A DNA stretch of 64,000 nucleotides from Rubeoparvulum massiliense (lineage in GTDB: Bacteria > Bacillota > Bacilli > Rubeoparvulales > Rubeoparvulaceae). Position numbers and translations under genes: made by a program. Below the pieces are notes generated by a model. The model was given only the letters and a program-made list of their open reading frames with translations. It did no database searches and was not told the DNA's origin. The DNA lies in contig NZ_CVPE01000006.1 in the NCBI RefSeq assembly GCF_001049895.1, forward strand, positions 1 through 64,000. The letters are read 5' to 3'. Of the stretch, positions 1 through 64,000 are shown piece after piece. Position 1 is the stretch's first letter. Every line of letters starts with the position of its first letter.

Positions 1-59
1 GTGTGGAAGTGCAGCAATGCATGGAGCTGACGGATACTAATCGATCGAGGGCTTAACCA
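1..59 (+). rRNA. 23S rRNA, 3' end (partial)
   Basis: The first 59 bases match the conserved 3' terminus of bacterial 23S rRNA, ending in the typical GAGGGCTTAACC. The rest of the gene lies upstream of the window. The 5S gene follows in the same direction, so this is the tail of an rRNA operon transcribed on the plus strand. The exact mature 3' end is set by family resemblance and could differ by a base or two. Confidence 0.93.
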
Positions 60-515
60 AATATTTCACTTTATTATGGATCGTGAATGTGATACAATTC
101 ATTTCGTCTTCAGTTTTGAGAGAATGACAACAAGCATCACATTCATCGAATGCATCATCTAGGGCTCCTACAAGCGAAGCTTGCCATGTCGCCTACGATG
201 ACACATTCGACGAATGAAAGAGACTTGTTACCATATCTCTACTAAGCATTTACAAAAAGGTAAGGAACCGAAGGTTCCTCCGAATTTCTTCAATAACTCG
301 ATATGTATTCATTTGTCAGAGCTCGATATGGCAACCGAAGGTTGCAAAGTCGCTCAAGGCAAAATGAAATACGCTCAGTACCTTTATGAAGTGCTTAAGG
401 GCCTTAGAAGGTAAGGAACCGAAGGTTCCTAAAAAATTTACTGATATCTATTCATTTGTCAGAGCCCGACACGGCAACTTGTTGCAGGAGGGCGAGACAA
501 AGGAATTGATATAAG
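60..515 (+). other. 23S-5S internal spacer with duplicated hairpin modules
   Basis: This spacer of about 455 bases is long for a 23S-5S spacer. It opens with GAATGTGAT (85-93) complementary to ATCACATTC (136-144), probably a processing stem. It then carries two similar modules, about 257-345 and 408-485. Each begins with the same 23-base segment containing a 7-bp hairpin with a GAA loop (263-279, 414-430). Each then has a shared segment TATTCATTTGTCAGAGC (306-322, 449-465) and a second hairpin on GCAAC (331-345, 474-485). The only ORF across it is not credible as a gene. The likely role is pre-rRNA processing or simple sequence drift. Confidence 0.7.
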
Positions 516-516
516 C

Positions 517-636
517 TGTCTGGTGATGATTGCAGAAGGGTCACACGCGTTCCCATCCCGAACACGACCGTTAAGCCTTCTCACGCCGAGGGTACTTGGA
601 CCGCAGGGTCCTGGGAGAGTAGGTCGTTGCCAGGCA
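517..636 (+). rRNA. 5S rRNA
   Basis: About 120 bases match the 5S pattern. The 5' strand TGTCTGG pairs with the 3' strand CCAGGCA, the conserved CGTTCCCATCCCGAACACG loop is present, and GAGAGTAGG lies near the 3' end. It follows the 23S gene in the same direction and a strong terminator sits 34 bases downstream. The exact ends are estimated from the closing helix. Confidence 0.93.
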
Positions 637-669
637 GTTTTTATTTTTAATCCATAAGATCAAAGAGCA

Positions 670-700
670 GGAGCCATTCCCATAGCGGAATGGCTCCTTT
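670..700 (+). terminator. rRNA operon terminator
   Basis: An 11-bp perfect stem (670-680 with 687-697) with a 6-base loop is followed by a short T run just after the 5S gene. No tRNA gene lies between 5S and this hairpin. The 170 bases up to pdxS hold nothing else I can support. Confidence 0.85.
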
Positions 701-868
701 ATGTGATTTTTCATGTTCAGCCTCTCTCCAATAGTCTCTATATTTCCTTCGGATGCTGGTTTGCCTCTAACTACTAACATAGGAAGAAACTAAAGCATAA
801 TCCTCCAATAATCCAGCGCAGTAGTGGAAAGAATGAAAAGGAGAAAATCTGACGGAGGAGGAATCATC

Positions 869-1753
869 ATGCCAGATCCAGGAACAGACCAGGTGAAGCG
901 TGGAATGGTGGAGATTCAAAAAGGTGGGGTCATTATGGATGTGACCAATGCTGAAGAAGCTAAGATCGCTGAAGCTGCGGGTGCTATTGCAGTCATGGCC
1001 CTCGAGCAAGTTCCTGCAGATATTCGGAGGTCAGGTGGTGTTGCACGCATGGCTGATCCCAGTATCATTGAAGAAGTGATGAATGCTGTCTCCATTCCTG
1101 TAATGGCAAAAGCACGGATTGGCCATTTTGTTGAGGCGCAGATCTTACAGGCAATGGGTGTGGATTATATTGATGAGAGTGAAGTACTAAATCCAGCTGA
1201 TGAGGAGTTTCATATTGATAAGACAACATTTTCTGTCCCCTTTGTTTGTGGTGCTCGTGATCTTGGTGAGGCGCTACGACGAATTGGTGAAGGTGCATCA
1301 TTAATTCGAACCAAGGGGGAGCCAGGTACAGGGAATGTGGTAGAGGCGGTACGCCATATGCGTTATATTCAAGCGCAGATCCATCGTGTTCAAGTGATGT
1401 CCCGAGACGAACTGATGGAAGAGGCCCGGGATATTGGCGCTCCTCATCAGCTCTTGGTGGATGTGCATATGAAAGGCTATCTGCCTGTCTCCAATTTTGC
1501 AGCTGGTGGAATTGCTACGCCAGCAGATGCAGCATTATTGATGCACCTAGGGGCAGATGGAGTATTTGTGGGCTCAGGCATTTTTAAAGCGGAAAAGCCT
1601 GAACGCTACGCATATGCCATCGTAGAAGCGACCAAGTATCACAATGATTATGAACGGATTGCCCATCTATGTAAAAATATTGGCAGGGCTATGCTTGGTT
1701 TGGATATCACTCAGTTACCCGAGTATAATCGGATGCAAGAGCGCGGGAATTGA
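869..1753 (+). CDS. pdxS: Pyridoxal 5'-phosphate synthase subunit PdxS
   Basis: PdxS makes PLP from ribose 5-phosphate, glyceraldehyde 3-phosphate and ammonia supplied by the glutaminase PdxT, in a cytoplasmic dodecamer. The 294-residue product has the family's usual length. It shows the N-terminal [17 protein letters not shown] block with the catalytic-Lys region of the TIM barrel, and [13 protein letters not shown] and [13 protein letters not shown] further on. The start ATG at 869 is preceded by GGAGGAGG; a longer frame begins at 824 but adds residues not found in the family. pdxT, usually the next gene, is absent here. A terminator closes the gene, so it is probably monocistronic. Confidence 0.96.
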
Positions 1754-1822
1754 ACCACTCATGGCTAAAGCCACGAGTGTTCTCGGTTATTCCATAAAAT
1801 AACTTGACTTAACTTGTTTACA

Positions 1823-1848
1823 CCCGTTCAATTGCGAACGGGCTTTCT
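1823..1848 (+). terminator. Terminator after pdxS
   Basis: A 7-bp stem CCCGTTC/GAACGGG (1823-1829 with 1836-1842) is followed by CTTTCTT. A second weaker inverted repeat (CACTCATGGC/GCCACGAGTG) lies just upstream at about 1756-1779. Confidence 0.7.
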
Positions 1849-1914
1849 TAGTTGCTCCTATCCTCTTGAATCTTCAGCACTCCTTCTCCCTTTTTCCACA
1901 AACCACCAACCATA

Positions 1915-1923
1915 TGCTATAAT
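1915..1923 (+). promoter_or_regulatory. Extended -10 promoter of the lipoprotein gene
   Basis: TGCTATAAT is an exact extended -10 element. It lies about 75 bases before the ATG at 1997, and no good -35 hexamer is needed or seen. Confidence 0.5.
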
Positions 1924-1996
1924 TCTTATGATAGTCTTTCAACTTTCCCACGGATAATTCAATTATAGTGACCGATGGAAAGAGGGGAATGAGAAT

Positions 1997-2374
1997 ATGC
2001 GAAACAGGGTAGCATTACTGGCCCTTACATTATTTATGCTGTTCGTTACTGTTGGCTGTAGTGGTGGAAGCTACTCCATTAGTGTAGGAGAGATCGATTC
2101 AAATAAGAGTTCGATCACTGGTGAGTACCAGAATTTTTCGGGATTCTATTATCAAACCGTGAAATTATCTGAAGGGGAGACTATTCATTTTCAATATGCC
2201 TCCACAACGGAAGGTGGCTCCTTACAAGCAAAGCTCTTTGATCCCCAAGGAAATGAGCTTATTTCCATTGAGGATGAGACAGTATTTGTAGTAACAGAAG
2301 CAGGAAAATATAAGGTACAAGTAGAGGGTACCCAGCATCAAGGCTCATTCCAACTGATCTGGCAAATTGATTAA
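1997..2374 (+). CDS. Small secreted lipoprotein, unknown function
   Basis: The 125-residue product begins with a lipoprotein signal: charged MRNR, a hydrophobic stretch and the lipobox VTVGC with the acceptor Cys near residue 21. The mature part is about 105 residues and rich in Ser, Gln and Glu. Alternating hydrophobic residues suggest a beta-sandwich, with phrases such as KLSEGETIHFQYAS and AGKYKVQVEG that resemble pre-peptidase or Ig-like extracellular domains. AAAGAGGGG precedes the ATG. It has its own promoter and lies between pdxS and a membrane transporter without evident operon linkage. Its function is not recognised. Confidence 0.85.
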   Translation: MRNRVALLALTLFMLFVTVGCSGGSYSISVGEIDSNKSSITGEYQNFSGFYYQTVKLSEGETIHFQYASTTEGGSLQAKLFDPQGNELISIEDETVFVVTEAGKYKVQVEGTQHQGSFQLIWQID

Positions 2375-2434
2375 GCTTAACTGAGTAGATATAATCACCA
2401 CATCCATATTCTAGAGGAGGAAGTCATTAACGAT

Positions 2435-3130
2435 ATGAGTAAAACAGTACATCAAGAAAAGCACTTTGGCGCATCAGACGTAGTACGCGATGTGGTAATC
2501 GGCATGGCAGATGGCTTAACAGTACCATTTGCATTGGCTGCAGGTCTTACCGGTGCTGTAGATTCCACAGGGATCATACTAACAGCAGGTATGGCGGAGA
2601 TCGCTGCTGGTTCTATCGCGATGGGCTTGGGCGGCTACCTCGCTGCAAAATCAGAGAAGGAGCATTATGAATCTGAACGGCGAAGAGAGGAAGAGGAGAT
2701 CATTCATCTTCCTGAGCGTGAGGAAGAAGAGGTTCGAGAGATCTTCCGTGAATATGGTGTAGAGGAGGAGCATCTTGATCCCATCATGGAAGGGATGAAG
2801 CGTAAGCCTGAGAAGTGGGTGGATTTCATGATGCGCTTCGAGCTAGGCTTAGAGGAGCCTGATCCTAAGCGGGGTTTAAAGAGTGCACTCACCATTGCTA
2901 TCTCCTACATTCTCGGTGGATTGATTCCTTTACTACCATACTTTTTCTTTGCTCAGCCCCTTGAGGCTTTAAAGATCTCAGTAGTTGGTACACTGATTGT
3001 GCTCTTTTTATTCGGGGCGTTTAAAGGGAAATTTACTGGGGCTGCTCCGCTGAAGAGTGGGGTAGAGACCATGATCGTCGGCGGAATCGCTGCAGCGGCT
3101 GCCTTTGGTTTAGCCAATCTATTATCATAA
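2435..3130 (+). CDS. VIT1/CCC1 family membrane transporter
   Basis: The 231-residue protein matches the vacuolar iron transporter (VIT1/CCC1) family found in bacteria, which moves Fe2+ or Mn2+ across the membrane. It has the characteristic DVVIGMADGLTVPFALAAGLTGA first helix, the EIAAGSIAMGLGGYLAAKSE second helix, and a central soluble Glu-rich segment (about residues 75-125, e.g. RREEEEIIHLPEREEEEVREI) that forms the metal-binding domain. Three hydrophobic helices follow in the C-terminal half. The start ATG at 2435 has GAGGAGG upstream. The metal is not fixed by sequence alone; iron or manganese is an inference from the family. Confidence 0.88.
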   Translation: MSKTVHQEKHFGASDVVRDVVIGMADGLTVPFALAAGLTGAVDSTGIILTAGMAEIAAGSIAMGLGGYLAAKSEKEHYESERRREEEEIIHLPEREEEEVREIFREYGVEEEHLDPIMEGMKRKPEKWVDFMMRFELGLEEPDPKRGLKSALTIAISYILGGLIPLLPYFFFAQPLEALKISVVGTLIVLFLFGAFKGKFTGAAPLKSGVETMIVGGIAAAAAFGLANLLS

Positions 3131-3167
3131 GAAAACAGATGGATTAGCATTATAAAAAATGTAAAAA

Positions 3168-3209
3168 GGGAACAAGCCATTGTAAATTTACAGTGGCTTG
3201 TTCCCTTTT
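3168..3209 (+). terminator. Terminator after the VIT1-type gene
   Basis: A long near-perfect stem of about 18 bp (GGGAACAAGCC... with ...GGCTTGTTCCC) is followed by TTTTG. Confidence 0.85.
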
Positions 3210-3377
3210 GCTTTACCTCAGAGGGCAGTATCAACTGTTCCAAACATCATGTCTTTTATATAGTAATACGGAAAAGCGGTTAGGTATTAGCAGATGTTCT
3301 TGCAATGATCGACGTATTAATTTATTGTAAAATTCGTAAAATTAAGAATGAATCAACTGATAAAGGAGCGTGGAAGG

Positions 3378-4484
3378 ATGGTAGAGGAGAATAAAAACCT
3401 GCAAGAGCATCGATTCCCTGTGAAAGGTATCCATCATCTACACCTATATGTGGGCAATGCGAAGCAAAGCTGCTATTACTTCGCCCATGCCTTTGGATTT
3501 CAACCCATTGCCTATCAGGGACTAGAGACAGGCGAGCGTGAGCAAGTCTCCTATGTACTGGCACAGGGGGAGATGCGTATCGTATTAACAGGCACCTTAT
3601 CAAACGATACGGAAGTAGCACGAACAGTTCAGCTCCACGGCGATGGTGTTGCAGATATCGCCTTAGAGGTAAACGATGTGGAGCAGGCATTTCAGCATGC
3701 AGTAGCTGCAGGAGCAGAAGCACTTCAATCGCCGACCATCGTAGAAGATGAGCAAGGTCGTGCGAAGCTAGCGGTGATTAAGACCTATGGGGATACAGTG
3801 CATACCTTGATTGAGAAGATGGAGTATCCAGGTCTTTTTTTACCGGGCTATGAAGCCTTGGAGATGCAGTGGAAGCAGGCTCACACAGGACTCTATACCA
3901 TCGATCATGTGGTAGCCAATGTGGAACGGATGGAGGAATGGGTCGCTTACTATGAGAAGGTGATGGGCTTCGATCAACTGATCCATTTCGATGATGAGGA
4001 TATTAGTACGGAATATTCTGCGTTGATGTCCAAGGTGATGCATGATGGGGGCCGGATCAAGTTTCCGATCAATGAGCCTGCAGAGGGTAAGCGGAAGTCG
4101 CAGATCCAAGAATATCTAGATTACTATAAAGGACCTGGCGTGCAGCATATTGCCTTACTCACCGATGATATTATCCAAACGGTACGCGTCTTACGGGAGC
4201 AGGGTGTGCAATTCCTAACCACACCTGCGAGCTATTATGATGTATTGCAGGAGCGTGTAGGAGCCATCGATGAGAGTCTAGAAGAGCTGAGGGAGCTTCA
4301 TATCTTAGTGGATCGAGATGATGAGGGGTATTTATTGCAAATCTTTACCCAGCCTGTGGTTGATCGTCCCACTCTCTTTTTTGAAATCATCCAGCGTAAG
4401 GGGGCCCGGGGCTTCGGGGAGGGTAACTTTAAGGCGTTATTTGAATCCATTGAACGTGAACAGGCGAAGCGGGGTAATCTCTAA
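3378..4484 (+). CDS. hppD: 4-Hydroxyphenylpyruvate dioxygenase
   Basis: This Fe(II) enzyme converts 4-hydroxyphenylpyruvate to homogentisate in tyrosine and phenylalanine breakdown. The 368-residue product has the two-domain vicinal oxygen chelate fold. The N-terminal half starts GIHHLHLYVGNAKQSCYYFAHAFGF. The catalytic C-terminal half carries the three iron ligands in IDHVVANV (His), GVQHIALL (His) and FFEIIQR (Glu), followed by the family's GARGFGEGNFKALFESIE tail. The ATG at 3378 has GGAG and AAGG upstream; an ATG at 3348 in the same frame lacks a ribosome binding site. It leads a four-gene operon for homogentisate catabolism. Confidence 0.96.
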   Translation: MVEENKNLQEHRFPVKGIHHLHLYVGNAKQSCYYFAHAFGFQPIAYQGLETGEREQVSYVLAQGEMRIVLTGTLSNDTEVARTVQLHGDGVADIALEVNDVEQAFQHAVAAGAEALQSPTIVEDEQGRAKLAVIKTYGDTVHTLIEKMEYPGLFLPGYEALEMQWKQAHTGLYTIDHVVANVERMEEWVAYYEKVMGFDQLIHFDDEDISTEYSALMSKVMHDGGRIKFPINEPAEGKRKSQIQEYLDYYKGPGVQHIALLTDDIIQTVRVLREQGVQFLTTPASYYDVLQERVGAIDESLEELRELHILVDRDDEGYLLQIFTQPVVDRPTLFFEIIQRKGARGFGEGNFKALFESIEREQAKRGNL

Positions 4485-4518
4485 TCATGCTACTGGTCGC
4501 AAGTGGAGGTGATTCAAT

Positions 4519-5133
4519 TTGCTGCAACTGGATTTAGCACAAAGACCATGGCAGGATACCTATAAGCTGTTGAGTGGATCGATTCTTCCACGTCCTATCG
4601 CCTTTGTTTCCACAGTGGATGGAAAGGGGGTGGCCAATTTGGCTCCTTTTAGCTTCTTCACCGCAATTTGTGCAGAGCCACCATTGATCTGCTTTGCGCC
4701 GATGCGGAGGGGAAGTGATGGTGCGAAGAAGGATACCCTCTGTAATATTGAAGAAACCAAAGAGTTTGTGGTTAATGTGGTGAGTGAATCGTTTGTAACC
4801 CAGATGAATGAAGCAGCTCGGGAATTTCCCTCCAATGTCGATGAATTTGCTGTCACAGGTCTACGGATGATACCAAGTATCAAAATTCAACCACCTCGTG
4901 TGGCAGAATCCATGATTCAGATGGAGTGTGTTCTTGAGGAACTCCTGCATTTTGGTGCACAAGAAGGGGGAGGGAGTTTGGTTATTGGCCGAATCCTCCT
5001 CATTCATGTGGATGAGACTATCTATGAAGAGGGGCGAATCTTAGGGGAAAAATTACAGCCAGTTGGTCGTCTCGCTGGGCATGTCTATACCCGTTCCTTT
5101 AGCGATACATTTATCCTAGAGCGAAAAAAGTAG
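4519..5133 (+). CDS. Flavin reductase-like (FMN-binding split barrel) protein
   Basis: The 204-residue protein belongs to the flavin reductase/flavoredoxin-like split-barrel family. It contains LLSGSILPRPIAFVST near the N-terminus, LAPFSFFTAICAEPPLICFAP (the flavin-phosphate loop region) and DTLCNIEETKEFVVNVV. The start is TTG at 4519 with GGAGGTGAT eight bases upstream. It lies 34 bases after hppD and before the FAH-family gene, so it is probably co-transcribed. Its role in homogentisate breakdown is not evident from sequence. It occupies the operon position where a maleylacetoacetate isomerase might be expected, but it is not related to that glutathione-transferase-like enzyme. Confidence 0.85.
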   Translation: MLQLDLAQRPWQDTYKLLSGSILPRPIAFVSTVDGKGVANLAPFSFFTAICAEPPLICFAPMRRGSDGAKKDTLCNIEETKEFVVNVVSESFVTQMNEAAREFPSNVDEFAVTGLRMIPSIKIQPPRVAESMIQMECVLEELLHFGAQEGGGSLVIGRILLIHVDETIYEEGRILGEKLQPVGRLAGHVYTRSFSDTFILERKK

Positions 5134-5170
5134 GGCTTAAAGTAGGGACCGATGAAGGGAGAAATAGAGT

Positions 5171-6109
5171 GTGAAACTGGTTACCTTTGAACATAAAGAA
5201 CGAGGAATTGGGGTGGGATGGCTTCGTCACGATGGTGTGGTGGATGGAGGAAAGGCTAGTCAGGGAGAGCTACCCAACAATATGCTACAGCTACTCCAAC
5301 ACTTTCCTCAGCACCTTCAAACCATTCAAGCAATTGACCGAGCGCTTACCGAAGGAGAGGGAGATTTTCTCCTCCCTCTTACGGAGGTTCGATTGCTCCC
5401 ACCACTTCCCAATCCGCGAAGTATTCGCGATTTCTATGCCTTCGAGGAGCATGTAAAAGCAGCACGGGCACGGCGTGGTTTAGCGATGCAGCAAGAGTGG
5501 TATGAACAGCCTGTTTTCTACTTCTCCAATCATCAGGCAGTCATCGGTCCAGAGAATTTGATCTCGCCACCAACAGGTTGTGAAAAGCTAGATTATGAAC
5601 TGGAAGTGGCAGTGGTGATCGGGAAGGAAGGGCAGAATATCCCGTGGCAAGAGGGTGAGCAGTATATGGCTGGCTTAATGATTATGAATGATTGGAGCGC
5701 CCGTGATCTTCAACAGCAAGAAATGCAGGTAGGTTTAGGTCCAGCGAAAGGAAAGGACTTTGCCACCTCGTTAGGCCCCTATCTTGTCACCATGGATGAA
5801 TTGCTTCCTTACCAGCTTGCTCGGTCTCAACGGAAAGGGATGGATTATGCTTTAACCATGGAAGCAAGAGTGAATGGCCATCAGTTATCCAAGGGAAATC
5901 TTTCACAGATCTACTTCACGCTAGCCCAATTAATTGAACAGGCCTCGAAAAATGTAATCCTCTATCCCGGGGATGTTCTAGGAACAGGAACAGTGGGGAC
6001 GGGCTGCCTCTTAGAATTGGGAGAAGAGGTGCATCGTTGGCTACAGCCAGGTGATCTCGTTGAACTGGAAGTATTAGGACTAGGCTGCTTACGAAACCAG
6101 ATCGGTTAG
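5171..6109 (+). CDS. Fumarylacetoacetate hydrolase family protein
   Basis: The 312-residue protein has the FAH fold. The metal and substrate site motifs include DYELEVAVVIGKEG, MIMNDWSARDLQQQEM and GPAKGKDFATSLGPYLVT. In this operon the expected reaction is hydrolysis of fumarylacetoacetate (or maleylacetoacetate) to acetoacetate plus fumarate or maleate, the last step of homogentisate degradation. The start is GTG at 5171, with GGGAGAAATAG upstream. The gene lies 37 bases after the flavin-reductase-like gene and 22 bases before hmgA. Some FAH-family members act on other oxo-acids, so the exact substrate is inferred from context. Confidence 0.9.
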   Translation: MKLVTFEHKERGIGVGWLRHDGVVDGGKASQGELPNNMLQLLQHFPQHLQTIQAIDRALTEGEGDFLLPLTEVRLLPPLPNPRSIRDFYAFEEHVKAARARRGLAMQQEWYEQPVFYFSNHQAVIGPENLISPPTGCEKLDYELEVAVVIGKEGQNIPWQEGEQYMAGLMIMNDWSARDLQQQEMQVGLGPAKGKDFATSLGPYLVTMDELLPYQLARSQRKGMDYALTMEARVNGHQLSKGNLSQIYFTLAQLIEQASKNVILYPGDVLGTGTVGTGCLLELGEEVHRWLQPGDLVELEVLGLGCLRNQIG

Positions 6110-6131
6110 ATGGAGAGGAGGTTGAATTGGC

Positions 6132-7349
6132 ATGCCTTATTATCAGAGGATGGGGCGGATTCCAGCGAAAAGGCATACACAGTTTTACAAGGAGGATGGT
6201 AGTCTCTTTCGTGAACAGGTGATGGGTACCAAGGGTTTTTCAGGTCCTCAGTCTATCTTATATCATGGGGAGGCACCCACTTGGTTGAGTAAGATCGCAC
6301 CCTTTGAGCGGAAGCTACCTCAGCTTCTACGAGAGGAAATATTGCGACCTCGCCATATCCACACCGCTCATGCTCCTTTGGTGGGAGATACCATTACAGG
6401 ACGCAACTATCTCCTTGGCAATGAGGACCTTTCCCTCGGTCTACTATTGCTACAGGAGGAGATGAGTTATTTTTACCGAAATGGTGAAGGCGATGAATTG
6501 CTCTTTATCCATGAGGGTGAAGGGGTTTTGGAAACACAATTTGGTCAGCTTTCCTACAGATCAGGCGATTATTTGGTGATCCCCATTGGAACCATCTATC
6601 GATTAACTCCGAATAACCCAAAGGAGGAGATCATGGAAGGTGATACGGTTAAGGAGGACGCAACAGAACGGAGCAGAAAAACGCAGCGCATCCTCTTTAT
6701 CGAGACCACCGGTTGGTTAGATGTTCCGGAGAGGTATCGGAATGAGTGGGGGCAATTCTTAGAGCATAGTCCATTTTGCGAGCGGGATATTCATGGACCA
6801 GAAACATTAGTCCCGATCAGTGAGGAAGGCCCCTTTCAGGTGATTACCAAAGCGCGTAGTGCATATCATCTGCAGGAATATCCCTTTCATCCCTTCAATG
6901 TGGTAGGGTGGGATGGTTATCTCTATCCTTGGCGCTTCAGTATTCATGATTTTGAACCGATCACTGGTCGGATTCACCAGCCACCACCAGTTCATCAAAC
7001 CTTCACAGGGAAGAACTTTGTAGTCTGCTCCTTTGTACCTCGCCTCTTCGATTATCATCCGCTCTCCATTCCTGTTCCATATTATCATAGCAATGTTCAT
7101 AGTGATGAGGTGCTTTACTATGTAGCAGGTAATTTTATGAGTCGTAAGGGGATTGCTGAAGGATCCATGACCCTTCATCCTGCGGGGTTACCCCATGGGC
7201 CTCATCCTGGTACCATTGAAGGAAGTCTTGGTAAAACAGGGACAGAGGAACTGGCGGTGATGATCGATACCTTTAGACCACTCTATGCTTATGAGGGAAT
7301 AAGTAAGCTTGAGGATGAAGCTTACTGGCGAAGTTGGCAAGAGGAGTAG
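6132..7349 (+). CDS. hmgA: Homogentisate 1,2-dioxygenase
   Basis: HmgA opens the aromatic ring of homogentisate to give maleylacetoacetate. The 405-residue product is a cupin-type protein. It starts MPYYQRMGRIPAKRHTQF as in family members. The iron ligands lie in YYHSNVHSDEVLYYVAG (His and Glu) and HPAGLPHGPHPG (His), with the substrate-binding region WDGYLYPWRFSIHDFEPITGRIH. AGGAGG precedes the ATG at 6132. It ends the operon, and a strong hairpin terminator follows 20 bases later. Length is slightly under eukaryotic and proteobacterial relatives but all core motifs are present. Confidence 0.95.
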   Translation: MPYYQRMGRIPAKRHTQFYKEDGSLFREQVMGTKGFSGPQSILYHGEAPTWLSKIAPFERKLPQLLREEILRPRHIHTAHAPLVGDTITGRNYLLGNEDLSLGLLLLQEEMSYFYRNGEGDELLFIHEGEGVLETQFGQLSYRSGDYLVIPIGTIYRLTPNNPKEEIMEGDTVKEDATERSRKTQRILFIETTGWLDVPERYRNEWGQFLEHSPFCERDIHGPETLVPISEEGPFQVITKARSAYHLQEYPFHPFNVVGWDGYLYPWRFSIHDFEPITGRIHQPPPVHQTFTGKNFVVCSFVPRLFDYHPLSIPVPYYHSNVHSDEVLYYVAGNFMSRKGIAEGSMTLHPAGLPHGPHPGTIEGSLGKTGTEELAVMIDTFRPLYAYEGISKLEDEAYWRSWQEE

Positions 7350-7368
7350 AACCATAAAGGAAGCATTA

Positions 7369-7399
7369 AAAAAGGAGATCACGTATGATCTCCTTTTTC
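7369..7399. terminator. Bidirectional terminator between hmgA and the chemoreceptor gene
   Basis: AAAAAGGAGATC pairs with GATCTCCTTTTT. A T run is present on both strands, so it can end both convergent transcripts. Confidence 0.85.
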
Positions 7400-7418
7400 T
7401 GTCTGGACCAAGCTTCCA

Positions 7419-9152
7419 TTATTTAAAGTAAGCGATTTGCTGCCGAAGTTCTTCGAGCATTTGCAGAAGTTGATGCGCACCATCACTCATTTCTTGGAGC
7501 GTTGCCGACTGCTCTTCTGCTGAAGCGGCTACCTCTTCTGAAGAGGCTGCAGTATCTTCAATGACATGAGAGATATTTTGGACACGGTCCACCACACTCT
7601 GTAAATTGGAACGGATTTCAGCTAGGAGCTGGCGTAGATGCTTAGCATACTCTTCACTATCATGAGCCTGTTCAACAACCAAGCTTAGATCCTTCCCGTT
7701 TTTTTCTAATTCCTTCATCTGTTTCGAGACAATGGTGGAGTTACGATTCATCTGGTCTGCAGCAGCTACCGTCTCTTGTTGAATCTGTTGAATCAGTCCT
7801 GTCGTTTGAACGGCGGCTTGATTGGTATCCTCTGCAAGCTTTCTCACCTCATCAGCTACTACCGCGAATCCCTTCCCATGTTCACCTGCTCTAGCAGCTT
7901 CAATGGCAGCGTTTAGAGCTAGTAGATTGGTTTGGTTGGAAATATCCGAGATGACATTAATAATACTTCCTACCTCTTCAGCACGGGCTGCTAGGTTTTG
8001 AATCATCTCTGCTGATTCTACTACATCTTGGGCAACCTGCTCTAATTCCTGGATGACGTTGTCGATCTGCTCTTTTCCTTTAACGGCAGTTTGTGTTGAG
8101 GTAATCGCTTGTGTCAGCGCATTTTCAGTGGTTTGCTCGCCTTGCTGTACTAGTGCAAACGAATGATTAATTCCCTCAAGGATTCCATTGGCTTCTTCAG
8201 CTTGCTCTGAATTACCTTCTGCCACCTTATTGATGGCTATGGCAACCTGATGACTCACCGCGGAGGTTTGCTCAGTGGATTCAAGGAATTGATTACCACT
8301 GGATTCTACATTACTGGATGTCTTCTTTAATTGATCCACTAGATTTTGCAGATCATCCACCATCTTAACAAAGGAGCGGGATAGCTTTCCAATCTCTGTT
8401 TCGCTTTGTAAGGGAAGGGTCTCTTCCACATTTCCTAATCCACTAAGATTTCCCTCTGCTACCTTCTCTGTATAGTGTTGTAGGTTCTGTAATGGATGAA
8501 GGATCCGGCGGATCACATAGAAGAGTACAAATAAGCCAATGGTTGAAAGAACGACACTGCTACCAATGGAAAGGGGAAGGTTGGATGAGATAATATCCCC
8601 TTTAATCGATGTGATAATATCTGCATCAATGTCGATGCCGAGGACCCCAATGATGGTACCTGCTTGATTCTTGATGGGAGCGAAGGTGGACATGGTATTA
8701 CCATATACCTCATCTTCAATAATGCCGGTATTCGTAGGATTACCCTCTAGTACAGGCTTTAAATCCTCGAAGGAGACTGAAGATGCCTCCCCAATTTCTG
8801 CAGCTTCAGTAGAATTCTGAGGCATTCCATCGATCATGGTTGCTACCTGCTGATCTTCAACTTGAAGTGTGTATACATAGTTTACACCAGCTTTTTCACG
8901 AACATCATTCAAGTAATCACGGAGTTCCCAGTAATTTTCATCCATTGTGGGTTTCTCTATGAACTGCAGATAGCGATCTGTATCAATATTGCGTGCTACA
9001 TTGGATGCAATATTATTCAGATAATCACCGATAGATACTTCAATGGTCTGATTGGTGGTTCGCAGAAGAATGAACACGTTGATGGAGGTAATCAGAACAA
9101 GTACCACCAGTGTCAATAATAAAATACGACGAACAATACTAAAGTGTTTCAT
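7419..9152 (-). CDS. Methyl-accepting chemotaxis protein (receptor 1)
   Basis: The 577-residue chemoreceptor signals through CheA/CheW to bias flagellar rotation. An N-terminal membrane helix (about residues 9-30) is followed by an extracytoplasmic Cache-like sensor domain containing [23 protein letters not shown] second membrane helix lies near residues 195-220, then a HAMP linker and a long coiled-coil signalling domain. The hairpin tip [19 protein letters not shown] and [11 protein letters not shown] are conserved. Start: ATG complementary to 9150-9152, preceded by AAGGGGTGA; a TTG-initiated form six codons longer is less likely. A paralogue lies just upstream on the same strand. Confidence 0.95.
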
Positions 9153-9352
9153 TATTTCACCCCTTAACAAGATGTACCAAATCGTCCTCTCATGGTGTAT
9201 TGTAGGATGATATTGGAAGAGCGGTATATTTCCATTATACTCTGTAGGGGTTTATGTAAGATTCCAGCTGTATGGATCTTTATTGAAATCTTTATGTCAT
9301 TAAATTAAAAATTCAAACAATGAAGTGCTTAGAGGACAGAATATTTTAGTAC

Positions 9353-9387
9353 AAAAAAGCATCCAACAAAGGGTTAGATGCCTTTTT
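9353..9387 (-). terminator. Terminator of the second chemoreceptor gene
   Basis: An inverted repeat on GGCATC.../...GATGC is flanked by A/T runs. On the minus strand it ends in TTTTTT, 28 bases after the stop codon of the gene at 9415-11148. Confidence 0.7.
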
Positions 9388-9414
9388 GATCGTAAAATTC
9401 ATGTCAAAAGTGGA

Positions 9415-11148
9415 TCAATGAAAGCGCTGAATCACTTGCTGTAGCTGTGTAAATAGTTGATTCAGTTGATCTGCTTGTTGAGACATGGCTTGTAAGGTGG
9501 CTGACTGCTCTTCTGCGGACGCTGCTACCTCTTCTGATGCAGCGGCATTTCCTTCGATAACATGGGTCATTTGTGAGGTACCATCCACTATTTTTTTTGT
9601 GAGTTCTTCAATTGTACGTAAGAGCTGATGCAGTTCATTGGCCTGCTGCTCGGTCTCCTGTACCTGTGTAACAATGGTTGTGAGTTGCTGGCTGCTTGTC
9701 TCCAACTCTTGGACCTGATCCGTGACTACATGTGAGTTGCTTTCTACCTGCGTAGCTGCAAGGATTGCTTTATTTTGAATGGCATGTAGCATTTGATTGA
9801 TCTCCTTGGTAGCACCATTGGTCTGTTCCGCCAATTTGCGAACCTCATCGGCGACAACAGCAAAGCCCTTCCCATGTTCACCAGCTCTGGCTGCTTCAAT
9901 GGCAGCATTGAGAGCGAGTAAATTGGTTTGATTAGAGATATCCGTGATTACATGGCTAATTTGATTGATGGATTGAATCTCCTCTGTGAGGCTCTGAATC
10001 TCCCCGGCTGATTGTACTACATCTTGAGCCACCTGATTCAAGCTTGCAATAACGTTCTCTAATTGTTCTTTTCCTGCAAAGGCTGTCTTTGTAGAGAGTG
10101 CGGCATGTTCTAAAGTAAGGGCTGTTTTAGCTTGACCTGCTTCAATGTGCTCGAATGCCTGCTGTAAATGAGCATGAATGCGGCTAACCTGCTCAGCCTG
10201 CTCGCCATTTCCTTCGGCAACTTGATTGATGGCAGTGGCTACTTGATTGGCAGCTTCACTCGATTGTGCAGCAGCTTCAACGAGAGAATGGGTACCATGC
10301 TGCACTTCTGTAGCACTTTCTCTTAACTGAGTTACCATTAGATTGAGATCCTTTACCATTCGGATGAAGGCACGGGAGAGATGCCCGATCTCCGTTTCAC
10401 TACGCACAGGAAGCTGAGCCTCCATCCCCTCCATCCCACTTAACTGACCTTGAGCCACTTGTGCACTATATTGCTCTAAATGCTGCAGTGGGCGAATCAT
10501 GCGGCGGATGACAATAAAAAGAACACAGAGTCCGAGGATGGTGGAACCAATACTGATAGCTAGTGCGATGGGGAGGTTCTCCGCGATCACTTCGTCCTGG
10601 ATTTGGTTTACCACCTTAGCATCGATATCTACGCCAAGAATCCCGATGAACTTGCCATTCTTGTCATGTAGGGGTGCATAGGCAGAGAGAAACTCACCAT
10701 AGCCCTCCATATGTAAGATCCCTGTTGCTGTAGGGTTTCCCGTTTTAATAAGAGGACTAGCCTCCTTATATACACCGGGTAATAATTCATTAATCTCCGC
10801 GGCATCTTTATCCCTAGGCATTCCATCGATCATATTATAGGCTTTGTTATTTTCTATATTAATGGTGTACACATACATGGCTCCAGAACGGAGGCGAATC
10901 TGATTCAGTTCATCTCGTAATTGCCAGTAGGCTTCTGTGTAGTTTGGATTTTCGAGGAATTGCTCATACAGTTCCAGATTGAACTGCTTTGTGGCATTGG
11001 TTGCAATCTGTACTCCCAATTTTCCAATGGTTTGGCTAGCAGTATCATTTGTAGCTCGATAAATTTGCCAAATATTGCAGGCTGTCACAATGATCATCAT
11101 CATTAACGAAAGCAACAAGATGCGCGTTCCAATCCCGATTTTTTTCAT
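9415..11148 (-). CDS. Methyl-accepting chemotaxis protein (receptor 2)
   Basis: A second 577-residue chemoreceptor with the same plan as its neighbour. It has a membrane helix near residues 8-28, a Cache-like periplasmic-side sensor ([29 protein letters not shown]), a second helix near 190-215, HAMP, and the signalling hairpin with [20 protein letters not shown]. The two are clearly paralogous in every domain but differ in the ligand-binding part. That suggests a tandem duplication followed by sensor divergence. The ATG has GAAGGAAGG upstream. A separate terminator follows, so the pair is probably transcribed independently. Confidence 0.95.
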
Positions 11149-11341
11149 TCATAGTCCTTCCTTCTAAATTGAATATTACCATTATATACAGATGATTCAC
11201 TTAGATCTGTGACGAAATAAAGGATAAAAAGACTAAAAACTAGTAATTAATGGATATTGTGGAGATCAAGATTATATTAATTGCTATTGATGATCGAACC
11301 ATCTTCATAGGAGTTCAAGCTGGATGGAACAATTTTTGATC

Positions 11342-11370
11342 TTGCAAAGAGAACGCAATTAACGTAAAAT
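11342..11370 (+). promoter_or_regulatory. Sigma-A-type promoter of the APC permease gene
   Basis: TTGCAA (11342-11347) and TAAAAT (11365-11370) are spaced by 17 bases. Transcription would start near 11377, giving a leader of about 138 bases. Confidence 0.6.
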
Positions 11371-11391
11371 AGACACAACCTATTAGGGTTG

Positions 11392-11514
11392 CTGATGAGC
11401 TGCAGAGATGAGCTGAGATGAGAAGAAGTAAGAGCATGAAGAAGTAAGAGCATGAAGAGGTAAGTAGAGAAGACTTTAGAAGATTTGTGAAGAGATGAGA
11501 GGAGAAGAGAAGAG
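11392..11514 (+). repeat. Purine-rich tandem-repeat leader of the permease gene
   Basis: The leader is strikingly poor in C and T. It holds two exact copies of a 16-base unit GAAGAAGTAAGAGCAT (11422-11437, 11438-11453) and a third diverged copy (11454-11469). Upstream of these GATGAGCTG occurs twice. The units contain very short start-stop frames (ATG AAG AAG TAA, then ATG AAG AGG TAA). The 11149-11341 part of this gap holds the divergent chemoreceptor upstream region and no gene. Confidence 0.7.
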
Positions 11515-12882
11515 ATGCAAAATCTTCAACAACCTACGTTGAAACGAGAATTAGGAAAATTTGAAAGCTATGCTATTATTATCGGTTCCTTGATCGGAGC
11601 AGGAATCTTTGTTGTGACAGGGCAAGCAGGTGGTATCGCAGGTCCAGGGGTGCCTTTTGCTTATCTTTTGATGCTACCTGTTATTCTTTCTACGGCAATG
11701 GCCTATGCAGTCTTTATGAGTACACCATTGGGGAATGAGCCAGGTGGTGCCTATACTCATATTTCACGTACCTTCAATAATTATTTCCTCGGATTTATTG
11801 TGATGTGGTTAAAGCTGGTCTCCTTTTTTGGAGTGATGAGTATCATGTCACTCTCCTTCGCAGACTATCTCACACCGTATTTTCCTGGATTAGATTCAAG
11901 AATTGTGGCCACCATCGTGATCCTAGGCTTCTATGTGATTCATGTCATGGGGGTTAAAGAATTTGGACGCTTCCAAGCGATTATCTTCTCAATTTTAGTC
12001 TTGGCGATTCTCGTCCTCGTTGTTCCGGGATTATTTCATATTAAGCTAGAGTATTATGCAGATCCATTGCCGTTTGGCTGGAAGGCCTTCTTCAGTGTAT
12101 TTCCTACGCTCTTTCTTTCATATCTCGGTTTTGAGTCATTGGCTCAAGCCGCAGGGGAGACGAAGAATGCACGGGAGGTTTTACCGAAGGTATTCCTCGT
12201 TGGGATCATCCTTACAGCCACGATCTATTTCTTAATTTCCTTCGTTGCCTTTGGTGTATTGCCGTTTGATATCCTGGCACAGTCGTCCTCAGCCATGACG
12301 GATGTAGCTTCAGTATATCTACCATTGGGTGCAGCAGGACTCGTTTCTATCGGAGCCATTATGGCCTTTGTGAGTACCATTAATACAGCGATTATGGTCC
12401 CTTCCCGAGTGATGATGATGTTTGCCAATGATCGCTTAGCACCACAATTTTTTGCTCGTATCAATCCGAAGACACACACACCGGTTCTAGGATTAACCCT
12501 AACTGTTCTTATTGTGCTCTTCTTGATCTGGACAGGAACCATGGAATTTATTCTTGGCTTTACACTGCAGGGAATGTTTATCCTGTATATGATGCATAGT
12601 CTCACCATGATCTGCTTACCCTTTGTCAATCCACAACTCTATCAATCTGCTCGTTTCCGTCCACATCCTGCAATTCTTGTCATTGCTGGCCTAATCAGTG
12701 TAGGTACACTCTTTGCATTTAGCTACGCTATTATCATGGACGTATGGAAGCTGCTCGTCTTCTGGGTTGCTTTGGGTGTCATCATCTATGGTAGTGCTCG
12801 CCTTGCAGGAAAGCGGGAGCAATATGATTATAAAGCGGCTATGGGAGCAACAAAGCAAGAGTATGCTCAACCTGTGCAATAA
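11515..12882 (+). CDS. APC superfamily amino acid permease
   Basis: The 455-residue protein has about twelve hydrophobic segments. It carries the N-terminal APC signature YAIIIGSLIGAGIFVVTGQAGGIAGPGVPFAYLL split over the first helices, and FGRFQAI and FPTLFLSYLGFESLAQAAGETKNAREVLPK further on. It imports amino acids or amines with a coupling ion across the cytoplasmic membrane; the substrate cannot be read from sequence. The ATG at 11515 follows the purine-rich leader (GGAGAAGAGAAGAG), so ribosome binding is generic rather than a clean SD. The gene is alone between its own promoter and a terminator. Confidence 0.9.
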   Translation: MQNLQQPTLKRELGKFESYAIIIGSLIGAGIFVVTGQAGGIAGPGVPFAYLLMLPVILSTAMAYAVFMSTPLGNEPGGAYTHISRTFNNYFLGFIVMWLKLVSFFGVMSIMSLSFADYLTPYFPGLDSRIVATIVILGFYVIHVMGVKEFGRFQAIIFSILVLAILVLVVPGLFHIKLEYYADPLPFGWKAFFSVFPTLFLSYLGFESLAQAAGETKNAREVLPKVFLVGIILTATIYFLISFVAFGVLPFDILAQSSSAMTDVASVYLPLGAAGLVSIGAIMAFVSTINTAIMVPSRVMMMFANDRLAPQFFARINPKTHTPVLGLTLTVLIVLFLIWTGTMEFILGFTLQGMFILYMMHSLTMICLPFVNPQLYQSARFRPHPAILVIAGLISVGTLFAFSYAIIMDVWKLLVFWVALGVIIYGSARLAGKREQYDYKAAMGATKQEYAQPVQ

Positions 12883-12940
12883 TCGAAAATGTAGACATTT
12901 ATCGAACTTACACGATTTAGGTAGAAAATAACCACCAATT

Positions 12941-12974
12941 GGTAGCCTTTGTCTTTACAAAGACTACCTTTTTC
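12941..12974 (+). terminator. Terminator after the APC permease gene
   Basis: GGTAG-C-CTTTGT pairs with ACAAAG-A-CTACC around a short loop and is followed by TTTTTCTTT. Confidence 0.75.
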
Positions 12975-12996
12975 TTTACAATAATAGCAGTGGTAG

Positions 12997-13011
12997 TGAG
13001 AATCATTATCA
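12997..13011 (+). promoter_or_regulatory. Fur box upstream of feoA
   Basis: TGAGAATCATTATCA matches the Bacillus Fur 7-1-7 consensus TGATAATNATTATCA with one mismatch. It lies 39 bases before the feoA start codon. Iron repression of the feo operon is the expected outcome. Confidence 0.85.
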
Positions 13012-13049
13012 ATTGCCGTAATTGAATTGATAGTAAGGAGGCTAGCATC

Positions 13050-13277
13050 ATGAGTATTGCAGAATTAAAGGTAGGCGAAATCGGACAAGTGATCGATGTG
13101 GCACAATTGGATGAAAGCTTCCGCCGTCGTCTCGCTGATATGGGGTTAAATCAAGGGAAACGCGTTAAGATCCAACAAAAGCTTCCATTTGCTGGCCCTT
13201 GCATTCTTGAATGCGAGGGGATCCAATTGGGATTACGTCATGATGATGCCCAACGAATCAAGGTTCGGGTTGATTAG
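13050..13277 (+). CDS. feoA: Ferrous iron transport protein FeoA
   Basis: FeoA is a small SH3-like cytoplasmic protein that supports the FeoB Fe2+ transporter. The 75-residue product has the family pattern: ELKVGEIGQVIDV at the start, RRRLADMGLNQGKRVKIQQK in the middle and GIQLGLRHDDAQRIKV at the end. The ATG at 13050 is preceded by AAGGAGG. It begins the feo operon and a Fur box lies just upstream. The stop codon is one base before the feoB start codon, so the two are tightly coupled. Confidence 0.95.
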   Translation: MSIAELKVGEIGQVIDVAQLDESFRRRLADMGLNQGKRVKIQQKLPFAGPCILECEGIQLGLRHDDAQRIKVRVD

Positions 13278-13278
13278 A

Positions 13279-15273
13279 ATGGGTTCGAACCTCTCTATAG
13301 CTCTCGTTGGCAATCCTAACAGTGGGAAAACCTCGATTTTTAACCATATTACGGATGGTTATGAGTCCATAGGAAATTGGGCAGGTGTAACGGTTGAAAA
13401 GAAGGTGGGCAGATTACCTCGTAATTTGGGGAATTGCATCGATCTTCCAGGAGTATATACGCTTTCACCGCTCTCCCGTGATGAGGAAGTAGTAACACGC
13501 TTTTTTTTAGAGGAACAGGTTAGTGGCCTGCTTAATATCGTAGATGCCACTCAGCTGCAGCGCCATTTATATCTTACGATCCAACTTCTTGAGATGGGGA
13601 TGCCGACCATTCTCTTATTAAACATGATGGATCTAGCCAAACATCAAGGTTTGCACATTGATATACAACAATTGGGGCAACTTTTGCACATTCCGATTGT
13701 TCCTGTGGTCGCTCGTAAACGGAAGGGAATTGAGGATGTGTTGACTGAAATTGGCCAACTTGAAGAGTATCATCCCCAATTTCATCTTCCCTATGGAAAA
13801 CTAGAATCGCTCCTCATCAAAATTGAAGAGGCGATACCTTCACATCAGCTTCCAAGTCGTTGGCTTGCCCTGCAATGGTTGGAAGGAAATCGGATCGTCG
13901 AGCAGATGCTGCGTGCCTCGCTCTCTGAAGAAGAAAAAGAACGATGGAAGCAGGAAGCTGAAGCTTTGCTTGATGAGTCGGTTGAGCAATATATCCGACA
14001 TTGTCGAGAAGCATGGATCGCAGGGTTAGTTCAAAGAGTGGTTACCCGTGAGGATGGGAAATCGCATCAGTTTACCAAACAGCTCGATCAGATGGTCTTG
14101 CATCCCTATCTAGGAATTCTAAGTTTCTTTCTCTTGATCTTTCTAATTTTCAAAGCTACCTTCGACTGGATTGGGGGACCGCTTTCTGCGCTGTTGGAGC
14201 AATTTCTCTTTGGTCCAGTCCAAGCGGTGATCGCCCAAGGTTTGCACAGTATGGATGCCCATCCCTTTCTCTCAGATATGGTGTTGGAGGGAATTATTCC
14301 AGGAGTGGGAAGTGTCTTAGTATTCCTACCGCAGATTTTTACGCTCTTTTTCTTTCTCTCCTTTATTGAGGATTCAGGATATATGGCACGGGTTGCTCTC
14401 GTCATGGATAAGGCATTGGAGAAGGTAGGGTTGAATGGGAAGGCGTTCATTCCATTATTGATTGGCTTCGGCTGCAATGTACCAGGTGTAATGGCAGCTC
14501 GTATCATTGAAAATCCGAAAGAGCGCTTGATTACCATGCTAATCACGCCTTTTATGTCCTGCTCGGCGCGACTAGCCGTCTTTACACTCTTTATCCAATT
14601 ATTCTTTCAAGAGCATCAAGCATTGGTGCTGCTCTCATTGTATCTATTAAGTATTGTCGTCGCTCTGCTTACTGCGAAGGTGTTATCACGCAGTCTTACC
14701 CGGGAAGAATCCTCACCCTTTGTCATCGAGCTTCCACCTTATCGGATACCGTACTTTCCCATCCTTCTTCGGAGTACTTGGGAGAAGGGGAAAGGATTTC
14801 TTTATAAAGCGGGTACCTTTATCTTTGCTGGGTCGGTGGTCATCTGGCTACTGAGCCACTTCGGTCCATCTGGTTATAATGTCCCAGCAGATGAAAGTTT
14901 CCTCGCCTGGCTAGGTATGGCACTGGCTCCAGTCTTTGAACCACTGGGATTTGGTCATTGGCAGATCGGAGTAGCACTCCTAAGTGGCTTTTTGGCTAAG
15001 GAGGTTATAATATCCTCCCTGAATATTGCCTTTGCTCTACCGGATGTAACGCAGCTTCAAGCGCTTTTGGCTCAGCTCTTTACGCCGTGGCAATCCTATA
15101 GCTTTATGGTTTTTCTCATGTTCTACATTCCTTGCATTGCAACAGTTCGGATGATTCGTCAGGAGTCAGGTGCAAGTCGTTGGATGTGGCTCTCCATTGG
15201 AGCATCCTTAGGAATTGCCTATGTGCTGGCATTTGTGATTTATCATGGAGGTCGTCTTCTTGGCTTCGATTAA
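13279..15273 (+). CDS. feoB: Ferrous iron transporter FeoB
   Basis: FeoB is the main bacterial Fe2+ importer, with an N-terminal G domain and a C-terminal membrane channel. The 664-residue product shows G1 VGNPNSGKT (about residues 10-18), a G3 region DLPGVYTLSPLSRDE and G4 NMMD. Hydrophobic helices start near residue 275, with the two Gate motifs around FIPLLIGFGCNVPGVMAAR and FLAKEVIISSLNIAF. The start ATG at 13279 lies right after the feoA stop. An in-frame start at 13189 would overlap feoA and add residues before the G domain. A Cys-rich partner gene follows. Confidence 0.95.
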   Translation: MGSNLSIALVGNPNSGKTSIFNHITDGYESIGNWAGVTVEKKVGRLPRNLGNCIDLPGVYTLSPLSRDEEVVTRFFLEEQVSGLLNIVDATQLQRHLYLTIQLLEMGMPTILLLNMMDLAKHQGLHIDIQQLGQLLHIPIVPVVARKRKGIEDVLTEIGQLEEYHPQFHLPYGKLESLLIKIEEAIPSHQLPSRWLALQWLEGNRIVEQMLRASLSEEEKERWKQEAEALLDESVEQYIRHCREAWIAGLVQRVVTREDGKSHQFTKQLDQMVLHPYLGILSFFLLIFLIFKATFDWIGGPLSALLEQFLFGPVQAVIAQGLHSMDAHPFLSDMVLEGIIPGVGSVLVFLPQIFTLFFFLSFIEDSGYMARVALVMDKALEKVGLNGKAFIPLLIGFGCNVPGVMAARIIENPKERLITMLITPFMSCSARLAVFTLFIQLFFQEHQALVLLSLYLLSIVVALLTAKVLSRSLTREESSPFVIELPPYRIPYFPILLRSTWEKGKGFLYKAGTFIFAGSVVIWLLSHFGPSGYNVPADESFLAWLGMALAPVFEPLGFGHWQIGVALLSGFLAKEVIISSLNIAFALPDVTQLQALLAQLFTPWQSYSFMVFLMFYIPCIATVRMIRQESGASRWMWLSIGASLGIAYVLAFVIYHGGRLLGFD

Positions 15274-15326
15274 AGAAGGCCTGTTTCAGATAAAGCTTGG
15301 CTCTCACCAAAGAAAGGAGGATGGTC

Positions 15327-15488
15327 ATGGGCGAAGCACTTAGTATTCTACTTGCAGGAGTGATTCTCTACTACTCATTTAGGACAATCTATGGTCGGAT
15401 CCGGCAAAAAGGCTCTGGTTGTCAACATTGCGCCATGGCCTCTGCTTGTAAACAAAAGGAGAATTGTGAGGTAATGTCGAAAAAGTAA
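15327..15488 (+). CDS. FeoB-associated Cys-rich membrane protein
   Basis: The 53-residue product has one membrane helix (LSILLAGVILYYSF) and a short Cys-rich tail (CQHCAMASACKQKENC), the pattern of FeoB-associated Cys-rich proteins in Bacillota. They probably help FeoB at the membrane. The ATG at 15327 has AAAGGAGG at a normal distance; a TTG at 15297 and ATG at 15321 in the same frame are less well placed. It lies 53 bases after feoB and should be part of the Fur-controlled operon. Confidence 0.85.
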   Translation: MGEALSILLAGVILYYSFRTIYGRIRQKGSGCQHCAMASACKQKENCEVMSKK

Positions 15489-15558
15489 TAAAGTGGTGCT
15501 AGATATGACCGCAATTAAATATGGTGTAGTAGAGACATTACGATTAGGGGTTATTCAT

Positions 15559-16179
15559 ATGGAGATTCTACTTTTGTTAATCGGTTATTTGTTAGGCTCT
15601 ATTTCGTTTGCCTACCTTGTAGCAAAGAGGCGTAGAGGGATCGATATTCGTAAGTATGGTAGTGGGAATGCAGGAGCGACGAATACTGTGATCGTCTTAG
15701 GTAAGAAGGATGGCTTTCTCGTACTCCTTGGAGATTTGAGCAAAGGGATGGTGGCTGTGTCCTTACCTTGGCTTTTTGATGTTCCACTTCAACCACTCTA
15801 TGTAGGGATGGCAGCGATTTTAGGACATTGTTTCCCTGTATTTATCGGCTTTCGTGGGGGAAAGGCAGTGGCCACCACAGCTGGTATTTTGCTCCTTGCA
15901 GAGCCAGCTTTTTTTTTCAGTGCTTATCTTACATTTTTAATAACTGCTTTATTGACTCGTTATGTGGCCATTGGATCCATTATGATTGGACCTGCATTGA
16001 CGACACATTCCCTTTGGGTAGGCAATATGACATACTTTTATCTCTTTCTTTCATTTGCACTCCTCTTACTTTATCTCCACCGTTCCAACCTGCGTAATAT
16101 TTGGCTGGGAAGAGAACTACGTATTACGGACAAGGTGGACTCGTTTCAGGAGGAATTGTCCATCGAACATGATAGTTAA
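15559..16179 (+). CDS. plsY: Glycerol-3-phosphate acyltransferase PlsY
   Basis: PlsY transfers the acyl group from acyl-phosphate to glycerol 3-phosphate, the first acylation of membrane lipid synthesis. The 206-residue membrane protein shows all three loop motifs: YLLGSISFAYLVAK, KYGSGNAGATN and GHCFPVFIGFRGGKAVAT. The start ATG at 15559 has TAGGGG eight bases upstream. A longer frame from 15493 would add 22 residues without family support. It lies 70 bases after the feo operon and ends in a strong terminator. Confidence 0.93.
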   Translation: MEILLLLIGYLLGSISFAYLVAKRRRGIDIRKYGSGNAGATNTVIVLGKKDGFLVLLGDLSKGMVAVSLPWLFDVPLQPLYVGMAAILGHCFPVFIGFRGGKAVATTAGILLLAEPAFFFSAYLTFLITALLTRYVAIGSIMIGPALTTHSLWVGNMTYFYLFLSFALLLLYLHRSNLRNIWLGRELRITDKVDSFQEELSIEHDS

Positions 16180-16210
16180 ACATCCGTATCCCATTTACGG
16201 ATGTTTTTTT
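16178..16210 (+). terminator. Terminator after plsY
   Basis: AACATCCGTA pairs with TACGGATGTT around a short loop, followed by seven T. The stem includes the plsY stop codon. Confidence 0.88.
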
Positions 16211-16298
16211 ATGGCATGGACTTTATTACATGAACGTGTTAAAATACCCACAATATTGGAATTATTTCAACGATATATTAACGTTAGGGGATATGATC

Positions 16299-17408
16299 AT
16301 GAAAGTACGTTCTGAGTTGACGCAGGTCCAACCTTATCAACCAGGTAAGCCGATGGAAGAATTAAGGCGTGAGTTAGGTTTATCCCATGTGATTAAGCTA
16401 GCATCCAATGAGAATCCTTATGGCTGTTCTGATCATGTGAAAAGAGCCTTGGAAGCAGAAATCCAGATGATAAGCCGTTATCCAGATGGTGCTGCCTATC
16501 AATTAAAACAAGCCATTGCAGAGTATTATGGTGTCACCATGGAGGAGATTATTGTTGGCTCTGGCTCTGATGAATTGATCGGCTTAGTAGCGCGTACTTT
16601 TCTTCAACCAGGAACGGCAACAGTGATGGCTACTCCAACATTTTCGCAATACAAATGGAATGCCACCTTGCAAGGTGCCGATGTAGTTGAGGTATCCCTA
16701 AAAAATGGTACCCATGATCTTTCTGCCATGCTTGCAGCTATTACGCTAGAGACCCGAGTGATTTGGATCTGTAATCCCAATAATCCGACGGGAACCTATG
16801 TTAACCATCAAGCGGTGGAACAGTTCCTTCAACAGGTTCCTGCCCATGTTCTTGTGGTATTGGATGAGGCATATGCGGAGTATGTAACAGCTGAAGATTA
16901 TCCAGAATCAGCGAAGCTTCTTGCTACATATGAAAACCTGTTAATTCTTCGGACATTTTCAAAGATTTATGGCTTAGCATCATTACGAGTTGCCTATGGC
17001 ATAGGTTCATCATCCTTGCTTCAATGGTTGGAGCGAGTTCGTGAGCCCTTCAATACCAGTCGTTTTGCTCAAGCAGCCGCAGTGGAAGCCATCCGCGATC
17101 AAGTCTTTGTTGATCGATGCCGTAAGGTGAATAAGCAGGAGCGGGATCTGCTTCAAGCGCGTTTGGAAGCCCTAAAATGGCGGATTTATCCATCTCAGAC
17201 AAACTTTTTATTGATTCAACTTTCTGAAGGAGATGATGATTTGGCATGGTTTGATTATCTTCTTCATCAAGGAATTATTATTCGACCGGGGACGCCGATC
17301 CAGGCACCAGGCACCATTCGGATCTCTGTTGGTCTGCCTGAAGAGAATCAACGTGTACTCCAGGTCATTGAACAGCGGAGGCTACCAACATCCTCGAAGA
17401 TGGAGTAA
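16299..17408 (+). CDS. hisC: Histidinol-phosphate aminotransferase
   Basis: HisC is a PLP enzyme that transaminates histidinol phosphate; in Bacillus the same enzyme also serves tyrosine and phenylalanine synthesis. The 369-residue product has LASNENPYG near the N-terminus, CNPNNPTGTYV, VLDEAYAEY and the PLP lysine in LRTFSKIYGLASLRVAYG. The ATG at 16299 has TAGGGG upstream at a workable distance; a frame from 16230 is longer than the family. It lies 12 bases before tyrA, as in the Bacillus aromatic supercluster. That supports a role in prephenate-derived amino acid transamination. Confidence 0.93.
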   Translation: MKVRSELTQVQPYQPGKPMEELRRELGLSHVIKLASNENPYGCSDHVKRALEAEIQMISRYPDGAAYQLKQAIAEYYGVTMEEIIVGSGSDELIGLVARTFLQPGTATVMATPTFSQYKWNATLQGADVVEVSLKNGTHDLSAMLAAITLETRVIWICNPNNPTGTYVNHQAVEQFLQQVPAHVLVVLDEAYAEYVTAEDYPESAKLLATYENLLILRTFSKIYGLASLRVAYGIGSSSLLQWLERVREPFNTSRFAQAAAVEAIRDQVFVDRCRKVNKQERDLLQARLEALKWRIYPSQTNFLLIQLSEGDDDLAWFDYLLHQGIIIRPGTPIQAPGTIRISVGLPEENQRVLQVIEQRRLPTSSKME

Positions 17409-17420
17409 GGAGGCGGGATC

Positions 17421-18536
17421 ATGGGCACACGCATCGGTATTATTGGTCTAGGCTTAATCGGAGGCTCATTAGCAAAGGCGTGGCAAGACCATCCAGATGT
17501 TGAAGTGGTCGCCATTGATCGAGAGGAAGAGACAATTCAGCAAGCATTAAAGGATGGAACTATCGTTGCTGGAAGCACTGAGATGGATGAAGAGCTCCTT
17601 GTCTCCTGTGATGTGATTCTACTCTGTGTCCCTGTTGGGCAGGTGATACCCATGGTTAAACAACTATGCCAGCTTCCCTTGCAATCAGGTACGATCATTA
17701 CAGATACAGGGAGTACGAAGTGTGGAGTGATGGAGGGAGTATCCGAATTTATTCAAGAACATCTTCACTTTATTGGTGGTCACCCTATGGCAGGCTCCCA
17801 TCGTTCAGGCTATGGCGCAGCTTCTCCTTCATTACTTGCCAATGCTTTCTATGTGATTACACCATTTCCTACCACACCCAAGGCAGCGGTTGAACGTCTT
17901 GTTAATTTACTTCGAATCACCAAAGTGAATGTGATCGAGATGGAATGGCAGGTACATGATCAAGTAGTGGGTGCAGTGAGTCATTATCCCCATGTGCTAG
18001 CAGCAGCCATGGTAAATATGGTGGCCCGCTATAATAAGGATGAGCCTTTATATCATCTGCTAGCTGCTGGTGGATATAAGGATTTTACAAGGATCGCCGC
18101 CAGTAACTGGGAGATGTGGCGAGATATTGTACTGAACAATCGTAATGTCCTCTTAACTTATATGGATGAATTGCGAAAGGATTTGGATCGTCTAGCACAA
18201 GCCATCCGTCATGATGAGAGTGACTATATTGAGCATTTTTTTCAAGCGGCGAAGGAAGCCCGTCAGTCCTTACCCGAACGGAAGCGGGGTGGGCTCCTCA
18301 CATGGTATGATTGCTATGTGGATGTACCTGACCATCCAGGTGTGATCGCCGAGATTACGGTGTTGCTTGCCAATGGTGGGTTTAATCTACGCAATATTAC
18401 AATCCTAGAAAATCGTGATGGGGTATTAGGCGCTCTTTGCTTAACTTTTCGTCAGAAGGAAGAGATGGAGGGTGCCATGGCTCTCCTAGAAGAGCATGGT
18501 TATCCGGTCTCACTCCCTTCCTATACGCTGGTGTAG
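17421..18536 (+). CDS. tyrA: Prephenate dehydrogenase with C-terminal ACT domain
   Basis: TyrA oxidatively decarboxylates prephenate to 4-hydroxyphenylpyruvate for tyrosine synthesis. The 371-residue product begins with the NAD-binding IGIIGLGLIGGSLAKAW. It has ITDTGSTKCGVM, GGHPMAGSHRSG in the active site, and DFTRIAASNWEMWRDI. A C-terminal ACT domain starts near residue 295 (VDVPDHPGVIAEITVLLANGGFNLRNI), consistent with feedback control by tyrosine. The ATG at 17421 has AAGGAGG, 12 bases after the hisC stop. There is no good terminator before the following leader. Confidence 0.94.
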   Translation: MGTRIGIIGLGLIGGSLAKAWQDHPDVEVVAIDREEETIQQALKDGTIVAGSTEMDEELLVSCDVILLCVPVGQVIPMVKQLCQLPLQSGTIITDTGSTKCGVMEGVSEFIQEHLHFIGGHPMAGSHRSGYGAASPSLLANAFYVITPFPTTPKAAVERLVNLLRITKVNVIEMEWQVHDQVVGAVSHYPHVLAAAMVNMVARYNKDEPLYHLLAAGGYKDFTRIAASNWEMWRDIVLNNRNVLLTYMDELRKDLDRLAQAIRHDESDYIEHFFQAAKEARQSLPERKRGGLLTWYDCYVDVPDHPGVIAEITVLLANGGFNLRNITILENRDGVLGALCLTFRQKEEMEGAMALLEEHGYPVSLPSYTLV

Positions 18537-18686
18537 GTTTTCTTCATACGAAGCTTCGAAAGAATAGGCTTCATCGTGCTTCTTACAGCATGAATGGAGC
18601 CTCTTTTTGGTCACAATTAGTTATAAATATGCATAATTATGAATACAGTTGTGGCAAACGATTGAAATGACAGAACATTCATAGAG

Positions 18687-18714
18687 TTGCAATATACAAT
18701 AAAAGTGATAAAAT
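18687..18714 (+). promoter_or_regulatory. Sigma-A-type promoter upstream of the first MFS exporter gene
   Basis: TTGCAA (18687-18692) and TAAAAT (18709-18714) are 16 bases apart. The transcript would start near 18721, leaving a leader of about 172 bases before the exporter start codon. Confidence 0.55.
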
Positions 18715-18754
18715 ATATATAGGAACTAAAGTGGTCCAAAGGTATGTGATAAAA

Positions 18755-18799
18755 ATGTTTAGCTTATATAAAAATCCAAGTGTGAGGTCTAATTGGTAG
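18755..18799 (+). CDS. Upstream ORF (14-residue leader peptide) of the MFS exporter
   Basis: The frame reads MFSLYKNPSVRSNW and ends with TAG at 18797. AAAGG (18738-18742) lies 12 bases upstream as a modest ribosome binding site. Its stop codon forms the first three bases of TAGCTTCC (18797-18804). That sequence is exactly complementary to GGAAGCTA (18882-18889), which includes the Shine-Dalgarno region of the exporter gene. This is the layout of inducible translation attenuation, in which ribosome stalling on the leader frees the downstream binding site. The peptide sequence itself is not recognised. Confidence 0.55.
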   Translation: MFSLYKNPSVRSNW

Positions 18800-18889
18800 C
18801 TTCCCTCTATTCGGTAAGGGTCTTTCGGTGCAAAGGCTCTTTCTTTGATCATCTCTAAATCTTGCTAACATCAAACTAGGAGGAAGCTA
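18797..18889 (+). promoter_or_regulatory. SD-sequestering stem in the MFS exporter leader
   Basis: TAGCTTCC at 18797-18804 pairs perfectly with GGAAGCTA at 18882-18889. The pairing can extend past a bulged C to cover AGGAGG. Alternative hairpins inside the loop include CCCT/AGGG (18803-18806 with 18817-18820) and GTCTTT/AAAGGC nearby. The first would compete with the sequestering stem. Confidence 0.6.
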
Positions 18890-18892
18890 AAA

Positions 18893-20218
18893 ATGTTTCG
18901 CAATAAAGGTTTTAGCCGTCAGCAAGCCTTTGGCTTTGGCGTGGTTGTATTTAGTCTATTTATGGATATGTTCTTATACAGTATGATCATCCCAATTGTA
19001 CCGACGTATGTTCATGAATTGGGAGCAAGTGATTCAATGATTGGGCTACTTTTTAGTATTTATGCGTTGGGAATGATGGTAGCAACCCCAATCTTTGGCA
19101 TGATCTCCGATCGGATTGGCCGTAAGCGTCCGATGATCTGGGGAACGGCAGGCTTAATGGTTTCCACACTGCTGTTTGCTTTCTCCAATAGCATGACCTG
19201 CTTGATGATTGCCCGTTTCTTACAAGGGGTAGCAGGTGCAGCACCTTGGACTGCAGGGCTAGCACTCTTAGCTGATATTTTCCCAGCCAATAAGCGTGGT
19301 CAAGTGATGGGTCTGGCTGTTTCTGGACTCTCAGCAGGTACGCTACTAGGTGCACCCCTTGGTGGGATTCTCTACGATTGGGGTGGCCATTACCTTCCCT
19401 TTTTAGTGGTTACAGTTTTAACCTTCTTTAATCTCTTAGCCACATTTTTTGGTGTGGAGGAACCAAGTCGGAATACTGCTTCTATCGTTAAGGTAGGTAA
19501 CCAAGGTGAAGTGAAGCTTGGCCAATATCTAAAGAGCACACCGATTATCTTGGTCTCTGCTATTGTATTAATGGCAGAATCAGTATTAACCATGATCGAA
19601 CCGCTCTATCCACCTTATTTGGAACGGACATTTTCATTATCTGCCTCTACCGTGGGATTGATTTTTGGTATTTCCACCGTAGGCTACAGTATTGCTTCAG
19701 TCATTTCTGGTCGCTTAACAGACCGCTACAATCCTCAGATGAACATGGTAATTGGGCTGATTATCCTCGCATTGAGTCTGCCATTCTTAATGCTAGCAGA
19801 TACTATCACAGAGGTTTGTATCGCCATGTTTTTCTTCGGATCATCTATTGGCTATACCGTGACGCCAACTTTACCTACTCTTTCCATCATTGTGGAGCGG
19901 AAGGGTAGTGCGAGCTATGCAACAGTCTATGCCATCTTTAACCTGGTCGTGGGCATCGGAATTCTCGTGGGACCGATTATCGGTGGAGTCTTCTCAGATA
20001 CAATCGGTCTCTCCTACGCCTTCTACACCATGAGTGGGGTCACTGTGCTCTTTATTCTATTAGTAAAACCATTACTCAATAAGTACAAAGCAGCTTGGGA
20101 GCGAATAGAACTTTCTCAGAAGAGGGAGAAAGAGAAAGTGAGTGTACCAACAGGTGCGCTTAAATCCTCTCTCCTCAAGCAACCACTTCAAAATGTGGCA
20201 CCAGAAAAATTTGAATAA
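18893..20218 (+). CDS. MFS exporter 1 (drug/metabolite efflux type)
   Basis: The 441-residue protein has about twelve membrane segments and the antiporter-type motifs. MISDRIGRKRPM is motif A in the loop between helices 2 and 3, and GLSAGTLLGAPLGGILYDWGG is the motif C region of helix 5. A second motif A-like loop is ISGRLTDRYNPQM. It is of the multidrug/quinone-resistance-like 12-helix class. AGGAGGAAGC precedes the ATG, and this SD can be hidden by the leader stem. A close paralogue follows. The substrate is not predictable; its place inside an aromatic amino acid cluster could mean export of aromatic compounds or be incidental. Confidence 0.9.
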   Translation: MFRNKGFSRQQAFGFGVVVFSLFMDMFLYSMIIPIVPTYVHELGASDSMIGLLFSIYALGMMVATPIFGMISDRIGRKRPMIWGTAGLMVSTLLFAFSNSMTCLMIARFLQGVAGAAPWTAGLALLADIFPANKRGQVMGLAVSGLSAGTLLGAPLGGILYDWGGHYLPFLVVTVLTFFNLLATFFGVEEPSRNTASIVKVGNQGEVKLGQYLKSTPIILVSAIVLMAESVLTMIEPLYPPYLERTFSLSASTVGLIFGISTVGYSIASVISGRLTDRYNPQMNMVIGLIILALSLPFLMLADTITEVCIAMFFFGSSIGYTVTPTLPTLSIIVERKGSASYATVYAIFNLVVGIGILVGPIIGGVFSDTIGLSYAFYTMSGVTVLFILLVKPLLNKYKAAWERIELSQKREKEKVSVPTGALKSSLLKQPLQNVAPEKFE

Positions 20219-20221
20219 TGA

Positions 20222-20248
20222 TGGGGCTGGCCAGGCCCCTTTTTTTTA
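20222..20248 (+). terminator. Terminator between the two MFS genes
   Basis: GGGGC pairs with GCCCC around a short GC-rich loop, followed by eight T, right after the stop codon of the first MFS gene. Confidence 0.8.
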
Positions 20249-20256
20249 CACAAGGG

Positions 20257-20285
20257 TTTACATATTATAACAATATTAATGTAAA
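20257..20285 (+). promoter_or_regulatory. Inverted repeat around the -10 region of the second MFS gene
   Basis: TTTACAT (20257-20263) and ATGTAAA (20279-20285) form a perfect 7-bp inverted repeat separated by 15 bases. It encloses a TATAAC -10-like hexamer (20266-20271). It ends 11 bases before the ATG. This looks like a repressor operator; the regulator is not identified. Confidence 0.5.
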
Positions 20286-20296
20286 GGGTTTTTACA

Positions 20297-21493
20297 ATGA
20301 CAAAACAACAGCGGATTGGCTTTATCATAGTCGTGTTAAGTCTTTTTTTGGATATGCTCCTTTATAGCTTAATTATCCCCATCATTCCAACATATGCAGT
20401 GCAGCTGGGAGCATCAGATTCGATGCTCGGTTTTCTCTTCAGCATGTATGCCATCGGGCTCATCGTAGGAACACCATTGATCGGCTACCTCACAGAGAGG
20501 AAGGGGAGAAAGCTCCCGATCTTAATTGGTACGTTAGGATTGATTCTTGCAACCCTAGATTTTGCCCTTGCAGATACCTTGAGCCGCTTGATGTGGGCTC
20601 GCTTTTTCCAAGGGATCGCAGCTTCAGCCCCATGGACTGCAGGTTTAGCGCTGCTTGCCGATCTCTTTAAGGAGAATCGGGGCAAGGTGATGGGATATGC
20701 AGTGACAGGCTATTCCATTGGTACATTGCTGGGAGCGCCCCTCGGTGGTGTCCTCTATCAATGGGGCGGTCATTTAACACCATTTATTTTGGTCATTGCG
20801 TTGGCAGCCATCAATTTTTGCTTGATTGCTATCTTTTTACGAGAGCCGCAGCATGATAATCAACCCCATAAAAGTGTGGGATTCTATCTAAAGCAACCAG
20901 GTATTCTCTTTACATCCATGGTGGTGATACTGATCGGTAGTACCATGACGGTGGTAGAACCCATGTATCCGCCCTTTTTAGAGCATGAATTAGGGGCTAC
21001 ACCAGCACTCATTGGCTTTATCTTTGGGATGTCTACACTGGGGCATATTATTAGCTCACCAGTGGCGGGGATCCTTACCGATCGCTTTAATGCGCGTATT
21101 AATATGCTTGGTGGCTTGGTAGGCTTAGGAATTTCACTAGTGATGCTAGCGTTTGTAGGTAGCATTTGGACATCGACACTGGTGATGTTTATCTTTGGCT
21201 TCTCGTTAGGCTATGCCATCGCACCGACCTTACCTGAATTAGCACGGGTTATGGATCTTCATGGCAATACCAATTATGGCTTCGTTTACACGATTTTTAA
21301 CCTGGCATTTGGGGTTGCCATTATTATAGGTCCTATCCTGGGCGGCTTTTTAACAGACTGGTTTGGGCTTCATCGTGCGTTGATTTACATTAGTGTTACA
21401 CTCTTTCTTGTAACCGCTATCCTCTTTATCCAGTGGTTTAAGAAAGAGCCCACCCCTATCCAGTATTTAGCATCAAATAAAAATAATCTGTAG
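20297..21493 (+). CDS. MFS exporter 2 (paralogue of exporter 1)
   Basis: The 398-residue MFS protein resembles the preceding one throughout: the same FSLFLDMLLYSLIIPIIPTYA-type first helix, YLTERKGRKLPI loop, ARFFQGIAASAPWTAGLALLADLF and GYSIGTLLGAPLGGVLYQWGG. It lacks the longer charged C-terminal tail of its neighbour. The ATG at 20297 has only AAAGGG about 10 bases upstream, and the leader is very short. A tandem duplication with different control of each copy is likely. The stop codon lies inside a 10-bp inverted repeat that overlaps the next promoter. Confidence 0.9.
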   Translation: MTKQQRIGFIIVVLSLFLDMLLYSLIIPIIPTYAVQLGASDSMLGFLFSMYAIGLIVGTPLIGYLTERKGRKLPILIGTLGLILATLDFALADTLSRLMWARFFQGIAASAPWTAGLALLADLFKENRGKVMGYAVTGYSIGTLLGAPLGGVLYQWGGHLTPFILVIALAAINFCLIAIFLREPQHDNQPHKSVGFYLKQPGILFTSMVVILIGSTMTVVEPMYPPFLEHELGATPALIGFIFGMSTLGHIISSPVAGILTDRFNARINMLGGLVGLGISLVMLAFVGSIWTSTLVMFIFGFSLGYAIAPTLPELARVMDLHGNTNYGFVYTIFNLAFGVAIIIGPILGGFLTDWFGLHRALIYISVTLFLVTAILFIQWFKKEPTPIQYLASNKNNL

Positions 21494-21515
21494 AAATTGC
21501 TTGACAATTTCTACA
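21491..21515 (+). promoter_or_regulatory. 10-bp perfect inverted repeat overlapping the -35 box of the aroF leader
   Basis: GTAGAAATTG (21491-21500) and CAATTTCTAC (21506-21515) flank five bases. The repeat includes the stop codon of the second MFS gene and covers TTGACA. It could be a repressor operator for the aromatic operon or a weak end-of-transcript hairpin for the MFS gene. Confidence 0.55.
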
Positions 21516-21530
21516 ACTTTATTTATACTT
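21502..21530 (+). promoter_or_regulatory. Sigma-A promoter of the aroF leader and operon
   Basis: TTGACA (21502-21507) and TATACT (21525-21530) are spaced by exactly 17 bases. Transcription would begin near 21537, 25 bases before the leader peptide start codon. Confidence 0.8.
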
Positions 21531-21561
21531 TAAAAAAATTGAAAGAAAGGAATGGCTAACG

Positions 21562-21693
21562 ATGCAAAGATGGAATCAGCTTAGCTGCGCAAATGCATAT
21601 TATTATTTTAGCTTCCGGGGCTACTTTTTTAGCGCTGGCTATTTTGCATTCCCATCATCCATCAATGCTGTTCCAACGGCACAAACTTCGTAG
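21562..21693 (+). CDS. Tyr/Phe-rich attenuator leader peptide for the aromatic operon
   Basis: A 43-codon frame begins with ATG at 21562 after AAAGGA and ends with TAG at 21691-21693. Residues 13-30 read YYYFSFRGYFFSAGYFAF: five Tyr and six Phe in 18 residues, with one Trp at residue 4. A perfect intrinsic terminator starts 34 bases after the stop, and the DAHP synthase gene follows. Such clustering of the pathway's end products is the hallmark of a ribosome-mediated attenuation leader. When Tyr or Phe tRNA is uncharged, the ribosome would stall and prevent the terminator from forming. No T-box sequence is present. The peptide is too short for most gene finders. Confidence 0.88.
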   Translation: MQRWNQLSCANAYYYFSFRGYFFSAGYFAFPSSINAVPTAQTS

Positions 21694-21726
21694 CTGACAA
21701 ACCTAGTTCTTACAACATTGTCGAAG
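21686..21726 (+). promoter_or_regulatory. Candidate pause/anti-terminator hairpin in the aroF leader
   Basis: CTTC (21686-21689) pairs with GAAG (21723-21726), and GACAA (21696-21700) pairs with TTGTC (21718-21722), with an asymmetric bulge between. It spans the leader stop codon and ends just before the terminator stem. Its place in the attenuation switch is inferred. GTTCCA (21670-21675) could also pair with the terminator arm TGGAAC (21741-21746). Confidence 0.4.
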
Positions 21727-21727
21727 C

Positions 21728-21762
21728 GCGTGGAGTTCCTTGGAACTCCACGCTTTTTGTTT
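21728..21762 (+). terminator. Attenuator terminator upstream of aroF
   Basis: A perfect stem of 11-12 bp, GCGTGGAGTTCC with GGAACTCCACGC (21728-21739 with 21742-21753), is followed by TTTTTGTTTT. It lies between the leader peptide and the DAHP synthase start codon, so it must be read through for the operon to be expressed. Confidence 0.9.
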
Positions 21763-21815
21763 TCCATCAATTTTAACACTACAACGCTTTAAAGGAAAAA
21801 AGGAGGAGAATGAAG

Positions 21816-22850
21816 ATGAATGTGATTTTAAAGCCACATACAACACTGGAAGAGATCAAATGGGTGGAAGGGAGATTGAGAGAATTGGGAGTCGATGTTC
21901 ATGTATCCGTTGGAAAGGAACGTGCAATCCTCGGATTGGTTGGCGAAACTGCCTGCTTGGATGATAAAAAGATCGCTGCATGGCCTCATGTTGAACGAGT
22001 CATCCGTATCCAAGAACCCTTCAAACGAGTCCATCGTCTCTCCCACCCAGAGGATCGTATTATTCAAGTGGGTGATCAGCAAATTGGCGGTAAGAACATT
22101 ACCATTATGGCTGGACCCTGCTCCGTTGAGAGTCATGATCAACTCTTCACCATTGCAAAGCATGTGAAGCAGCACGGTGCCCACCTACTGCGTGGCGGTG
22201 CTTACAAACCTCGTACTTCTCCATACAGCTTCTCTGGTCTTAAAGAGGAAGGGCTTCAGCTCCTGGCAGAGGCACGGGAGGAGGTAGGCCTTCCTGTTGT
22301 AACAGAGGTGACCACACCTGAACTAGTTCCCATCGTCTCCCAATATGCAGATGTGCTCCAGATTGGTGCTCGTAATATGCAAAACTACGGATTACTTCAA
22401 GCAGTAGGGAAGGTGGATAAGCCCGTCCTCCTAAAGCGTGGACTCTCTGCAACCATTGAGGAATTACTGCTTGCAGCTGAATACATCGTGGCTGAGGGAA
22501 ATGAGAAGGTGATTCTCTGCGAACGGGGGATTCGAACCTTCGAAACCGCCACTCGAAATACCCTCGACTTGAGTGCAGTACCAGTGATCAAACGCTATAC
22601 ATCACTTCCTGTAATCATCGATCCCAGCCATGCAGCAGGAAAACGGGATCTAGTAATCCCATTGGTCCGTGCAGCCATTGCTGTCGGTGCAGATGGCATT
22701 ATTGTGGAGGTTCATCATCATCCTGAAGAGGCTTGGTCTGATGGTGCTCAGTCCCTTACCCTTCCCATGTTTGACCAGATGATGGAGGAGGCAGAACGGG
22801 TAGCCCAAGCGGTCGGCCGTACATTGCATGCCACTTCCATGGTTCGCTAA
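21816..22850 (+). CDS. aroF: 3-Deoxy-7-phosphoheptulonate (DAHP) synthase, type I-beta with N-terminal regulatory domain
   Basis: This enzyme joins phosphoenolpyruvate and erythrose 4-phosphate, the first step of aromatic synthesis. The 344-residue product has an N-terminal ferredoxin-like domain (about residues 1-65), as in the Thermotoga enzyme, where it mediates Phe/Tyr feedback. The TIM barrel follows with [43 protein letters not shown] and [10 protein letters not shown]. No chorismate mutase domain is fused, unlike B. subtilis AroA. ATGs at 21810 and 21816 are possible; GGAGG is better spaced for 21816. It is the first gene behind the attenuator. Confidence 0.95.
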
Positions 22851-22872
22851 ATACAAAATGCCAAGAGGGGAG

Positions 22873-24093
22873 ATGAGTCAGGTGCAGGAAGAAGGATGTC
22901 AGCAACATCCACTTGAAGGGGTTCGTCAGCTCATCGATGGGCTGGATCAGCAGATTATCAAGCTACTCCACCAGCGGATGAAGCTGGTGGGCGAGGTAGC
23001 CTCCATCAAGGAGGAGAGAGGGATTCCTGTCTGCGATCTAGAACGGGAAGCACAAATACTAGAACGGTATGAAAAGGAATTTCGTGACTCAAGTTGGGCA
23101 GCAGAGCTTCGTTACATGATGAAGCAGATCATCGCAGGTAGTCGTGCCTACCAGTCACGTATTCTTGGACAAAAACGCGAGGAAGGCTGGAAATGGCAAC
23201 GTTCTTCAGATTCCTTCGATGCCCAAGCATTCCAGAAGCGCCAATTTGCCTATCAGGGCGTTCAGGGATCCTTTGGTTATCAAGCGCTTCAGCGTTTTTT
23301 ACAGGCGCGGGTCATCCCGTATGAACCGACGAAGCTCCAGAGCTATCCAACCTTTGCTGACCTGGCTGCTGCTATTGTACAGGGAGAGGTGGATTATGGT
23401 ATGCTACCCGTGGAGAACTCCTACGCAGGAACGGTACAGGAGGTATATGAGCTTCTTGCCCAACCATCATTACATATTATCGAGGAGTGGATTCTTCCCA
23501 TCTCACACCATCTTCTGGTCAATCCAGGGGGTGAATTGGCTGCCATTGAAGCGGTGATTTCTCATCCCCAAGCATTGCAGCAATGTGATCATTTTCTACA
23601 AGAGCACCCTCACTGGAATCGTCTTACCTCTTCGAACACTGCTGCAAGTGCTCGTAAGGTGGCAGTGATGGGAGATTTACATGTGGCAGCCATTGCTAGT
23701 GAGGAAGCTGCTTCCATTTATGGCCTAGAGATCTTAATTCCCCATATTGAGAGTAATGTGGGGAATCGGACACGCTTTGTTCTTATTGGCCGAGAGCCTT
23801 CTTGGCATGCAGAGGCGAACAAGCTCTCTCTCTGCTTTACGCTACCTGATCGAACAGGAGCCTTGGTGGAGGTACTCTCTGCCTTTTTAGTTCATCAGAT
23901 TAATATGGTTCATATTCATTCACAGCCAGCCAAAACAACACCCTGGCACTATCAGTTTTTTGTGGATATTGAGGGCAATCTCCAGCAGTCCAATGTCTTG
24001 GCTGCGCTAGAGCTGGTAGAGTCCATGACCCATACATTGAAGCTGATTGGCAATTATCCAGCTGGGGAGGAACCATCATCACGTAGGAGGTGA
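22873..24093 (+). CDS. pheA: Bifunctional chorismate mutase/prephenate dehydratase
   Basis: The protein (about 406 residues) joins an AroQ chorismate mutase (about residues 15-90, [20 protein letters not shown] and [10 protein letters not shown]) to a prephenate dehydratase. The dehydratase part shows [35 protein letters not shown] and NRTRFVLIG, and a C-terminal ACT domain ([14 protein letters not shown]) follows. It takes chorismate to phenylpyruvate. This fusion is typical of Gram-negative P-proteins, whereas B. subtilis PheA lacks the mutase. In the ACT domain the usual ESRP motif reads HSQP. The start is uncertain: ATG 22873 has a close GAGGGG, and GTG 22882 is better spaced. Confidence 0.93.
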
Positions 24094-24098
24094 AGGGA

Positions 24099-25283
24099 AT
24101 GCGCATGTTAACAGCAGGTGAATCCCACGGTCCGCAATTGACGGCCATTATTGAGGGAGTACCTAGTCACTTTCAAATCGATGTGGAGAGAATCAATGAA
24201 GCCTTACGTGCTCGGCAAGGTGGATATGGTCGTGGACGGCGCATGGAGATTGAACAGGATCAGGTGGAGATCCTATCGGGGATACGCAATGGTGTCACCA
24301 CAGGAAGTCCCATCACCCTTGCGATCATCAACCGTGATTATACCCATTGGCAGCATGTGATGTCACCCTTGGTTCAAGAGGAGTTTGATCCTGAACAACG
24401 CCGGGTAAGTAAACCCCGCCCCGGTCATGCCGACTTAACCGGCGGACTGAAGTATCAACATCGGGATCTTCGCAATGTGTTAGAACGGGCTAGTGCTCGT
24501 GAGACCGCCATTCGCGTAGCTGTAGGAGCGCTGATGAAGGAATTACTTCGTCCCTTCCAGATTCAATTTCTTAGCCGTGTCCTAGCCATCGGTGGGGTTG
24601 TGGATGAGAGCAACTGGAGCTTGCAGCCCCTTAGCTCCGAAGAGCAGATGCGATGGCAGAAGCAGGTGACTGCTTCACCTGTACGTTGTCTTGATGAAGA
24701 GGCAGCCCAGCAGATGATACAGCGAATTGATGCAGCGAAGGCTGCTGGTGATTCCTTAGGCGGCCTGGTAGAGGTGCAGGTTCTTCATCTTCCTCCAGGA
24801 TTGGGCAGCTTTGTTCAATGGGATCGGAAGCTAGACGGTCGTTTAGCCCAAGCCATTCTTAGCATTCAGGCGTTTAAGGGTGTAGAGATTGGAGATGGCT
24901 TTGAGTTAGCCCATCGTCCAGGATCAGAAGCTCATGATGAAATTGCCTGGGAGGAAGGGAAAGGGTTCTATCATCTCACCAATCATGCCGGCGGAATTGA
25001 AGGTGGCATGAGCAATGGTGAGCCCATTCGAATACGGGCAGTGATGAAGCCAATTCCCACCCTCTATAAGCCACTTAGGAGTGTGGACATCGATTCAAAG
25101 GAGCCCTTTGCTGCTAGTGTAGAACGCTCCGATGCATGTGCAGTGCCTGCTGCCAGTATTGTTGCAGAGCATGTGGTAGCGTGGGAGATTGGGAATGCCT
25201 TCTTTGATAAGTTCCATGGCGACTCTTATGGAGAAGTAGCTGCTGCTTATCAATGGTATCTTCAACAAGTCCAGGAATATTAA
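24099..25283 (+). CDS. aroC: Chorismate synthase
   Basis: This FMN-dependent enzyme converts 5-enolpyruvylshikimate 3-phosphate to chorismate. The 394-residue product has the usual length. It starts [22 protein letters not shown] and contains RRQ-type segments [30 protein letters not shown] and [15 protein letters not shown]. It ends with [23 protein letters not shown] and [20 protein letters not shown]. The ATG at 24099 has TAGGAGG seven bases upstream, which lies within the last codons of pheA. The operon continues directly into aroB. Confidence 0.96.
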
Positions 25284-25301
25284 CAAGTTCAGGAATACTA
25301 G
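25264..25301 (+). repeat. Imperfect tandem duplication at the aroC-aroB junction
   Basis: AACAAGTCCAGGAATATT is followed at once by AACAAGTTCAGGAATACT (two differences). The first copy ends aroC with its stop codon; the second is non-coding and leads into the aroB ribosome binding site. It looks like a recent slippage event. Confidence 0.65.
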
Positions 25302-25312
25302 AGGGTGATACG

Positions 25313-26401
25313 ATGAAGGAGTTACGTATTGCAAGCCAAGAGGGTACTTATCCTATCTATATCGGGAATCAGCTCTTAGAGCAGATCGGGGCGTACTTAC
25401 AGGAGCATCATGTTACAATCACCTCCAAGATCATGGTGGTGACCGATTCCCATGTTGCGCCTCATTATCTGAAGACTGTGGAGCAAAGCTTACAAATAGA
25501 AGGTTTTTCTTATTGTACCCATGTGGTTTCAGCAGGGGAGGAGAGCAAGTCCTGGCAGGAGCTTGATGGGATTCTAACCCATGCCATTGAAGCAGGGCTA
25601 GACCGCCATTCTCTTATGCTTGCTTTAGGCGGTGGAATGATCGGAGATCTGACGGGGTTTGCTGCCTCTGTCTATATGCGAGGCATTCCTTTTGTGCAAT
25701 TACCTACGACCATTCTCGCCCATGATAGCAGTATCGGTGGCAAAGTGGCCATCAATCATCCCCTCGGTAAGAATCTGATCGGTCAATTTCACAATCCCTT
25801 GTTTGTGCTCTATGATACATCTACCTTACATACCCTCCCCGCACGGGAGCGCAATAGTGGCTTTGCTGAGATGGTGAAGCATGGTGTCTTGGAGGGTACG
25901 GATTTATTCCATTGGTTGGAGGATCATGTAGAATCTCTCCTTGCATTGGATGATGCCACCATGGTTGAAGCCCTCTGGCGCGCCTCTGCGGTCAAAGCGA
26001 GGATCGTTGCAGCTGACCCCCATGAGCAGGGAATACGCGCCTATCTTAATTTTGGCCATACATTTGGCCACGCCATTGAACAGTATTCCCATTATGAATG
26101 GCTCCATGGTGAAGCCATTGCAGTGGGGATGGCGATGGCGGCTCAGCTGGCAGAAAGTCGTCTTGGATTCCAGGGGAAGGAGCCATTGATCCAGTTGCTT
26201 CAACGCTTTCAGCTTCCTTGCTCCATTCCATCTCACTTCCCACCACAGGAGCTTTTTCACTTGATGCTTCGCGATAAAAAGAATCATGCTGGTCAGATTC
26301 GTTTTGTGCTTCCCCGAGATTGGGGGAGAATGGAGATCACCACGGGGATCGCAGAGGAAGAGGTGCTGCAGATTCTTCAGACATTTCAAAAGGAGGAGTA
26401 A
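25313..26401 (+). CDS. aroB: 3-Dehydroquinate synthase
   Basis: AroB converts DAHP to 3-dehydroquinate with NAD and a divalent metal. The 362-residue product shows SAGEESKSWQELDGIL, the NAD-binding GGGMIGDLTGFAASVYMRGIPFVQ split across the loop, PTTILAHDSSIGGKVAINHPLGKN, and metal ligands in EMVKHG, NFGHTFGHAIE and HGEAIAVGM. The start ATG at 25313 follows GAGGGTGA; an in-frame start at 25253 lies within aroC. Four bases separate its stop from the aroA start codon. Confidence 0.95.
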   Translation: MKELRIASQEGTYPIYIGNQLLEQIGAYLQEHHVTITSKIMVVTDSHVAPHYLKTVEQSLQIEGFSYCTHVVSAGEESKSWQELDGILTHAIEAGLDRHSLMLALGGGMIGDLTGFAASVYMRGIPFVQLPTTILAHDSSIGGKVAINHPLGKNLIGQFHNPLFVLYDTSTLHTLPARERNSGFAEMVKHGVLEGTDLFHWLEDHVESLLALDDATMVEALWRASAVKARIVAADPHEQGIRAYLNFGHTFGHAIEQYSHYEWLHGEAIAVGMAMAAQLAESRLGFQGKEPLIQLLQRFQLPCSIPSHFPPQELFHLMLRDKKNHAGQIRFVLPRDWGRMEITTGIAEEEVLQILQTFQKEE

Positions 26402-26405
26402 GCCT

Positions 26406-27692
26406 GTGTTAACATTATCACCACGCCAAGCATTACAAGGAAGGGTTCAGGTTCCTGGAGATAAGTCTATCAGCCATCGCGCTGTGATGATGGGTGCCCT
26501 CGGCCAGGGAGTAACACGGGTCCATGGTTTTCTCCAAAGTGCAGATACCTTACATACGATGGAACTTTTTCGCCAATTAGGACGTCAGCTTGACTTGAAT
26601 GAGGATGGCATACTACGCATTGAAGGGAAAGGGAAGTATCTTCAAGAACCTGCTCAACTATTGGATGTGGGCAATTCCGGTACGACCATGCGCTTGATGC
26701 TAGGGATTTTAGCAGGTCAGCCCTTCCATGCAGTACTGGCTGGAGATAGCTCATTAAACCATCGTCCGATGAAGCGGGTAGCTGAGCCGCTACGGCAGAT
26801 GGGGGCGCAAATTGATGGGCGTCAAGGCGGCGAATACCCTCCCTTAGCCATTCGTGGTGGTTCATTACGGGGCATTCACTACCGTTCACCAGTAGCTAGT
26901 GCTCAGGTGAAATCAGCTCTACTTCTAGCAGGCTTGTTTACAGATGGGGATGTTGTTGTGGAGGAGCCACAGCAATCCCGCGATCATACAGAACGAATCT
27001 TCCAAGAACTAGGTATTCCCCTGGAGATTCTACCACAGGGTGTACGGCTTCCTGCTGGCGATTATCAGTGGGAGGGAGCCGAGCTCTTTGTACCAGGTGA
27101 TTTCTCCTCTGCTGCTTTTCTGCTCGCTGCCGGACTCCTATTGCCAGGAAGTCATCTCATCGTGGAGAATGTGGGGTGCAATCCAACACGGACTGGTCTA
27201 CTGGATGTGGCGTTGGCCATGGGCGGGAAGATTAGATATGAGATAGACCAAGCGGCGGAGCCAGCTGCTCAAATGGAGGTGCGGTTCAGTTCCTTACATG
27301 GTGTGGAGGTAGGAGGAGCCATCATCCCACGTCTCATCGATGAGCTTCCAATTCTGGCAGTGATGGCAACACAGGCAGAAGGGTGGACTGTGGTACGAGA
27401 TGCCCAGGAGCTTCGAGTAAAGGAGAGCGATCGTATCGCTGTGATGGCTCAAGAGTTAAGGAAGATGGGAGTCACCATCGAGGAACTACCGGATGGCTTT
27501 ATCATTGAAGGACCACAACAGCTTCATGGCGCAGCGCTGGATTCCCATGGTGATCACCGCATTGGCATGGCGCTGATGGTGGCTGCTGCACTAGCTGATT
27601 CACCTTCAACCATGGCAGGTGCTTCTGCTTTACAGATCTCCTATCCGCTTTTTTATGAGATCATGATGAAACATACAAAGCCAACCGTATAA
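26406..27692 (+). CDS. aroA: 5-Enolpyruvylshikimate-3-phosphate synthase
   Basis: This enzyme transfers the enolpyruvyl group of PEP to shikimate 3-phosphate. The 428-residue product has GDKSISHRAVMMGAL, LDVGNSGTTMRLMLGIL, GDSSLNHRPMKRV, VASAQVKSALLLAGLF and DELPILAVMA with RVKESDRIA. The start is GTG at 26406 with AGGAGG upstream; an earlier in-frame start overlaps aroB deeply. The GNSGTTMRLM loop with LNHRPM is worth noting for glyphosate-sensitivity class, which cannot be settled by eye. It closes the operon before a strong terminator. Other shikimate steps (dehydroquinase, AroE, AroK) are not in the window. Confidence 0.95.
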   Translation: MLTLSPRQALQGRVQVPGDKSISHRAVMMGALGQGVTRVHGFLQSADTLHTMELFRQLGRQLDLNEDGILRIEGKGKYLQEPAQLLDVGNSGTTMRLMLGILAGQPFHAVLAGDSSLNHRPMKRVAEPLRQMGAQIDGRQGGEYPPLAIRGGSLRGIHYRSPVASAQVKSALLLAGLFTDGDVVVEEPQQSRDHTERIFQELGIPLEILPQGVRLPAGDYQWEGAELFVPGDFSSAAFLLAAGLLLPGSHLIVENVGCNPTRTGLLDVALAMGGKIRYEIDQAAEPAAQMEVRFSSLHGVEVGGAIIPRLIDELPILAVMATQAEGWTVVRDAQELRVKESDRIAVMAQELRKMGVTIEELPDGFIIEGPQQLHGAALDSHGDHRIGMALMVAAALADSPSTMAGASALQISYPLFYEIMMKHTKPTV

Positions 27693-27708
27693 TGGTTGGC
27701 TTTTTTTT
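27679..27708. terminator. Terminator after aroA
   Basis: AGCCAACC pairs with GGTTGGCT, followed by eight T. The stem overlaps the end of aroA. The next gene converges on it, but the A tract on the other side is weak. Confidence 0.85.
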
Positions 27709-29065
27709 ATAATAGATGGGTGAGAAAATAGGTGGCAGTGCTGAAATAGATCGTCAATGAAAAGATATCGTTGAGGGTGGTGATCAACGGGCCAGAAGCG
27801 ATAGCAGGATCTACCTTAAGAAAGTGCAGTGCCAAGGGGATCACCGTACCTGCTAGCGTTCCTACGATCAGAGTGAGTAATAAGGAGAGTCCGACGACTA
27901 ATCCTAAATAGAGATTTCCTAGCCAAACATAGGCAATGGTTGCGATCAATGTACCACAGACAGCACCAATAATCAGACCAACACCAAATTCACGCCAGAT
28001 CAAATGAAGAATGGTTTTTCGATCCATATCACTGGTAATCATACCCCGTACAACCACAGCCAATGATTGAGTCCCTGTGTTCCCAGTCATCCCAGCGATC
28101 ATAGGCATGAAATAAGAGAGGGCCACGACCTGCTCGATAGTGGAGCCAAAATGACTCATGATGTTCCCTGAGACAAGTCCGATAAAAAGGAGGAGGACCA
28201 ACCAGGGAAGACGGCGTGCCGCAGCAGTAAAGGCACTGGTATTAAAGTCGATCTGCTTCCCTGAAGCAGATAACCGCTCAATATCCTCGTTAAACTCTTC
28301 GATCACAACGTCGATGATATCGTCAACGGTGATGATCCCGATGAGGTGATCCTCATGATCCACGACGGGAATGGCGACGAAGTCATAGCGTTCTACCATC
28401 TTCGCTACTTCTTCTTGGTCCATATCTACATGAACGGAAATCACCCGCGTTAGCATGATATCAGATATTTTATCTTGAAGATCAGCAATTAGGAGGTCAC
28501 GGTAGGAGACTACGCCTACAAGCTGATCCTGACAGTTCAATACATAAAGATAATTCAAGGTCTCCGCCATATCCACGAATTGCTTGAGCTTATCAACGGC
28601 CTCCCGCACGGTATAGCTATCCTTAATCCAGACGAAGCGGTTGGTCATCAAGCCACCTGCGGTATCACCTGGATAGCGGAGTAGATTCTTAACATGAGCA
28701 GATTCTTCTGTTTTCATCGCCTGCAGGAAGTCATCGATGCTTTCAACCTGCATTTCACTAAAGAGGTCAGCCAGGTCATCGTTTTGCATTAAGTCCAAGA
28801 TGGTTGCGGCTTTTTCGATGCCTAAGCGATTCAGTACCTTCAATTGTTCTTGAGGCTCTAGCTCTTGCATGCAGTACATGGCCTGGACAGGTTCAAGGTC
28901 CAGGAGAAAACGCACCTGATATTTCTTGGGCAACTGCAGATAGACTTCCGCAATATCATAGGGCTGAAGCTGCTTCACTAGCTGAATCAGCTCACCCTTT
29001 TTATTGGTTTTCAACAGACGAACAACACGGAGGACAAGTTCGTCAATGGTTAAGTTCCGGTTCAT
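27707..29065 (-). CDS. mgtE: Magnesium transporter MgtE
   Basis: MgtE is a Mg2+ channel gated by cytoplasmic Mg2+. The 452-residue product has the N domain of helical repeats (DIAEVYLQLPKKYQVRFLLDLE), two CBS domains (about residues 130-250, DTAGGLMTNRFVWIKD and MLTRVISVHVDMDQEEVAKMVERYDFVAIPVVD), and a plug helix. Five membrane helices follow with PMIAGMTGNTGTQSLAVVVRG as the pore signature. The chosen ATG at 29065 gives the usual length and has AGTGGTGA upstream; the open frame extends further without support. A GNAT gene lies upstream on the same strand. No Mg2+ riboswitch was seen. Confidence 0.93.
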   Translation of the reverse strand: MNRNLTIDELVLRVVRLLKTNKKGELIQLVKQLQPYDIAEVYLQLPKKYQVRFLLDLEPVQAMYCMQELEPQEQLKVLNRLGIEKAATILDLMQNDDLADLFSEMQVESIDDFLQAMKTEESAHVKNLLRYPGDTAGGLMTNRFVWIKDSYTVREAVDKLKQFVDMAETLNYLYVLNCQDQLVGVVSYRDLLIADLQDKISDIMLTRVISVHVDMDQEEVAKMVERYDFVAIPVVDHEDHLIGIITVDDIIDVVIEEFNEDIERLSASGKQIDFNTSAFTAAARRLPWLVLLLFIGLVSGNIMSHFGSTIEQVVALSYFMPMIAGMTGNTGTQSLAVVVRGMITSDMDRKTILHLIWREFGVGLIIGAVCGTLIATIAYVWLGNLYLGLVVGLSLLLTLIVGTLAGTVIPLALHFLKVDPAIASGPLITTLNDIFSLTIYFSTATYFLTHLL

Positions 29066-29190
29066 CGTGATCACCACTTTCTCTCTACTATTGCGGGATA
29101 ACGTCATATGCATCCTTTGGCATTGTACCATACCCAAAGGGAGTAGGACAATGAACACATGGGGACAAGTGGGGTATGAAAGGGAATCAT

Positions 29191-29637
29191 CTAGATTGAC
29201 ATTTCCATCCAGTATGTAGGTCGTAGAAAAGTAGGACGTTGCCGTAAGCGGAATCCCAGTTGGTAATAGATGGTCATGGCATGCTTATTCTTCCCATGTA
29301 CATAGAGGTGTATAGAGGTAGCTCCCTTTCCTTTTAAATATTGCTTCAACGCCTCTAACCCCTGTCGAGCATAACCTTTTCCCTGATAAGTTCCCTCGAT
29401 CACGGCATAATCAAAATGAACCTGACTCTTTGAAATCCAGCTATAGGCCACATAGCCGATGGTCTGTTGTTCTGGACCAAGTAGAATGATGACACGACTG
29501 GAGCGATTCAACTCCTGAAGAAAAGCTTGGTTCTTCCACATCCAGGCTGGTAGGTAGTGGGATAGATACTGTTGGCTAAGCTGTAATAGGTACAGATCAT
29601 CCTGTTCTGGAATTCGCTTGCGATAGCTGATCTTCAC
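29191..29637 (-). CDS. GNAT family N-acetyltransferase
   Basis: The 148-residue protein has the GNAT acetyl-CoA fold. The acetyl-CoA loop is seen in YAVIEGTYQGKGYARQGLEALKQYLK (motif A, Q/RxxGxG/A), followed by SIHLYVHGKNKHAMTIYYQLGFRLRQRPTF, the typical motif B tail for amino-terminal or small-molecule acetylation. The GTG start has AGAGGAGGTGAGCAG upstream and gives a standard length; an ATG 16 codons earlier lacks such a site. The substrate is unknown. It lies upstream of mgtE on the same strand with about 125 bases between. Confidence 0.8.
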   Translation of the reverse strand: MKISYRKRIPEQDDLYLLQLSQQYLSHYLPAWMWKNQAFLQELNRSSRVIILLGPEQQTIGYVAYSWISKSQVHFDYAVIEGTYQGKGYARQGLEALKQYLKGKGATSIHLYVHGKNKHAMTIYYQLGFRLRQRPTFLRPTYWMEMSI

Positions 29638-29870
29638 CTGCTCACCTCCTCTTCGCTTTCCTAATCTTGTTGCTGTATCAGTCATATTACTTTGTCAATG
29701 GGGTGGGTGGGAAAAACACCTATCTTTACTCTATGTAAGGTAGAAGATCATGGTTCAATACTGATACAATGAAAAAGAGGATGAAGATAGACATGATAGG
29801 CACAGTTATTTTTACCGTTGAGATGAGGAGTATTCTTCATGCTACGAGAAAACAAGCAACAAAAGCTAAC

Positions 29871-29940
29871 AAGAACAAACGAAAACAAACGAAAACAAAT
29901 GAAAACAAACAAAATAGAACGAAAATCGACAAAAACTATT
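29871..29940 (+). repeat. Phased A-tracts (10-bp period) before the tungstate regulator promoter
   Basis: Seven successive 10-base units each carry an A-tract. Three units read GAAAACAAAC or GAAAACAAAT (29881-29910) and the others are diverged. The period matches one helical turn, so the DNA should be intrinsically curved. The block ends at the -35 hexamer. The rest of the 29638-29870 gap holds no gene. Confidence 0.7.
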
Positions 29941-29967
29941 GACAAAAAAATGTCTAATGGGTAAGTT
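29939..29967 (+). promoter_or_regulatory. Promoter of the tungstate regulator/tup operon
   Basis: TTGACA (29939-29944) is followed after 17 bases by TAAGTT (29962-29967). A GACA...TGTC dyad (29941-29954) lies over the -35 box and might be an operator. Confidence 0.5.
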
Positions 29968-29995
29968 GAGATTGAACGGAAGGAGAGAGAAGGGC

Positions 29996-30943
29996 ATGGA
30001 ACGGAAACTGTTAACTCCTGAAGAAGTGGCACATGTGCTAAAGATTTCCAAGTATACAGTATATGAGATGGTAAAGCGTGGAGAGTTGGTAGCGAGCCGT
30101 ATTGGTCGCAAGATGAGGATTGATTCCCAGGATCTAGAGGAGTTCGTCCAGAGACAGAAAAATGAACCGACTCAGATCAATGTACCGATTACGGAACAAG
30201 TCTCCCAGCAATTGCCCATAACGACGCGAGGAATTCAGCCCATCATGTTGATGGGGAGCCATGATCTTGCAGTCGATCTGCTAGTCACTTCTTTACATCA
30301 GCATTCCCCCACTTCGCTGATTATCCCAGCGGTTATCGGTAGTATGGAAGGCCTGATCAACCTGTATTATGGAAATGCTGATCTAGCAGGGTGTCACCTC
30401 TTTGACGAGGAAACGGGAGAGTACAACCTTCCCTTCGTTCAACGTTTATGTACTGGAGAGAAGATGGTGGTCGTCCAATTCGTCTTGCGCCAGTTAGGCT
30501 GGATCGTTCCCAATGGCAATCCTCAGCAGCTTCAAGGCTGGGAGGATTTACAAAGAGAGAATTTGCGCTTTGTGAATCGTCAGCGGGGCTCTGGTACGCG
30601 GATTCAACTGGATTATCAGCGAAAAAAACGAGGCATTCCTAGTGAAGGAATTCGTGGCTATGACCGAGAGGAATTAAATCACTACGGGGTAGCAACAGCC
30701 ATTGTTCGTGGCGAAGCAGATTTTGGCTTAGGCAGTGAAAGCGCTGCTCGTGCAGTGGGATTAGACTTCATCCCTTTGGTACAAGAACGCTATGATTTTA
30801 TTATGCGTAAGGAGTTTTATCAAAGTAGCCGCTGGCAGCCATTGCTGCAGGTGTTACAATCGAGCGTATTACGGCAACAGATTGAAGCACTTGGTGGCTA
30901 CGACACAAGTATGAGTGGTCAATTAATAGGGGAGGTAGACTAA
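29996..30943 (+). CDS. HTH regulator with periplasmic-binding-protein-like ligand domain
   Basis: The 315-residue protein begins with an excisionase/MerR-type HTH (LTPEEVAHVLKISKYTVYEMVKRGELVASRIGRKMRIDSQDLEEF split over residues 4-50). The rest is a PBP-like domain of the kind found in molybdate/tungstate sensing proteins, with IMLMGSHDLAVDLL, NRQRGSGTRIQLDY and VATAIVRGEADFGLGSESAA. It has no signal peptide, so it acts in the cytoplasm as a one-component regulator. The ATG at 29996 has GGAGAGAGAAGG upstream. The stop codon is one base before the tupA start, which argues that it senses tungstate or molybdate and controls this operon. Confidence 0.85.
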   Translation: MERKLLTPEEVAHVLKISKYTVYEMVKRGELVASRIGRKMRIDSQDLEEFVQRQKNEPTQINVPITEQVSQQLPITTRGIQPIMLMGSHDLAVDLLVTSLHQHSPTSLIIPAVIGSMEGLINLYYGNADLAGCHLFDEETGEYNLPFVQRLCTGEKMVVVQFVLRQLGWIVPNGNPQQLQGWEDLQRENLRFVNRQRGSGTRIQLDYQRKKRGIPSEGIRGYDREELNHYGVATAIVRGEADFGLGSESAARAVGLDFIPLVQERYDFIMRKEFYQSSRWQPLLQVLQSSVLRQQIEALGGYDTSMSGQLIGEVD

Positions 30944-30944
30944 C

Positions 30945-31877
30945 ATGAAGCTACAGAATATACGTGGTTATAAGTTCGCCATCTTAGCCTTGATTTTCGT
31001 ATTCACCATGGGGATGGCAGTAGGTTGTGGTAGTAAAGACGAAGGACAGAATACAGAAACAAATACAACTGCTAATCAGACGGAGCAGACCACTCCAGCA
31101 GAAGCTACAGAAACACCAGATCTTACTGGCACGGAGTTGATTCTTGCAACAACGACAAGTACACAGGACTCAGGCTTATTGGATGTTCTCGTTCCAATGT
31201 TTGAAGAGAAGACAGGTGCCATGGTTAAGACCATCGCTGTAGGTACAGGTAAGGCATTAGAAATGGGTGTAGCAGGTGAAGCTGATGTTTTACTTGTGCA
31301 TGCACCTGCATCAGAGCAAGAATTAGTAGACAATGGTGATGTTATCAATCGTCAATTGGTAATGCATAATGACTTTATCATCGTTGGACCTAAGGATGAT
31401 CCAGCAAAAGTTAGCGGTAAGACTGTAACCGAGGCTTTCCAAGAGATCGCGAAGAGCGAAAATATCTTCGTTTCCCGTGGTGATGATTCTGGTACGCATA
31501 AAATGGAATTATCCCTTTGGAAAGTAGCAACCATCGAACCAGCAGGTACTTGGTATCAAGAAGCTGGACAAGGTATGGGTGCAACACTACGGATCGCTTC
31601 TGATAAGATGGGCTATACCTTAACAGACCGTGCAACCTATCTTGCTTTACAATCAGAATTGGATTTAGCCATCTTGGTTGAGGGTGACCAAGAGCTATTG
31701 AACATCTACCATGTTATGCAAGTCAACCCTGAGAAATCTGACATGATCAAAGGAGATGCTGCCCAAGCCTTTGTTGAGTTCATGGTAGATCCAGAAATCC
31801 AAGATGTAATCGGCCAATTCGGTGTAGATAAATTCGGTCAACCTCTCTTCTTCCCAGACGCAGGTAAGGGAGAGTAA
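30945..31877 (+). CDS. tupA: Tungstate ABC transporter substrate-binding lipoprotein
   Basis: TupA captures tungstate outside the membrane. The 310-residue product has a lipoprotein signal ending in AVGC (Cys near residue 28), then a Thr/Glu-rich linker. The TupA signature TTTSTQDSGLLDVLVPMFEEKTG follows, with VGTGKALEMGVAGEADVLLVHAP, VSRGDDSGTHKMELSLW and GYTLTDRATYLALQ. The TTTST segment is the oxyanion-binding loop that separates TupA from molybdate ModA. AGGGGAGG precedes the ATG. The permease and ATPase genes follow. Confidence 0.93.
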   Translation: MKLQNIRGYKFAILALIFVFTMGMAVGCGSKDEGQNTETNTTANQTEQTTPAEATETPDLTGTELILATTTSTQDSGLLDVLVPMFEEKTGAMVKTIAVGTGKALEMGVAGEADVLLVHAPASEQELVDNGDVINRQLVMHNDFIIVGPKDDPAKVSGKTVTEAFQEIAKSENIFVSRGDDSGTHKMELSLWKVATIEPAGTWYQEAGQGMGATLRIASDKMGYTLTDRATYLALQSELDLAILVEGDQELLNIYHVMQVNPEKSDMIKGDAAQAFVEFMVDPEIQDVIGQFGVDKFGQPLFFPDAGKGE

Positions 31878-31911
31878 AAGAAGCGAACCAATGGCAGGAA
31901 GGAAATAAACG

Positions 31912-32610
31912 ATGGAGATGATTTGGAACGGTTTAGTGGAAGCGTTTCGCATGATAATCACAGGGGATCCAGAAATCTATGCCATTACCTGGCTGACCCT
32001 ACGGGTTTCTGGCTCAGCAACTCTGATTAGTCTCTTAATTGGCATCCCTTTTGGTCTCTTTCTTGCGAGGGTGAAGTTTCCTGGCCGCCGCCTCTTCGTC
32101 AGTGTGGTGAACACAGCCATGGGTTTTCCACCTGTTGTTGTGGGACTATGGGTCTTTATCTTCTTGGCTCGTAATGGCCCGTTGGGGTTCTTACATTTAC
32201 TCTATACTCCAACGGCCATTGTGATTGCACAGGTGATTATTGCTACACCTGTTATTACTGGACTGACGATGGCTGCTATCATGCAGGTGGATCCGAATCT
32301 ACAGTTACAGGTTCGCGCGCTGGGAGCAACGCGCTGGCAGTCTCATTGGTTGATTATCCGTGAGGCTCGTTATTCCATTCTTGCTGCCATTATTTCTGGC
32401 TTTGGTGCAGCGATCTCTGAGGTAGGGGCGTCACAGATGGTCGGGGGTAATATTAAGGGGTACTCCCGCGTATTAACCACAGCTACTGTGATGGAAACCT
32501 CGAAAGGGAATACCGACGTGGCCATTGGAATTTCCATCATCCTATTACTATTGGCCTTTCTCGTCACCTTTTTCTTAACCTTGTTACAGCAGCGGGAGGT
32601 ACAGCGATGA
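31912..32610 (+). CDS. tupB: Tungstate ABC transporter permease
   Basis: The 232-residue membrane protein has the binding-protein-dependent transport fold, with about five hydrophobic helices. The cytoplasmic EAA loop reads RALGATRWQSHWLIIREARYSILAAIISGFGAAISEVG. It also has MGFPPVVVGLWVFIFLARNGPLG near helix 2. AGGAAGG precedes the ATG. It overlaps the ATPase gene by four bases (ATGA), so the two are translationally coupled. Confidence 0.92.
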   Translation: MEMIWNGLVEAFRMIITGDPEIYAITWLTLRVSGSATLISLLIGIPFGLFLARVKFPGRRLFVSVVNTAMGFPPVVVGLWVFIFLARNGPLGFLHLLYTPTAIVIAQVIIATPVITGLTMAAIMQVDPNLQLQVRALGATRWQSHWLIIREARYSILAAIISGFGAAISEVGASQMVGGNIKGYSRVLTTATVMETSKGNTDVAIGISIILLLLAFLVTFFLTLLQQREVQR

Positions 32611-33362
32611 GTTCAATGATCTTACAAGCAGAAGAGCTTCAGGTTTGTAAAGGTGAACGAACCATTCTTCAAGTACCACAACTGCAGATCGCTGCTGGAG
32701 AGATCGTCGGTGTGGTTGGCCCTAATGGGGCAGGGAAGAGTACGCTAATCAAGGCCTTAGCCTTATTGGATCCTCCTACCACTGGGAGGATTCTCCTTGA
32801 TAATCGTCAAGTATGGCCAGGTCAGGTGAGCTTAGCGGAGCGACGTGAGCTTGCCCTCGTCTTTCAACAACCCTTGATGCTAGATGGGACTGTGGCGCAG
32901 AATGTTGGGTTACCCTTAAAAATGCGCCATATCTCACGAAAAGAGCGGGAGGATCAGGTGCAATATTGGCTGGAGCAGTTTGGGGTGGCGCATTTGGCCA
33001 TGCGGCATGCCCGTACCCTCTCTGGGGGAGAAGCACAGCGGGTGAGTCTGGCTCGCGCCATGGTGTATCAACCGAAGCTGCTTTTTTTGGATGAACCATT
33101 CTCCGCCCTCGATTTACCAACGCGTCGTTCCATCCTCCGAGATTTCCAACGAATCTTGAAGGAGACGAAGACGACGACGCTCTTTATCAGTCATGACTAT
33201 GCGGAGATCCAGTACCTTTGTGACTCCATGGTTCTGCTCTATCATGGAACATGTTGGGGGAAGGAATCGGTTCACTCGCCGATTCATGATCAGTTACCTG
33301 AGGCATTCTCATCATTCTTAAAGGATTGGATGACCCCCTTAGTTGCCACCTCAAGGGAATGA
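32607..33362 (+). CDS. tupC: Tungstate ABC transporter ATP-binding protein
   Basis: The 251-residue ATPase drives tungstate uptake. It shows Walker A GPNGAGKST, the Q-loop in LALVFQQPLML, the signature LSGGEAQRVSLARAM, Walker B LLFLDEPFSALD and the switch His in LFISHDYAEIQ. GGGAGG precedes the ATG at 32607, which overlaps the permease stop. There is no C-terminal TOBE/MOP-like domain, in line with TupC rather than ModC. A strong bidirectional terminator follows. Confidence 0.92.
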   Translation: MSSMILQAEELQVCKGERTILQVPQLQIAAGEIVGVVGPNGAGKSTLIKALALLDPPTTGRILLDNRQVWPGQVSLAERRELALVFQQPLMLDGTVAQNVGLPLKMRHISRKEREDQVQYWLEQFGVAHLAMRHARTLSGGEAQRVSLARAMVYQPKLLFLDEPFSALDLPTRRSILRDFQRILKETKTTTLFISHDYAEIQYLCDSMVLLYHGTCWGKESVHSPIHDQLPEAFSSFLKDWMTPLVATSRE

Positions 33363-33398
33363 ATGAGTTGCAAAGCGAGCATTTCAAGTAATCGTAAG

Positions 33399-33437
33399 AA
33401 AGAGGTAAGATCGTCATGAGATGATCTTACCTCTTTT
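33399..33437. terminator. Bidirectional terminator after tupC
   Basis: AGAGGTAAGATC pairs with GATCTTACCTCT, with A and T tracts on either side; it serves the convergent tup and PAP2 genes. Confidence 0.85.
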
Positions 33438-34068
33438 TATATCCATATTCACCGAGCAAGATGAGGAGGATCCATAGGAACCCTGCAGCAAATCCAGCTA
33501 AAACATCACTTCCATAGTGAACACCGAGATAAACCCGTGAGAGACCCATTAGGATAATGAAGAGTCCAAAGGAAGGAAGAACCCAGAATGCAGGTTTTCC
33601 CTGCAGCTTGAGATGATGCCAGAGCAGGTAAGCCATCATGCCATAAAAAGCGGTTCCTACCATGGCGTGACCGCTGGGGAAGCTGTAACCTGTCTCTTCA
33701 ACAAGGGCCATGATAGAAGGGCGGGTTCGATGGAATAGCGACTTAAGCCAAGCATTAAAGAGCCAACCACCAAGTAGGGCCAGAAATAGTAGCAAAGGTG
33801 GGCGCTTCTGGTGGTGGATCAACAACACATAAATGGTGAAAAGCAGAAAAAACGATATCTCAAATTTAGCACTGCCTAAGAATGAAATGCCTTTGGCGAA
33901 GCTGGTAAACGCCAGTGATTGATAAGGCTCAAAAACGTGTAAAGCCCAAGCATCGAGGAACAACACCCATCGATTCACCGCGTGTTGGGTCATAAAAACG
34001 AAGAGCAGGAGGGCGAGAAAAAGAAGACCACCAATAATAAATGGTGGTACAGCTTTTTGCTTTATCAT
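33427..34068 (-). CDS. PAP2 family membrane phosphatase
   Basis: The 213-residue protein has about six membrane helices and all three phosphatase motifs: KSLFHRTRP, YSFPSGHAM and SRVYLGVHYGSDVLAG (KxxxxxxRP, PSGH, SRxxxxxHxxxD). It dephosphorylates a lipid phosphate or undecaprenyl pyrophosphate at the outer face of the membrane. The ATG directly follows the stop codon of the upstream gene on the minus strand and no clear SD is seen. Translation is probably coupled to that gene. The exact lipid substrate is unknown. Confidence 0.9.
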   Translation of the reverse strand: MIKQKAVPPFIIGGLLFLALLLFVFMTQHAVNRWVLFLDAWALHVFEPYQSLAFTSFAKGISFLGSAKFEISFFLLFTIYVLLIHHQKRPPLLLFLALLGGWLFNAWLKSLFHRTRPSIMALVEETGYSFPSGHAMVGTAFYGMMAYLLWHHLKLQGKPAFWVLPSFGLFIILMGLSRVYLGVHYGSDVLAGFAAGFLWILLILLGEYGYKKR

Positions 34069-34482
34069 TTAGATGATACGATTACCATGGTCATGATCGT
34101 GATCATGATCATGATCATGATGGTGATGATCATGGTCGTGACCTCCACAACCACAGGAATGTCCTTCCTTAGGTTGAAGCTCGCCACGGAGGTAGGCGTG
34201 TAAATTCTCTTCCACATCGCCAGTAGCACCATTCACCACTTGAATGCCAGCTGCTTTTAATGGTGCCTGAGCACCTGCACCAATTCCGCCTACAATGAGG
34301 ACCTCAACACCACGGTTCACAAAGAACTGAGCTAATGCTTGATGCTGATGGGCTAAGTCTTGGGTGCTTACGAACTCTTGCTCTGTTATTTTATTATCTT
34401 CAACCGTATAGATAATAAATTGTGGACTACGGCCAAAATGCTGGAAGATCTGCTTGTTTTCAATGGGTAATGCGATTTTCAT
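34069..34482 (-). CDS. NifX/NifB-like domain protein with His/Asp-rich metal-binding tail
   Basis: The 137-residue product has the dinitrogenase Fe-Mo cofactor biosynthesis fold (MKIALPIENKQIFQHFGRSPQFIIYTVEDNKI, VEVLIVGGIGAGAQAPLKAAGIQVV), known in small metal-handling proteins outside nitrogen fixation. The last 30 residues are CGCGG followed by alternating His and Asp, a likely chelating tail. The ATG at 34482 has GGGAGG upstream; 14 extra residues in the open frame lack support. The tail is encoded by a CATGAT-type DNA repeat. It lies next to the tungstate operon, but no nif genes are present. Confidence 0.85.
   Translation of the reverse strand: MKIALPIENKQIFQHFGRSPQFIIYTVEDNKITEQEFVSTQDLAHQHQALAQFFVNRGVEVLIVGGIGAGAQAPLKAAGIQVVNGATGDVEENLHAYLRGELQPKEGHSCGCGGHDHDHHHHDHDHDHDHDHGNRII
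34088..34139. repeat. Hexamer-type simple repeat coding for the His/Asp tail
   Basis: Repeated TGATCA/CATGATC units code for the His-Asp tail of the NifX-like protein. The sequence is prone to slippage and its length may vary between strains. Confidence 0.7.
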
Positions 34483-34572
34483 GTCGTTTCCTCCCTCGTA
34501 TGCGATGTCTTTATTATGTAGCATGGACTAGTAATGATCGGCCCATACACTATTGTAGAGAAAAAGTAGGCA

Positions 34573-34602
34573 GAAGAAAAGAGGGGATGATTCATCCCCT
34601 CT
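34573..34602 (-). terminator. Terminator of the BI-1 family gene
   Basis: GAGGGGATGA pairs with TCATCCCCTC. On the minus strand the stem is followed by TTTTCTTC, just after the stop codon at 34622. Confidence 0.75.
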
Positions 34603-34621
34603 CTGTTGATGTGTTATTCAA

Positions 34622-35299
34622 TTATTCATCGGCGAATAATGCCCAAGCTAAGCGGAGTAAATCAAGGAAGATATTAATGAAATTTAAATACATGCTTAGG
34701 ATTAAAGCGGGAATCATCGCTTCTGTAAAGCCTGTTTGCTTCAGAATGGAAACATCATAGAGGATGAATCCACTGAAGACGATGAGCGATACAGCAGCGA
34801 TGATCGTCCCTAGCGCAGACAGACTGAGGAAAATATTAGCGATGCCAGCAATGATCAAGACGATTAAAGTAACCATTAGCATGGAACCCATAAAGGTAAA
34901 ATCACGTTTCGATTTCCAGGCGTAGATGGAGAGACCGATAAAGATGGCTGACGCAAGACCAAAGCATGCTGTAACAATGGCGCCACCGAGTACCTGCGTG
35001 TAGATAAAGATCAGAGGATAGATGGCAAAGCCCTCGATTACAGCAAAAGTCCAAACAAATTTGTAGCTGATGGCTGAAGACTTACGAATAAAATATGTGA
35101 ATAATAACAATCCTAAGCCGATAAAGCCAGCGATCATTCCAAATTGATTGGCCAATTGAATATTCTGTCCAAAAACAAAATAGGAGGCAACCATCCCTAA
35201 CATGGTTAAAAGGAAGGCGATTCCTACTCCTCGTAATACTCGTTCAATCAGGGAATCATTACTGGTACTGGTAATGACCTCTGTACTCTGCTGATACAT
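34622..35299 (-). CDS. Bax inhibitor-1 (BI-1/YccA) family membrane protein
   Basis: The 225-residue protein has about seven membrane helices and the BI-1 family pattern, including YPLIFIYTQVLGGAIVTACFGLASAIFIGLS and a C-terminal helix with LYLNFINIFLDLLRL-like sequence. Bacterial relatives (YetJ) are pH-sensitive calcium leak channels, or interact with the FtsH protease (YccA). ATGAGGTGA lies before the ATG. It stands alone with its own terminator. A Ca2+ leak role is a family inference. Confidence 0.88.
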   Translation of the reverse strand: MYQQSTEVITSTSNDSLIERVLRGVGIAFLLTMLGMVASYFVFGQNIQLANQFGMIAGFIGLGLLLFTYFIRKSSAISYKFVWTFAVIEGFAIYPLIFIYTQVLGGAIVTACFGLASAIFIGLSIYAWKSKRDFTFMGSMLMVTLIVLIIAGIANIFLSLSALGTIIAAVSLIVFSGFILYDVSILKQTGFTEAMIPALILSMYLNFINIFLDLLRLAWALFADE

Positions 35300-35410
35300 G
35301 TTTTCACCTCATTTAGAACTTGTTATTTTATATTATTAGTCCAAACTATGGAAAATGTCAACTTCATGGAGGCAAAAAAAGGTAGTAAATATTGGCTGGT
35401 CTCTTTAAAA

Positions 35411-35443
35411 TTACAAAGGCTCCCACCTACCTAGGAGGGAGCA
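35411..35443 (-). terminator. Probable terminator of the metallophosphoesterase gene
   Basis: GCTCCC pairs with GGGAGC (35420-35425 with 35437-35442) and minus-strand CTTTGTAATTTTA follows. The T run is imperfect. Confidence 0.45.
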
Positions 35444-35461
35444 GGAGATGACTAATTACGA

Positions 35462-36289
35462 TTAATAAATCTGATGTAGCGTGATTTCTGGGCGAGAACG
35501 AAGGCGAATATTTACCCCTGTTTGACCCAAGCCTTCATTGATATAGAATGCACGGTCATTATAGTAGTGAAGCCCTTTGATAATATCCTCTCGCCACATG
35601 GGACCCATCTTGGCGAGGTGATAGGGACGGGGCCAGTTAATCTGACCGCCATGAAAATGGCCGCAGAGCAAATAATGATAGTGGTAGCGTTTTAAATCCC
35701 AGACGGTGTGGGGATCATGGGTGAGTACAATGGTTAGCATCCGTGGATGATTGATCACACCTTGGAAGGAACTAACGATATCATCATGTCCAGAGTAGGC
35801 ATCATCAATACCAACAATTTGTAGTGGCTCCTCATCGATCCAGATGGTACGATTCTCGTTGACCAGTAATACGACATCGTATGCTTTCATCACTTGTTCG
35901 AGCTGGAGCATCATTGTAGATGAAAGCTTATAATCATGGTTGCCCCATACGGCGTAGATTCCGTATTTTGGTTGTAAGCGTTGTAATACCTCGAGATAGG
36001 AAGCGAACTTCGTAATGCTACTCTCCTTCTCTAGATAATCGCCAGTGAGGGCGATGAGATCGATAGGCTCTGTTCCCACCATTTGAAAGATTTCTTCAGG
36101 TGAGATGGAGATATGCTCCATATGGAGGTCAGATAGATGGAGAATGTGTAATCTTTCTTTGCGTTCACCTACTTTTAAGTTAACATGGTTGACGCTAGGT
36201 ACCTTGGTATTATGGTGAGCGCGCAGCAGTAAGGTAACGATCCCAACGAACAGGATGAAAGCCATCCCCCATAGCATAATTAGATCCAT
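35462..36289 (-). CDS. Membrane-anchored metallophosphoesterase
   Basis: The 275-residue protein has one N-terminal membrane helix (about residues 3-22) and a calcineurin-like phosphoesterase domain. The metal ligands are in SDLHME, TGDYLEK, WGNHDYK, LTHDPH and CGHFHGGQ. It resembles the YkuE/YaeI group of phosphodiesterases, which act on lipid or nucleotide phosphodiesters near the membrane. GAGGAGGTT precedes the ATG. It diverges from the riboswitch-controlled TerC gene. The substrate is unknown. Confidence 0.9.
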   Translation of the reverse strand: MDLIMLWGMAFILFVGIVTLLLRAHHNTKVPSVNHVNLKVGERKERLHILHLSDLHMEHISISPEEIFQMVGTEPIDLIALTGDYLEKESSITKFASYLEVLQRLQPKYGIYAVWGNHDYKLSSTMMLQLEQVMKAYDVVLLVNENRTIWIDEEPLQIVGIDDAYSGHDDIVSSFQGVINHPRMLTIVLTHDPHTVWDLKRYHYHYLLCGHFHGGQINWPRPYHLAKMGPMWREDIIKGLHYYNDRAFYINEGLGQTGVNIRLRSRPEITLHQIY

Positions 36290-36408
36290 GCTTTAACCTC
36301 CTCTCTAGTCAATCAACCTTATTCTATTACAAGCTCAGACAAAAAAGTAGATGATAATGGATGGAATTAACGCTTCATTTTTGTTTAATCATACCCTTGT
36401 TTATATGC

Positions 36409-36436
36409 TTGTCAAGTAGTAATATAATATTATATC
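36409..36436 (+). promoter_or_regulatory. Promoter of the riboswitch-TerC transcript
   Basis: TTGTCA (36409-36414) and TATATC (36431-36436) are 16 bases apart, about 32 bases before the riboswitch core. Confidence 0.45.
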
Positions 36437-36467
36437 AATTTTTCAATCGAATAGCTTTTCTAGATGC

Positions 36468-36560
36468 AAAGGGGAGTAGCTTTTACAGCATAATCGTCAA
36501 TCTCAGGATGTGTTCCATCCTCGGTTATGTTGGCAGCGTAAAGTTGTTAGCAAGACCTTT
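36468..36560 (+). ncRNA. yybP-ykoY manganese riboswitch
   Basis: The conserved features are all present: AAAGGGGAGTAGC at the start, ATCGTCAATCTCAGG in the middle, a variable hairpin (GGATGTGTTCCATCC), TTGGCAGCGTAAA, and the closing AGCAAGACCTTT, which pairs with the opening. This family binds Mn2+ and turns on exporters and TerC-type genes. The gene it precedes (36700) is a TerC family member, a standard partner. The surrounding 36290-36699 gap holds no protein gene. Confidence 0.93.
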
Positions 36561-36590
36561 ATCACGTTTAACGTTGATAAGGGTCTTTTT
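36552..36590 (+). terminator. Expression-platform terminator of the manganese riboswitch
   Basis: AAGACCTTTATC pairs with GATAAGGGTCTT, followed by TTTTTATTT. The 5' arm is the 3' strand of the aptamer's closing helix, so Mn2+ binding should prevent the terminator and permit expression. Confidence 0.88.
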
Positions 36591-36699
36591 ATTTGGACAA
36601 TCTTTCTCCTGTTGAATTCATTGCAAGCTGGAAAGACTATGAAGAGCGAATCTTTTTCAGAAATGGTTACAACATTGGACGCAGAAAGGAAGAAGCAGT

Positions 36700-37371
36700 G
36701 TGTCAAATCTGGAGTTAGTCTGGGCATTATTTAGCATCATCATGTTAGACATTGTACTAGGTGGAGATAATGCAGTCATTATCGCCATGGCTAGCAAGCG
36801 CTTAGACCCTCATCTTCGCAAGAAGGCTATTTTCTACGGAACCTTCGGTGCTGTTGCTGTACGGGGAACTTTAGCAATTGTAGCAGTAAAAATGTTGGAA
36901 TTACCATATCTCCATGTAGTCGGAGGCATCCTTCTTGTGGCTATCGCCTTTAAGCTACTGGTGGAACATAAAGATAAGGGAATGAAGGTTAAGGAAGGTG
37001 GATCGCTGGGAGAAGCCATTCGAATTATCATTACCGCAGATGTGATCATGGGGCTGGACAATGTCTTAGCCATCGCTGGTGCATCCAATGGTCACTGGGG
37101 CTTAATCATTCTAGGCTTGCTTGTCAGTGTGCCGATCATTCTATGGGGTAGCTTCCTGATCCTAAAGCTGATGGATCGCTTTCCTATTATCATCTATATC
37201 GGTGGTGCAATCCTCGCTTGGACAGCAGGCAAAATGATTGTAGCCGAAATGAAATTGGCATCCTTCTTTGCGATGATTCCATATGCACGTTATTCAGTAC
37301 CTCTTCTCTTTGTCATCGTCATCTTAAGTATAAGCACATCGATTAACCGTAAGCATCATCAAGCAGCATAA
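36700..37371 (+). CDS. TerC family integral membrane protein (Mn-linked)
   Basis: The 223-residue protein has about seven membrane helices with the TerC acidic motifs: LDIVLGGDNAVIIAMAS in helix 1 and ADVIMGLDNVLAIAGAS in the middle. Bacillus relatives (YkoY, YceF, YjbE) help manganese export or metalation of exported proteins. The GTG at 36700 has AGAAAGGAAG upstream. A manganese riboswitch and terminator precede it, so expression should rise with Mn2+. It is monocistronic with its own terminator. Confidence 0.92.
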   Translation: MSNLELVWALFSIIMLDIVLGGDNAVIIAMASKRLDPHLRKKAIFYGTFGAVAVRGTLAIVAVKMLELPYLHVVGGILLVAIAFKLLVEHKDKGMKVKEGGSLGEAIRIIITADVIMGLDNVLAIAGASNGHWGLIILGLLVSVPIILWGSFLILKLMDRFPIIIYIGGAILAWTAGKMIVAEMKLASFFAMIPYARYSVPLLFVIVILSISTSINRKHHQAA

Positions 37372-37389
37372 TTTGATTGAGAGATAATA

Positions 37390-37426
37390 AAAAGCAGGTT
37401 ATTCATAATGAATAGCCTGCTTTTTT
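37390..37426 (+). terminator. Terminator after the TerC gene
   Basis: AAAGCAGGTTATTC pairs with GAATAGCCTGCTTT (one wobble), followed by six T. It can also serve the converging gene at 37467. Confidence 0.85.
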
Positions 37427-37466
37427 GGACCAATTATCTCATTTATCTCGATGAGCTCAGTAAGGA

Positions 37467-38144
37467 CTACTTTGCTCGTTTATTGTTGGAAGAATTACCA
37501 TTTCCATTTTTTGCAGAGGGTAGTAATTGCTTAAAGAAGGTGATTACCCGGCTTACAGTTAGGATGATCTCTGTACTGTAGGTGAGTGCGATGTTTTTAC
37601 CTACTGCCTTCGTACCTACAATCGCGGAGCTGATTAAACCAGCAATAAAAATGGAGACAACGGATTGATAAGTGGTAAGCTCATCACTGAGTGCGATGAT
37701 TTGAAAGACCACGGCCGCCCCGGCAGTACCAGAAATATAACCAGCAACGTCACCTACCACATCAGCAAAAAAATTATTGTACTTCTCAGCATTCTGAACG
37801 ATAGAGATTGCTTGCTTTGCTCCGAAAACACGATTGGCAGCCATAGCTGCAAAGGGCTTCACATCTGCCGCGGTTACAGCGACAGCTACAATGTCAGCCA
37901 GTGTTCCTACAAGAACGATTAGTAGAATGGTAAAGAAAGCGATAAGTAATGAGGAGTTACGTAGCAGTAATTCGCTGATCGTGCTAATTCCAACGGCAGT
38001 AAAAAAGGTCCAAATGGAAATAATGATACTCCAGCGTGTAATAAAGCTTTTCTTCTTTACTTTTACTCCTGTCCTCTTACCGTTGCCATTTCCTTTCTTC
38101 GTTTCCTGAAGCGGGTCAATCTCATCTTTTTCTTGCTTACTCAA
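37467..38144 (-). CDS. Integral membrane protein, unknown function
   Basis: The 225-residue protein has a Lys-rich cytoplasmic N-terminus (about 35 residues), hydrophobic segments near residues 40-60, 67-90, 140-160 and 165-185, and a basic Asn-rich C-terminus. The segment GTLADIVAVAVTAADVKPFAAMAANRVFGAKQAISIVQNAEKYNNF, split here over two membrane borders, resembles the DUF21/CorB-type integral domain of Mg2+/Co2+ efflux proteins, without CBS domains. That assignment is tentative. The TTG start has GGGGATGA upstream. It stands alone, convergent with the TerC gene. Confidence 0.7.
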   Translation of the reverse strand: MSKQEKDEIDPLQETKKGNGNGKRTGVKVKKKSFITRWSIIISIWTFFTAVGISTISELLLRNSSLLIAFFTILLIVLVGTLADIVAVAVTAADVKPFAAMAANRVFGAKQAISIVQNAEKYNNFFADVVGDVAGYISGTAGAAVVFQIIALSDELTTYQSVVSIFIAGLISSAIVGTKAVGKNIALTYSTEIILTVSRVITFFKQLLPSAKNGNGNSSNNKRAK

Positions 38145-38412
38145 AATTCATCCCCACAATCTTACATATTTTTGTTACACAGCGGGCATAAAAATGCAAC
38201 CCATCTGTGCATAGAGCGTATAAAGAGTTAAGAAATATTATACCATAATTCAGGGTAGCAAGCATAGTTCCACGAGAGAGAATGTGCAGGTGAGTAAAGC
38301 GAAATGTAAAATTTCCTTCCCAGTTACCCCTAGCAGTTCCAAAGGGATTAATGCTACTATTAATAGTAAGAATCAAGAACGATGAGGGCTTTACTTGGAG
38401 GTGGCTAAGCAG

Positions 38413-40032
38413 GTGGAACAACCATCTAACCATTTCGCTTGGGCTTTAGTGGCAATGTTGGTGGAAGAGAAGGGCTATCAGCTTATACAAGTGGAACGGC
38501 GTCCTGGTGAGGAGCAATACCCGATTTTTCACCTTGTGGCAAAAAATCAGATCTCTTTACAATACATAAGAATCTCCATGGTCGATCATATGTGGAGACA
38601 GGTAATGGAGCGTGAGCGGGCAGAGATGCAAGCTGCTAGTCTCCGTCTCTGTCAAGCGTTTCAAGCACGACGCTACGATGCACTCAATCTCTATCTTTTT
38701 AATCAATCGCCATTACCTGATATCCGTTCCTATGTACAGGAAGGTTTTGCGACGGATGGGGTAAACAATTTACAGGTAGGCCTTCTTGATTGGGAAGCGC
38801 AGAAATACATCGGTCAGGGTCAAATCCTTTACTCGCTCCATTGTGCTCCTGAACAGTTAAGTTATCTACTCCAGCATTATTCTGAGCGATCGGTGGATGA
38901 ATATGTTCACCGTTTACAGCAGCAATCCCTGGAGAGCGAGAAGCAGCACCGTAAGAATCGGCAGATTGAAGTAATCCAGAAGCATACAACCTTAACCTAC
39001 GCCTTTCTTGTATTTAATATTTTGATGTTCTTTGTGCTTTCTATCAATGGTGGAAGCACCAATACAGAGACATTGATCCGTTTTGGTGCCAAGGTGAATC
39101 CCCTGATTGTAGAAGGGGAGTGGTGGCGACTCTTTACACCGATGTTCCTCCATATTGGGATTTACCACTTGATGTTTAACAGTATGGCCTTATATGTACT
39201 GGGCTCCTTAGTGGAAAGAATGTATGGTAGTCAACGCTTTGTCTTGATCTATCTCATTGCAGGAATCGGCGGAAACGTAGCCAGTTTCATTTTTTCATCG
39301 GCCATTTCTGCTGGTGCCTCTGGCGCTGTTTTTGGCTTACTCGGTGCCTTACTCTATTTTGGACTTCGCAATCGCCAAGCTTTTATGAACACCATCGGCT
39401 TTGATGTTCTCGTCATGGTAGGGCTCAACCTAAGCATTGGCTTTATCGTTCCCGGGATCGACAATTTCGCCCACTTAGGGGGCTTAATCGTAGGCTTTCT
39501 CGCAGCCTTCCTCGTTGGTCTCCCCCGTGAACGTCAGCAGATTCAACGAATTCTTGCAGCATTGCTTCTCATCATCTTCCTTGGTGGCGGAACGGTCTTA
39601 GGAACCAATGAGTATAAAGAGAGTGCAGATTACCTCTACCGTACTGGCCATCAAGCATTAACAGATGGGGACTTTGCTAGCGCGAAGGTAAGCTTTGAAA
39701 AAATGCTTGAAAAAGATCCTGCATTAAGGCAGGATCCACAGGTAAGCTTATTTTATGGATTATCGCTGCTGAATACGGGAGATGCAGAGGGGGCTAGACA
39801 GTTTCTTGAAGGATACTTAGCCGATGAGCAAACTGAAAAGTTACCCAATCATTATTTTCTTCTCTCTTATACGTATAAAGAGCTGAAGGACGTAGAGAAG
39901 GAACGCTCAGCACTAGAGCAGGTTCTACGCATGGAGCCTAACGAATCCATGGGACTTCAAGCAAAATTGCGACTTGTTGAGTTAAATGTGGATCAAAAGT
40001 TAAATAACTCCAGCGACGAATCGGGTCAATAG
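38413..40032 (+). CDS. Rhomboid intramembrane protease with C-terminal TPR region
   Basis: The 539-residue protein has a cytoplasmic N-terminal domain (about 190 residues) and then a rhomboid domain. WWRLFTPMFLHIGIYHLMFNSMALY leads to the catalytic Ser303 in GASGAVFG and His354 in NFAHLGG. TPR-like repeats occupy about residues 405-535. This is the layout of B. subtilis GluP (YqgP), which cleaves membrane proteins and takes part in metal-transporter turnover. The GTG at 38413 follows GGAGGTGGC; an in-frame TTG at 38395 overlaps the SD. It lies just upstream of a signal peptidase gene. Confidence 0.9.
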   Translation: MEQPSNHFAWALVAMLVEEKGYQLIQVERRPGEEQYPIFHLVAKNQISLQYIRISMVDHMWRQVMERERAEMQAASLRLCQAFQARRYDALNLYLFNQSPLPDIRSYVQEGFATDGVNNLQVGLLDWEAQKYIGQGQILYSLHCAPEQLSYLLQHYSERSVDEYVHRLQQQSLESEKQHRKNRQIEVIQKHTTLTYAFLVFNILMFFVLSINGGSTNTETLIRFGAKVNPLIVEGEWWRLFTPMFLHIGIYHLMFNSMALYVLGSLVERMYGSQRFVLIYLIAGIGGNVASFIFSSAISAGASGAVFGLLGALLYFGLRNRQAFMNTIGFDVLVMVGLNLSIGFIVPGIDNFAHLGGLIVGFLAAFLVGLPRERQQIQRILAALLLIIFLGGGTVLGTNEYKESADYLYRTGHQALTDGDFASAKVSFEKMLEKDPALRQDPQVSLFYGLSLLNTGDAEGARQFLEGYLADEQTEKLPNHYFLLSYTYKELKDVEKERSALEQVLRMEPNESMGLQAKLRLVELNVDQKLNNSSDESGQ

Positions 40033-40110
40033 ATGGTTCAAATTCTCGGGAGCAATATGCTATAATCGAGTGCGACAAAAATGTAGAGTGTGTATATTGG
40101 AGGCTTTTGT

Positions 40111-40632
40111 ATGCGTGAATCAGTGAAACGTGAAATTATCAGTTGGATAAAATCCCTTGTGATCGCAGTAGTGATCACGTTGATCATTGTCAATACTGTC
40201 TTTACAGTCAGCGTTGTACAAGGAACATCGATGCAACCAACCCTTGAGAATCATGAACGGCTTTTCCTCAATCGCGTTCCTTACTATTTTAATGAGCCTA
40301 AGCATGAAGATATCGTGGTTTTTCCGGAGCCATTCAGTCTTGAAAAACGCTATTTAATCAAGCGGGTTATTGGCACACCTGGCGATGTAATTGAGATCCG
40401 TGATGGCTATGTCTATCGTAACGGGGAGAAATTAGACGAAGTATATACCGATGTCATCGTGGAAAATGGTGATATGGATCCGATTACCGTGACACCTGGG
40501 CATGTCTTTGTCCTCGGCGATAATCGTCATTTTGGCGGTAGTATGGATAGCCGCTATTTCGGTCTCATTGCGATCTCAGATATTGAAGGTCGGGCTGACT
40601 TTGTGATCTTTCCTCGACCACGGCTCCTATGA
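40111..40632 (+). CDS. lepB: Type I signal peptidase
   Basis: This membrane serine protease removes signal peptides from secreted proteins. The 173-residue product is of the short Bacillus SipS class. It has one N-terminal membrane helix (about residues 12-34), the catalytic Ser40 in GTSMQPTL and the base Lys84 in RYLIKRVIGTPGD, then VLGDNRHFGGSMDSRYFG (box E). The ATG at 40111 has TTGGAGG upstream. Its stop overlaps the end of the convergent gene by six bases, leaving no room for a terminator between them. Confidence 0.93.
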   Translation: MRESVKREIISWIKSLVIAVVITLIIVNTVFTVSVVQGTSMQPTLENHERLFLNRVPYYFNEPKHEDIVVFPEPFSLEKRYLIKRVIGTPGDVIEIRDGYVYRNGEKLDEVYTDVIVENGDMDPITVTPGHVFVLGDNRHFGGSMDSRYFGLIAISDIEGRADFVIFPRPRLL

Positions 40633-41553
40633 TGCAGGGATCTCCTGCCGTAGCTGATGTAGTTTCCCATCCTTGGTCTGATAAATAACGAGGAGATGGG
40701 AACCAGAACGATGAATTAAAATGAGAGGGATGGTACTACCAATGGTAGAGGCCGTCCCTTCTTCATTAGCACCGACAACGAGATAGTGATAGAGTCCTTC
40801 CCAGAGGCGACCGATGGCTTCCATGCTTTGCTTCATGGTAAGACCAGGTAGGGGCTGCTTGAGATAGCTATTCAATGCTGTAAGGGGAATCACTTCATAT
40901 TCATCGCCATGAAGCTTGAAGCTTTCAATGGCTTGCTGCAAGACCTTCTGCAGCTTCTTTTGCAGCTGGCGGTCAAAGACCACTTTCCAGCTCTGCTCTT
41001 CTGGCGTAACAGCCTGACTAAAGGAGTGAAGGGCACCTTTCTTCTCAGGGGCAGCGATTACATAGCGCGTATCAGCAGAGAGGGCTTGTTGACCGGTGAT
41101 CTGATCATTCTCATGGAACTCCGCATGATGATAGGTTATGGCATCAAAGCGATGGGGGTTGGCGGCTTCCTCCTTTACGGATTGAACTAGAGTAGCGGTA
41201 TTCTCCTTCCAATTAAATAACTTACCAATCAATTCTCCATCTTCATAGAGAAGAGCCACATCTTGACGAAGGTAGGCAGGCTCATTGGTTTTCGAGGTGG
41301 TAGCTAGCTCCATATCATAGCGGTTTCCTTGGCGGGGCTGAAAGCTAAGATGGGTGGTAAAGTCGGTGAAGTATCGCTCTGAATCAAGGGGGAAGAACTT
41401 CACCACGGCGATGGGCTCATTGGAGAAGGGAAGCCATTGTAATAAGCCATACAGAGGGATGAGATGAAGTAAAAAGAGGAGCATCATGATCCGTAGTCTT
41501 GTTCCATGCTCAAGCAGCCGAAAGCCTGTTTTTTGCTTCTGTTTGTTTCTCAT
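40627..41553 (-). CDS. Membrane-anchored protein, unknown function
   Basis: The 308-residue product has a basic N-terminus and one membrane helix (about residues 21-42, MMLLFLLHLIPLYGLLQWL). An extracytoplasmic domain of about 260 residues follows with no Cys. It contains segments such as DAITYHHAEFHENDQITGQQALSADTRYV split across two strands, and GLYHYLVVGANEEG. I do not recognise the family. The ATG at 41553 has GAGGGGGAA upstream; the frame opens 11 codons earlier without support. It overlaps the end of lepB tail to tail. Confidence 0.75.
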   Translation of the reverse strand: MRNKQKQKTGFRLLEHGTRLRIMMLLFLLHLIPLYGLLQWLPFSNEPIAVVKFFPLDSERYFTDFTTHLSFQPRQGNRYDMELATTSKTNEPAYLRQDVALLYEDGELIGKLFNWKENTATLVQSVKEEAANPHRFDAITYHHAEFHENDQITGQQALSADTRYVIAAPEKKGALHSFSQAVTPEEQSWKVVFDRQLQKKLQKVLQQAIESFKLHGDEYEVIPLTALNSYLKQPLPGLTMKQSMEAIGRLWEGLYHYLVVGANEEGTASTIGSTIPLILIHRSGSHLLVIYQTKDGKLHQLRQEIPAS

Positions 41554-41732
41554 TTTATTCCCCCTCGCTATCATGGAACTTTGCATATATCCTCATATTT
41601 CACTCCATATATATGGGACAAGGGGAGTAAATAGAACATTAGCAGGGTGTCTTCTCTCCCGTTTACAAAGGGGAGGGAAAGGTGGATAATGGTACATATC
41701 ATTTTTCCATTCTAATTCCATAGGGAGAGGAC

Positions 41733-42791
41733 GTGTCAGTCGTGGCCATATCAGTGGAATATATGGTGAATGCGTTAGTGAAGTTAACATCCATTCCTAG
41801 TCCTACAGGCAATACGGGACGTGCTATCGCATGGTTAGAGCAAACATGCAAGCAGTTAGGCGTAGAAACAAGACGTAATCATAAAGGAGGCTTACTCCTT
41901 ACCTTGCCTGGGGTGAATGATGAGCAACAGCGCTTTCTCACAGCCCATGTGGATACACTAGGTGCGATGGTAAAGGAGATTAAATCCAATGGACGTCTAT
42001 TACTCTCCATGATCGGCGGTTTCCGTTGGAATGCGGTGGAGGGAGAATATGTAGAGGTAGAGACATCGGATGGTCAACGCTTTACAGGTACCATCCTTTT
42101 GAAGCATGCCTCTGTCCACGTCTATAAAGACGCAGGTAGCATGGAACGAAGTGATGATAATATGGAGGTTCGTCTCGATGTGGATGTGAAGAATGCTGAT
42201 GAGGTACGGGCATTGGGCATTGCTGTAGGGGATTTTGTGAGTTTTGATCCCCGAACCCAGGTGACGGAGAGCGGCTATATTAAATCTCGTCACATCGATG
42301 ATAAGGCAAGTGCTGCCATCTTATTAGGCGTGATGAAATATTTACAAGAAGAGAAGATCGCCTTACCCTATACCACTCATATTCTGTTTAGCAATAATGA
42401 AGAGATCGGCTATGGTGGGAATTCCAATATTCCAGAGCGTGTCGTCGAGTATCTCTCAGTAGATATGGGAGCCATTGGGGAAGGGCAAACCACGGATGAG
42501 CATTGTGTCTCCATCTGTGCGAAGGATTCATCAGGTCCTTACCATTATGGCTTACGGAAGCGCTTGGTCGAGCTGGCCAAGCAGGAGGAGCTCTACTATC
42601 AGGTGGATATCTACCCCTATTACGGCTCTGATGCAAGTGCAGCCATGCGCTCAGGTCACGATTTGGTTCATGGACTGATTGGACCTGGTGTGGATGCCTC
42701 TCACGCCAATGAACGGACCCATCAAGATGCCATGGTGAACACTGCTCGTCTGGTCTTGGCCTATCTGCTGGATCAACGAATTGGTGGCTAA
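41733..42791 (+). CDS. M42 family metallopeptidase
   Basis: The 352-residue protein is an M42 aminopeptidase or endoglucanase-like peptidase with a di-zinc site. Metal ligands are in FLTAHVDTLGAMV, HIDDKASAAILLGV, NNEEIGYGG (catalytic Glu pair) and SVDMGAIG, with a C-terminal His in GVDASHANERTH. These enzymes are cytoplasmic multimers that trim peptides. The start is uncertain: GTG at 41733 lies very close to AGGGAGAGG, and GTG at 41742 is better spaced. It is monocistronic with a strong terminator. Confidence 0.9.
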   Translation: MSVVAISVEYMVNALVKLTSIPSPTGNTGRAIAWLEQTCKQLGVETRRNHKGGLLLTLPGVNDEQQRFLTAHVDTLGAMVKEIKSNGRLLLSMIGGFRWNAVEGEYVEVETSDGQRFTGTILLKHASVHVYKDAGSMERSDDNMEVRLDVDVKNADEVRALGIAVGDFVSFDPRTQVTESGYIKSRHIDDKASAAILLGVMKYLQEEKIALPYTTHILFSNNEEIGYGGNSNIPERVVEYLSVDMGAIGEGQTTDEHCVSICAKDSSGPYHYGLRKRLVELAKQEELYYQVDIYPYYGSDASAAMRSGHDLVHGLIGPGVDASHANERTHQDAMVNTARLVLAYLLDQRIGG

Positions 42792-42819
42792 TCGAAGAGT
42801 TGAGAAGAAGCGATTTTAA

Positions 42820-42863
42820 AAAGTGCCGGCGAACATTGTATGATAAGTTCGCCGGCTTTTTTG
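42820..42863 (+). terminator. Terminator after the M42 peptidase gene
   Basis: GCCGGCGAAC pairs perfectly with GTTCGCCGGC, followed by six T. Confidence 0.88.
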
Positions 42864-42876
42864 TTAATCATTATTA

Positions 42877-42905
42877 TTGACAGATGAGATTGAGAATGAT
42901 AATCT
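42877..42905 (+). promoter_or_regulatory. Promoter of the DHA2 exporter with overlapping Fur-like site
   Basis: TTGACA (42877-42882) and TAATCT (42900-42905) are 17 bases apart. GAGAATGATAATC at 42892-42904 matches the first 13 bases of the Fur consensus GATAATGATAATC with one difference and covers the -10 box. Right after it, GAACACACGTTC (42914-42925) is a GAAC-N4-GTTC dyad near the start of transcription. Confidence 0.6.
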
Positions 42906-42987
42906 TACACCATGAACACACGTTCACGGATTTATTATCAGGTTTGTTGGTCATGCTATTCATAGATTTATTTGAGGTGATTAAAGG

Positions 42988-44514
42988 ATGGATAAGAAAC
43001 AGAAGTACATCTTGGTAACCTTCTTACTTGGAGTCTTTATGGGTGCTCTCGATCAGGGGATTATTACACCTACGTTTAGCTCTATCGCGGAAGGCTTTGG
43101 GATTGAATATAATCTCGCAGTTTGGGGTCTAACCATTTATACATTATCTTATGCTGTTAGTATTCCCATTATGGGGAAATTAGCTGACCGTTATGGTCGT
43201 AAACGTCTCTTCATGGTTGGTGTAGGATTGTTTGGCTTAGGCTCATTCGTTGCAGGTACGACCGGTAACTTTTATCTCTTTTTGGCAGCGCGGGCCATTC
43301 AAGCCATTGGTGGCGGAGGGATCTTCCCCATTGCCAATGCACAGGTAGCAGCCACATTCCCACCGGAAAAACGGGGTGTAGCCCTAGGAATGGTGGGCGC
43401 CATCTTCGGAATCGCTTCATTGATCGGCCCGAATCTTGGTGGATTAATTATCGATTTCTTTGATTGGCAATGGGTATTCCTGATCAATGTGCCTATCTCC
43501 ATTATCTTAATCCTGATGAGCTTGAAGATCGAAGAGACAAGGGAAGCAGTGCAACGTCCCTTGGACCTTGGCGGTGTACTGGTAGTTAGTATCGCGATTT
43601 TCTGCTTAATGTACGGTATTACCCATTTGGATCGGAATGATCTTGTAGGTAGCCTGCTGGGTATTAATGTGTGGGGCTATTTTGTAGCTGTGCTTCTCTT
43701 AATTCCCATCTTAATCTTCGTGGAGAAAAGAGCACAGGATCCAATCTTGAATCTTCAGTACTTTACTCAGCGTAATACGCTAGTTACTTTACTGGTTGGT
43801 TTATCTACAGGTCTTTTGATGTCAGTGATGTTCTTCGTTCCGCTCTTTGCTGAGACAGTGGTAGGTGTTGATAAAGGAACAGCAGGCTATTTGATGACGC
43901 CTTTGGCCCTTGCTTCAGGGATCGGAGCACCAGTGGGTGGTGCCCTACTGCATAAGCGTGGCCCGAAGCTTGTGATGCTCTCTGGGTTCTTGGTTGTAGG
44001 GTTATCATCGCTGGGAATGGCCTATGCAGTTAGTGGTGTGGTTAGCTTTATCATCGTTACCTTTGTTATGGGCTTTGGTTTCGGTCTTGTTATTGGCGCA
44101 CCACTTAATGAAATGATGTTCCGCAACGTGGATAAGCATGAATCCGCTTCAGCATTAGCTAGCTTAAGCTTGTTCCGTTCTATCGGTACCTCCTTAGGGC
44201 CAACCCTTGCTGGTGCTATGTTAGCTGGCGTTGGTCCAGAGATTGGTCGTCGTCTCTCTACACTGATGCCAAGCGGCATGACAGGCACAGCGATGTCCGG
44301 TGGAAATATGAATTTTGATGCAGGAGCATTAGAGGAGATGACTGCTTCTATCCCAGAGCCAGCACGAAGTGAGGTACTTGGTCAGATTGAAGCTCTGGTT
44401 CATGAGGTATTCCATGCTAGCTTCACAGACCTCTATATTTTAGGAATTGTGTTTGCTCTTCTTGGAACGCTCCTAATCTTATTCTATCGCGATAAAAAGA
44501 GTACCCAACAGTAA
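42988..44514 (+). CDS. DHA2-type (EmrB/QacA) MFS exporter
   Basis: The 508-residue protein has about fourteen membrane segments, the DHA2 layout. It begins FLLGVFMGALDQGIITPTF, has motif A GKLADRYGRKRLFM, RAIQAIGGGGIFPIANAQ and motif C GAIFGIASLIGPNLGGLI. It exports drugs or metabolites in exchange for protons. The soluble loop before the last helix is longer than usual (Met/Gly-rich, then EMTASIPEPARSEVLGQIEAL). The ATG follows GAGGTGATTAAAGG. The Fur-like promoter suggests a link with iron, possibly siderophore export, but this is inference. Confidence 0.9.
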   Translation: MDKKQKYILVTFLLGVFMGALDQGIITPTFSSIAEGFGIEYNLAVWGLTIYTLSYAVSIPIMGKLADRYGRKRLFMVGVGLFGLGSFVAGTTGNFYLFLAARAIQAIGGGGIFPIANAQVAATFPPEKRGVALGMVGAIFGIASLIGPNLGGLIIDFFDWQWVFLINVPISIILILMSLKIEETREAVQRPLDLGGVLVVSIAIFCLMYGITHLDRNDLVGSLLGINVWGYFVAVLLLIPILIFVEKRAQDPILNLQYFTQRNTLVTLLVGLSTGLLMSVMFFVPLFAETVVGVDKGTAGYLMTPLALASGIGAPVGGALLHKRGPKLVMLSGFLVVGLSSLGMAYAVSGVVSFIIVTFVMGFGFGLVIGAPLNEMMFRNVDKHESASALASLSLFRSIGTSLGPTLAGAMLAGVGPEIGRRLSTLMPSGMTGTAMSGGNMNFDAGALEEMTASIPEPARSEVLGQIEALVHEVFHASFTDLYILGIVFALLGTLLILFYRDKKSTQQ

Positions 44515-44567
44515 CAAATAGCCATTAAAAAGTAAAATAAGAACTGCTAGTCACTACGATTATCTCG

Positions 44568-44576
44568 TGCTATAAT
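44568..44576 (+). promoter_or_regulatory. Extended -10 promoter upstream of the EamA transporter
   Basis: TGCTATAAT is a perfect extended -10 element; no -35 match is obvious. Transcription would start near 44583, just before the hairpin at 44605. Confidence 0.5.
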
Positions 44577-44604
44577 TAATTTTAGTGATTGAGCGAGTAT
44601 GCTT

Positions 44605-44643
44605 GCAGCCTGTCCATGTGACAGGCTGCTCTACTTTTTCTTT
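44605..44643 (+). terminator. Terminator between the DHA2 exporter and EamA genes (possible attenuator)
   Basis: GCAGCCTGTC pairs perfectly with GACAGGCTGC, followed by TCTACTTTTTCTTT. It lies 90 bases after the exporter stop but also downstream of an extended -10 promoter. It may therefore end the exporter transcript, attenuate the EamA transcript, or both. Confidence 0.7.
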
Positions 44644-44715
44644 ACAAGAGCTTATATTCTCCCAACTCGACACAGCATGAGAGCGAGAAGATTGGAACAG
44701 AGTGAGGGATCGATA

Positions 44716-45618
44716 ATGCAGTTGAGATATAGTTTGATGGTTCTGGGTGGAGGGATCTGCTATGGCTTCCTTTCCACGATTACCAAGTTCGCTTATCAAG
44801 CAGGTTTTACTGGAAAAGAGGTAACCGGGAGCCAAGCCTTATTAGGAGCTCTGTTCTTGTGGGTGGTTCTTTTTCTAATCCAACGGGGAAGAATTCAAGT
44901 TACTAGCCGGTCAGCAATGCAGCTTCTACTTGCTGGTACTACCATGGGATCGGTTTGGATCTTTTACTATTATGCACTGGAGGAACTACCTGCCTCCATT
45001 GCGGTGGTTTTACTCTTTCAATTCACTTGGATCGGCGTGATTCTCGAAGCCATTGTGGAGCGACGCTTTCCAAGTAGGGAGAAGTGGCTAGCCCTGACCT
45101 TTATTATGGTTGGAACAGTTCTTGCTGCCAATCTTACAGGCGCCTCATTCCACCAATTAACCATAAAAGGCGTGATCTACGGGCTGATCTCTGCGGTAAG
45201 CTATGCATTTTTTATCTTTTTTAGTGGCCGCGTTGCAATCGGTGTACCTTCACTATTACGTAGTACCCTGATGGTAACAGGAGGAGCACTCTTGGTTCAG
45301 ATAGTAAATCCTCCTACATATCTCTTGAACGGGCATTTTGTAAATGGACTTTGGAGCTATAGCATCAGTATCGCCTTGATCGGCGCAGTGCTCTCAACCT
45401 TACTCTTCGTCATTGGAACACCGCATATTGGTGGGGGACTTGCTACCATTCTTGGTTCAGCTGAGATGCCATCGGTCCTCATCGTATCTCATCTGTTCTT
45501 ACATGAAACGGTGACCAGCATGCAATGGCTAGGGACGCTACTCATCCTATGTGCCATCGCTTTGCCAGAGCTGAAGCAGCTTTGGCGCAGTGCTGCCCAT
45601 TTTTCCGTTAGTAGGTAG
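44716..45618 (+). CDS. EamA/DMT family transporter
   Basis: The 300-residue protein has about ten membrane helices in two EamA repeats (GGGICYGFLSTITKFAYQAGFTG in the first, GVIYGLISAVSYAFFIFFSGRVA in the second). It is a drug/metabolite or amino acid exporter or importer of unknown substrate. The ATG at 44716 has GAGGGATCG upstream. The open frame runs back to 44599 through the upstream hairpin, but those residues look non-coding. An early terminator in its leader hints at controlled expression. Confidence 0.85.
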   Translation: MQLRYSLMVLGGGICYGFLSTITKFAYQAGFTGKEVTGSQALLGALFLWVVLFLIQRGRIQVTSRSAMQLLLAGTTMGSVWIFYYYALEELPASIAVVLLFQFTWIGVILEAIVERRFPSREKWLALTFIMVGTVLAANLTGASFHQLTIKGVIYGLISAVSYAFFIFFSGRVAIGVPSLLRSTLMVTGGALLVQIVNPPTYLLNGHFVNGLWSYSISIALIGAVLSTLLFVIGTPHIGGGLATILGSAEMPSVLIVSHLFLHETVTSMQWLGTLLILCAIALPELKQLWRSAAHFSVSR

Positions 45619-45683
45619 GAATACAGGCAATTCCCTTCCACGGACATACGCTGAGAGTAGACTAACGGGAAGGAGAGATGACC

Positions 45684-45935
45684 ATGGGTCAGTATCATTG
45701 CGTCAGTTGTCAGGAATATTTAGAAAAAGCGCAGTATTATCATCAGATGATGGAACGGAATAAGTGCTGCGATGATAAAAAGTTCCTATACGCCTATAAA
45801 AAATACTGCCATTACTGTAAGAAGGCTGCAGAGTGCCAAAGGCGCTATCCTCAGCCCATGCCCTACTTTGGCTATCAAGGCTTTCAGGGTCAACAATTCC
45901 AGACATACCCAGGATATCCAATATCCAGTCCATAA
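45684..45935 (+). CDS. Small Cys-rich protein with Gln/Tyr/Pro-rich tail, coat-like
   Basis: The 83-residue product has a Cys-rich first half (CVSC, NKCC, CHYC and a further Cys) and a tail rich in Tyr, Pro, Gln and Gly (PMPYFGYQGFQGQQF). It has no signal peptide. Such composition is common among spore coat and crust proteins of Bacillus, which is an inference here. GAAGGAGAG precedes; the ATG at 45684 is better spaced than the one at 45678. It is monocistronic with a terminator directly after. Confidence 0.75.
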   Translation: MGQYHCVSCQEYLEKAQYYHQMMERNKCCDDKKFLYAYKKYCHYCKKAAECQRRYPQPMPYFGYQGFQGQQFQTYPGYPISSP

Positions 45936-45960
45936 AAGTGCCCTTTGGGCACTTTTTTAT
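45935..45960 (+). terminator. Terminator after the coat-like gene
   Basis: AAAGTGCCC pairs with GGGCACTTT with a 3-4 base loop and six T, starting at the stop codon. Confidence 0.88.
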
Positions 45961-46062
45961 CATTTTTAAAAAATAATGCTTGACATTCACTCGAAAGATT
46001 CTGAAAATTAGACATATACTCTTTTTGAGGCTTGATAATATTGTTTGAAGGAGTGGTTAATT

Positions 46063-47433
46063 TTGGAAGAAAGGATTATGGAGATTCTCAAGGCGATTGA
46101 TGATATCGTTTGGGGTCTCCCGCTCATCGTTCTCCTCGTGGGAACAGGTGTTTTTCTAACATTGCGTCTCGTCTTTATTCAATTTCGTATGTTACCTTAT
46201 GCCATGCGTTTAGCCTTTGGCTTTAAGCAAGACAAGGAGTCCAAAGGGGACATTTCCCACTATCAAGCACTGACTACTGCTCTTGCAGCAACGGTGGGAA
46301 CAGGGAATATTGCAGGTGTGGCTTCGGCCATCTTTGCTGGTGGTCCTGGTGCCCTCTTCTGGATGTGGATGTCCGCCGTTTTTGGGATGGCAACCAAGTA
46401 TGCGGAGGCATTACTCGCCGTAAAGTATCGGATCGTGGATAAAAAAGGCCAGATGGCTGGAGGTCCCATGTACTATATTGAACGTGGGCTCGGCTGGAAG
46501 TGGCTCGGTGTGCTTTTTGCAATTTTTGGAGCCATTGCTGCCTTTGGTATTGGAAACCTTGTACAAGCCAATTCCATCGCCGAAGTGACCCATGCAGATT
46601 TTAACATTCCATACTGGGTTGTAGGTCTTATTCTCATGCTCTTCATCGGTCTCGTCATCTTGGGTGGGATTAAGAGCATCGGTCGTGTTACGGCATTTTT
46701 TGTGCCCATCATGGCAATCTTCTATACTGTTGGTGGATTAATCGTTATCTTTGGTAATTTGGAAATGGTACCGGAGGCATTTCGTCTCATTTTTCAAGAT
46801 GCGTTTACTGGCTCAGCAGTGGCTGGGGGGATTTTAGGAGAGACAATCCGTCAAGGGGTAGCCCGCGGTCTCTTTTCCAATGAAGCAGGTCTCGGTTCTG
46901 CACCAATCGCAGCTGCCGCTGCAAAGACTGATTATCCTGCACGGCAAGCACTGGTCTCAATGACCCAGGTCTTTATTGATACGATCATCATCTGTACCGT
47001 TACTGGATTGGTCATTATTATGAGTGGATTATATGATACAGCTGGCTTGAAAGGAGCGCAGCTTACCAGCGCCTCCTTCGTCAACTTTATCGGGACAACA
47101 GGGGCCTATCTGGTTACTATCGGTCTTATCTTCTTTGCTTCCTCCACCATTATCGGATGGGCTTATTACGGGGAGAAGTGCTTCCAATATCTCTTCTCTT
47201 CACAACGAGCCATTCAGGTTTATCGTACCTTCTTTGTTCTTGTAGTCTTTGTTGGTTCTGTAGTTAAAATCGATTTGGTATGGACGCTAGCTGATATTAT
47301 GAATGGGTTAATGGCCTTCCCCAACTTGATCGGGTTAATTGGCTTATCTGGTGTCGTGGCACTAGAGACCAAGAAGTTTATGGAGGTTCGTGAGCAAGAG
47401 AGAATTGCGGATCGTTTGAGCAGGCAAGCCTAA
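46063..47433 (+). CDS. Sodium:alanine (AGCS) symporter
   Basis: The 456-residue membrane protein belongs to the alanine or glycine:cation symporter family, importing alanine or glycine with Na+. It has TLRLVFIQFRMLPYAMRLAFG near the N-terminus, the family signature TALAATVGTGNIAGVASAIFAGGPGALFWMW (split over helix 2-3), MAGGPMYYIERGLG and RGLFSNEAGLGSAPIAAAAAKTDYPARQ. The start is TTG at 46063 with GAAGGAG nine bases upstream. A TTGACA promoter lies about 75 bases before. Gene and terminator stand alone; no glycine riboswitch was seen. Confidence 0.93.
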   Translation: MEERIMEILKAIDDIVWGLPLIVLLVGTGVFLTLRLVFIQFRMLPYAMRLAFGFKQDKESKGDISHYQALTTALAATVGTGNIAGVASAIFAGGPGALFWMWMSAVFGMATKYAEALLAVKYRIVDKKGQMAGGPMYYIERGLGWKWLGVLFAIFGAIAAFGIGNLVQANSIAEVTHADFNIPYWVVGLILMLFIGLVILGGIKSIGRVTAFFVPIMAIFYTVGGLIVIFGNLEMVPEAFRLIFQDAFTGSAVAGGILGETIRQGVARGLFSNEAGLGSAPIAAAAAKTDYPARQALVSMTQVFIDTIIICTVTGLVIIMSGLYDTAGLKGAQLTSASFVNFIGTTGAYLVTIGLIFFASSTIIGWAYYGEKCFQYLFSSQRAIQVYRTFFVLVVFVGSVVKIDLVWTLADIMNGLMAFPNLIGLIGLSGVVALETKKFMEVREQERIADRLSRQA

Positions 47434-47465
47434 TCAATAAGCAAGTAGTAAGGCAGGGTGCTTGG

Positions 47466-47487
47466 GAGGGCATGCCTGCCCTTTTTT
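47466..47487 (+). terminator. Terminator after the AGCS gene
   Basis: GGGCA pairs with TGCCC (47468-47472 with 47477-47481) around TGCC, followed by six T. Confidence 0.7.
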
Positions 47488-47510
47488 ATATGATTTGAAT
47501 GGACATGAAG

Positions 47511-47542
47511 GTATAAATATAATAAAATAAACATGTTTATAC
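47511..47542 (+). promoter_or_regulatory. Inverted repeat upstream of argH
   Basis: GTATAAA (47511-47517) and TTTATAC (47536-47542) form a 7-bp inverted repeat in AT-rich DNA 30 bases before argH. It could be an operator (an ArgR/AhrC site is the natural candidate, but the match to its consensus is poor). Confidence 0.35.
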
Positions 47543-47571
47543 ATTCGTGTTCAACAGAGGGAGGAAGTAGA

Positions 47572-48969
47572 ATGAGCAAACTTTGGGGTGGTCGTTTCAC
47601 CAAAGCAACTGATCATTTGGTGGAAGAATATACAGCATCGATCACATTCGATCAGAAGATGGCGCTCCATGATATCCAAGGGAGCATTGCCCATGTGACG
47701 ATGCTAGGTGAGACGGGGATTATCCCTCAGGATGAAGCAAAACAGATTGCAGCAGGTTTACAGCAGATCGAGAAAAAGGTGCAGAAGGGCGAGGTGCAAT
47801 TCTCCATTGAAGATGAGGATATTCATATGAATATCGAGCGTCAGCTTCATGAGCTCATCGGACCTGTAGCAGGGAAGCTACATACAGGTCGTAGTCGGAA
47901 TGACCAGGTTGCCACCGATATGCATCTCTATTTGCGAGATAAGGTGGAAGGGATCATTGAAGCTCTACAGCAGGTGCAGCTAGCCTTGTATGAGCAGGCG
48001 GTGGAGCATAAGGAGACCATCCTTCCTGGCTATACCCATCTTCAACGGGCACAGCCCATCTCCTTCGCCCATCATCTTTTAGCTTATTATTGGATGATCC
48101 AGCGAGATAAGGAACGCTTTCAAGAAAGCATGAAACGGATTAATATCTCACCATTGGGAGCGGGCGCTTTGGCTGGGACTACATTTTCCATCGACCGCAG
48201 ACGTACGGCTGAGCTACTGCAGTTTGCCAAGGTCTATCCCAATAGCCTAGATGCAGTCAGTGATCGAGACTTTATCATTGAATTTTTGGCCAATGCATCA
48301 TTGCTCATGATGCATATCTCACGCCTATCTGAGGAGCTGATCCTCTGGATGAGTCAGGAATTCCAATTTATCGAGCTAGATGATGCCTATTGCACAGGCT
48401 CAAGCATCATGCCACAGAAGAAGAACCCTGATGTACCTGAACTACTCCGTGGCAAGACAGGTCGTGTCTATGGGAATCTCATCTCCCTCCTCACGGTGAT
48501 GAAGGGATTACCTTTAGCCTACAATAAGGACCTACAAGAGGATAAAGAGGGTATGTTTGATACGGTAGAAACCCTCGAGGGTGCTTTACCATTATTGGCA
48601 GGCATGCTAGCCACCATGAAGGTGAAGAAGGAGAAGATGCAAGCAGCTGTCTGCAAGGATTATTCCAATGCTACGGATATTGCCGATTACCTTGCTACGA
48701 AGGGAATACCCTTCCGTGAAGCCCATCGTATTGTGGGAGAAACGGTTCTCTATGCCATTAGTCAGGGTAAGTATCTCTTGGATCTCAGTATGGAGGAGTT
48801 CCAACGCTTCTCACCACAGTTCCAAGAGGATGTCTATGTGGTTCTCCAGCCCCAACATGTGATGGCAGCTCGTCGCAGTGAAGGTGGTACCTCACCTGAA
48901 GCGGTAGAGCAGCAGCTCAATCTCGCTGCCCATCTGTTACAGGAAGATGGCGTGCTGAAGCATCAATAG
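47572..48969 (+). CDS. argH: Argininosuccinate lyase
   Basis: ArgH splits argininosuccinate into arginine and fumarate, the last step of arginine synthesis. The 465-residue product has KLWGGRFTK at the start, [40 protein letters not shown] and the fumarase/aspartase signature [20 protein letters not shown]. The ATG at 47572 has GGGAGG upstream; a longer frame from 47533 lacks a site. argG, normally next to it, is absent from the window. Confidence 0.96.
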
Positions 48970-49077
48970 GGTTTTTCCCTTGATTCCTTCTCAATATTTG
49001 GTACAATAGAAGCAAAGCATAAGGGAGCTAGTTCTGCTTTGTTGCAAGGAGAGCTACCGTTAGAGGAGGAATAAGAG

Positions 49078-49215
49078 ATGAAGATTGAGAACCCAAGCGA
49101 AAACAGTCATCCTCAGCAGCATGATGTGGTAGATAGCTTAGTTGGTTTCTTAGGAAGTTTTGGTCTATTTGCCCTCATGGCGCTTGTGGCAGGAATATTA
49201 TCAGCATTTAAATAA
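49078..49215 (+). CDS. yqzM: Small membrane protein, YqzM-like
   Basis: A 45-residue frame starts with ATG at 49078 after AGAGGAGGAA and ends with TAA at 49213-49215. The product has a polar N-terminal half with VVDSLVGFLGSFGLFA and one membrane helix, resembling the short YqzM proteins of Bacillus (VDSGVGFIVSFGFF-type core). Function is unknown. It lies 108 bases after argH and is followed by a terminator. The clear ribosome binding site, length and helix make it a likely real gene. Confidence 0.68.
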   Translation: MKIENPSENSHPQQHDVVDSLVGFLGSFGLFALMALVAGILSAFK

Positions 49216-49247
49216 TTATTAAAGAAAGCTTACTTTAGTGTAGTAAA

Positions 49248-49284
49248 AAAGCCACGTTCATCGCTGTATGAACGTGGCTCTTTA
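49248..49284 (+). terminator. Terminator after the YqzM-like gene
   Basis: GCCACGTTCA pairs perfectly with TGAACGTGGC, followed by TCTTTAT. Confidence 0.82.
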
Positions 49285-49365
49285 TATGATATAATAATAC
49301 GACTTAGGAATATCATCGATGACCGATTCATCACAAGGATTCAAAATTAGATAGGAGGCACGGCG

Positions 49366-49557
49366 ATGCGACCATTCCAATCATTAACGCCGATGGAGAA
49401 GACCCTCTATATTCTTGGAGGTATTGCGATCATCATCGCGTTCTTTGCGATTGTAGGCTTTGTCTTACAAATTATCATTCCCATCCTTGTAGTGATCTTT
49501 TTGGTTCTGCTCATCATCTATCTGATCAACCAGATCATGATGTCTCGCCGTCGTTAG
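49366..49557 (+). CDS. Small membrane protein, unknown function
   Basis: The 63-residue product has two adjacent hydrophobic segments (about residues 14-33 and 34-54) with a basic SRRR end, so it is probably a hairpin membrane protein. AGGAGG precedes the ATG at 49366. It lies 53 bases before trmB in the same direction and may be co-transcribed with it. I do not recognise the family. Confidence 0.75.
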   Translation: MRPFQSLTPMEKTLYILGGIAIIIAFFAIVGFVLQIIIPILVVIFLVLLIIYLINQIMMSRRR

Positions 49558-49610
49558 CGACACCCAAATGAGTGAAGAGTCAATTCAGTTTAGGGAAATG
49601 AGGGAGAGTT

Positions 49611-50267
49611 ATGCGCTTACGCCATGATCCAACAGCACGGGAGAGGTTACTTGCTTATCCTTTTTCCTATGAGAAAGAGACAGTGACACCCGGAGCATGG
49701 CAAAATCACTTTCCTCAGAATCAACCGCTTCATGCAGAGTTCGGTTCAGGAAAAGGTCAGTTTATTACCACATTGGCTGCCCGCCATCCAGAGAATAATT
49801 ATATCGCTGTGGAGCTTCATGCAGAGGTGTTACTCAAGGTGGCTCAGAAGATTGAAGAGCAAGGGTTGACCAATGTGGTCTGTTTATTAGCCAACTTGAT
49901 GGAGGTAGATCGGCTCTTTGCGCCTGATGAGCTATCTCGGATCTATCTTAATTTTAGTGATCCATGGCCGAAGAAGCGGCACGCAAAGCGGCGCTTAACC
50001 CATGAGACCATGATCCAGCATTACCAATGGATCTTAGCACCAGAAGGTGAGATCCACATCAAAACAGATAATCAGGATTTCTTTGAATTCACGTTGAATC
50101 AATTGGCCACATGTGACATGAAACTACAAAATATTACTCTCGATCTCCATCGTAATACACCTGAAGGGATGGAGTTGGTGATGACAGAGTATGAAGAGAA
50201 GTTCGTGGCCAAGGGGCAACCCATCTTCCGTTGTGAAGCACGGCAGCGAACAAGCGATTCAAAGTAA
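49611..50267 (+). CDS. trmB: tRNA (guanine-N7-)-methyltransferase
   Basis: TrmB methylates guanosine 46 in the variable loop of tRNA with SAM. The 218-residue product starts MRLRHDPTARERL, has the SAM-binding EFGSGKGQFITTLAARHPENNYIAVE segment (motif I and II region), LNFSDPWPKKRHAKRRL as the family signature, and IKTDNQDFFEF near the end with TEYEEKF. GAGGGAGAG precedes the ATG at 49611. Confidence 0.95.
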   Translation: MRLRHDPTARERLLAYPFSYEKETVTPGAWQNHFPQNQPLHAEFGSGKGQFITTLAARHPENNYIAVELHAEVLLKVAQKIEEQGLTNVVCLLANLMEVDRLFAPDELSRIYLNFSDPWPKKRHAKRRLTHETMIQHYQWILAPEGEIHIKTDNQDFFEFTLNQLATCDMKLQNITLDLHRNTPEGMELVMTEYEEKFVAKGQPIFRCEARQRTSDSK

Positions 50268-50296
50268 ACACAAGGCAGGAATTCCTGAAAATGATC

Positions 50297-50332
50297 CCGC
50301 TATGGTAGTCAATGCTCCTAGCGGTTTTTTCA
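50297..50332 (+). terminator. Probable terminator after trmB
   Basis: CCGCTA pairs with TAGCGG, with an imperfect interior and six T following. Confidence 0.6.
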
Positions 50333-50510
50333 TTCCTTGTTCACTTCTATTTTTATGAACGGCTGGATAATTATCATGATGAAGGAGAAACACACAAGAA
50401 TGTCAAAAAGGGGAGAAAGTTGTGAAGGAATTGTTTGAAATATGATAGAATAAAACAAAAAGAAAGATTAGGAACGGTTCGGAATTGCTGGGGAATAAGG
50501 GGGGAACGCA

Positions 50511-51122
50511 ATGAGGCTAACCATCGTACGACATGGCGAATCATTGGGAAATGTTCAGAGAGTCTTGCAGGGGCAGCAAGATTACCCATTGACAGAACGG
50601 GGAAAGCAACAGGCGGACAAGGTGGCAAGACGCTTGGTGAAAGAGCCCTTTGATGTGATTCTGTCGAGCGATCTTACACGGGCCTATGATACAGCGTTGG
50701 CCATTGCCAAGTATCACCGCTTGCCTGTAATCAAGATGAAAGAGCTTCGTGAATTCCAATGGGGTATCCTTGAGGGTCTTACACAGGGTGAAGTGGTGGA
50801 ACAGTACCCGGACCTCGTAGATGAGGATTGGGGTAATTCTGGTCTGCATGGGGTGGAAGGAAGAGAAGCGATCCGTCAGCGTGCACGGCTCGTAATCAAT
50901 TTGCTCCTTGATGAATACTTGCATGATCGGGTTTGCCTCGTCTCCCATGGTGGTTTTATCAATGCTTTAATTATGGAATTATTAAATATTGAGTGGGATG
51001 GAGCGGTTCCCTTTGCCTTTCATAATACCTCTGTTTCCCAAGTTCAGTTCTATACGGAGGAACGCTTCCGAATCCTCTACTTGAATGATACCTCCCATCT
51101 GGGCCCTATGGATAATATGTAG
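50511..51122 (+). CDS. Histidine phosphatase family protein
   Basis: The 203-residue protein belongs to the phosphoglycerate mutase-like histidine phosphatases. The catalytic His lies in TIVRHGESLGN at the N-terminus. SSDLTRAYDTA and ELREFQWGILEG follow, and the second His is in CLVSHGGFINAL. Relatives include cobC/gpmB-type phosphatases with varied substrates, so the substrate is open. AGGGGGGAA precedes the ATG at 50511. The gene ends inside its own terminator hairpin. Confidence 0.9.
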   Translation: MRLTIVRHGESLGNVQRVLQGQQDYPLTERGKQQADKVARRLVKEPFDVILSSDLTRAYDTALAIAKYHRLPVIKMKELREFQWGILEGLTQGEVVEQYPDLVDEDWGNSGLHGVEGREAIRQRARLVINLLLDEYLHDRVCLVSHGGFINALIMELLNIEWDGAVPFAFHNTSVSQVQFYTEERFRILYLNDTSHLGPMDNM

Positions 51123-51138
51123 CCATAGGGCTTTTTTT
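51102..51138 (+). terminator. Terminator overlapping the end of the histidine phosphatase gene
   Basis: GCCCTATGG (51103-51111) pairs with CCATAGGGC (51123-51131) and seven T follow. The stop codon lies in the loop region. Confidence 0.85.
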
Positions 51139-51148
51139 GATCCTGCTA

Positions 51149-51883
51149 CTAATTAATCGGAATAGAGATGGGAGATTGGAGGGGGATCTGTGTGTTACCA
51201 CCGCCACTGCCTTGGTCGCCATAGTTCAGATAGATATGGGGTACTTCACCGACGATAAGAGAGAAATGAATGGGAATCTGCGAGGTGATCACCTCTGGCT
51301 CCGTAGCAAAGGGGAGGATCACGCGGATCTCTACCGTGAACTGCATATAGATGGAGAGCAGGACCATATTGATCCCAGCATTCTCTAGTTCCCGTGTAAT
51401 ATCCACCTTAACGTTTCCCCGTGGTTCGATGATGATGGGAAGTTTCGGCCCAAGCTGTGCGAGAATATTACTATTCAACGCTTGCCCCAGCGGTAATTCT
51501 AGGCGCTCTTTTTTGATGGCGCCAATGGTGCTTTCCACAGTGGCAGTTGCCTCACCAGCAACTCGTGCCAGCTTGGAGTAATCGAGGATCACATTGCGAA
51601 TCATCTCCGATTCATCTCGTTCAATCTGAATCATATCGAGGTAGTTAATATTCTCTGCGATTTTTTTATTGATGGAGGCGTTGAGGGCTTCTGTGGCAAT
51701 CTGCTTGACCCGAGATTTCGCGATGGTCATAAGCTGTGGCCGTAATTGCTGCTCTACGATGCTAATCCCAATGACAGAAAGAGTAAAAATGATCAGCATA
51801 GGGATGAGAATGCGAACGATTAAGAAATATTTGAATGAAAAAGGGGGCTTCACTCGGTTTTTTCTTGTGCCCCGTAGGATCAT
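51149..51883 (-). CDS. yunB: Sporulation protein YunB
   Basis: The 244-residue protein has a Lys/Arg-rich N-terminus and one membrane helix (about residues 23-47, FLIVRILIPMLIIFTLSVIGISIVE). The YunB domain follows with SRVKQIATEALNASINKKI, DMIQIERDESEMIRNVILD and the C-terminal LIVGEVPHIYLN. In B. subtilis yunB is a mother-cell sporulation gene needed for efficient sporulation. The ATG at 51883 has GGAGGAGGAA upstream. On the minus strand CATACTAT near 52050 resembles a sigma-E -10, but no -35 at the right distance is convincing. Confidence 0.9.
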   Translation of the reverse strand: MILRGTRKNRVKPPFSFKYFLIVRILIPMLIIFTLSVIGISIVEQQLRPQLMTIAKSRVKQIATEALNASINKKIAENINYLDMIQIERDESEMIRNVILDYSKLARVAGEATATVESTIGAIKKERLELPLGQALNSNILAQLGPKLPIIIEPRGNVKVDITRELENAGINMVLLSIYMQFTVEIRVILPFATEPEVITSQIPIHFSLIVGEVPHIYLNYGDQGSGGGNTQIPLQSPISIPIN

Positions 51884-52115
51884 GGGGATTCCTCCTCCAA
51901 CTGGCTTAAAGTGCGTAGAACTTGGACGATACGATATCATCTCTATGCACAAGTTGAGGATTCCATGCACAAGCAGTAGGAGATTTGACGAGAAGTGTGG
52001 AAATTGGCGGAAAACCCTTGCAAAAGGATCGAAAATGACATAAATATAGTATGGACAAACTTTTTTATGACTTACGAATAACAATCATAGAATGGAAGCA
52101 ACATGAGGAGGAACC

Positions 52116-52457
52116 ATGATGAACGATTTGGAAGTTAGACAGCCATTTCCCAGTTCTCTTTCGTTCACAGTTGATAAATTGCGAGGCGAACAACCATTTC
52201 AATTTTTTTATGCCGAAATCAAAGAAGGAACCATCTATCTTTTTTCCAAAGTGACACCAGGTGGACTAATTGAGTATCAAGTGGTGCTTAGCGATCGTGA
52301 GAAGAGAACGATGGAGGTGGAAGAGGGAGAGGGCGATATCTTTCAGTTTCATGAGCTAAAAAAGCTGTATGAGCAAGAGGTGCTCATGAAGCAGGATCAG
52401 CGTTGGCAGGAGAATGATCTAGCTTTTGCCATGTATGATACGCAATATATTCACTAA
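52116..52457 (+). CDS. Conserved-looking small protein, unknown function
   Basis: The 113-residue product is acidic and soluble, without membrane segments or Cys. It reads as an alpha/beta protein with PFQFFYAEIKEGTIYLFSKV and a Glu-rich turn EVEEGEGDIFQFHEL, then a helical C-terminus. GAGGAGGAACC precedes ATG at 52116. It diverges from yunB with a short gap, and two terminators follow further downstream. The family is not recognised. Confidence 0.7.
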   Translation: MMNDLEVRQPFPSSLSFTVDKLRGEQPFQFFYAEIKEGTIYLFSKVTPGGLIEYQVVLSDREKRTMEVEEGEGDIFQFHELKKLYEQEVLMKQDQRWQENDLAFAMYDTQYIH

Positions 52458-52664
52458 ACCAATAAAGGAAATCCCCTATGGCAAAAAGCTGAACAAACCG
52501 CGCTGTATAGAGGAAAGTACCGACTTCGGAGACGCTATTTTTCCAATATAAGTCATGTATTTTACACAAATTACTGAAAATTACTATTGAAACTCGTTCT
52601 AATATCATTTATTCTTAATATGTAATCTAAAACACTCTTTCGGTTGAGAGATTACACTACTTGA

Positions 52665-52696
52665 TGGGTTCGGAATTTCCGAACCCTCTTTTTTTA
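52665..52696 (+). terminator. First of two tandem terminators
   Basis: GGGTTCGGA pairs with TCCGAACCC around ATT, followed by TCTTTTTTT. It lies 208 bases after the nearest plus-strand stop codon. The 52458-52664 stretch holds no protein gene but could encode a small RNA ending here. Confidence 0.85.
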
Positions 52697-52726
52697 TCTG
52701 TATTTGATTTATTTTTTTTAGTATTG

Positions 52727-52754
52727 ACCTCGGGAGTCACCCCGAGGTTTTTTT
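52727..52754 (+). terminator. Second tandem terminator
   Basis: CCTCGGG (52728-52734) pairs with CCCGAGG (52741-52747), followed by seven T. It is on the plus strand, so it does not serve the minus-strand gene at 52784. Confidence 0.85.
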
Positions 52755-52783
52755 ATATCGGTTGAGAGAGTACTTCTGAGATA

Positions 52784-54658
52784 CTATTTTGTTTGGGAGT
52801 TATATCTAGTGCTAGAGGAAAACTGATAACCGATAAGATGTGTGCCTGATGGACCATCCACTACCCAGATTGTTAGTAAGAACGGTTGAGCTGTTGGTAA
52901 CTGCTGCGAAGCTACACCATAGGTAATCTGTTGAATGGACTGCTGTGCAAGATTCTCCTCTGCATTACGTGAGAGGGGGAAGGGGAGATGATTCTCCACT
53001 TGTGCTAAATCCAGGGATTGGTGGCGAATTAATTGGGTTACCTCATATTCGCTCCAATTTGCCTTTATATCGTCTCCAGGGAAGGGGTAGTCCTCTAACT
53101 GTCCAGGAAGGATAAACTGCTCGTATAGCCCAACCTCGTCATTCTGAATCCATTGCAGGATCGCAGGTCCATAGGAAAGGGGATCCACAGGTAAATGCGT
53201 TTCAGGATGGAAGGCAGCGGATGTTAGACGGATGCTTCGCCTCACTTCCAAGTATTGATTCTCCAGCCACCCATAGGTAATCAGTTGTTTCCCAGTGGCA
53301 TAATAAGGCGGTTGACTGATGGTGACCGTTGGGTAGGAATAGAGCGGATCATTAATCTGTGGCGCCTCTACACTCCAGCCTTCGAGCAATGGCTGCCAAA
53401 ACCCTTGATAAAACTGATAGATGAGATAGTAACCACTTTGCGATCCAATCGTGTCATAGAGCAATAGCTCCTTGCCACCATTCTGATTCAGGTCCTGCAG
53501 TTGAATATTGACACCTCGTTTCCCTTCTCCTAGCGCTGTACCAAAGCGAGGATCCACCATGGAGTAAAGGGCATTGACATCTGCAGGTGCCAGATTTTGA
53601 ATGTAGGAAGCATGCTCTGGTACATAGTAAGTAAAGTTTCCTTCTGGCAATTGATAGGAAAGCAAGTAGCCTCTCTCTGCATCAGACCAGAGGGGAATGA
53701 CCACTTGGAGCTGATCCAGTGTTGGCAGTTGACGAAAGCCAATCAGCTCAGGAGGTGTGATACTTCCAGTTTGCCACCCTTGGAGTTGTTTCCCGATACT
53801 GGCGATCGCGGGGATCCAATTGGTTGAGCGGGTCCCCTGTTGGTCGAAGTGAATCAGATAGCTGGCACCGGAATTTAATTGGATTAAGACTCCCTCCGTA
53901 GTGGTATAAGAAGTAGCAATGGTCTGCCCCTCAGCGTTTTTCAGATATATACGGGTCATTCCACGACTGTCTTCCTTCAATTGCTCCCTCCCATGTTGGA
54001 GAAATAGGGATTTCTGCTCCATTGTACAAGGGATGGCTTGGCCCAAGCTGCTGAGCATCTGCTGGTAGAGTGGATCCAGACTGCTTCCTGAATTGTTGAG
54101 ACGAAATAGGATAGTCTGGTCATCAAGCTCTAATTGTAGCTTCTGCACATTTTGTAACTGCAGGAGGAGTGCTTGGGGGTCACTCAGAACTTCCATAACC
54201 ATGGGCTCACTGGAGAAGACAGTTCCAGTGTACTGTCTGTATACAGGTGCTCCTAGAGCCTGCATTGTCTTGTGTACAGTGATTTCCACTTCCTTGGGCT
54301 CCGTCTGCTGTGTCTCGGATGCTGCCAAAGAGGGAGAGCGATCGATCAAACGCTCCTCTGGATTCTTGGATAAATCATTGCCCTGGATGGCTTGCTCGCC
54401 ATTCATGATGCCTGCAGGATGATTAAAAAGATGATTGGCCACAAAGAAAAGAAGAAAAATAGATGCGATCCCAGTAAAGGTCCGCCAGTCCCAATGCTTT
54501 CTAGTAGCTTGGTGTGGTGCTGCTGGCTGTGTGGAAAGTGGCATGTTCATTCGTTGCAGAATACGCTGGAACTCTTGCTCTCGTACTTCTTCGGGAGGGA
54601 GGGAACTGACGAGAGAGCTGATCTGACGCTCTAGAATCGTTCTTTTTTCTTCTTTCAT
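52784..54658 (-). CDS. Putative anti-sigma factor with large extracytoplasmic domain
   Basis: The 624-residue product has a cytoplasmic N-terminus of about 60 residues, one membrane helix (about residues 62-80, FTGIASIFLLFFVANHLF) and an extracytoplasmic domain of about 540 residues. Its start codon overlaps the stop of the ECF sigma gene (ATGA), the usual arrangement for a sigma/anti-sigma pair. The N-terminal part (ERQISSLVSSLPPEEVREQEFQRILQRM region) lacks the HxxxCxxC zinc motif of ZAS anti-sigma factors. The outer part contains repeated bulky strands such as KELLLYDTIGSQSGYYLIYQF, but I cannot name a domain. Confidence 0.75.
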   Translation of the reverse strand: MKEEKRTILERQISSLVSSLPPEEVREQEFQRILQRMNMPLSTQPAAPHQATRKHWDWRTFTGIASIFLLFFVANHLFNHPAGIMNGEQAIQGNDLSKNPEERLIDRSPSLAASETQQTEPKEVEITVHKTMQALGAPVYRQYTGTVFSSEPMVMEVLSDPQALLLQLQNVQKLQLELDDQTILFRLNNSGSSLDPLYQQMLSSLGQAIPCTMEQKSLFLQHGREQLKEDSRGMTRIYLKNAEGQTIATSYTTTEGVLIQLNSGASYLIHFDQQGTRSTNWIPAIASIGKQLQGWQTGSITPPELIGFRQLPTLDQLQVVIPLWSDAERGYLLSYQLPEGNFTYYVPEHASYIQNLAPADVNALYSMVDPRFGTALGEGKRGVNIQLQDLNQNGGKELLLYDTIGSQSGYYLIYQFYQGFWQPLLEGWSVEAPQINDPLYSYPTVTISQPPYYATGKQLITYGWLENQYLEVRRSIRLTSAAFHPETHLPVDPLSYGPAILQWIQNDEVGLYEQFILPGQLEDYPFPGDDIKANWSEYEVTQLIRHQSLDLAQVENHLPFPLSRNAEENLAQQSIQQITYGVASQQLPTAQPFLLTIWVVDGPSGTHLIGYQFSSSTRYNSQTK

Positions 54659-55227
54659 TGAGCTTCCACTCCCTTCATGTGCTGCTCCAGTAACTGCTTA
54701 CGAATCTCTTGTAGACCTCGATGATAGCTCACCTTCACATCGGATATGGTAAGATCGAGAATCAGTGCGGTCTCCTTAATGGAGCACTCTTCAAGCAAGC
54801 GGAGAATCACGACCTGACGTTTTTTCTCATCAAGCAATTGAATGGCTTCAATGAGCTCCTCTTCCTGAACACGAAGGAGGACGATATCCTCTGTGGCCAC
54901 AGCAAGCTCCTGTCTGCTCTCTGCATCCCAGGTGGCCTTCTCCACCTTACGATCCCAGTTCTGCTGCTTGCGCAGGAATTGCCGAATCTCATTGCGAGCG
55001 ATGGAGAGCAGCCAAGTTTTGATGCTGGCATCCCCGCGAAACTGCTCAATACGTGTGAAGGCCTTATAAAAGACCTCCTGAAGGATATCTGCTACATCCT
55101 CCTCGTTGAAGCATTGCACGCGAATGAAGCGATACAGAATGGGATAGTATGTATCAAAAAATTGGCGTATGACCTGCTGGTTTTGATTACGGATTCCCTC
55201 AATATAGTACCGATTCTCCTCCAACAT
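54655..55227 (-). CDS. ECF-family RNA polymerase sigma factor
   Basis: The 190-residue protein is an extracytoplasmic-function sigma factor with region 2 (RFIRVQCFNEEDVADILQEVFYKAFTRIEQF over residues 33-63, and KTWLLSIARNEIRQFLRKQ) and region 4 (LIEAIQLLDEKKRQVVILR, CSIKETALILDLTISDVKVSYHRGL split over the HTH). It directs RNA polymerase to a stress regulon that cannot be named from sequence. The ATG at 55227 has AGGACG upstream. It is co-translated with the membrane protein that follows, presumably its inhibitor. Confidence 0.9.
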   Translation of the reverse strand: MLEENRYYIEGIRNQNQQVIRQFFDTYYPILYRFIRVQCFNEEDVADILQEVFYKAFTRIEQFRGDASIKTWLLSIARNEIRQFLRKQQNWDRKVEKATWDAESRQELAVATEDIVLLRVQEEELIEAIQLLDEKKRQVVILRLLEECSIKETALILDLTISDVKVSYHRGLQEIRKQLLEQHMKGVEAQ

Positions 55228-55445
55228 GAATCACGTCCTATTTCTCTCTTGTCATCTTGTTAGATACAAGGAGTTATCATTAGGTTACATGAAATTGGTT
55301 CTATGTAAAAATTCTTATTTTTACATCGTTCATTCTTCTCTTTTCTTCACTTTCGTGTATCATAGTAGTAATACCTGCCGAACAAAGCATGAAATATTTG
55401 GGATATTGACTCCCGTTGCTAGCCATAGAGAGGAGTTTATTTACG

Positions 55446-56090
55446 TTGAAGCTACGATCTTTATCACCGAAGGGGCAGCGCCGCCTGCTAACAGCAGGTA
55501 TCGTCATCATCGTCGTACTGCTCGTCATCATGTTATTAAAAAATCCATTTCTCCGTTGGATGGGCCATCAACTAGTTGCCGATGATCCTCTACAGCCTGC
55601 AGATGTCATCGTGGTACTAGGTGGGGATATGCATTGGTTGCGGATTGAAGAGGCAGCTCGACTCTACCATGAAGGCTGGGCAGAGTACGTGCTCGTCAGT
55701 GGTGGTGGACAAGTCACCTATGATCAGACCGAGTATGAGGCGATGCGAGCTCATCTGATCCATCTCGGAGTACCGGTAGAGAAGATTTGGGTAGAGACCC
55801 ATTCACGGAGCACCTATGAGAATGCCGTTTATACTCGGGATGTACTGAGTGCTAAGGAGAAGGAGCTAGGCTACGAGATCAAACGGATGATCCTCGTTAC
55901 CATCGATTGGCATACAGGTCGTAGTAGCCGAACCTTTAAGCATGTGTTTCAGGATGATGGGGTGGAGATCATCTCCCATCCAGCCAATGATCCTGATTTC
56001 GACCCTGATCATTGGTGGACAGATCACGAAGGACAACAACGTGCCTTGATGGAATGGGCTCGTAATCTAGTCTATCTAGTAAAGTATTAA
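55446..56090 (+). CDS. YdcF family (DUF218) membrane-anchored protein
   Basis: The 214-residue product has one N-terminal membrane helix (about residues 14-34) and a YdcF/DUF218 domain with DVIVVLGGDMHWLRIEEAARLYHEG, VLVSGGGQVTYDQTEYEAM, VETHSRSTYENA and VTIDWHTGRSSRTF. The family is linked to envelope functions (ElyC, SanA) and may act on SAM or lipid carriers. The TTG at 55446 has GAGAGGAG upstream; the frame from 55416 would place the SD inside. It diverges from the ECF sigma gene. Confidence 0.83.
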   Translation: MKLRSLSPKGQRRLLTAGIVIIVVLLVIMLLKNPFLRWMGHQLVADDPLQPADVIVVLGGDMHWLRIEEAARLYHEGWAEYVLVSGGGQVTYDQTEYEAMRAHLIHLGVPVEKIWVETHSRSTYENAVYTRDVLSAKEKELGYEIKRMILVTIDWHTGRSSRTFKHVFQDDGVEIISHPANDPDFDPDHWWTDHEGQQRALMEWARNLVYLVKY

Positions 56091-56106
56091 TCTTAAGGGG
56101 ATAAGC

Positions 56107-56142
56107 AAAAAGGACGAGCTCGTATGGAACTCGTCCTTTTTC
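56107..56142. terminator. Terminator after the YdcF gene
   Basis: AAAAAGGACGAG pairs with CTCGTCCTTTTT. A and T tracts on both sides allow bidirectional use with the convergent gene at 56190. Confidence 0.85.
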
Positions 56143-56189
56143 CATGTGTGCCAAATTCAATGACGCATTCATCGATTTCTTGGATTGCC

Positions 56190-56495
56190 CTATTCAACTT
56201 CTGCTTGCAAAAAGAACTGAGGATGTTCTTTGCGAATTTTTGCACAAGCTTCATCAGGATTATTCACATGCTTGCCAAGAATATAGCAGGCTACTTTGAT
56301 CAGGGAATGGTAAGGAGAAGCTTCACGGAACAGGCAGACCTCTTCTTTCACTTCACATTCAATCTCACGAATGGACTGTGTATCCTCAACATATTCAGCT
56401 GCGCATTTTTTCACTTTCTGGTACATCACATGATAGCCTTCATGTAAACCATCCATGGGGTACTCTTTCATATCTTGGACTTCGTAGGTAAACAT
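56190..56495 (-). CDS. Small acidic protein, unknown function
   Basis: The 101-residue product is soluble, largely helical and Glu/Cys-containing (KKCAAEYVED, REIECEVKEEVCLF, KVACYILG, DEACAKIRKEH). GAGGTG lies upstream at a proper distance for ATG at 56495; GTG 56504 and ATG 56501 are too close. It stands between two terminators. The family is not recognised. Confidence 0.68.
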   Translation of the reverse strand: MFTYEVQDMKEYPMDGLHEGYHVMYQKVKKCAAEYVEDTQSIREIECEVKEEVCLFREASPYHSLIKVACYILGKHVNNPDEACAKIRKEHPQFFLQAEVE

Positions 56496-56672
56496 TGCCA
56501 TCACCTCATTTGATTTGATTGTTGCTAGGCTTGACCAAGCAGGTTCATCTTTAAACAGTTGAAATCTAGACAGGGTAATTCATCCGTAGTATAGCATGTA
56601 AACGAAGGGAAAATACCTCGAAAAGAGGGAAAGATGTTACAATATGCCAACAAGTATATACCTCATCTAGGC

Positions 56673-56708
56673 GAAAAAAAGTCGTACTGGTGGGAGTTCC
56701 AGTACGAC
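56673..56708 (-). terminator. Terminator of the OsmC gene
   Basis: GTCGTACTGG pairs perfectly with CCAGTACGAC (56681-56690 with 56699-56708). On the minus strand it is followed by TTTTTTT. It lies about 190 bases after the OsmC stop; the stretch between has another 8-bp hairpin (56770-56777 with 56788-56795) and no gene. The remaining 56496-56672 also shows none. Confidence 0.82.
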
Positions 56709-56897
56709 ACATATATTTAAAAATAAAGGGAGGTAGATCATTACAATACGATACAGATGGTTGTAGACTGATGTTGAATAGGGGAGATCAACATCAACAG
56801 TTCAACGAGTAACAAGTTATCAAGAAAATGAGTGTTGGAAAAAACAGACAAGTATTTCCACGTAATTGACTTCTAAAAAGGCTTCAATGTGAAGGCG

Positions 56898-57344
56898 TTA
56901 ATGTTCCACCACAACCCCAGCGGGCACAAGCTGAATGGGACGTTGTAGGGTATCACCTACAGGACATGTCTTCTCGATAAAAGCAGCAAATTTTTCCACG
57001 TGCTCCTGTGAAGCATTGGTCCGAAAGTGCATGGTATAACGGATTTCTGTAAATCCTTTTGGAACATCACTGATGCCCATGAATCCATCGGGATCCAAGT
57101 CACCTTCCAGTTCGACCCAGAACTCTTCTAGGTCAATGCGAAATTTTGGGGCAAATGCTTTTGCCACAATGGTCTGACAAGCACCTAATGCACAGAGTAC
57201 GAGCTCCACAGGATTCATTCCTGTGTCAGTACCTCCCAAGGCTTCTGGTTCATCCAGTTGCACCTTAAAGCCCCGTGCTTCTGTTTCAACCGCTAGACCT
57301 TGAGCTAAACTTTTCGCTGTGGCACGAAAAACGTTTCGAGCCAT
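56898..57344 (-). CDS. OsmC family protein
   Basis: The 148-residue protein is an OsmC/Ohr-type peroxidase-like protein. The two redox Cys are in LCALGACQTIVAKAFA and FIEKTCPVGDTLQRP. GTDTGMNPVELVLCAL is also typical. It probably removes organic hydroperoxides or handles sulfur compounds. AAGGGGGGAT precedes the ATG. Its promoter region carries a CRP/FNR-type palindrome (57407-57422). Its terminator is unusually distant. Confidence 0.9.
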   Translation of the reverse strand: MARNVFRATAKSLAQGLAVETEARGFKVQLDEPEALGGTDTGMNPVELVLCALGACQTIVAKAFAPKFRIDLEEFWVELEGDLDPDGFMGISDVPKGFTEIRYTMHFRTNASQEHVEKFAAFIEKTCPVGDTLQRPIQLVPAGVVVEH

Positions 57345-57406
57345 TCACATCCCCCCTTCACAAAGTGAGCGTGTATGGTGAATCATAGTGGGATTGAAAC
57401 ATCCAA

Positions 57407-57431
57407 TGTGAAATGTTTCACAGTTATTATA
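57407..57431 (-). promoter_or_regulatory. Promoter and CRP/FNR-like palindrome of the OsmC gene
   Basis: On the minus strand TATAAT (complement of 57426-57431) is followed four bases later by the perfect palindrome TGTGAAACATTTCACA (57407-57422). It fits TGTGA-N6-TCACA, the CRP/FNR consensus. Its position at the transcription start suggests repression. The rest of the 57345-57646 gap shows no gene. Confidence 0.6.
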
Positions 57432-57646
57432 CTGTTTAATTGCTACTTGTGGAACCATGTAAAGGAAATATTTTTGACAAATTTCAGAATACTTGCAATC
57501 CAAAGAATGAACATCACTTGAATGAATCAGGGAATACACCTAAATGGGTGATCGATTAGGATCCATTTGTGACAAGTAGAACTCGTTCTTCAAAAAAAGT
57601 ATGCCCTCTGATGGAGGGCTTATTCATTCATTGATTGGAAGCAATT

Positions 57647-58228
57647 CTATTTTGTCTTTGTCGCCTTCAAGCGTTGCCAAAAACGGGCAACCTTACCGGC
57701 TGCTTGATGGTAGGAGATGCCATAGCGATACAAGAAGGGGTGTAGCTCCTCCAAAGCTGTGCCTGGTTCCACTTCCACCTCCAGCTCATAATCTTCCGTA
57801 TCGAGGTAAGAATTATAATCACAGCAGAAGAGACCAAGCTTCTCTCGCTTCTCATAACGGATGGTGGTCAGGGCTCCGGCATAGTGAAGCATCGCTGGTT
57901 TTACCTGATAGTTTTCCTCGAGCAGTTCAAGGATAGCATTGGGCTGCCAATTATTCTCACAGGCTTGCTGCCATGCCTCTTCTGTCAGAACTACTTCATG
58001 TTCGAGGAAGGTATGGGGAGCAGTCTGCTCTTTCATTTGTAAGCGATATTGGTCAGCTAGCTTGCGGATTCGTAAGGTAATCCGATGCTGCCGTTGGATT
58101 CTTTCTGGCAGGAAGAAGTAATAGTTCACCTGAACCAGTTTCACGCCATCATGGAAGAAGGGGAGGAGAGCAAGATACTCGTCCTTGGTTAACATGGTCT
58201 TGTACTCATATTCTAAGGATTGTTCCAA
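57647..58228 (-). CDS. CYTH domain protein (YjbK-like)
   Basis: The 193-residue protein has the CYTH fold, starting EQSLEYEYKTMLTKDEYLAL with the ExExK signature region. RITLRIRKLADQYRLQMKE, EHEVVLTEE and LEVEVEPGTALEEL supply charged residues lining the tunnel. Family members hydrolyse tripolyphosphate or make cAMP; YjbK is a small Bacillus member of unclear function. The TTG start has GGAGGG seven bases upstream. An unrecognised gene lies 27 bases before it on the same strand, probably co-transcribed. Confidence 0.87.
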   Translation of the reverse strand: MEQSLEYEYKTMLTKDEYLALLPFFHDGVKLVQVNYYFFLPERIQRQHRITLRIRKLADQYRLQMKEQTAPHTFLEHEVVLTEEAWQQACENNWQPNAILELLEENYQVKPAMLHYAGALTTIRYEKREKLGLFCCDYNSYLDTEDYELEVEVEPGTALEELHPFLYRYGISYHQAAGKVARFWQRLKATKTK

Positions 58229-58255
58229 TTTCGCACCCTCCTTCAGGGCTTCAGC

Positions 58256-58765
58256 TTAGATAAATTCAAAGGCTTCCACATTGCGAATAGGCTCGTTACG
58301 ATTTCGACCATCGCCATGGTAGAAGTGGATGGGTCCGTCTTCCTTCAGGGCACGACCATTCATCGCAAAGCAGGCGATGCCTCGCATGGCTTCCTCCAAG
58401 GTAATCTCCACTTGGCTACCATCCTTAAGGTGAAGAAGAACAGCCTGTGTATCATCATGAGGCTCGGCATTCTGCAGGAATTGCCCAATATACATGGCCC
58501 AATCTCCTTCGATCTCTTTGCGATTCACCATTTTTTTTTGCTCGATGCGGAATTCTGGATTGCTCCGTGCCCAGTCAAAATCCCATTGTTTCGCCATGGC
58601 CATGGCGCTTTGCTGAAGAGCTACATCAGCGTCTACAGACTTAGGCATATAGGCAGGATCAAAGGCCTGCTCCAACAAAAGTTTACGATCATCAAAAATC
58701 CAAATGGTGGGGTCAAGAGTAATCGGGAAGTTGACCTTTCCTTTTACGAACACCAACATTGACAT
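58256..58765 (-). CDS. Conserved-looking protein, unknown function
   Basis: The 169-residue product is soluble, begins MSMLVFVKGKVNFPITLDPTIWIFDDRK in two strands, and has a central acidic helix and the C-terminal DGPIHFYHGDGRNRNEPIRN. No membrane helix is seen. GGAGTGG precedes the ATG at 58765; the frame opens 19 codons earlier without support. It precedes the CYTH gene closely on the same strand, so the two are likely an operon. I do not recognise the family. Confidence 0.72.
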   Translation of the reverse strand: MSMLVFVKGKVNFPITLDPTIWIFDDRKLLLEQAFDPAYMPKSVDADVALQQSAMAMAKQWDFDWARSNPEFRIEQKKMVNRKEIEGDWAMYIGQFLQNAEPHDDTQAVLLHLKDGSQVEITLEEAMRGIACFAMNGRALKEDGPIHFYHGDGRNRNEPIRNVEAFEFI

Positions 58766-59079
58766 GGTACCACTCCTTCTATGTAGTGATGTATTAATGT
58801 GAGGGTGTATTGGTTTGACCATTCATCGTCCAAATTATCAAGTCCAGCGGCTTTGCTCTTCCATTGGAAGTGAGAGGATGTAGTCAGACCGCTGAGATTA
58901 GTGTATCATAAGCCAACCTCCAAGAAAACAAACAGGAGAACGTAGGAAAGAAGAAAATGAAGATTGTCCATCAAAGTGTACGTAAATCAAAAAAATAGTA
59001 GAAATTTGGCAAAAACGTGATACAATAATGTAAAGAACTTACTTGAAAACGCTAACAATGTAAAAGTGTCCCTTTGAAA

Positions 59080-59119
59080 AGTAGCTCTTTTATTGAACCA
59101 TGCCTTGTTCAACGCTACT
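59080..59119 (+). other. Stem-loop in the MarR leader
   Basis: AGTAGC (59080-59085) pairs with GCTACT (59114-59119), and inside it TTGAAC (59093-59098) pairs with GTTCAA (59107-59112). It is not followed by a T run. It lies about 37 bases before the MarR start codon. The rest of the 58766-59155 gap shows no gene. Confidence 0.45.
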
Positions 59120-59155
59120 TGGCATAATCTGATCTGATATATGGAGGAGATGAGC

Positions 59156-59632
59156 TTGAAAAACAAAATGATCCAGAATGAGATTAACCACCATGATGTT
59201 GATAAGATTGAAGCAGCACTCTCTTTGTTCATTCATCAAGCCCAATTCCAAAGTGTGGATGAAAAACGGGGCCTCCACATGTCACAAATCTATTTACTTC
59301 GGACATTGGCGCTGAATAAGGGTCCGATTAAGGCAACCCGTCTGGCTAAAACCTTAGGACTTACACCAGGGGCCATCACCTATCAAACCAATGGTCTCTA
59401 TGAGAAGGGATACATCAGTCGGAAGCGAGATGAGGAGGATGGTCGCTTGGTCCTTGTTGAAATCACCGAAAAAGGCTATGAAGTGTTGCACGAGATTAAT
59501 AAAGCACAGCACCGCTTCTTCCGTCAGCTTCTAGAACGTTTAGGCGAGGAGTACACACAGCAATTTGTGGGAATGCTTGAAAAAATGCTGGATGTAGGTC
59601 ATGACATTTTGCATGAGCGCTCGCAGCTCTAA
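59156..59632 (+). CDS. MarR family transcriptional regulator
   Basis: The 158-residue protein is a winged-helix MarR repressor. The dimerisation helices flank the HTH (MSQIYLLRTLALNKGPIKATRLAKTLGLTPGAITYQTNGL in two helices). The wing is in KGYISRKRDEEDGRLVLVEITEKG, with the conserved D-x-R-x-x at its tip. Its target genes are not evident; it could be autoregulatory. The TTG at 59156 follows GGAGGAG; an ATG at 59150 overlaps that site. A strong terminator follows. Confidence 0.9.
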   Translation: MKNKMIQNEINHHDVDKIEAALSLFIHQAQFQSVDEKRGLHMSQIYLLRTLALNKGPIKATRLAKTLGLTPGAITYQTNGLYEKGYISRKRDEEDGRLVLVEITEKGYEVLHEINKAQHRFFRQLLERLGEEYTQQFVGMLEKMLDVGHDILHERSQL

Positions 59633-59636
59633 AGCA

Positions 59637-59676
59637 GAAAAAGGATGCTATCCAATGAATGATAGCATCCTTTTTC
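59637..59676 (+). terminator. Terminator after the MarR gene
   Basis: AAAAAGGATGCTATC pairs with GATAGCATCCTTTTT around an 8-base loop. Confidence 0.88.
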
Positions 59677-59765
59677 GCTTATTTTGCTACTTTTCACTCA
59701 ATACATGTTGGGTGAATCATGATATGATAGGCAGTAAAAGGATATTGTAATCTGGGGAGGGAATT

Positions 59766-61139
59766 ATGAAAAAACGAAGTTTACTCTTCATAATTGTATT
59801 ACTCTTGACCCTAAGCTCATCGGTATGGGCCGAAGGGTATCAAGAGCGCGATGCACGTATCTATCTGATCGAAAAAGAATTTATCTTTTACCATTTTAAT
59901 GTCAGTAATATTACTCAATTGACCATCGAGGGTACTTTTTTTAATGATTACCCCTACCCATATGGAAAAATCTATGATGCACGCATCAGTTCTCCACAGT
60001 TTTTTATCAAGAAAGATGAGCATCAGAACATCAGCTTCTACACCCCTGAAGGGGTTTCTGATTTCCAGACCAATAAGTATAAGATGAGCTTTAAGACAAG
60101 AGCGGCCTTCGTTAAATATGATATCGATCCTAAGAAGATTAGCGATGATCCCTACCCTCAAGAGGTGGCACAATACCTCAAGCCAAGCGATAAGATCGAG
60201 AGCGATCATGAAGAGATCATTGCAACGGCCAAGAGCATCGTCGGGAAAGAGCAGAATCCTTATCACAAGGCCAAGAAGATCTATGATTATGTCTATCTCA
60301 ATATGGACTATAACCTGAATAAAGGGAATAATTCGGCTTTAACAGCGCTACATAAGAAGATCGGTGTCTGCGAGGATTACTCTCGCCTCATGGTAGCTCT
60401 TCTTCGCGCAGAAGGAATCCCTGCTCGGACCGTAGGAGGATATCTGCTCGATCCGAAGAGTACCGGCACCAATATGAATATTAATCCCTATCGTCATATG
60501 TGGGTAGAGTTCTACTTGAATGGCTACGGCTGGATTCCTGCCGATCCTACCATCGTCTTCCGAGGGGAGAAACAGATCACGGATCAAGGCTTTGCCCAAT
60601 TACAAGATAATTACTATATTCCTGAATCGATCGACATTCAACCCTCCTATGCTTATACCTATCGCTCCACGAAGGAGATCAATATTAATCCAATGATGCT
60701 GGAAAGAGCATCATACTTGAGCGATGAGCAGTATATAGATGAACAGCCTGATGTGAAGTTGGTGGTTGGTTCCAAACATGCCTCTATTGGCGCTCTCCAG
60801 ACCCAATTGGACGCTGCTCCCTTCATTGCAAATGGTCGTACACTGGTTCCTCTCCGTTTCGTAGCGGAGAACTTCGATGCGAAGCTAACCTGGGATCCTA
60901 CAACAGAGCAAGTAACCTTAGAAAAAGGGGATACGCAAATTCTCCTGAAGATTAAGAGTCAGACAGCCTATGTGAATGATCAGGCAATTACTCTGGATGT
61001 TGCTCCGGAGATTCAAAATAATCGTACACTGGTTCCCCTCCGTTTTATCATGGAGAATTTCAATTTAAATGTAGCATGGGACCAGCCTACGAAAACCATT
61101 ACTATCTCGGAGAATCAGAATCAAGTAACGATGAAATAG
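59766..61139 (+). CDS. Secreted transglutaminase-like protein with two copper amine oxidase N-type domains
   Basis: The 457-residue product has a signal peptide (KKRSLLFIIVLLLTLSSSVWA, cut after Ala near residue 22), a first beta-rich part, and a transglutaminase-like domain with Cys202 in GVCEDYSRL, His244 in YRHMWVEFY and Asp260 in PADPT. Two repeats of the CuAO N1 domain follow (about residues 335-395 and 400-455), each with a NGRTLVPLRF or NNRTLVPLRF core. In Paenibacillus and Bacillus that domain anchors proteins in the cell wall. The likely role is wall-bound protease or cross-linker. GGGGAGGG precedes the ATG. Confidence 0.88.
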   Translation: MKKRSLLFIIVLLLTLSSSVWAEGYQERDARIYLIEKEFIFYHFNVSNITQLTIEGTFFNDYPYPYGKIYDARISSPQFFIKKDEHQNISFYTPEGVSDFQTNKYKMSFKTRAAFVKYDIDPKKISDDPYPQEVAQYLKPSDKIESDHEEIIATAKSIVGKEQNPYHKAKKIYDYVYLNMDYNLNKGNNSALTALHKKIGVCEDYSRLMVALLRAEGIPARTVGGYLLDPKSTGTNMNINPYRHMWVEFYLNGYGWIPADPTIVFRGEKQITDQGFAQLQDNYYIPESIDIQPSYAYTYRSTKEININPMMLERASYLSDEQYIDEQPDVKLVVGSKHASIGALQTQLDAAPFIANGRTLVPLRFVAENFDAKLTWDPTTEQVTLEKGDTQILLKIKSQTAYVNDQAITLDVAPEIQNNRTLVPLRFIMENFNLNVAWDQPTKTITISENQNQVTMK

Positions 61140-61192
61140 AGGCACTTGATGAAATCGGGTTCGCAGATCAAGTAATAGGTGGTCAGCTATAG

Positions 61193-61231
61193 GAAACCGC
61201 TACTCTAGAAATGAGAGTAGCGGTTTTTTTA
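61193..61231 (+). terminator. Terminator after the transglutaminase gene
   Basis: AAACCGCTACTCT pairs with AGAGTAGCGGTTT, followed by TTTTTTT. Confidence 0.88.
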
Positions 61232-61355
61232 TATTTTCGTAACAGGTTGGTCAGCTTATGAACGTGATGATAGGGGTTTCTGTGAACGATTGGTGGAACT
61301 TGCTGATTTTACTAGAATCTAACGGAGAACAAGGGTAGAATAGCCTTATTAAGAA

Positions 61356-61421
61356 GGTACCCCAAAGGGTATTTGGTGAGCTGGGAATTGTCAGCTAGGA
61401 ACAATAAGGAGGAATCGTACC
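61356..61421 (+). other. Mutually exclusive stems before the 7-helix membrane protein gene
   Basis: TACCC (61358-61362) pairs with GGGTA (61367-61371). Alternatively GGTAC (61356-61360) can pair with GTACC (61417-61421) next to the start codon. AGCTG/CAGCT (61379-61383 with 61392-61396) lies between. The arrangement could affect translation start; the stems are short. Confidence 0.3.
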
Positions 61422-61422
61422 A

Positions 61423-62088
61423 TTGTGGCTCATCTCACTACTATCTACAGTAATCAGCTTTATCTTTGGTCTGATTTTTCTGAAGAAAACCATCCGCCGG
61501 CCACGTTTCTCTAACATTTTATATACTCTCTCTATGTTCATGTTTGCCTTAGCTACATTTGGTGAATTCTATAGCGATGCCTTTGGCTGGACTGCGTCTA
61601 TTTATAAGCTCTACTATTTTTCTGCACTCACTCTTGTACCCATCATGGCAGCTGCCACCATCTATGTGAAAATGCCCCGCATCGCAGGCCATATTTTCTT
61701 ACTCTATGTGGTTGTTTTGGCGGGCTTATTACTTTATAACTTGATTCCCGCCCATGTTAGTATGCCTTTGCTACAGCGAAGCGGCGTTTCAGTAGGCGGT
61801 AATGCCATGCCGACCAATGTCAGGGGCTTTAGCTTCTGGTTATCTGGCGTTGGAGGTATTCTTCTCATGGTGGTTGCCATCTGGTCCTGGTGGTCAGCCC
61901 GTCTTGCAGGCCACCTGCTTATCGCTGGCGGAGCCTTCCTCATGAGTTTAGGCGGACGCCTCGCTGCCATTGGCTATGCCTATTTCTTACCCCTTGATGA
62001 ACTGTTCGGGATTATCCTCATCTTCGTCGGGGTCTTGGCGTTGGAGCGGAGGGTGCCATTATTCCCAAGAAAAGCCGAAGCTTCCTAG
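61423..62088 (+). CDS. Seven-helix membrane protein, unknown function
   Basis: The 221-residue product has about seven membrane helices with Trp/Tyr-rich borders (FGEFYSDAFGWTASIYKLYYFSALTL, split over a loop). It is reminiscent of the 7TM sensor region of some histidine kinases but has no further domain. The start is TTG at 61423 with AAGGAGG about 14 bases upstream, a somewhat long spacing. The stop codon lies within its own terminator. The family is not recognised. Confidence 0.75.
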   Translation: MWLISLLSTVISFIFGLIFLKKTIRRPRFSNILYTLSMFMFALATFGEFYSDAFGWTASIYKLYYFSALTLVPIMAAATIYVKMPRIAGHIFLLYVVVLAGLLLYNLIPAHVSMPLLQRSGVSVGGNAMPTNVRGFSFWLSGVGGILLMVVAIWSWWSARLAGHLLIAGGAFLMSLGGRLAAIGYAYFLPLDELFGIILIFVGVLALERRVPLFPRKAEAS

Positions 62089-62118
62089 GCATGAGTACCC
62101 TAGAAGCTTCGGCTTTTG
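62070..62118 (+). terminator. Terminator overlapping the end of the membrane protein gene
   Basis: AAGCCGAAGCTTC (62072-62084) pairs perfectly with GAAGCTTCGGCTT (62103-62115), followed by TTGATTTT. The 5' arm is coding and contributes the C-terminal KAEAS. Confidence 0.85.
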
Positions 62119-62220
62119 ATTTTGCAGAGTAGGAGCTAGAAACCTAGAAGACATTGGGGCTTGAGGGAGTGAAGTACACCCCAAATATTAGACATCAAAT
62201 CTAATGTTTGGAGGTGCATT

Positions 62221-62949
62221 TCAATTTTTACTTTTTGACAGGCGGTGTAGGAGCTTTTTCACTTGGGTCAGTTGGGCTTGTGTTGGTGTATTCTTCGCTT
62301 GATAATGCAAGATGTACCGAGATAGTTGCTCTGGTTGGTTGAAGAAGGGAACATGAACCTGTTTAATATTCAGCTCACAGTTAGGATTGGCAATGTAGAC
62401 GATCCCTTCAATCCAAAGTGAGAGCTTCTGTTCCTTCATGTTCTGGGAGAGTAACCAGACCTGATTCTTCATCTGAAGGATGGGGTTTCGGACCATTTTA
62501 CGAGTCTGCTCACCCTTGGGACCGCGCTTCACCTGCTGCCACTCCTGAGCATCAGCAGAACCTGAGAGCTTACCGCTATGATTCTTCACTTCCACTGCGA
62601 AGACCCCATTCTCGCCAACGATAACCAGATCAATCTCTGATTTTTGCCCCTGGTAAGAGACGGGAACAGAGCGATAGATTTCGTAGGAAGCAGGAAGCGA
62701 CTTTAAGAACTTCGCCGTCTCCACCTCTCCCTCAATGCCTGCTCGATAGATTTTATACTGCCGCGAATAGCGGGCAGCCACAATCAATGGTAGAAGGGCA
62801 AGCAAATGAAAGCCCCAGTGAAGTTGGAACTGCTGTGTAAAGTATAGAACAATATAGATGATGGTTGGTAATGTCCACAGTATTGCACGATTCCGTGCCT
62901 GGTGGGCATTTTTCTTTAGGTGTTTACTGCCTTGATGAAGTTTGGCCAT
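62221..62949 (-). CDS. NERD domain (nuclease-related) membrane protein
   Basis: The 242-residue protein has a basic N-terminus, two membrane helices (about residues 22-38 and 43-60) and a cytoplasmic NERD domain starting near residue 70. It carries the restriction-endonuclease-like core in SEIDLVIVGENGVFAVEVKNHSGKLSG (D, ExK). It may cut or bind nucleic acid, but most members have no known function. AGGAGG precedes the ATG. Its promoter is an extended -10 TGCTATACT (complement of about 62988-62996) whose -35 area lies in a G-rich tract. Confidence 0.87.
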   Translation of the reverse strand: MAKLHQGSKHLKKNAHQARNRAILWTLPTIIYIVLYFTQQFQLHWGFHLLALLPLIVAARYSRQYKIYRAGIEGEVETAKFLKSLPASYEIYRSVPVSYQGQKSEIDLVIVGENGVFAVEVKNHSGKLSGSADAQEWQQVKRGPKGEQTRKMVRNPILQMKNQVWLLSQNMKEQKLSLWIEGIVYIANPNCELNIKQVHVPFFNQPEQLSRYILHYQAKNTPTQAQLTQVKKLLHRLSKSKN

Positions 62950-63000
62950 GGGAAGCCTCCTGGGAAATGGTGATAGATTGTAGGGTTAGTATAGCATGTT

Positions 63001-63076
63001 GGGTGGGGAGGGGGAAGGGAGAGGGTGGTAGAAATGAGGAAATCTTGATTGCTGTGGGGGATTGGGGGATACTAGG
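63001..63076 (+). repeat. G-rich tract with G-quadruplex motifs
   Basis: From 63001 to 63025 there are five G runs of three to five bases separated by one to three bases, a textbook G-quadruplex motif on the plus strand. A further GGGGG-ATT-GGGGG-ATACTA-GGG follows to 63076. It lies upstream of the divergent NERD and DUF3870-type genes. Apart from this tract and the NERD promoter, the 62950-63298 gap shows no gene. Confidence 0.75.
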
Positions 63077-63298
63077 GAGTAGGAAAACGTAAGGATTCAT
63101 GTGGTGATGAGTTATGAAAGCGTTATAGTGTACCGTTAATGATGATATAGATAAGATTGCTGTGTCGTTATCTTTTAGACTAACAGAGTAAACAGACACA
63201 AGAGCTCAAATTAATATAATCCAATACACTTAACACTATGTCCGTGTTATAATATACCCAACATTTCTCCATTAAGTTCTAAGAAGGGAAGGTGTTAC

Positions 63299-63646
63299 AT
63301 GTCCATTGAAATAAAAGATAGTTATGTGCTTGTGGCAGGTTTTGCACAACTGCCCAAGGGTACTCCAGTGTTCGAATTGCAGAAGACCATCGGGTGTATT
63401 CTGATCGTTGATACAGAGAATGATGTGGTTATCCATTCTACATTCACTTTCTTACAGCCATTAACAAATCATTTTATCGGAGCATTGCTCCAAGGGAAAT
63501 CACTACAGAAGATCGATGAGATTATTACTGAGATCGAGAACCGCTTTATTGTTCCTCCCCAGAAGGCAGTGATCCAAGCAATGATTGCAGCGAATAAAAG
63601 CTACCAAGAAAAAATTTTTGATCAAAAAGAAAACGCTTGCAAATGA
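63299..63646 (+). CDS. DUF3870-like small protein
   Basis: The 115-residue product starts with a strand pair YVLVAGFAQLPKGTPVFELQKTIGC and has CILIVDTENDVVIHSTFTFLQPLTNHFI with a helical end. This matches the small DUF3870 family, often found near amino acid or acyl-CoA metabolism genes, of unknown function. AAGGGAAGG precedes the ATG. Its stop codon overlaps the -35 box of the next promoter. Confidence 0.7.
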   Translation: MSIEIKDSYVLVAGFAQLPKGTPVFELQKTIGCILIVDTENDVVIHSTFTFLQPLTNHFIGALLQGKSLQKIDEIITEIENRFIVPPQKAVIQAMIAANKSYQEKIFDQKENACK

Positions 63647-63664
63647 CAGAAAATTCGATATAAT
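63637..63664 (+). promoter_or_regulatory. Strong promoter of the flavin oxidoreductase leader
   Basis: TTGCAA (63637-63642) and a perfect TATAAT (63659-63664) are 16 bases apart. Transcription would start near 63671, giving a leader of about 183 bases. Confidence 0.75.
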
Positions 63665-63670
63665 TTAATT

Positions 63671-63818
63671 GACAACATAAAGCTAGTGTGAAACTGGAAT
63701 ATCTACCGAGGGAAGGACATGAGCTGAACCTCAATCAGTAGATATACAGCCAGTAGCGATAGAAGAGATTAAAATGAAGTTTTTCTTCGTTTAATTTTCT
63801 ATTGCTGCTGGTTTTTTT
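63671..63818 (+). ncRNA. Structured leader with terminator: candidate riboswitch or attenuator, class unknown
   Basis: The leader has nested pairings. CTGG (63694-63697) with CCAG (63750-63753) surrounds ATATCTAC (63699-63706) with GTAGATAT (63738-63745). Inside is GAGG (63708-63711) with CCTC (63729-63732). GCTG (63723-63726) in the loop could form a pseudoknot with CAGC (63747-63750). CCAG is also the base of a long terminator stem (63750 to 63811) followed by seven T. The loop carries ATG AGC TGA at 63719-63727, a two-codon frame behind GAGG. I cannot match it to a known riboswitch. Confidence 0.65.
63750..63818 (+). terminator. Leader terminator upstream of the flavin oxidoreductase gene
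   Basis: CCAGTAGCGATAGAA at the 5' side pairs with TTCTATTGCTGCTGG at the 3' side (one wobble, one mismatch), with further pairing ATTAAA/TTTAAT inside and GTTTTTTTG after. It lies within the leader, so it would attenuate the downstream gene. Confidence 0.8.
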
Positions 63819-63853
63819 GTTTGCAAATTTAATTAATCGAGGAGGTTTTCGAG

Positions 63854-64000
63854 ATGGAGTTCGGTTTGTTTACGGTATTTGATAACTATAAAAATTATAA
63901 GGAAGGCTTTGAACGAACACCGGAACAGCTCTTAAATGAGGTATTAGAGCAGTCCATTCTAGCAGATCGTTTAGGATATGATGCTACTTGGTTTGCGGAG
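63854..64000 (+). CDS. Luciferase-like (LLM class) flavin-dependent oxidoreductase, partial
   Basis: The first 49 codons of a gene run off the window edge. The product starts MEFGLFTVFDNYKNY and contains EQSILADRLGYDATWFAE, the usual N-terminal beta-strand and first helix of bacterial luciferase-like monooxygenases, which use reduced flavin. The substrate cannot be judged from this part. GGAGG lies eight bases before the ATG at 63854. Expression appears to be controlled by the terminator in its leader. Confidence 0.8.
   Translation, partial: MEFGLFTVFDNYKNYKEGFERTPEQLLNEVLEQSILADRLGYDATWFAE

Follow-up and report, generated by a model that had tools for sequence, protein, structure and literature searches.

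The RNA from about position 18721 to position 18892 of the analysed window, a 64,000-nucleotide stretch of DNA from Rubeoparvulum massiliense, may serve the exporter gene MFS1 as a translation-attenuation leader, a reading to which we assign a probability of about 0.42. At rest, a segment that starts with the stop codon of a short leader ORF would pair with the exporter SD and keep translation low. Were a ribosome to halt at the final leader codons or the stop, it would cover this anti-SD segment and partly free the SD. Computed folds contain the helix and show it opening in part; translation of the leader, a ribosome pause there and the cause of that pause are our inference. If the leader is real, it would place a chromosomal VMAT-related exporter under ribosome-sensing control and point to a testable class of inducers. 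Otherwise it serves to illustrate how frequently an 8-base complement to an SD turns up by chance within the leader of the same gene.

Leader ORF and predicted SD-hiding helix

Direct reading of the forward strand confirmed the 14-codon upstream ORF described in an earlier note on this DNA (18755–18799; peptide MFSLYKNPSVRSNW; stop TAG at 18797–18799). Trp is codon 14, the last of the ORF, and stands right before the UAG stop. The ribosome-binding region of the ORF, AAAGG UAU GUGAU (18733–18754, forward strand), forms an anti-SD duplex of –7.4 kcal/mol with 13 bases from AAAGG to AUG, and is thus weaker and more distant than the exporter SD (–10.2 kcal/mol). Farther upstream, a consensus scan found a promoter-like site on the same strand (18687–18714; TTGCAA-16-TAAAAT, 9/12 matches, TG ahead of the –10 element), from which the RNA would be expected to start near 18721; three such sites in 18500–18960 against 1.6 expected are no proof of function. 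A 21-codon TTG ORF (LVASLYSVRVFRCKGSFFDHL; 18793–18858, forward strand), preceded by GAGG (SD energy –6.8), begins within the final codons of the leader ORF, and TTG ORFs are common. The starts of the leader ORF (18750–18763) and of MFS1 (18888–18901) have TAAAAATGTTTNGC in common at 13 of 14 bases; the former could be a remnant of the MFS1 gene start, or the likeness could be due to chance.

The 3′ end of the leader ORF, UAGCUUCC, pairs exactly with GGAAGCUA in the exporter ribosome binding site, as had been proposed, and the match proved longer than claimed. Its 8-base core joins TAGCTTCC (18797–18804) to GGAAGCTA (18882–18889) across 77 intervening bases. The extended match between the anti-SD arm UAGCUUCCCUCUA (18797–18809, forward strand), whose first base is the first of the leader stop codon, and the SD arm UAGGAGGAAGCUA (18877–18889, forward strand), which includes the exporter SD AGGAGG (18878–18883), comprises 12 of 13 pairs with one G-U pair and one C-A mismatch and spans the entire SD. 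Folding of the leader region, suggested in the earlier note as a check, placed the helix in the MFE structure, with pair probabilities of 0.73–0.995 for the 8-bp core in the ensemble. The exporter SD was computed to be unpaired at rest with a mean probability of 0.12–0.19, the lower figure referring to the GGAGGA stretch.

The predicted fold also contains the short hairpin that had been noted within the loop (AAGGGUCUUU/AAAGGCUCUU; 18816–18841, forward strand), with 10 pairs followed by the poor T run TCTTTGATCA. This hairpin could in principle terminate transcription conditionally, depending on where the ribosome stands, so that control would occur by transcription attenuation; terminator-like sites are indeed more numerous in the region than expected (two against 0.3). 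However, only three of the 10 pairs are G-C, the T run is broken and the other terminator-like site is probably the tyrA terminator, so we regard this explanation as very improbable. A search of the window with Rfam riboswitch and T-box covariance models at gathering score returned only 5S rRNA, the leader being unmatched, and (G/U)AG repeats of the TRAP kind, sought in the leader by eye, were too few.

The effect of a stalled ribosome was modelled by masking its footprint. The unpaired probability of the MFS1 SD, 0.19 at rest, became 0.28 when codon 14 occupied the P site and 0.46 when the ribosome stood at the stop; a small change of footprint and SD stretch gave 0.24 and 0.37, respectively. 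The opening is only partial because segments 18758–18765 and 18860–18866 or 18775–18777 re-pair with the SD arm. The first of these, UUUAGCUU (18758–18765, forward strand), lies within the leader ORF, is the complement of AAGCUAAA (18884–18891) and takes over the pairing (0.46–0.82 in the model) when the ribosome is at codon 14 or the stop. As large a gain on masking was found in seven of the 38 same-genome leaders with an SD-preceded ORF, the MFS1 leader counted. As a control we used the cat leader of pC194, which mediates chloramphenicol-inducible translation attenuation; in the same model its SD went from 0.0 to 0.41 unpaired on stalling. The ermC leader of pE194, a true attenuator, was missed by the SD-opening metric because in its modelled resting state the start codon is hidden (AUG 0.004 unpaired) rather than the SD. 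The metric is therefore an unreliable test either way, and the model neither proves nor excludes attenuation at MFS1.

Comparison with shuffled and same-genome leaders

The competing explanation is an ordinary 5′ UTR, in which the pairing is fortuitous or slightly lowers translation, the ORF has arisen by chance and the exporter is under transcriptional control. We take it to be a strong contender, and an ordinary chance pairing to be almost as likely as a cat-like leader. For comparison we collected, from 464 kb of the same genome (the window plus 400 kb), the 142 leaders whose genes have a gap of 180 bases or more; the genes came from a simple ORF caller with SD-weighted starts, some of which are wrong. 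Short ATG ORFs of 5–40 codons occur in 121 of the 142 leaders, the candidate included, so that the presence of the leader ORF by itself means little and fits an ordinary 5′ UTR well; an ORF with a ribosome site, present in 38 of the 142, is weakly informative.

The pairing on its own points the same way. When the SD side was kept fixed and the leader was shuffled 2000 times, the leader–SD duplex (–16.8 kcal/mol) was matched by 8.1% of the shuffles, the 8-base exact complement by 5.3% and the energy of the 13-base core by 4.85%. As strong a duplex was present in 28 of the 142 leaders and as long an exact run in 11, the candidate being counted in both. With the helix taken without other features thus matched by 5–8% of shuffles and by these 28 leaders, pairing by itself proves nothing. 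Nor was the total folding energy of the region better than that of shuffles (z = +0.60; 146 of 200 folded as well), again as expected for an ordinary 5′ UTR.

What stands against that explanation is the helix over the entire SD, with core pair probabilities of up to 0.99, and the combination of features. An ORF equipped with an SD, a helix at its stop that hides the SD of the gene and a high pairing probability came together in just 3 of 1000 dinucleotide shuffles and in two of the 142 leaders, that of MFS1 included. Because we devised this combined test with the finding already in view, the low counts make the case look better than it is. The second of the two leaders precedes a 1275-aa CoA enzyme activase-like ORF (BcrAD_BadFG, DUF2229; L099:8485-12309, minus strand); it too includes an upstream ORF of 14 codons, and its computed SD-hiding helix is even stronger than that of MFS1. 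The start of the activase-like ORF may be miscalled, since its first Pfam domain begins only at residue 186.

The exporter, its neighbourhood and its relatives

MFS1 (18893–20218, forward strand; ATG at 18893) encodes a 441-aa DHA1-type exporter (Pfam MFS_1, 6.3e-68). A terminator-like hairpin with a T run (20223–20247, forward strand; –11.8 kcal/mol by sequence and fold) directly follows the gene, which suggests that MFS1 is probably monocistronic. With the promoter-like site before the leader and this hairpin after the gene, we infer that MFS1 forms a separate unit. Its tandem neighbour MFS2 is 49% identical, and the pair spans 18893–21493. An imperfect palindrome, TTTACATATTATAACAATATTAATGTAAA, lies 5′ of MFS2 (20257–20285) where its promoter is expected; MFS2 may accordingly have its own repressor, apart from the MFS1 leader. 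The same genome contains a second tandem MFS pair (G000:C5 84937–87989). A promoter-like stretch before one gene of that pair is the best match to the leader elsewhere in the genome (E 0.078; 76% over 53 bases), and a search of the genome for further leader copies returned just weak partial matches.

In phmmer comparisons MFS1 was closer to VMAT2 (1.1e-43) than to NorA (4.3e-22), and vesicular monoamine transporters are the nearest solved structures of both MFS1 and MFS2 (E 1.1e-43 and 1.4e-39). The TM1 Asp (D25) aligns with that of the VMAT2 motif LLLDNM. A bacterial VMAT homologue has reportedly been described from Brevibacillus. Among the 25 NCBIfam matches listed for MFS1, the superfamily model TIGR00880 was the only one passed, and all equivalog and exception models stayed far below cut-off; no equivalog cut-off was reached for the named MFS resistance exporters (Tet, CmlA/FloR, Cmx).

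The two exporter genes are placed between hisC-tyrA and the genes for DAHP synthase (aroF) and pheA. Gene context thus allows the guess that MFS1 and MFS2 export an aromatic compound or an amine, and these neighbours also bear on a second account of the leader, namely that it senses an aromatic amino acid. Here a ribosome held at Trp14 or the stop, by shortage of Trp-tRNA or by a TnaC-like response to excess Trp, would free the SD. Trp14 is located where a ribosome must sit for the helix to open, and the rtpA leader with its Trp codons and TnaC provide precedents. However, a single Trp codon says little, nothing resembling TnaC was recognised in the leader, and the window has neither a T-box nor any other Rfam element except 5S rRNA. 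Moreover, the gene order was not retained: a tyrA, aroF, pheA or hisC homologue beside the MFS gene was found in 0 of 67 homologous loci within the stretch examined. We therefore consider aromatic sensing very improbable. A more specific version, in which a VMAT-like exporter would be switched on by ribosomes at a Trp-stop leader in response to Trp or an aromatic compound, not an antibiotic, and with two successive anti-SD segments, appears very unlikely.

Relatives offered little for comparison, as the order to which the window belongs is represented by one genome. The best MFS1 homologues elsewhere are proteins of Brevibacillus, Paenibacillus and Bacillaceae with about 35–44% identity. Apart from MFS2, no full-length relative above 44% identity was found in 61 relatives or in genome_contigs (48 loci), nor among the matches listed for 398 genomes of the class (E 1e-60) and 398 of the phylum (E 1e-95); one genome_contigs locus reached 58%, over 89 residues only. 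The viral_contigs held no MFS1 relative, and no plasmid relative with at least 60% identity was present among the best 5000 records. Removal of duplicates, short upstream sequences and the loci L074–L078 (no hit or start) reduced the 67 loci to 55 upstream regions, which belong to MFS homologues mostly 35–44% identical, a few 29–32%, and without the synteny of the window. In these distant homologues the SD-hiding link came near the observed value of 0.854 in 0 of 55 regions and reached at least 0.3 in two. At this distance the pairing is not conserved, conservation in relatives being a check that the earlier note had set.

By eye, a palindrome of the type AAAACTAATAAAACAAAAATAGTTTT (AAAACTA..TAGTTTT) stands just 5′ of the start in many homologues, and MFS1 is without it; such palindromes were read in L031–L037, L046, L048–L052 and L080–L095. 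They are likely TetR-type operators, as judged from the sequence, and at least in L002 a TetR-like gene adjoins the MFS gene. The MFS1 homologues are thus probably controlled by transcription, in line with the ordinary 5′ UTR.

Comparison with known attenuators

Translation attenuation nevertheless remains our leading explanation, and the MFS1 leader is best described as a plausible but unproven example of an established class, cat-like, with modest statistical and no comparative support. The layout of inducible resistance genes, to which the leader had been compared in the earlier note, was borne out as far as the cat-type anatomy is concerned, which comprises a promoter-like site, an ORF with an SD, an anti-SD segment at its stop and a hidden SD. 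No particular inducer was supported: inspection of the leader peptide by eye gave neither the +X+ motif of macrolide arrest nor any other known arrest motif, and among the NCBIfam matches listed no named resistance exporter is close to MFS1. The antibiotic and the amino acid readings of the inducer are both conjectural.

The ermC leader of pE194 shares with that of MFS1 a leader ORF 5′ of a hidden start region, and its leader peptide contains a macrolide arrest sequence. At the level of the gene, MFS1 resembles cmlA and fexA as an MFS exporter gene with a possible attenuation leader; both appear in Table 1 of PMC5418344 as phenicol MFS exporters controlled by translation attenuation. Against the CmlA/FloR model, MFS1 scored 61.7 bits where the cut-off is 450. 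VMAT and the bacterial VMAT-like DHA1 exporters are, by sequence, the best solved relatives of MFS1 and MFS2.

The closest parallel is pC194 cat. The two differ in the leader peptide, MKKADK in cat and 14 codons with a weak SD in MFS1, and in the arms, which form a tight hairpin in cat and are 67–77 bases apart in the MFS1 leader. Unlike in cat, a second segment re-hides the SD of MFS1 and the stall would be needed at or near the stop; the gene product, a VMAT-like exporter, is different as well. What the two leaders have in common is a short leader ORF, an anti-SD arm right at its stop, a strong SD hidden by this arm and a computed opening of the SD by a stalled ribosome that is of similar size.

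Follow-up and report, generated by a model that had tools for sequence, protein, structure and literature searches.

The DNA analyzed here (the window) is a stretch of 64,000 nucleotides from Rubeoparvulum massiliense. Near its end, positions 63671-63853 hold a conserved structured leader that finishes in an intrinsic terminator and lies between a gene for a DUF3870 protein and a gene for a luciferase-like monooxygenase (Table 1). The monooxygenase gene heads an operon that continues beyond the window with genes for an FMN reductase, a 318-aa protein, a fumarylacetoacetase, an HmgA-like dioxygenase and an aromatic-acid MFS transporter, and we refer to it as a putative aromatic-catabolism operon. 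The 318-aa protein (L002:1906-2862, outside the window; motif LIDYAGLFPP) is conserved in nearly all relatives and matched no Pfam or NCBIfam family. The original prediction, made from the sequence alone, overlooked the gene immediately upstream, DUF3870, which is probably part of the system. At the other end of the window, a 5S rRNA gene was found at 519-635 (87.7 bits).

Table 1. Features of the DUF3870-leader-monooxygenase region, in window coordinates
Feature	Position	Strand	Basis or detail
DUF3870 (PF12986) gene, 115 aa, proposed trans-acting antitermination protein	63299..63646	+	Pfam; AlphaFold2; Foldseek
cre-like box (GAAAACGCTTGCAA), possible CcpA site	63629..63643	+	seen in sequence; function inferred from CcpA consensus
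Promoter for leader, sigma-A type, TTGCAA-16-TATAAT	63637..63664	+	motif scan; relatives
Proposed antiterminator hairpin	63693..63754	+	P1, P2, P3, short P4; ~62 nt
P1 outer helix, 5 bp, ACUGG/CCAGU	63693-63697/63750-63754	+	coordinates from fold
P2, 8-bp helix	63699-63706/63738-63745	+	coordinates from fold
P3, 4-bp inner helix, GAGG/CCUC	63708-63711/63729-63732	+	coordinates from fold
Intrinsic terminator, 18-19 bp lower stem + U7	63749..63819	+	folding; same overlap in most relatives
Shine-Dalgarno GGAGG of regulated operon	63841..63846	+	sequence
Luciferase-like monooxygenase, 346 aa, operon head	63854..64000, runs past window	+	relatives, Pfam

Folding of the leader from 63676 to 63822 yielded −51.4 kcal/mol compared to a mean of −28.6 kcal/mol for shuffled sequences (z = −6.4), and none of 200 shuffles folded as well. 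The terminator is made up of a stem at 63749-63812 and a U-tract at 63813-63819, and the 3′ strand of P1 (CCAG) sits inside its 5′ arm, making P1 and the terminator mutually exclusive. Because the two structures share this strand, we consider the hairpin to be an antiterminator. When the leader was folded without the terminator 3′ arm, the 8-bp helix and the outer pairing formed, and with that arm present the terminator was favored (−51.4 vs −44.5 kcal/mol with P1 and P2 forced). A hairpin that is mutually exclusive with a terminator is a general criterion of protein-dependent antitermination, and the leader has this arrangement. The nested helices described originally were recovered at 8 bp and, for the inner one, at 4 bp, and the outer helix proved to have 5 bp.

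The leader was originally assigned a strong promoter. The two hexamers are present and are found at the same place in three relatives (L009, L010 and L013), with a near match in L008, but the promoter score is not above chance (2 found vs 2.8 expected in shuffles). The CcpA consensus is known and is the basis for calling the cre-like box a possible CcpA site; boxes resembling cre also occur upstream in L009, L011, L014 and L019.

Comparison of the leader with Rfam, including its riboswitch and T-box families, gave no family at the gathering cut-off, and a known riboswitch or T-box was rejected on that basis. At E ≤ 10 there were sub-threshold matches only, mostly miRNA-type matches on the terminator stem, and one of the sub-threshold matches was bglG-cis-reg, which scored 20.5 bits against a cut-off of 80 and fell on the terminator stem-loop (63747-63818) and not on the conserved hairpin. 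An attenuator candidate outside Rfam had been proposed, and the leader remains one. Literature searches turned up nothing relevant on antitermination by IscU or on a riboswitch candidate that matches the leader, and the main text of recent noncoding-RNA surveys does not mention monooxygenase or luciferase.

Among close relatives of the monooxygenase, most loci carry the leader. In 14 aligned copies, P1 follows (A/G)CUGG...CCAG(U/C) and P2 follows UUAUCUAY...GUAGAUAA, with variable apical P3 and P4 helices. Building a covariance model from relatives was the check that the original prediction had recommended, and the compensatory changes strongly support a conserved structure. In the first set of 14 copies, both-sided changes occurred in 10 of 20 pairs and none of 500 shuffles reached the covariation score. 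With 33 copies, 14 of 20 pairs had both-sided changes, 93.1% of cells were paired and the covariation score was 0.417, whereas shuffled alignments gave 0.242 and slid structures no more than 0.146; the 33-copy alignment was fitted to the model and the 14-copy alignment was not, and the latter is the cleaner test. The window hairpin scores 75.7 bits against covariance model R1, of whose seed it is itself a member. As anticipated by the earlier claim that the terminator base competes with the outer helix, most relatives have the 3′ strand of P1 inside the terminator 5′ arm. Conservation is concentrated in the stems (1.28 bits in paired columns vs 0.47 in unpaired columns), and the only unpaired column that is at least 80% conserved is an A preceding the 3′ strand of P2. 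A GCUG/CAGC pseudoknot had also been suggested, and we discarded it after finding that just 2 of the 33 aligned copies could form it.

The DUF3870 protein matches PF12986 (E = 1.2e-16; 61.1 bits vs a gathering threshold of 22) and no other Pfam family, and we found no function assigned to DUF3870. An AlphaFold2 model (pLDDT 90.4, pTM 0.83) has the order beta-beta-beta-alpha-alpha-alpha, and the best PDB match from Foldseek was Aquifex IscU 2z7e_B (prob 1.00, E = 3.7e-3, TMq 0.54, 21% identity); in a profile search, yeast Isu1 was matched weakly (E = 0.26). The fold of DUF3870 is predicted to be IscU-like, with a modest fold match. By eye, an IscU-like cysteine pattern was not seen in the DUF3870 alignment. 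A HutP fold was absent among the best Foldseek matches and was dismissed. To our knowledge, the IscU scaffold is not known as an RNA regulator. A beta-rich Bacteroides domain (3kog) has been assigned to PF12986/DUF3870 (PMC4387736), and this domain does not fit the IscU-like model obtained for the Firmicutes proteins.

In most relatives, DUF3870 is the gene just upstream of the leader. The 270 nt that follow DUF3870 stop codons in other genomes contain the hairpin and then a terminator that uses the P1 3′ strand as its 5′ arm, and this architecture was found behind DUF3870 genes in many Firmicutes, including in operons unrelated to the monooxygenase operon. Scanned with a fixed geometry, the 420 nt behind the gene contained hairpin and terminator for 23 of 38 GFA-type DUF3870 genes and for 15 of 18 GDAQ-type genes, and the same scan was positive after 22 of 532 other genes, approximately seven of which are genuine extra RNA copies. 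GDAQ-type genes precede peptide ABC transporters and a DppA-like aminopeptidase, and the RNA behind them has the form GCUG-c-UUUAUUUA...UAAAUAAA-acc-CAGC. The GHA, GYA and GDAK subtypes mostly lack a downstream hairpin, and therefore the DUF3870 family as a whole does not consist only of this kind of regulator. Behind GDAK-type genes (L074, L081, L118, L123 and L124) there is mostly a CCAG-type terminator and no hairpin was recognized; the element there is perhaps reduced or different. Downstream RNA is mostly absent from GHA-type genes (L045-L048, L060, L062, L082, L083 and L125), some of which lie near genes of acyl-CoA metabolism, and the function of these proteins may be different.

We asked how the RNA and the protein are distributed over 399 sampled Bacilli genomes. 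DUF3870 was present in 107 of them and model R2 matched in 32, of which 29 were among the 107. Of the three exceptions, G103 and G391 lack a terminator and are chance matches, and G259 (E = 0.0035) was assumed to be another, in line with the roughly four chance matches expected at the R2 threshold. All 29 convincing carriers of the RNA have DUF3870, usually encoded adjacent to it (Fisher test by genome, p = 1.1e-18, or 2.9e-15 with the three exceptions counted as real; by genus, 8e-7). In a phylum sample outside Bacilli, six new genomes matched, and only G729 and G516 had both hairpin and terminator; these are also the only two of the six with DUF3870. R1 or R2 matches in G123, G103, G391, G403, G444, G638 and G652 were set aside as chance, judged to be without a terminator or inside coding regions, and the R1 match in G123 is antisense within a coding region. 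With laxer filters, the RNA was recovered in 7 of 13 GFA-type genomes that had no earlier match, with some GFA-type genomes still negative, and in none of 25 control genomes, comprising 17 taken as GHA-only (a subtype judged from scores, with loci read for some) and eight negative for DUF3870.

Co-occurrence of this kind could also arise by pathway confounding, with the RNA tracking homogentisate-type genes. HmgA orthologues, 61-73% identical where the match was full-length, occur in 11 of 79 DUF3870-negative genomes and in 16 of 56 genomes with other subtypes. No R2 match was obtained even at E ≤ 2 at the HmgA loci without GFA-type DUF3870 (0 of 24; flanks of several kb for 20 of them and of ~1.5 kb for the other four). 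We conclude that the RNA tracks the protein and not the pathway, because the RNA is missing from HmgA loci that lack the matching DUF3870 subtype, and pathway confounding is thereby ruled out. Two leaderless relatives of the monooxygenase, from Melghirimyces and Thalassobacillus, likewise gave no R2 match at E ≤ 2; the former has no DUF3870 and the latter has one of the GHS/GHA-like type.

In some genomes there are several RNA sites to one DUF3870 gene. The L014/L073 cluster has RNAs at 5638, 5840, 8322 and 9958 (L014 coordinates) and one DUF3870 gene, and the RNAs stand before successive units of the pathway. In G213, G195 and G374, the RNA lies before fumarylacetoacetase-HmgA genes that are megabases from any listed DUF3870 gene. 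Multiple sites per gene and distant sites suggest that DUF3870 would act in trans. Further copies precede a fumarylacetoacetase-type gene (L067) and, in the Clostridia-like G729 and G516, a glycyl-radical enzyme gene and other genes named by inspection. Some copies have their own peculiarities. The first two in L014, which is from Aneurinibacillus danicus, form a tandem before the monooxygenase gene, each with its own terminator (5638-5920); an extra copy at L011:4365-5411 stands before a RibF-like (FAD synthetase-like) gene, a similar gene being present in the L018 and L064 clusters; and identical, equally scoring copies at L064:259-340 and 2971-3052 flank an unrelated ORF, as after duplication or insertion.

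Based on these results, we propose that the leader is a protein-dependent antiterminator controlled by its cognate DUF3870 protein, the product of the gene directly upstream, an assignment that we consider likely. A dedicated partner that is linked to the RNA and co-occurs with it is a further criterion of protein-dependent antitermination, and DUF3870, the putative regulator, is linked and co-occurs in this way. By default, the nascent RNA would fold into the terminator and transcription would end before the operon. Active DUF3870, probably bound to a substrate-linked inducer, would bind and stabilize the P1-P2 hairpin, which would keep the CCAG strand from pairing in the terminator and allow RNA polymerase to enter the catabolic genes. 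RNA binding by DUF3870, induction as the direction of control, and the effector are all inferred parts of this model.

HutP of Bacillus subtilis is a small regulator whose gene directly precedes the hut leader with its terminator, and DUF3870 is likewise a small gene just before the terminator-bearing leader of a catabolic operon. HutP recognizes NAG repeats (PMC7430163), whereas the leader described here has a conserved hairpin and DUF3870 matches no HutP family in Pfam and is predicted to be IscU-like. In the BglG family, LicT and SacY stabilize a RAT hairpin that competes with an intrinsic terminator in inducible catabolic operons (PMC7430163). The present leader resembles these systems in having a hairpin that competes with an intrinsic terminator before a catabolic operon, and stabilization by a protein is what we propose; it differs in that the partner is DUF3870, which has only PF12986 in Pfam and no CAT or PRD domain, and in that the hairpin, at ~62 nt with P1-P2-P3, has no match in Rfam. 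The predicted fold of DUF3870 gives a modest match to that of the IscU/SufU iron-sulfur scaffolds, but no IscU-like cysteine pattern was seen by eye and its genomic partner is an RNA and not an iron-sulfur operon.

We considered a small-molecule riboswitch, an ON switch with a terminator that would respond to a pathway metabolite, with DUF3870 as a co-inherited pathway or accessory protein. Competition between a compact conserved hairpin and a terminator is seen in many riboswitches, terminator-type orphan riboswitches likewise have a conserved 5′ leader in which an antiterminator is followed by a terminator, and the tandem pair in L014 and the catabolic context would also fit. However, almost no unpaired nucleotides are conserved, the convincing copies are all in DUF3870 genomes, HmgA loci are devoid of RNA where the matching subtype is missing, and the occurrence of the same architecture behind DUF3870 in peptide-transport and glycyl-radical clusters is hard to fit to one ligand. 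The riboswitch of the original prediction is accordingly poorly supported; we regard it as unlikely, and as a weaker reading than antitermination by DUF3870. That prediction had also offered ribosome-mediated attenuation, in which a two-codon ORF in the loop (ATG AGC TGA) would serve as a stalling sensor. The window does contain ATGAGCTGA at 63719-63727 behind a purine-rich stretch, but the mini-ORF is found in this copy alone among the 33 aligned, and such a mechanism is extremely improbable.

A hairpin that overlaps a terminator arm is the design of a RAT, and the sub-threshold bglG-cis-reg match might be taken to indicate an unlinked antiterminator (LicT/BglG, GlpP or similar) that binds the hairpin while DUF3870 senses or makes its signal. 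That match covers the terminator stem-loop and not the hairpin, and both co-occurrence and gene adjacency favor DUF3870 itself, leaving such an arrangement quite improbable.

For the proteins themselves, we think it somewhat probable that part of the DUF3870 family makes up a widespread and as yet undescribed class of antitermination proteins that bind RNA, respond to an effector and have an IscU-like fold, each acting on a conserved P1-P2 hairpin, and that across Firmicutes the cassette has been put to repeated use in aromatic, peptide-transport and glycyl-radical operons. If the pairing of RNA and protein is right, part of a widespread family acquires a testable role. The short list of antitermination proteins with a known RNA partner (LicT, HutP, GlpP and others) would gain a new entry, an IscU-type fold would have been turned into a gene regulator, and aromatic, peptide and glycyl-radical operons would be identified as under one control device.
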